Of a DNA stretch of 8,643 nucleotides, positions 1-8,643 are shown piece by piece; the first letter of the stretch is position 1, and every line of letters begins with the position of its first letter. The notes beneath the pieces were generated by a model, which worked only from the letters and a program-made list of their open reading frames with translations, searched no databases and had not been told where the DNA came from. The DNA is taken from the NCBI GenBank assembly GCA_016840125.1, contig JAEOSY010000662.1, positions 1 to 8,643 on the forward strand, in the 5' to 3' direction. Source of the stretch: Candidatus Helarchaeota archaeon. Lineage in GTDB: Archaea; Asgardarchaeota; Lokiarchaeia; Helarchaeales; HEL-GB-A. Made by a program: the position numbers and the translations under genes.

Positions 1-2
1 AA

Positions 3-464
3 CTTGCTGAAGAGCTACAGTCACAAGGCATTAAAACTATTTTTTATTGTTCTGGACACGGAGATCACGTGAAATTCTTAGAGGAAATCTCAGAAAAAAT
101 ACGTGCCGAATTAAAAATGAATGCCTATGTGCTTTATCCGTTTTTCGAAGATGCGGCAATTATAGCGAAATTTAACGAGATAAAAACAAGTAAAAGTATT
201 TATGATTTCTTTCATGCCGAAGAACTCGAGACTAGTCTGGTCCTCGCTATTTCACCCCATTTAGTTCAAATGAAAGAGGCCAAAGTTGAATACCCCGATA
301 TTTCCGAAGAAGACTTAACGTCTGAAAAACGATTAGGAGATCTTACCAAATTTTGTCTTTTTGGCGATCCAACAGCAGCCACCGCGGAGAAGGGACGCCA
401 ATTTATTAAGATAATGCTTGATGAACTTTTAAAAATTATAGATAATCTTAAACTATCTCTTTAG
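3..464 (+). CDS. Creatininase-family amidohydrolase, 3' part (5' end outside the window)
   Basis: The frame is open to the left edge, so the GTG at 69 is internal, not the start. The residues before it (GIKTIFYCSGHGDH) match the family's NGHGGN region, whose His is a metal ligand; here it reads SGHGDH. Further on, HAEELETSLVLAISPHLV matches the family's HAGxxETSLMLAL block, and FGDPTAATAEKG matches its C-terminal GDPxxATAEKG block. The family comprises metal-dependent amidohydrolases: creatininase, enzymes acting on formamides of pterin/flavin pathways, and MftE, the peptidase that trims the mycofactocin precursor. The substrate cannot be read from this fragment. The gene converges on the radical SAM gene, with only 9 bases between the two stop codons, so it is not in the same transcript. 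A link to the neighbouring peptide-modifying genes through MftE is possible but unproven. The family call is firm; the specific function is unknown. Confidence 0.88.
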   Translation, partial: LAEELQSQGIKTIFYCSGHGDHVKFLEEISEKIRAELKMNAYVLYPFFEDAAIIAKFNEIKTSKSIYDFFHAEELETSLVLAISPHLVQMKEAKVEYPDISEEDLTSEKRLGDLTKFCLFGDPTAATAEKGRQFIKIMLDELLKIIDNLKLSL

Positions 465-473
465 AATCTACTG

Positions 474-1475
474 TTAAACACTATCCTGAAATGGACACAG
501 GGGATCTGAATCAAAAATAGTTCCTTTTAATGAATATGTTACTAGTTTGCATCCACCTTTACAGAGATGAAATTTTTGGCAGGAATTACAATAACCCGTC
601 ATTTTCCTCTTGAATTTTTTAGGATTTCGGAATAATTTGACTAATTCTGTTGATAAAATTTTCTTTAAATCCATTTCCAAAAGGGATCCACAATTAAAAT
701 CATATAAAATACATGGTATCACATTCCCCTTCGCGGTAATCGTAATTACATCCTTAAAAACTTCACAACAGAGGCCCGAGATCTCTTTTGTAATTAGCCG
801 GGAAGCGGGTACTGAGCAGAGTTCGACCTCATATCCTGCCTCATACTTCTCTTTGGACAACTCAATTAACTCTCGGCATTGAGCTGGGGATAAAACCTGG
901 TCCACAAGCTGCTTCCCTGCTCCAAAAGGAACGAATATGCCAAAATTAATATCAAGGGCCTTTAATTTATCATAAAGTTCAAAAAACGGTGCAAAATCTT
1001 TGAAATTCCACTTACCGAGGGTAACATTTATCCCAATTGGAAATTCAGCAAGCAATTTATTTTCTAATACCTTCATCAAATGTAGAAATTGCCCCTCACC
1101 CCTAACAAAATCATGAGTCTCTGGTCTTGCTCCATCAAAACTCACAGGAAGCGCACTAATAATATCTAGACGACGTTCAATTTCAGCAATAATTGTTGGA
1201 TCTTTTAATTTAATTCCGTTAGTGTTAATAACCACATCTTCCATACCGCAATCATTAGCATAATCAACAATTTCGAATATATCATTTCTGATTAAGGGTT
1301 CCCCTCCAGTCAAAATAAGGGATGTTACTCCTCCTTTCGAGATTTTCTCGATTATAATCTTAACTTCCTCTAAATTTAATTGAATCCCCCCTAAATCCTG
1401 CCGATAACAGTGTCTACAATCCATATTACAGGCATTTGTGATTTCAAAAAGTGCTATAGCTCTTTTCAATTTCAT
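474..1475 (-). CDS. Radical SAM/SPASM domain peptide-modifying enzyme, copy 1
   Basis: A radical SAM enzyme of about 333 residues. Numbered from the ATG at 1475, the [4Fe-4S] cluster motif is CxxxCxxC at C16/C20/C23, followed by the SAM-binding GGEP at 57-60. The C-terminus is a complete SPASM domain: C-x12-G-x4-C, then C-x2-C-x5-C-x3-C (C296/C299/C305/C309) and a final Cys (C327), enough to hold two auxiliary clusters. SPASM enzymes (AlbA, PqqE, MftC, epimerases and cyclophane formers) mostly modify ribosomal peptides. It has no N-terminal RRE/PqqD-like extension. An ATG at 1496 lies directly after the upstream stop, but the ATG at 1475 has AGAGG seven bases upstream and matches the N-terminus of the paralog at 4808-5833, so I prefer it. 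The two paralogs share long blocks such as DQVLSPxQC, CGSLLEMD and CKLVTY. It is the last gene of the minus-strand block and directly follows the UPF0489 gene. The actual modification is unknown. Confidence 0.93.
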   Translation of the reverse strand: MKLKRAIALFEITNACNMDCRHCYRQDLGGIQLNLEEVKIIIEKISKGGVTSLILTGGEPLIRNDIFEIVDYANDCGMEDVVINTNGIKLKDPTIIAEIERRLDIISALPVSFDGARPETHDFVRGEGQFLHLMKVLENKLLAEFPIGINVTLGKWNFKDFAPFFELYDKLKALDINFGIFVPFGAGKQLVDQVLSPAQCRELIELSKEKYEAGYEVELCSVPASRLITKEISGLCCEVFKDVITITAKGNVIPCILYDFNCGSLLEMDLKKILSTELVKLFRNPKKFKRKMTGYCNSCQKFHLCKGGCKLVTYSLKGTIFDSDPLCPFQDSV

Positions 1476-1482
1476 GGATTTT

Positions 1483-1487
1483 CCTCT
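1483..1487 (-). promoter_or_regulatory. Ribosome binding site deciding the start of radical SAM copy 1
   Basis: AGAGG on the minus strand lies seven bases upstream of the ATG at 1475 and within the codons that would follow the ATG at 1496. It favours the shorter protein. Confidence 0.6.
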
Positions 1488-1496
1488 ACCCTTCAT

Positions 1497-2263
1497 TTAA
1501 ATTTCTTCAATATACTCCTTGAAAACCGGAATTAGATCATCAGCGCTTTTCGGGGTAAACCCTGGTGATTGACTTAGGACGATGAGTGAAAATGGTTCTT
1601 TATTTTTATAATTCCACAAGCGAACCCTCTCTAACGGTACTATTAATGGTTCTAAGGCATCAGGTGTTGTCTCATAAAACTTTTTCTTATATTTGCGATT
1701 TAATTTTTTCTTATCATACATCTTCAGCTGTAATTGGCCTGTCGGCACATAATAATCCTTAAAATAAAAGGTTACTAAATCATATCTCCAATATGGATGG
1801 ATGACGAAAACTAACTTGTTAATCCAGCGACATGCTAAGGCGAACGCCAAATAATTAGCAGGATTTAAGCTACTTCCTACATCCTCCTTTGGATACCAAC
1901 GCTCTTTGACGGGTTTATGTAGGAGCTCTCCCATGATATATTTCCAGCTTTTATCACCTAAACCTAAATCTGCATGGGCATCTACATGCACAACTACAAA
2001 AGGAATCTGTAATTCATCTTTTTCAATTAATTCCCTCCAGAAAAGAAAAGCGCCATCATGACGTTCGACAATCCTCCCTAATACCTTCTTAGCCTTTGAT
2101 AATCCACATTGATCCTCGAGAAATCTTCGTACCTCTTCTTCTGACCACGGGTGATATTTTTTCTCCTTCAATCGTTTCTTACTGCGTTTGGAGTACCTGA
2201 TATTGTCCAGAAAAAAGTCTAAGTCAATATCTAAAACTCTATTCGCCGTAAAATTCCCTTCAT
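1497..2263 (-). CDS. UPF0489-family protein, peptide arginase-like; 5' end unresolved (possible frameshift)
   Basis: The canonical frame opens at TTG 2171 (224 residues). It contains VVHVDAHADLG (HVDAHAD at 62-68 from that TTG), the arginase-like HxDAHxD metal site of UPF0489, preceded by an IVERHD segment and followed by LSQSPGFTP near the C-terminus. The same frame continues upstream of the TTG to about 2240 and encodes RVLDIDLDFFLDN, the family's other signature, so the TTG product would lack a conserved motif. No ATG, GTG or TTG lies in frame between the upstream stop (2307-2309) and 2171. An ATG at 2263 is one base out of frame; one extra base in the GGG or TTTT run at about 2252-2258 would join it to this frame. 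Characterised UPF0489 members (OspR-type) hydrolyse peptide Arg to ornithine beside radical SAM enzymes. Here the gene sits between an Arg-rich small-protein gene and a SPASM gene. The family call is strong; arginase activity is inferred. A lesion, assembly error, non-canonical start or programmed shift could explain the 5' end. Confidence 0.8.
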
Positions 2264-2298
2264 CCTTTAAGTTCCAAAAAAAGAGAGAAAATTGACTA

Positions 2299-2706
2299 TT
2301 AAGATCTCACTTTCTCGCTGATTCTTTTTTCGTCTTCTTCGTCCTCATCAGCTAAATCGTCTAACTGACTCAAAATCTCTCTATAAATCTCAGACTTAAG
2401 GACTTCTCTTGCTTCTCCCGTTGGATCTTCCCGAACCTCTTCAATTTCAGGCTCAACTTCTCTTAGTGTCTCATCCGCAATATCATCTATCCATTTTTTA
2501 TATTCAGAATCTGAGCTAGGTACTCGAGTAAATGTCTTTTTAATTCCCTTCTGGATCGATTTTTTTAATCCTGATCCTTTCTTTACTGATTTTCGAATTT
2601 TCCGGGAAATCGTTCCATGCATTCTTCCTTCAACTCTTTTAAACCCTCGTTGTATAACAGACGCTTGCCGTTCAAAAGTTCTAGAAATCCGTCTAAAAAA
2701 ACCCAT
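2299..2706 (-). CDS. Small DPTGE-module protein 1: basic N-terminus, acidic C-terminus (putative modification substrate)
   Basis: A 135-residue protein of no family I recognise, paralogous to four neighbours. Residues 1-62 hold 20 Lys/Arg and only 2 acidic residues, begin MGFFRR, and include RGFKR, a motif recurring in the paralogs. They look like cationic amphipathic helix. Residues 73-110 carry the shared module, with ADETLREVEPEI leading into DPTGE at 94-98 and then REVLKSEIYRE. The C-terminal 25 residues are strongly acidic (LADEDEEDEKR). There is no Cys, membrane segment or signal peptide. Unlike the other four, it has two extra residues between the ETLRE helix and DPTGE. The start is supported by GGTGAG six bases upstream and by the MGF start shared with three paralogs. 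It appears to have its own promoter, and its 3' end abuts the UPF0489 frame. It is a plausible substrate for the neighbouring radical SAM and UPF0489 enzymes; a structural or DNA/membrane-binding protein is the alternative. Confidence 0.85.
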   Translation of the reverse strand: MGFFRRISRTFERQASVIQRGFKRVEGRMHGTISRKIRKSVKKGSGLKKSIQKGIKKTFTRVPSSDSEYKKWIDDIADETLREVEPEIEEVREDPTGEAREVLKSEIYREILSQLDDLADEDEEDEKRISEKVRS

Positions 2707-2760
2707 TCTATTCTCACCTATTGTATTTGTTCTTTATTTTTGAATAACTATTATTAATTA

Positions 2761-2770
2761 ATATATAAAT
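2761..2770 (-). promoter_or_regulatory. Putative archaeal TATA box for small protein 1 and downstream genes
   Basis: On the minus strand this reads ATTTATATAT, a good archaeal TATA element. It sits about 55 bases upstream of the ATG at 2706, so transcription could start near 2740 and leave a short leader containing the GGTGAG ribosome binding site. A 12-base palindrome lies immediately upstream of it. This would make small protein 1, UPF0489 and radical SAM copy 1 a separately controlled unit within the block. Confidence 0.5.
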
Positions 2771-2782
2771 TAGAGTACTCTA
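2771..2782. repeat. 12-base perfect palindrome next to the TATA box, candidate operator
   Basis: TAGAGTACTCTA is its own reverse complement. It abuts the upstream side of the putative TATA box, where transcription factor B and regulators bind in archaea. I saw no second copy elsewhere in the window. It may be an operator or chance. Confidence 0.35.
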
Positions 2783-2823
2783 TTAACTCCCTTGCAGAAT
2801 TATCAAATAAGAATAAAGGTGTT

Positions 2824-3387
2824 TCATCTTAGAACAAGCCACGCCGCGAGGACAATTCCTTCTGAAATTCCGCCGTAGAGGGCACCATTGACTAATCCTT
2901 GATAGAGGACGTTCGCCGGCTCAAAAACAAATCCCAGCGGATCAACATATACCATATGTGGAAAAATAATATTCCCCGGAGGAATCATACCTGGTATGAC
3001 ATATGCGAGCGATAAAAGTATTCCAAAAATTACAGCCGGAACTCCAATAAAGAGCAACGCTTGCAATATGATTGGACTTTTAGGAGGAATAATTAAATGC
3101 GCTTCACGGGCATCTGCTAATTTAGAGACTTGCTTATAAACCTTAGCTTTAATATCCTCCATCGATTTACCGGTCGGATCTGCTTTGAGCTCAGGTTCTA
3201 ACTCCTTCATAACATCATTTGTGATATTTTTAACCATCTGTTGCTTTTCGGATGGTGAAATGTCTGATTTTTTATAAAGGGCCTTCAATTTCGTTTGAAT
3301 TAGTTCTCCTATTCTATTAGATTGTTTACCATAAAATTCAAACTTAAAAGTTCCTGCAGATATAATTGGCTCATTTGCTTCACCCAT
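2824..3387 (-). CDS. Small DPTGE-module membrane protein 2 (DPTGK variant, two-helix membrane hairpin)
   Basis: A 187-residue protein paralogous to the one at 3482-4072, of no known family. Residues 1-45 differ from the paralogs: it starts MGEANEPIIS, not MGF, and lacks the dense Arg/Lys region. Residues 48-90 hold the shared module, with ITNDVMKELEPEL leading into DPTGK at 70-74, the only copy in which the Glu is Lys. After LADAREAHLII come two membrane segments, about 104-133 and 164-186, joined by a Pro/Gly-rich loop (PGMIPPGNIIFPHMV). It has no Cys and no cleavable signal. A GGAG lies ten bases upstream of the ATG. The missing basic region suggests it is not a substrate in the same sense as its paralogs. 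It could be a membrane partner, an immunity protein or a scaffold. The membrane hairpin is evident; the role is unknown. Confidence 0.85.
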   Translation of the reverse strand: MGEANEPIISAGTFKFEFYGKQSNRIGELIQTKLKALYKKSDISPSEKQQMVKNITNDVMKELEPELKADPTGKSMEDIKAKVYKQVSKLADAREAHLIIPPKSPIILQALLFIGVPAVIFGILLSLAYVIPGMIPPGNIIFPHMVYVDPLGFVFEPANVLYQGLVNGALYGGISEGIVLAAWLVLR

Positions 3388-3481
3388 ATTTTCAACGCTC
3401 CTTTTTTTTTATCAAACAACAATCCTATCTAAGAAATAAAAAAGTTCTTTTAAAATACAAATTTTGTTATTTTCAATTGGT

Positions 3482-4072
3482 TTATTGTAGGATTTTCCAA
3501 GCAAGCAATGCGATCCCTTCAGTAGCGCCCCCATATAATGCCCCATTGACAATACCTTGATAGAGGACGTTAACCGGCTCAAAAACAGCTGGCCCACCCG
3601 TGGGGGGTGTTACCATATGTGGAAAAATGATATCCCCTGGAGGAACCGCCCCCGGCATAACGTAGGCTAGTGATAAAAATATCCCAAAAACTATTGCTGG
3701 AACTCCAATAATGAGGATTACTTGCAATATGACCGGAATTTTAGGATGAATAATTAAATGAGCTTCACGTGCATCCGCTAATTTAGTGGCTTCCCGATAG
3801 ATATCCGCCTTTAGAATCTCCCTCGTTTCACCGGTTGGATCTTTTTGGAGTTGGGGTTCCAACTCTCGCATGGTTTCATTTGTTATATCGTTCAACATTT
3901 TTTGCCTTACATTTGGTGATATGTCTGCGCTTTTATAACGAGCTTTTAGTTGCTTTTTGATAGATTTATCTATTTTCCCCTGATGCTTTCTAAATCCTCT
4001 CGAAACCCTTCTACCCGAATCGCGAAGTGCTCTTCCTGCTCTCTTCCAATGTGACTTTTTAAAAAAACCCAT
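3482..4072 (-). CDS. Small DPTGE-module membrane protein 3 (basic N-terminus plus membrane hairpin)
   Basis: A 196-residue protein joining the two architectures of this family. Residues 1-48 start MGFFKKSHWKR and contain 18 Lys/Arg against 2 acidic residues, including SRGFRK. Residues 58-98 carry the shared module, with ITNETMRELEPQL leading into DPTGE at 78-82 and then TREILKADIYRE. Residues 101-196 are the membrane hairpin of its neighbour: LADAREAHLII, a helix at about 112-139, a loop with PPGDIIFPHMV, and a helix at about 172-194. By the positive-inside rule the basic region should be cytoplasmic, where the radical SAM and UPF0489 enzymes act. GTGAT six bases upstream fits the archaeal anti-Shine-Dalgarno sequence. 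There is no Cys. The family is unrecognised; modification substrate, membrane anchor and membrane-active cationic protein are all possible. Confidence 0.87.
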   Translation of the reverse strand: MGFFKKSHWKRAGRALRDSGRRVSRGFRKHQGKIDKSIKKQLKARYKSADISPNVRQKMLNDITNETMRELEPQLQKDPTGETREILKADIYREATKLADAREAHLIIHPKIPVILQVILIIGVPAIVFGIFLSLAYVMPGAVPPGDIIFPHMVTPPTGGPAVFEPVNVLYQGIVNGALYGGATEGIALLAWKILQ

Positions 4073-4092
4073 TTAAATCACTTAAAGAAGAA

Positions 4093-4452
4093 TCATTCTC
4101 TTAGTTGTTCTTCTACTTGTCGGGTGACTTCTGCCTCGATTTCCGCTTTTGCTACCTCTCTAGTTTCTCCAGTAGGATCTTCGGGTAATTCTGATGCGAC
4201 TTCTCTGAGTGTCTCTTCAGTTACCTCTCTAATTATCTGTTCTTTCTTCGTAATCGCCACTTTTTTATCACCGAATTTCTTGAATTTGCCCTTAACCTTC
4301 GATTTTATTCCACTCGCCTTACCATTTACTATTCTTCGGAATCCTCTTCGGATTTTTCGGCTCTCTCTTCTGAATCCTCTTTTGATACTTGAACCCGATC
4401 TTTTGAAATTACTTCCTACCCTTTTCCAATGATTTTTTTTCCAAAATCCCAT
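4093..4452 (-). CDS. Small DPTGE-module protein 4: the most basic, with an 11-residue RGFRR repeat
   Basis: A 119-residue protein from the ATG at 4452. In-frame GTG 4461 and ATG 4458 are alternatives, but the start at 4452 gives the MGF N-terminus of three paralogs (MGFWKKNHWKR). Residues 1-70 contain 27 Lys/Arg and 2 acidic residues. Residues 23-44 form a tandem 11-residue repeat, IKRGFRRESRK then IRRGFRRIVNG, a spacing that suits an amphipathic helix on a membrane or polyanion. The shared module covers about 72-108, with VTEETLREVASEL leading into DPTGE at 92-96 and then TREVAKAEIEAEV, after which the protein ends with no membrane segment. There is no Cys. It lies 20 bases from its downstream neighbour and 31 from its upstream one, consistent with one operon. 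Among the five it is the strongest candidate substrate for an arginine-modifying enzyme. Function is unknown. Confidence 0.85.
   Translation of the reverse strand: MGFWKKNHWKRVGSNFKRSGSSIKRGFRRESRKIRRGFRRIVNGKASGIKSKVKGKFKKFGDKKVAITKKEQIIREVTEETLREVASELPEDPTGETREVAKAEIEAEVTRQVEEQLRE
4108..4148. repeat. 41-base direct repeat, copy A (3' end of small protein 4)
   Basis: It matches 4499-4539 with one mismatch (G at 4138, A at 4529). Both copies encode the AEIEAEVTRQVEE tail of their proteins. Such DNA identity between otherwise diverged genes points to recent duplication or gene conversion. Confidence 0.85.
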
Positions 4453-4483
4453 ATTCATCACTCATCTCATGATCATTAGTGTC

Positions 4484-4762
4484 CTATCTTCGTAAATATT
4501 CTTCTACTTGTCGGGTGACTTCTGCCTCAATTTCCGCTTGTACAACCGCGCTCGTTTCACCCGTAGGATCTACTGGTAAGTCCGACTTGATTTCTCTGAG
4601 TGTCTCAGCTGTAATTTCTTTGATTAATTGTTCTTTCATCGAATCCAAGGGCGCCTTACCACCTAAATCCCCAATTTTGATTTCTATTTTTGATTTAATC
4701 GCACTCGAAATTTTGTCAATTCTCCTTTTGGAGAATCTAGCTATTCTTCCAATAAAACCCAT
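4484..4762 (-). CDS. Small DPTGE-module protein 5: shortest copy
   Basis: A 92-residue protein, nearest paralog of the one at 4093-4452. It begins MGFIGRIARFSKRR, has a moderately basic region to about residue 30, then a GDLGGKAPLD linker, and the shared module at about 44-80, with ITAETLREIKSDL leading into DPTGE at 65-69 and a tail of AEIEAEVTRQVEEYLRR. The coding DNA for the tail is nearly identical to that of the paralog over 41 bases. There is no Cys, membrane segment or signal peptide. The GG in the linker recalls a leader cleavage site, but it lies N-terminal to the conserved module and has no counterpart in the paralogs, so I do not read it as one. It is the first small gene after radical SAM copy 2 (45 bases downstream). 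It is probably the minimal form of this family. Confidence 0.82.
   Translation of the reverse strand: MGFIGRIARFSKRRIDKISSAIKSKIEIKIGDLGGKAPLDSMKEQLIKEITAETLREIKSDLPVDPTGETSAVVQAEIEAEVTRQVEEYLRR
4499..4539. repeat. 41-base direct repeat, copy B (3' end of small protein 5)
   Basis: This is the second copy of the repeat at 4108-4148, in the same orientation, with a single base difference at 4529. Confidence 0.85.
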
Positions 4763-4807
4763 ATCTCATCAACACTAATAATTATAAGTTGAATACGTTA
4801 ACATACA

Positions 4808-5833
4808 TTACTTTTTAAATTGATCTGATGGAATTTCTTTGTTTGCAATTGGACAGAGCGGATCGGATTCAAAAATTGTACCTTTAAATGCGTAAGTTAC
4901 TAATTTACATCCTCCAGTACAAACCTCAAATTCGGAACACGTCTTACAATATCCCTCAATTTTGTTACGAATTTTTACTGGATCTGAAAATGTTTGGATT
5001 ATTTGATTTGCGAAAATTTCATCCATATCCATTTCTAATAATGACCCACAATCATATTTATGAATATATAAGCAAGGGACAACATGTCCTTGAGCAGTAA
5101 TATTGATGAACTCAGTAAAAAGATTGCAACAACTTGTTAATTCCCCATAGAGATTTGCATATGGTACAAAACAGAATTGAACTAGATATTTCTCTTCTAA
5201 TTTTTGTTTTGCCATTTCAATCATCTTATGACATTGAGTGGGCGAAAGGACTTGGTCTTTTAAGAGATCTCCCTTTCCCAGGGGAAGAAACGGGAGAAAA
5301 TTATAATATTTGCCATTAAACGTCTTACTGAGTTCGAAAAAGGCATTAAACTCTTGGAAATTCCATTTGCCTATTGCTATGTTCAACCCGAGTGGGAGCT
5401 CCCTTAATTCTTTCCTTCGTAGTATTTGTATTAATCTATCAAATTCCCCCTTACCCCTGATGAAATCATGTGTCTCAGCAGTAGCTCCATTAAAGCTGAC
5501 CATTATTGGCCCAATCAGATCTCCACGCTTCTTTATCTGCTTGATAATCGTCGAATTATCCAACAAAGTACCGTTTGTAGTAAAGGCAATTTCTTGAATA
5601 CCACAATCCTCAGCTGTATCTATAATTTCAAAGATTTCTTCTCGGAGAAACGGTTCCCCCCCAGTGAGAACTAGATCTGTAACTCCATAGGCACATACTT
5701 TTTCCAAAATGGTTCTTATCTGGCTGAGAGTTAATTCTTTACTAAAATCGTTTTTAAAACAGTGTTTGCATTTTAAATTGCATCTGGTCGTAATTTCAAA
5801 GAGAAGTGTGGCATTCTCAAGCGTTTTTATCAA
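4808..5833 (-). CDS. Radical SAM/SPASM domain peptide-modifying enzyme, copy 2
   Basis: A 341-residue paralog of the enzyme at 474-1475. The cluster motif is CxxxCxxC at C18/C22/C25 and GGEP is at 58-61. The SPASM domain is complete: C-x12-G-x4-C, then C296/C299/C305/C309 and C327. Shared blocks include ETHDFxRGxG, GKWNF, DQVLSPxQC, CGSLLEMD, CKLVTY and KGTIFxSDPLCP; the middle third and the last 14 residues differ most, so the two may act on different substrates or residues. It has no RRE extension. The start is the TTG at 5833. GGTGG lies one base upstream, unusually close, but no other canonical in-frame start exists before the conserved LFEIT segment. It follows the phosphoesterase stop by 12 bases, suggesting translational coupling, and precedes the five small genes. 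A peptide-modifying role is inferred from family and context; the chemistry is unknown. Confidence 0.93.
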   Translation of the reverse strand: MIKTLENATLLFEITTRCNLKCKHCFKNDFSKELTLSQIRTILEKVCAYGVTDLVLTGGEPFLREEIFEIIDTAEDCGIQEIAFTTNGTLLDNSTIIKQIKKRGDLIGPIMVSFNGATAETHDFIRGKGEFDRLIQILRRKELRELPLGLNIAIGKWNFQEFNAFFELSKTFNGKYYNFLPFLPLGKGDLLKDQVLSPTQCHKMIEMAKQKLEEKYLVQFCFVPYANLYGELTSCCNLFTEFINITAQGHVVPCLYIHKYDCGSLLEMDMDEIFANQIIQTFSDPVKIRNKIEGYCKTCSEFEVCTGGCKLVTYAFKGTIFESDPLCPIANKEIPSDQFKK

Positions 5834-5839
5834 TCCACC
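5834..5839 (-). promoter_or_regulatory. Ribosome binding site abutting the TTG start of radical SAM copy 2
   Basis: GGTGGA on the minus strand runs directly into the TTG at 5833, closer than usual. A three-codon frame (ATG 5841, GTG, GAT, then TGA at 5832-5830) overlaps the start. Re-initiation after upstream translation may therefore matter more than direct loading. Confidence 0.4.
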
Positions 5840-5845
5840 ATAATC

Positions 5846-7783
5846 TTATTTTTGAAATAACCATTGCTGGGGATAGGCATCTCCAGGACCTTGTAGGAGG
5901 GCGCCATTGGGATATCGGGCGCTAATGGTGCAATTCGTCCCATCAATTTCAACTTGGATATAATGATACGCTTGTTCCCCATATTCAAGTCCTAGTTGCT
6001 GCCAAGCATCGTGATATGATTCTTCCTCCGGAAGGTGATAGTAATATTTTCCGAGATCTCCCGGTGCCCAATGGGTATAATTTTCTGGGAAGCCCGCATG
6101 AGTTAGATATTTTGATGCGTTCCAAGGTCGCCGCTCATAAATTATATCCTGATATTGATTGAGATTTTCATCCCACCAATGTACTGTACTTGTTGCTAAC
6201 ATCCGATCTGGGTTTAAAACGCCATAATCCACCTCTAAATTGGCACCACCCCCGCCAGAGCAGAAGTAATGGACCTCATTGTGGATCCAATCATGTGATT
6301 CGTCATATACCAACCCATTCCACCCATATGTGTAATTATAATGTTGATAATCATGGTCATGTGCAAAAAATACGGCATCGACAGCGAGTTCATCAAAAAT
6401 TGGTACGAGTTGTTGTTGTAAATTCCAATACATTCCTGTAGTGGCGGTGGTCATCATACTCAAATGGAAGAAACAAAATACCCAATCTTGCCCATTAGCA
6501 TGTGCTTGGGTAATATCCTCGCGAATCCAGTTCCGCTGAGTATCGCTCATCAAGTAGACATGTTCAAAATTATCAATCATGACGAAATGAGCATTATGAT
6601 AATCAAAGGAGAAATACCGTCCCATGTTAGGGTTCGCATAGGGGTAAGTAAAGAGTTCTGCCCAGTTAGAAGTTCCAATAAACGTATTCCAATCATGATT
6701 GCCAATCACAGCTTGAATGGGAGTATTCGCAGCCATCCTCGAAAAGCTATTAAACACCCGATGCCAATCCTCGAGATCACTTCCCTCATTAGCTACATCG
6801 CCAAGCTGACAAATGAAATCAAATTGCTCCTTTATGATTCCATCTGCAACCATCCCGCCTTTACTCTCCATAAGTGCATTAGTGGGTTGCATGTCCCCAA
6901 CAATGGCAAACTTGAACGGCGCTTGAATTGATGAAGCGGTGGTAAAATTAAAAATTGTAGAAGCGTGAGCTTGCTCAAAAGTTTCGGGTATGTAATAGTA
7001 ATAGCTGGTGTTGGGATTTAATCCCTCCAAATAGACTTTATGTAAATAATTACCTGACCCAATTGCGGTTTCATTAAGATTGCTGGCATTTGTTCCGTAA
7101 TAAACCATGGACGAATTACTTTGAGCCGTTAGCCAGGAGATACAAATGCTTTCATTCGGCTTATTATTATGCCAAGTTAGCCATGGACCATCATTATGCC
7201 CATTTCCATTTAAAATATTAGGGGGCGGGAAGGTAAGAAAATTCGTATTGATGAAATAAAAGGCAAAACTGGAGAGAATTAATAGCAGTGTGGCGATAAT
7301 CGCAAATAATGGAAATTTTATTTTCTTTATTTTGGTCATCCTAATGCTTACTGCACTGAAATAGAATAAATAGCCAACAATAAGGAAGATCAAAGTGGAG
7401 GCGACAACGAGCAAGAAATGAAGACTGGAAGAGGCTTCGAGAGTTAAATTGTTAAAATCAACCGGTATTATATAAAGGATTGAAATAATGAGCGAAAATA
7501 ATAGGCTTATAATAATAATAAAGATCCAGCGAAAATTTACCCGTCCCCATTGAAAAAGATTTCGAAATTTTTTGCTTTTGGCAAGTAAAAATGTGAAAAG
7601 AATTGCTACCACAACCCCAGAAATACTAAGGCTTAATGGGATTTCATAACCTTCAATATAGTGGCTAAGAAATGATAGAGCTACAGTACTCGTTACCAAT
7701 AATACGGTCGCCGCAGCAAATCCAATTGTGATGAAGATGTATTTAACGATTCTCCCGAATTTTGTGGTAGGTGGCTGACTCAT
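5846..7783 (-). CDS. Membrane-anchored purple acid phosphatase-like metallophosphoesterase
   Basis: A 645-residue protein. Five membrane helices fall at about 13-40, 48-68, 85-106, 121-147 and 157-181. The basic loops KSKKFR and RMTKIKKIK should be cytoplasmic, so the C-terminal part faces outward. Residues about 200-283 resemble the fibronectin-III-like domain before purple acid phosphatase cores (ESICISWLT, LNPNTSYYY). The catalytic metallophosphoesterase domain follows with the metal-binding series GDMQ (D297), GDV (D329), GNHD (361-364), H440 and HDH (H475, H477). Several N-x-S/T sequons fit a surface glycoprotein. The ATG at 7783 has GGAGAG five bases upstream. It is the first gene of the minus-strand block and is closely coupled to radical SAM copy 2. 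Phosphoesterase activity outside the membrane is likely; the substrate, and any functional link to the peptide genes beyond operon position, are unknown. Confidence 0.9.
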   Translation of the reverse strand: MSQPPTTKFGRIVKYIFITIGFAAATVLLVTSTVALSFLSHYIEGYEIPLSLSISGVVVAILFTFLLAKSKKFRNLFQWGRVNFRWIFIIIISLLFSLIISILYIIPVDFNNLTLEASSSLHFLLVVASTLIFLIVGYLFYFSAVSIRMTKIKKIKFPLFAIIATLLLILSSFAFYFINTNFLTFPPPNILNGNGHNDGPWLTWHNNKPNESICISWLTAQSNSSMVYYGTNASNLNETAIGSGNYLHKVYLEGLNPNTSYYYYIPETFEQAHASTIFNFTTASSIQAPFKFAIVGDMQPTNALMESKGGMVADGIIKEQFDFICQLGDVANEGSDLEDWHRVFNSFSRMAANTPIQAVIGNHDWNTFIGTSNWAELFTYPYANPNMGRYFSFDYHNAHFVMIDNFEHVYLMSDTQRNWIREDITQAHANGQDWVFCFFHLSMMTTATTGMYWNLQQQLVPIFDELAVDAVFFAHDHDYQHYNYTYGWNGLVYDESHDWIHNEVHYFCSGGGGANLEVDYGVLNPDRMLATSTVHWWDENLNQYQDIIYERRPWNASKYLTHAGFPENYTHWAPGDLGKYYYHLPEEESYHDAWQQLGLEYGEQAYHYIQVEIDGTNCTISARYPNGALLQGPGDAYPQQWLFQK

Positions 7784-7886
7784 CTGATCTCTCCTTTACT
7801 TAGCTTATACTCCTTAAATATATAAAAAATAAGGGAAAAGGTATTCTTGATGTTTTGGATTAGAAATTGAAAAAGGTGGTATTAAA
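7784..7886. promoter_or_regulatory. Divergent promoter region with a two-way TATA element
   Basis: This gap separates the two divergent genes. Its AT-rich core at 7814-7829 reads TTTATATATTTAA on the minus strand and AATATATAAAA on the plus strand. On the minus strand it is about 31 bases before the phosphoesterase ATG, which suggests a very short leader that still includes GGAGAG (7789-7794). On the plus strand, transcription would start near 7850, before the enolase-type gene. One element may serve both directions. Confidence 0.5.
7873..7880 (+). promoter_or_regulatory. Ribosome binding site fixing the TTG start of the enolase-superfamily gene
   Basis: AAGGTGGT lies six bases before the TTG at 7887. 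It is a strong match to the archaeal anti-Shine-Dalgarno sequence and decides the start, as no ATG is available near the N-terminus. Confidence 0.65.
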
Positions 7887-8643
7887 TTGGAATCCAAAGT
7901 TATTGGTATTGAACTAACACCCGTCCATGTCCCATTCAAAGAGTTGATAAGAGAAACAATGGACAAAAGTGGTGGTCTCGGGATGGCTATCCCCGCAGAA
8001 GAAGCTTGGTTAGGCGGCGACTTCGTCATCTGCAAACTATTTTCAGAGGACGGGACATTTGGGATCGGAGAGGTATTTGTATGGCTTCCTGAAACGGGAA
8101 TACTACCCGTAACCATAATTAATATTATAAAACACGCTCTTCATCGATATGTGATTGGTGAAAATCCCTTTAATGTTGAAAAAATGAACAAAAAGATGGA
8201 TAATAATGTAGCCCGTAATCACGTTGCAAAAGGCTTAATCGATATTGCCTGCTATGATCTAATGGGGAAAATAAAGGGACAACCCGCATGCGAATTGATG
8301 AGTGATAAAATCACTAATGAGATTCCCCTTGCAGCCCTCATTCCGCTTGCTGACACCGAAACCCTTGTAATGCTAGCAAAAATGTTTTACAAACTGGGCT
8401 ATAGAACCTTTAGGTACAAACTTGGGACTGGGATTGACGAGGATGTTAAGGTGTCTGAAGTTATTAGGGATACTTTAGGTTCTTCGGTCAGGCTTCGGGT
8501 GGATTACAATCAAGCCTACACTCCCGAAGAGGCAGTCAAGGCAATCAAAGCTATTGAGCAGTTTAATATCGATCTTGCGGAACAGCCAATTCGGGCTGAT
8601 GACTTCGTTGGTATGGCATACGTGCAGAAACGAGTAAATACGC
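7887..8643 (+). CDS. Enolase-superfamily enzyme, mandelate racemase/muconate cycloisomerase type, 3' end outside the window
   Basis: The frame runs open from TTG 7887 to the window edge, giving 252 of a usual 350-400 residues. The N-terminal capping domain (about 1-135) is typical (IELTPVHVPF, GIGEVF, AKGLIDIACYDLMGK). The barrel then supplies RYK at 176-178, where the family usually has KxK with the catalytic Lys at the second position, then VDYNQAYT with metal ligand D206, and AEQPI with metal ligand E232. The third metal ligand and the second catalytic Lys lie beyond the edge. Members abstract a proton alpha to a carboxylate and include muconate cycloisomerases, sugar-acid dehydratases, o-succinylbenzoate synthases and dipeptide epimerases. 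The Arg in place of the first Lys may signal a subgroup, but specificity cannot be read from this fragment. It is transcribed away from the minus-strand block and need not be related to it. Confidence 0.9.
   Translation, partial: MESKVIGIELTPVHVPFKELIRETMDKSGGLGMAIPAEEAWLGGDFVICKLFSEDGTFGIGEVFVWLPETGILPVTIINIIKHALHRYVIGENPFNVEKMNKKMDNNVARNHVAKGLIDIACYDLMGKIKGQPACELMSDKITNEIPLAALIPLADTETLVMLAKMFYKLGYRTFRYKLGTGIDEDVKVSEVIRDTLGSSVRLRVDYNQAYTPEEAVKAIKAIEQFNIDLAEQPIRADDFVGMAYVQKRVNT

What the first reader, a model, noticed from the sequence alone, without database searches (positions are those of the whole stretch)
474..5833. Candidate undescribed archaeal peptide-modification system: two SPASM radical SAM enzymes bracketing five paralogous small proteins and a UPF0489 enzyme
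Seen: seven genes bounded by paralogous radical SAM/SPASM enzymes, with five small proteins sharing one module and one UPF0489 gene, all on one strand with short gaps. Known: SPASM enzymes typically modify ribosomal peptides, and some UPF0489 proteins (OspR-type) are peptide arginases in radical SAM RiPP clusters. Inferred: the small proteins are the substrates, giving a system with multiple substrates and two maturases. Unlike classical RiPPs, the putative substrates are long (92-196 residues) and two carry membrane hairpins, so the products may be modified membrane proteins, not released peptides.
Basis: partly seen in the sequence, partly recalled or inferred. Interest (0 to 1): 0.9.

Follow-up and report, generated by a model that had tools for sequence, protein, structure and literature searches.

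The report
Asgard enzymes paired with arginine-rich proteins
A gene cluster from an Asgard archaeon pairs two radical enzymes and an arginase-like enzyme with small, mostly basic, partly membrane-bound proteins that they probably modify chemically; the same trio recurs in another Asgard genome, but the chemistry is untested.

Summary
The cluster is real: eight genes (not seven) on the minus strand, 474-5833: two SPASM radical SAM enzymes (48% identical), five homologous small proteins, one UPF0489 gene. The trio recurs: one independent Asgard genome (G130) holds a SPASM, a small protein and UPF0489 side by side, and six further contigs appear to carry both small protein and UPF0489. In that larger family the small protein typically has an N-terminal hydrophobic segment, a tract with Arg:Lys 468:50 (354:622 elsewhere in the same proteins), the shared module and a hydrophobic hairpin. 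This supports enzymes dedicated to modifying resident membrane-associated proteins, with Arg-to-ornithine the likeliest UPF0489 reaction. Limits: the UPF0489 subfamily has its metal motifs in permuted order relative to OspR and lacks OspR's Glu11, though all six metal ligands are kept; the window gene has no usual start codon; small protein s2 lacks the basic tract; the module also occurs in a genome with no detected UPF0489 or close SPASM; the hairpin occurs in other Asgard genomes without them; no leader, exporter or recognition domain was found. New variant of a known kind, testable by co-expression and mass spectrometry.

The parts
4808..5833 (-). SPASM-B2, radical SAM/SPASM enzyme, 341 aa (TTG start)
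   Evidence: Pfam PF04055 2.7e-19 and PF13186 1.3e-07; closest to the G130 SPASM that sits next to the Arg-tract protein, 51.4% identity, support 90/91
4484..4762 (-). small protein s5, 92 aa, basic N-part plus shared module, no hydrophobic segment
   Evidence: leave-one-out E 3e-18; alignment
4093..4461 (-). small protein s4, 122 aa (shared MGF start suggests translation from Met4), strongly basic N-part, shared module
   Evidence: leave-one-out E 4.9e-23; N-part 10 R, 12 K, 7 aromatic of 61
3482..4072 (-). small protein s3, 196 aa, basic N-part, shared module, hydrophobic hairpin with Pro/Gly loop (PPG, PPTGGP)
   Evidence: leave-one-out E 2.9e-28; alignment with G130 protein
2824..3387 (-). 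small protein s2, 187 aa, aromatic but not basic N-part, shared module, hydrophobic hairpin
   Evidence: leave-one-out E 3.1e-17; N-part 1 R, 4 K of 36; close relative P0003, also without tract
2299..2706 (-). small protein s1, 135 aa, basic N-part, shared module
   Evidence: leave-one-out E 3.5e-18
1497..2249 (-). UPF0489 protein of a permuted arginase-like subfamily; called ORF 1497-2171 (TTG), open frame continues upstream past LDIDLDFF (2231) to about 2306; codon aligned with a homologue's start is ACG 2249-2247
474..1496 (-). SPASM-B1, radical SAM/SPASM enzyme, 340 aa
   Evidence: Pfam PF04055 1.4e-17 and PF13186 1.3e-08; 47.6% identical to B2, 51.1% to a SPASM in G084
5846..7783 (-). possible first gene of the same transcript: membrane protein with purple-acid-phosphatase-like domain; probably not part of the system
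   Evidence: PF00149 1.6e-12, PF16656 1.2e-10; 12 bp from B2; relatives at E<=1e-60 in 8 of 227 Asgard genomes, neither G130 nor G084 among them

Best explanation
The cluster encodes a dedicated protein-modification system of Asgard archaea. The small proteins are the substrates and stay in the cell: most have a basic, aromatic-containing amphipathic N-terminal stretch, a conserved helical module, and in many members hydrophobic anchors. The SPASM enzymes most likely oxidise or cross-link side chains in the N-terminal stretch (aromatic residues followed two positions later by Arg/Lys are a plausible target), and the UPF0489 enzyme, a binuclear-metal hydrolase with an arginase-like fold in permuted order, most likely removes the guanidine group of Arg in the tract, giving ornithine. 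In the window lineage the set has expanded to two SPASM enzymes and five substrates. Shown: the genes, the homology, the recurrence, the Arg bias in the larger family, conserved ligand positions. Inferred: that the small proteins are substrates, which residues change, and the reaction of each enzyme.
Against: G082 has the module but no UPF0489 hit at E<=1e-5 and no close SPASM. G084 has a close SPASM but no hit for small protein or UPF0489. UPF0489 is absent from 20 of the 21 genomes nearest G130, itself included, so the system is patchy. Six contigs over 15 kb carry the small protein with no UPF0489 row of equal length (62238, 90512, 59851, 53748, 31032, 15339); this is weak, because G130's own contig (17278), which has both, also shows no UPF0489 row of that length in the 120 listed. 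s2 and P0003 lack the basic tract, and window tracts have about equal R and K. OspR's Glu11 is replaced in nearly all rows (E in 2 of 102 readable of 120). Aromatic-x-Arg is largely helix periodicity: R at +2 in 97 of 104 after F but also 211 of 251 after V/I/L. UPF0489 relatives on three bacterial plasmids have no listed radical SAM gene within 6 kb (that gene table is incomplete).
Confidence: 0.45

Rival explanations
1. A conventional RiPP pathway: the small proteins are precursors with a long follower or leader, and a modified peptide is cut out and exported.
For: Radical SAM plus UPF0489 arginase is a RiPP enzyme combination in print (PMC10028609 and PMC12257519 passages); several similar precursors per pathway are known (FlmA1-3, PMC12703449). 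A creatininase-family gene lies convergent at 3-464 with a weak match to MftE, 42 bits against a cut-off of 172.
Against: No exporter, RiPP recognition domain or co-directional protease by Pfam among the ten window proteins scanned, nor among three G130 neighbours scanned (the rest of that region was only listed as ORFs). Substrates are 92-249 aa, and 29 of 36 large-family members begin with a hydrophobic segment.
Confidence: 0.15
2. The UPF0489 enzyme is a small-molecule ureohydrolase, for example in polyamine synthesis, and the SPASM enzymes act on the small proteins alone or on a cofactor.
For: In G130 UPF0489 is convergent, 18 bp apart, with a spermidine-synthase gene followed by a BpsA branched-polyamine-synthase-like gene. 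Glu11 is not conserved. The best-scoring named SPASM model is heme b synthase AhbD, though at 143 against a cut-off of 500 bits.
Against: No polyamine genes among the window proteins scanned; UPF0489 lies directly between a small protein and a SPASM there; the Arg excess is confined to the tract.
Confidence: 0.25
3. The Arg tracts bind lipid, nucleic acid or another protein and are not enzyme substrates; the gene neighbourhood reflects a shared regulon only.
For: Amphipathic periodicity of basic and hydrophobic residues at 3, 4, 7; predicted continuous helix from N-terminal segment through tract (low confidence pLDDT 68.6); hairpin-only proteins occur without the enzymes.
Against: Recurrent neighbourhood in distinct Asgard assemblies and a SPASM gene 23 bp from the small-protein gene in G130.
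Confidence: 0.2

Closest known systems
Landornamide pathway: peptide arginase OspR with radical SAM epimerase OspD (PMC10028609 passages; PMC12703449 first part and passages)
   Same: UPF0489-family hydrolase with the same six metal ligands together with a radical SAM enzyme and Arg-containing ribosomal substrates
   Different: In OspR the motifs run EEHNEAF, DxHxD, LDIDIDYF; here LDIDLDFF comes first; Glu11 not conserved; the substrate is a RiPP precursor peptide there, a longer, often membrane-associated protein here; OspD is an epimerase
Biphenomycin-type pathways pbs/bip: MNIO + arginase PbsE/BipC + B12 radical SAM on an FRF motif (PMC12257519 and PMC12707348 passages)
   Same: Arginase and radical SAM enzyme acting next to Phe-Arg motifs
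   Different: No MNIO among the window genes and the radical SAM enzymes are SPASM type; the published pathways have short precursors and a maturation protease
Triceptide maturases (XncB, YhhB and others; PMC11002830 passages)
   Same: SPASM enzymes linking an aromatic residue to Arg at i+2
   Different: No membership shown; the aromatic-x-Arg pattern here may be helix periodicity
Stand-alone Asgard membrane-hairpin proteins (about 92 aa)
   Same: Related hairpin with PG loop, hhalign E 1.5e-07
   Different: No Arg tract or module; different neighbours

Membership tests
Peptide arginases (PF12640, OspR/FlmR/PbsE type) | Pfam UPF0489 score over the curated cut-off | tested here: met
   43.7 bits over 27 for the open frame; 37.6 for the called ORF; but only profile positions 3-85 of 167 match
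Peptide arginases (PF12640, OspR/FlmR/PbsE type) | six Asp/His ligands of two Mn ions | tested here: met
   counterparts invariant in 18 of 18 rows, compared with ligands listed in PMC10028609; two of them lie upstream of the called TTG start
Peptide arginases (PF12640, OspR/FlmR/PbsE type) | motif order EEH..., DxHxD, LDIDLDYF as in OspR 8BRP | tested here: not met
   HMM matches 8brp in two pieces in swapped order (the second piece weak); LDIDLDFF first in 109 of 120 relatives, DxHxD first in 0, one motif unreadable by the pattern in 11
Peptide arginases (PF12640, OspR/FlmR/PbsE type) | Glu11 next to the His ligand, proposed to stabilise guanidine in OspR | tested here: not met
   E in 2 of 102 readable rows, 18 of 120 unreadable; R in the window
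Peptide arginases (PF12640, OspR/FlmR/PbsE type) | arginase three-layer fold | tested here: met
Peptide arginases (PF12640, OspR/FlmR/PbsE type) | NCBIfam FlmR/OhkR model cut-off | tested here: not met
   24.5 bits against 350 for the called ORF
Peptide arginases (PF12640, OspR/FlmR/PbsE type) | hydrolyses peptidyl Arg to ornithine | not testable with these tools
   needs biochemistry
SPASM peptide/protein maturases | CX3CX2C radical SAM motif plus complete SPASM cysteine set | tested here: met
   Pfam hits; in B2 C18/C22/C25, C236-X12-G-X4-C254, C296-X2-C-X5-C-X3-C309, C327, conserved in the three aligned enzymes (the pattern definition is recalled)
SPASM peptide/protein maturases | membership of a characterised maturase subfamily (NCBIfam cut-off) | tested here: not met
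   none of the best 25 shown of 92 (B1) or 85 (B2) families reaches its cut-off; best 143 bits against 500
SPASM peptide/protein maturases | RiPP recognition element fused or nearby | tested here: inconclusive
   no PqqD-like domain in the Pfam scan at E<=1 of ten window proteins; such domains are often missed by Pfam (recalled)
RiPP gene cluster | short precursor with leader and core, protease, exporter | tested here: inconclusive
   substrates 92-196 aa, no exporter or co-directional protease in the window; but the contig ends on both sides, so parts could lie outside
Triceptides | aromatic-X-X target motif with SPASM three-residue cyclophane synthase | tested here: inconclusive
   F followed by R at +2 in 97 of 104, V/I/L in 211 of 251

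The most novel reading that the evidence does not exclude
Asgard archaea convert arginine-rich amphipathic helices of resident membrane proteins into ornithine-rich, radically cross-linked segments, using a permuted arginase and a SPASM enzyme. This would be a lasting modification of membrane proteins, not natural-product synthesis, and in some lineages the ornithines could be extended by neighbouring aminopropyltransferases to give protein-bound polyamines.
Probability: 0.2. Interest if true: 0.88.

Novelty: new variant of a known kind. Interest (0 to 1): 0.6.

Why it matters
If right, it extends radical SAM/arginase chemistry from small precursor peptides to resident membrane-associated proteins in the archaeal relatives of eukaryotes, and it points to an arginase-like subfamily with rearranged motif order whose substrate is open. 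The prediction is sharp and cheap to test: mass shifts of -42 Da per Arg and -2 Da per cross-link on a 90-250 residue protein. The human member of the same Pfam family, C5orf22, has unknown function (PMC10028609 passages), so a protein-level substrate would bear on it too.

Tried and rejected
Own-genome search: no genome is held for the window; the protein table gives 8643 as the longest contig for window proteins, so the window is probably the whole contig. Viral contigs: SPASM, UPF0489 and small-protein queries gave 57, 153 and 112 pattern matches and no confirmed relative, so a viral origin has no support. Defence system: only viperin-like general radical SAM similarity in B1 and B2; rejected, since viperins lack SPASM (recalled). 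Rfam and tRNA: nothing. Promoter and terminator scans within the shuffle range (20 against 27.4, 8 against 7.1) and not suited to archaea. DUF5908 match of s4/s5 (18.3 and 21.8 bits against 27.7): below cut-off. Third module hit G195 (E 0.006 inside a 688-residue frame; also the best non-family ORF in four of the five leave-one-out runs, E 0.001-0.0061): taken as a chance coiled coil, not proven. Triceptide chemistry as main reading: demoted because V/I/L show nearly the same Arg spacing as F. Recent duplication of the SPASM pair: unlikely, B2 pairs with G130 (90/91, not fully supported) and B1 is nearest G084.

Literature searches whose listings showed no report of this system by title or abstract start: (one library of open papers; listings are capped). 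PMC12144867 (passages) reports archaeal RiPP mining and mentions Asgard and radical SAM classes, with no occurrence of arginase or ornithine in its main text. PMC11291487 was seen as passages only.

Search of the SPASM profile in Asgard genomes scored at most 9 candidates per genome.
Full report
What is there. The 8643-base window is probably a whole contig; no genome is held for it. On the minus strand lie, in order of transcription, a membrane phosphatase (5846-7783), SPASM-B2 (4808-5833), five small proteins s5-s1 (4484-4762, 4093-4461, 3482-4072, 2824-3387, 2299-2706), a UPF0489 gene (1497-2171) and SPASM-B1 (474-1496). Flanking genes on the plus strand are a creatininase-family protein (3-464) and an enolase-superfamily protein (from 7887). 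Enzyme assignments are by Pfam over the curated cut-offs.

The small proteins are one family. Leave-one-out profiles find each of the five at E 3.1e-17 to 2.9e-28 among 4717 sequences; the best of 1000 shuffles over the five runs scored E 0.0061. All share a module with invariant DPTG. s2 and s3 add a hydrophobic hairpin with one strong arm (2.60, 2.78) and one weak arm (1.57, 1.09) on the Kyte-Doolittle scale. Four of five have a basic, aromatic-containing N-terminal part; s2 does not: one Arg and four Lys in 36 residues.

Relatives. A profile of the five found in 5.8 billion proteins only window proteins, P0003 and a weak P0005. Among 227 genomes of the phylum of a Helarchaeota assembly (Asgard) it found clear matches in two, G082 and G130. 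In G130 (contig C15; NCBI name Promethearchaeota archaeon for the identical protein) the relative is a 228-residue protein, followed after 23 bp by a SPASM enzyme and flanked upstream, on the opposite strand, by a UPF0489 gene. A profile including this protein found 44 clusters, named Promethearchaeota, Hermodarchaeota or Hodarchaeota where a source gives a name. The UPF0489 profile found 994 clusters, 120 listed; 30 of these are 65% or more identical to G130 and carry Asgard names, or 'marine sediment metagenome', where named; the next named ones are methanococci and Paenibacillus. A family search found UPF0489 only in G130 among 21 genomes, G130 and its 20 nearest, so the gene is patchy.

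Linkage. Contexts of these clusters could not be read, but the tables give the longest contig of each. Of 41 small-protein and 40 top UPF0489 clusters, 6 pairs share exactly the same length and a common source; 79 more distant UPF0489 clusters give 0; near-misses of 1-10 bases number 6 and 5. So the two genes probably sit on one contig in about six further assemblies. Six contigs over 15 kb with the small protein have no such match; that says little, because G130's contig, which has both, has none either.

Anatomy of the larger family. Of 36 clusters analysed, 29 have an N-terminal hydrophobic window. Then come a tract such as FIRRISRAFRRVSRRV, AKTDPKIF, the module, and the hairpin with a loop like IPPGSLIIPE..PPTGG. 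In these 36 of 40 clusters the tract holds 468 Arg and 50 Lys in 1213 residues, one acidic residue and no Cys, while the rest of the same proteins holds 354 Arg and 622 Lys in 6357. The members are homologous, so this is one family's property, not 36 trials. Arg over Lys in one segment fits a guanidine-specific role: substrate of an arginase, or binding of phosphates. The window's own tracts are mixed Arg and Lys. The model of the G130 protein, pLDDT 68.6, gives one long helix through N-terminal segment and tract, further helices for the module and two for the hairpin. The window profile matches the family at hhalign E 1.4e-10, though basic composition may help that score.

The SPASM enzymes. 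In a tree of 12 rows B1, B2, G130 and G084 form a clade with support 100/100; B2 pairs with G130 (90/91) and B1 is nearest G084, 51.1%. In 227 Asgard genomes only G130 and G084 score far above the rest (631.6 and 451.7 bits; the next is 141.5; at most 9 candidates scored per genome). In G084 no small-protein relative or UPF0489 was found, so this type of SPASM may also work without UPF0489. They match no characterised subfamily at its cut-off.

Most likely mechanism. SPASM and UPF0489 modify the N-terminal parts of the small proteins, the module being the best candidate for docking because it is the part common to all five (inference). s2 keeps aromatic residues but no tract, so it could be a SPASM-only substrate. 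Arg-to-ornithine by UPF0489 enzymes has precedents that also involve radical SAM enzymes and Phe-Arg motifs (PMC12257519, PMC12707348; passages), and SPASM cross-links from an aromatic residue to Arg two positions on exist (PMC11002830 passages). Here the aromatic-x-Arg spacing is mostly helix periodicity (97 of 104 after F, 211 of 251 after V/I/L), so I do not lean on it.

Against. The module occurs in G082 without these enzymes being detected; genome completeness is not told. The hairpin alone matches at 11 places in 10 Asgard genomes, G130 included, many beside a dehydrogenase-like gene and acetyltransferase-like genes (naming recalled from sequence), so it is a reused anchor. In G130 UPF0489 lies next to polyamine synthase genes, which allows a small-molecule role. 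Relatives on three bacterial plasmids have no listed radical SAM neighbour.

Verdict. Observation confirmed with corrections; interpretation partly supported. It works like a radical SAM plus arginase modification system but is not shown to be a RiPP cluster, and the UPF0489 enzyme fails tested features of the characterised peptide arginases (motif order, Glu11, NCBIfam cut-off). New variant of a known kind.

Noticed in passing
window 1497-2306, minus strand: UPF0489 frame is open to about 2306 and holds LDIDLDFF at 2231, but no ATG/GTG/TTG before it; the codon aligned with a homologue's start is ACG.
   Followed up: partly
L042 13620-15646: In G130 a spermidine-synthase-like gene and a BpsA-like branched-polyamine-synthase gene lie directly beside UPF0489, on the opposite strand.
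   Followed up: partly
L060, L061, L063-L070: A family of about 92-residue membrane-hairpin proteins with a PG...FPKY loop recurs in Asgard genomes, many in a conserved neighbourhood, with no SPASM of this clade beside them.
   Followed up: partly
L043 16548-16868: Stand-alone module protein starting MGF in G082, with no UPF0489 in the genome at E<=1e-5.
   Followed up: partly
L101 9483-10828: In G084 a SPASM of the same clade is preceded 68 bp upstream by an 80-residue ORF with a hydrophobic-looking segment and no Pfam match; it may be another substrate.
   Followed up: no
window 3-464, plus strand: Creatininase-family gene, cut by the contig start, convergent with SPASM-B1; weak match to mycofactocin peptidase MftE, 42 bits against 172.
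   Followed up: no
L103, L104, L105: UPF0489 relatives on Agrobacterium, Rhodococcus and Rhizobium plasmids, beside genes such as an ATP-binding protein, a Fic protein, ABC transporter genes and hypothetical proteins.
   Followed up: partly
phage records H10-H14: Five Streptococcus suis phage records match only residues 25-116 of a 245-residue UPF0489 relative, across two hypothetical proteins.
   Followed up: no
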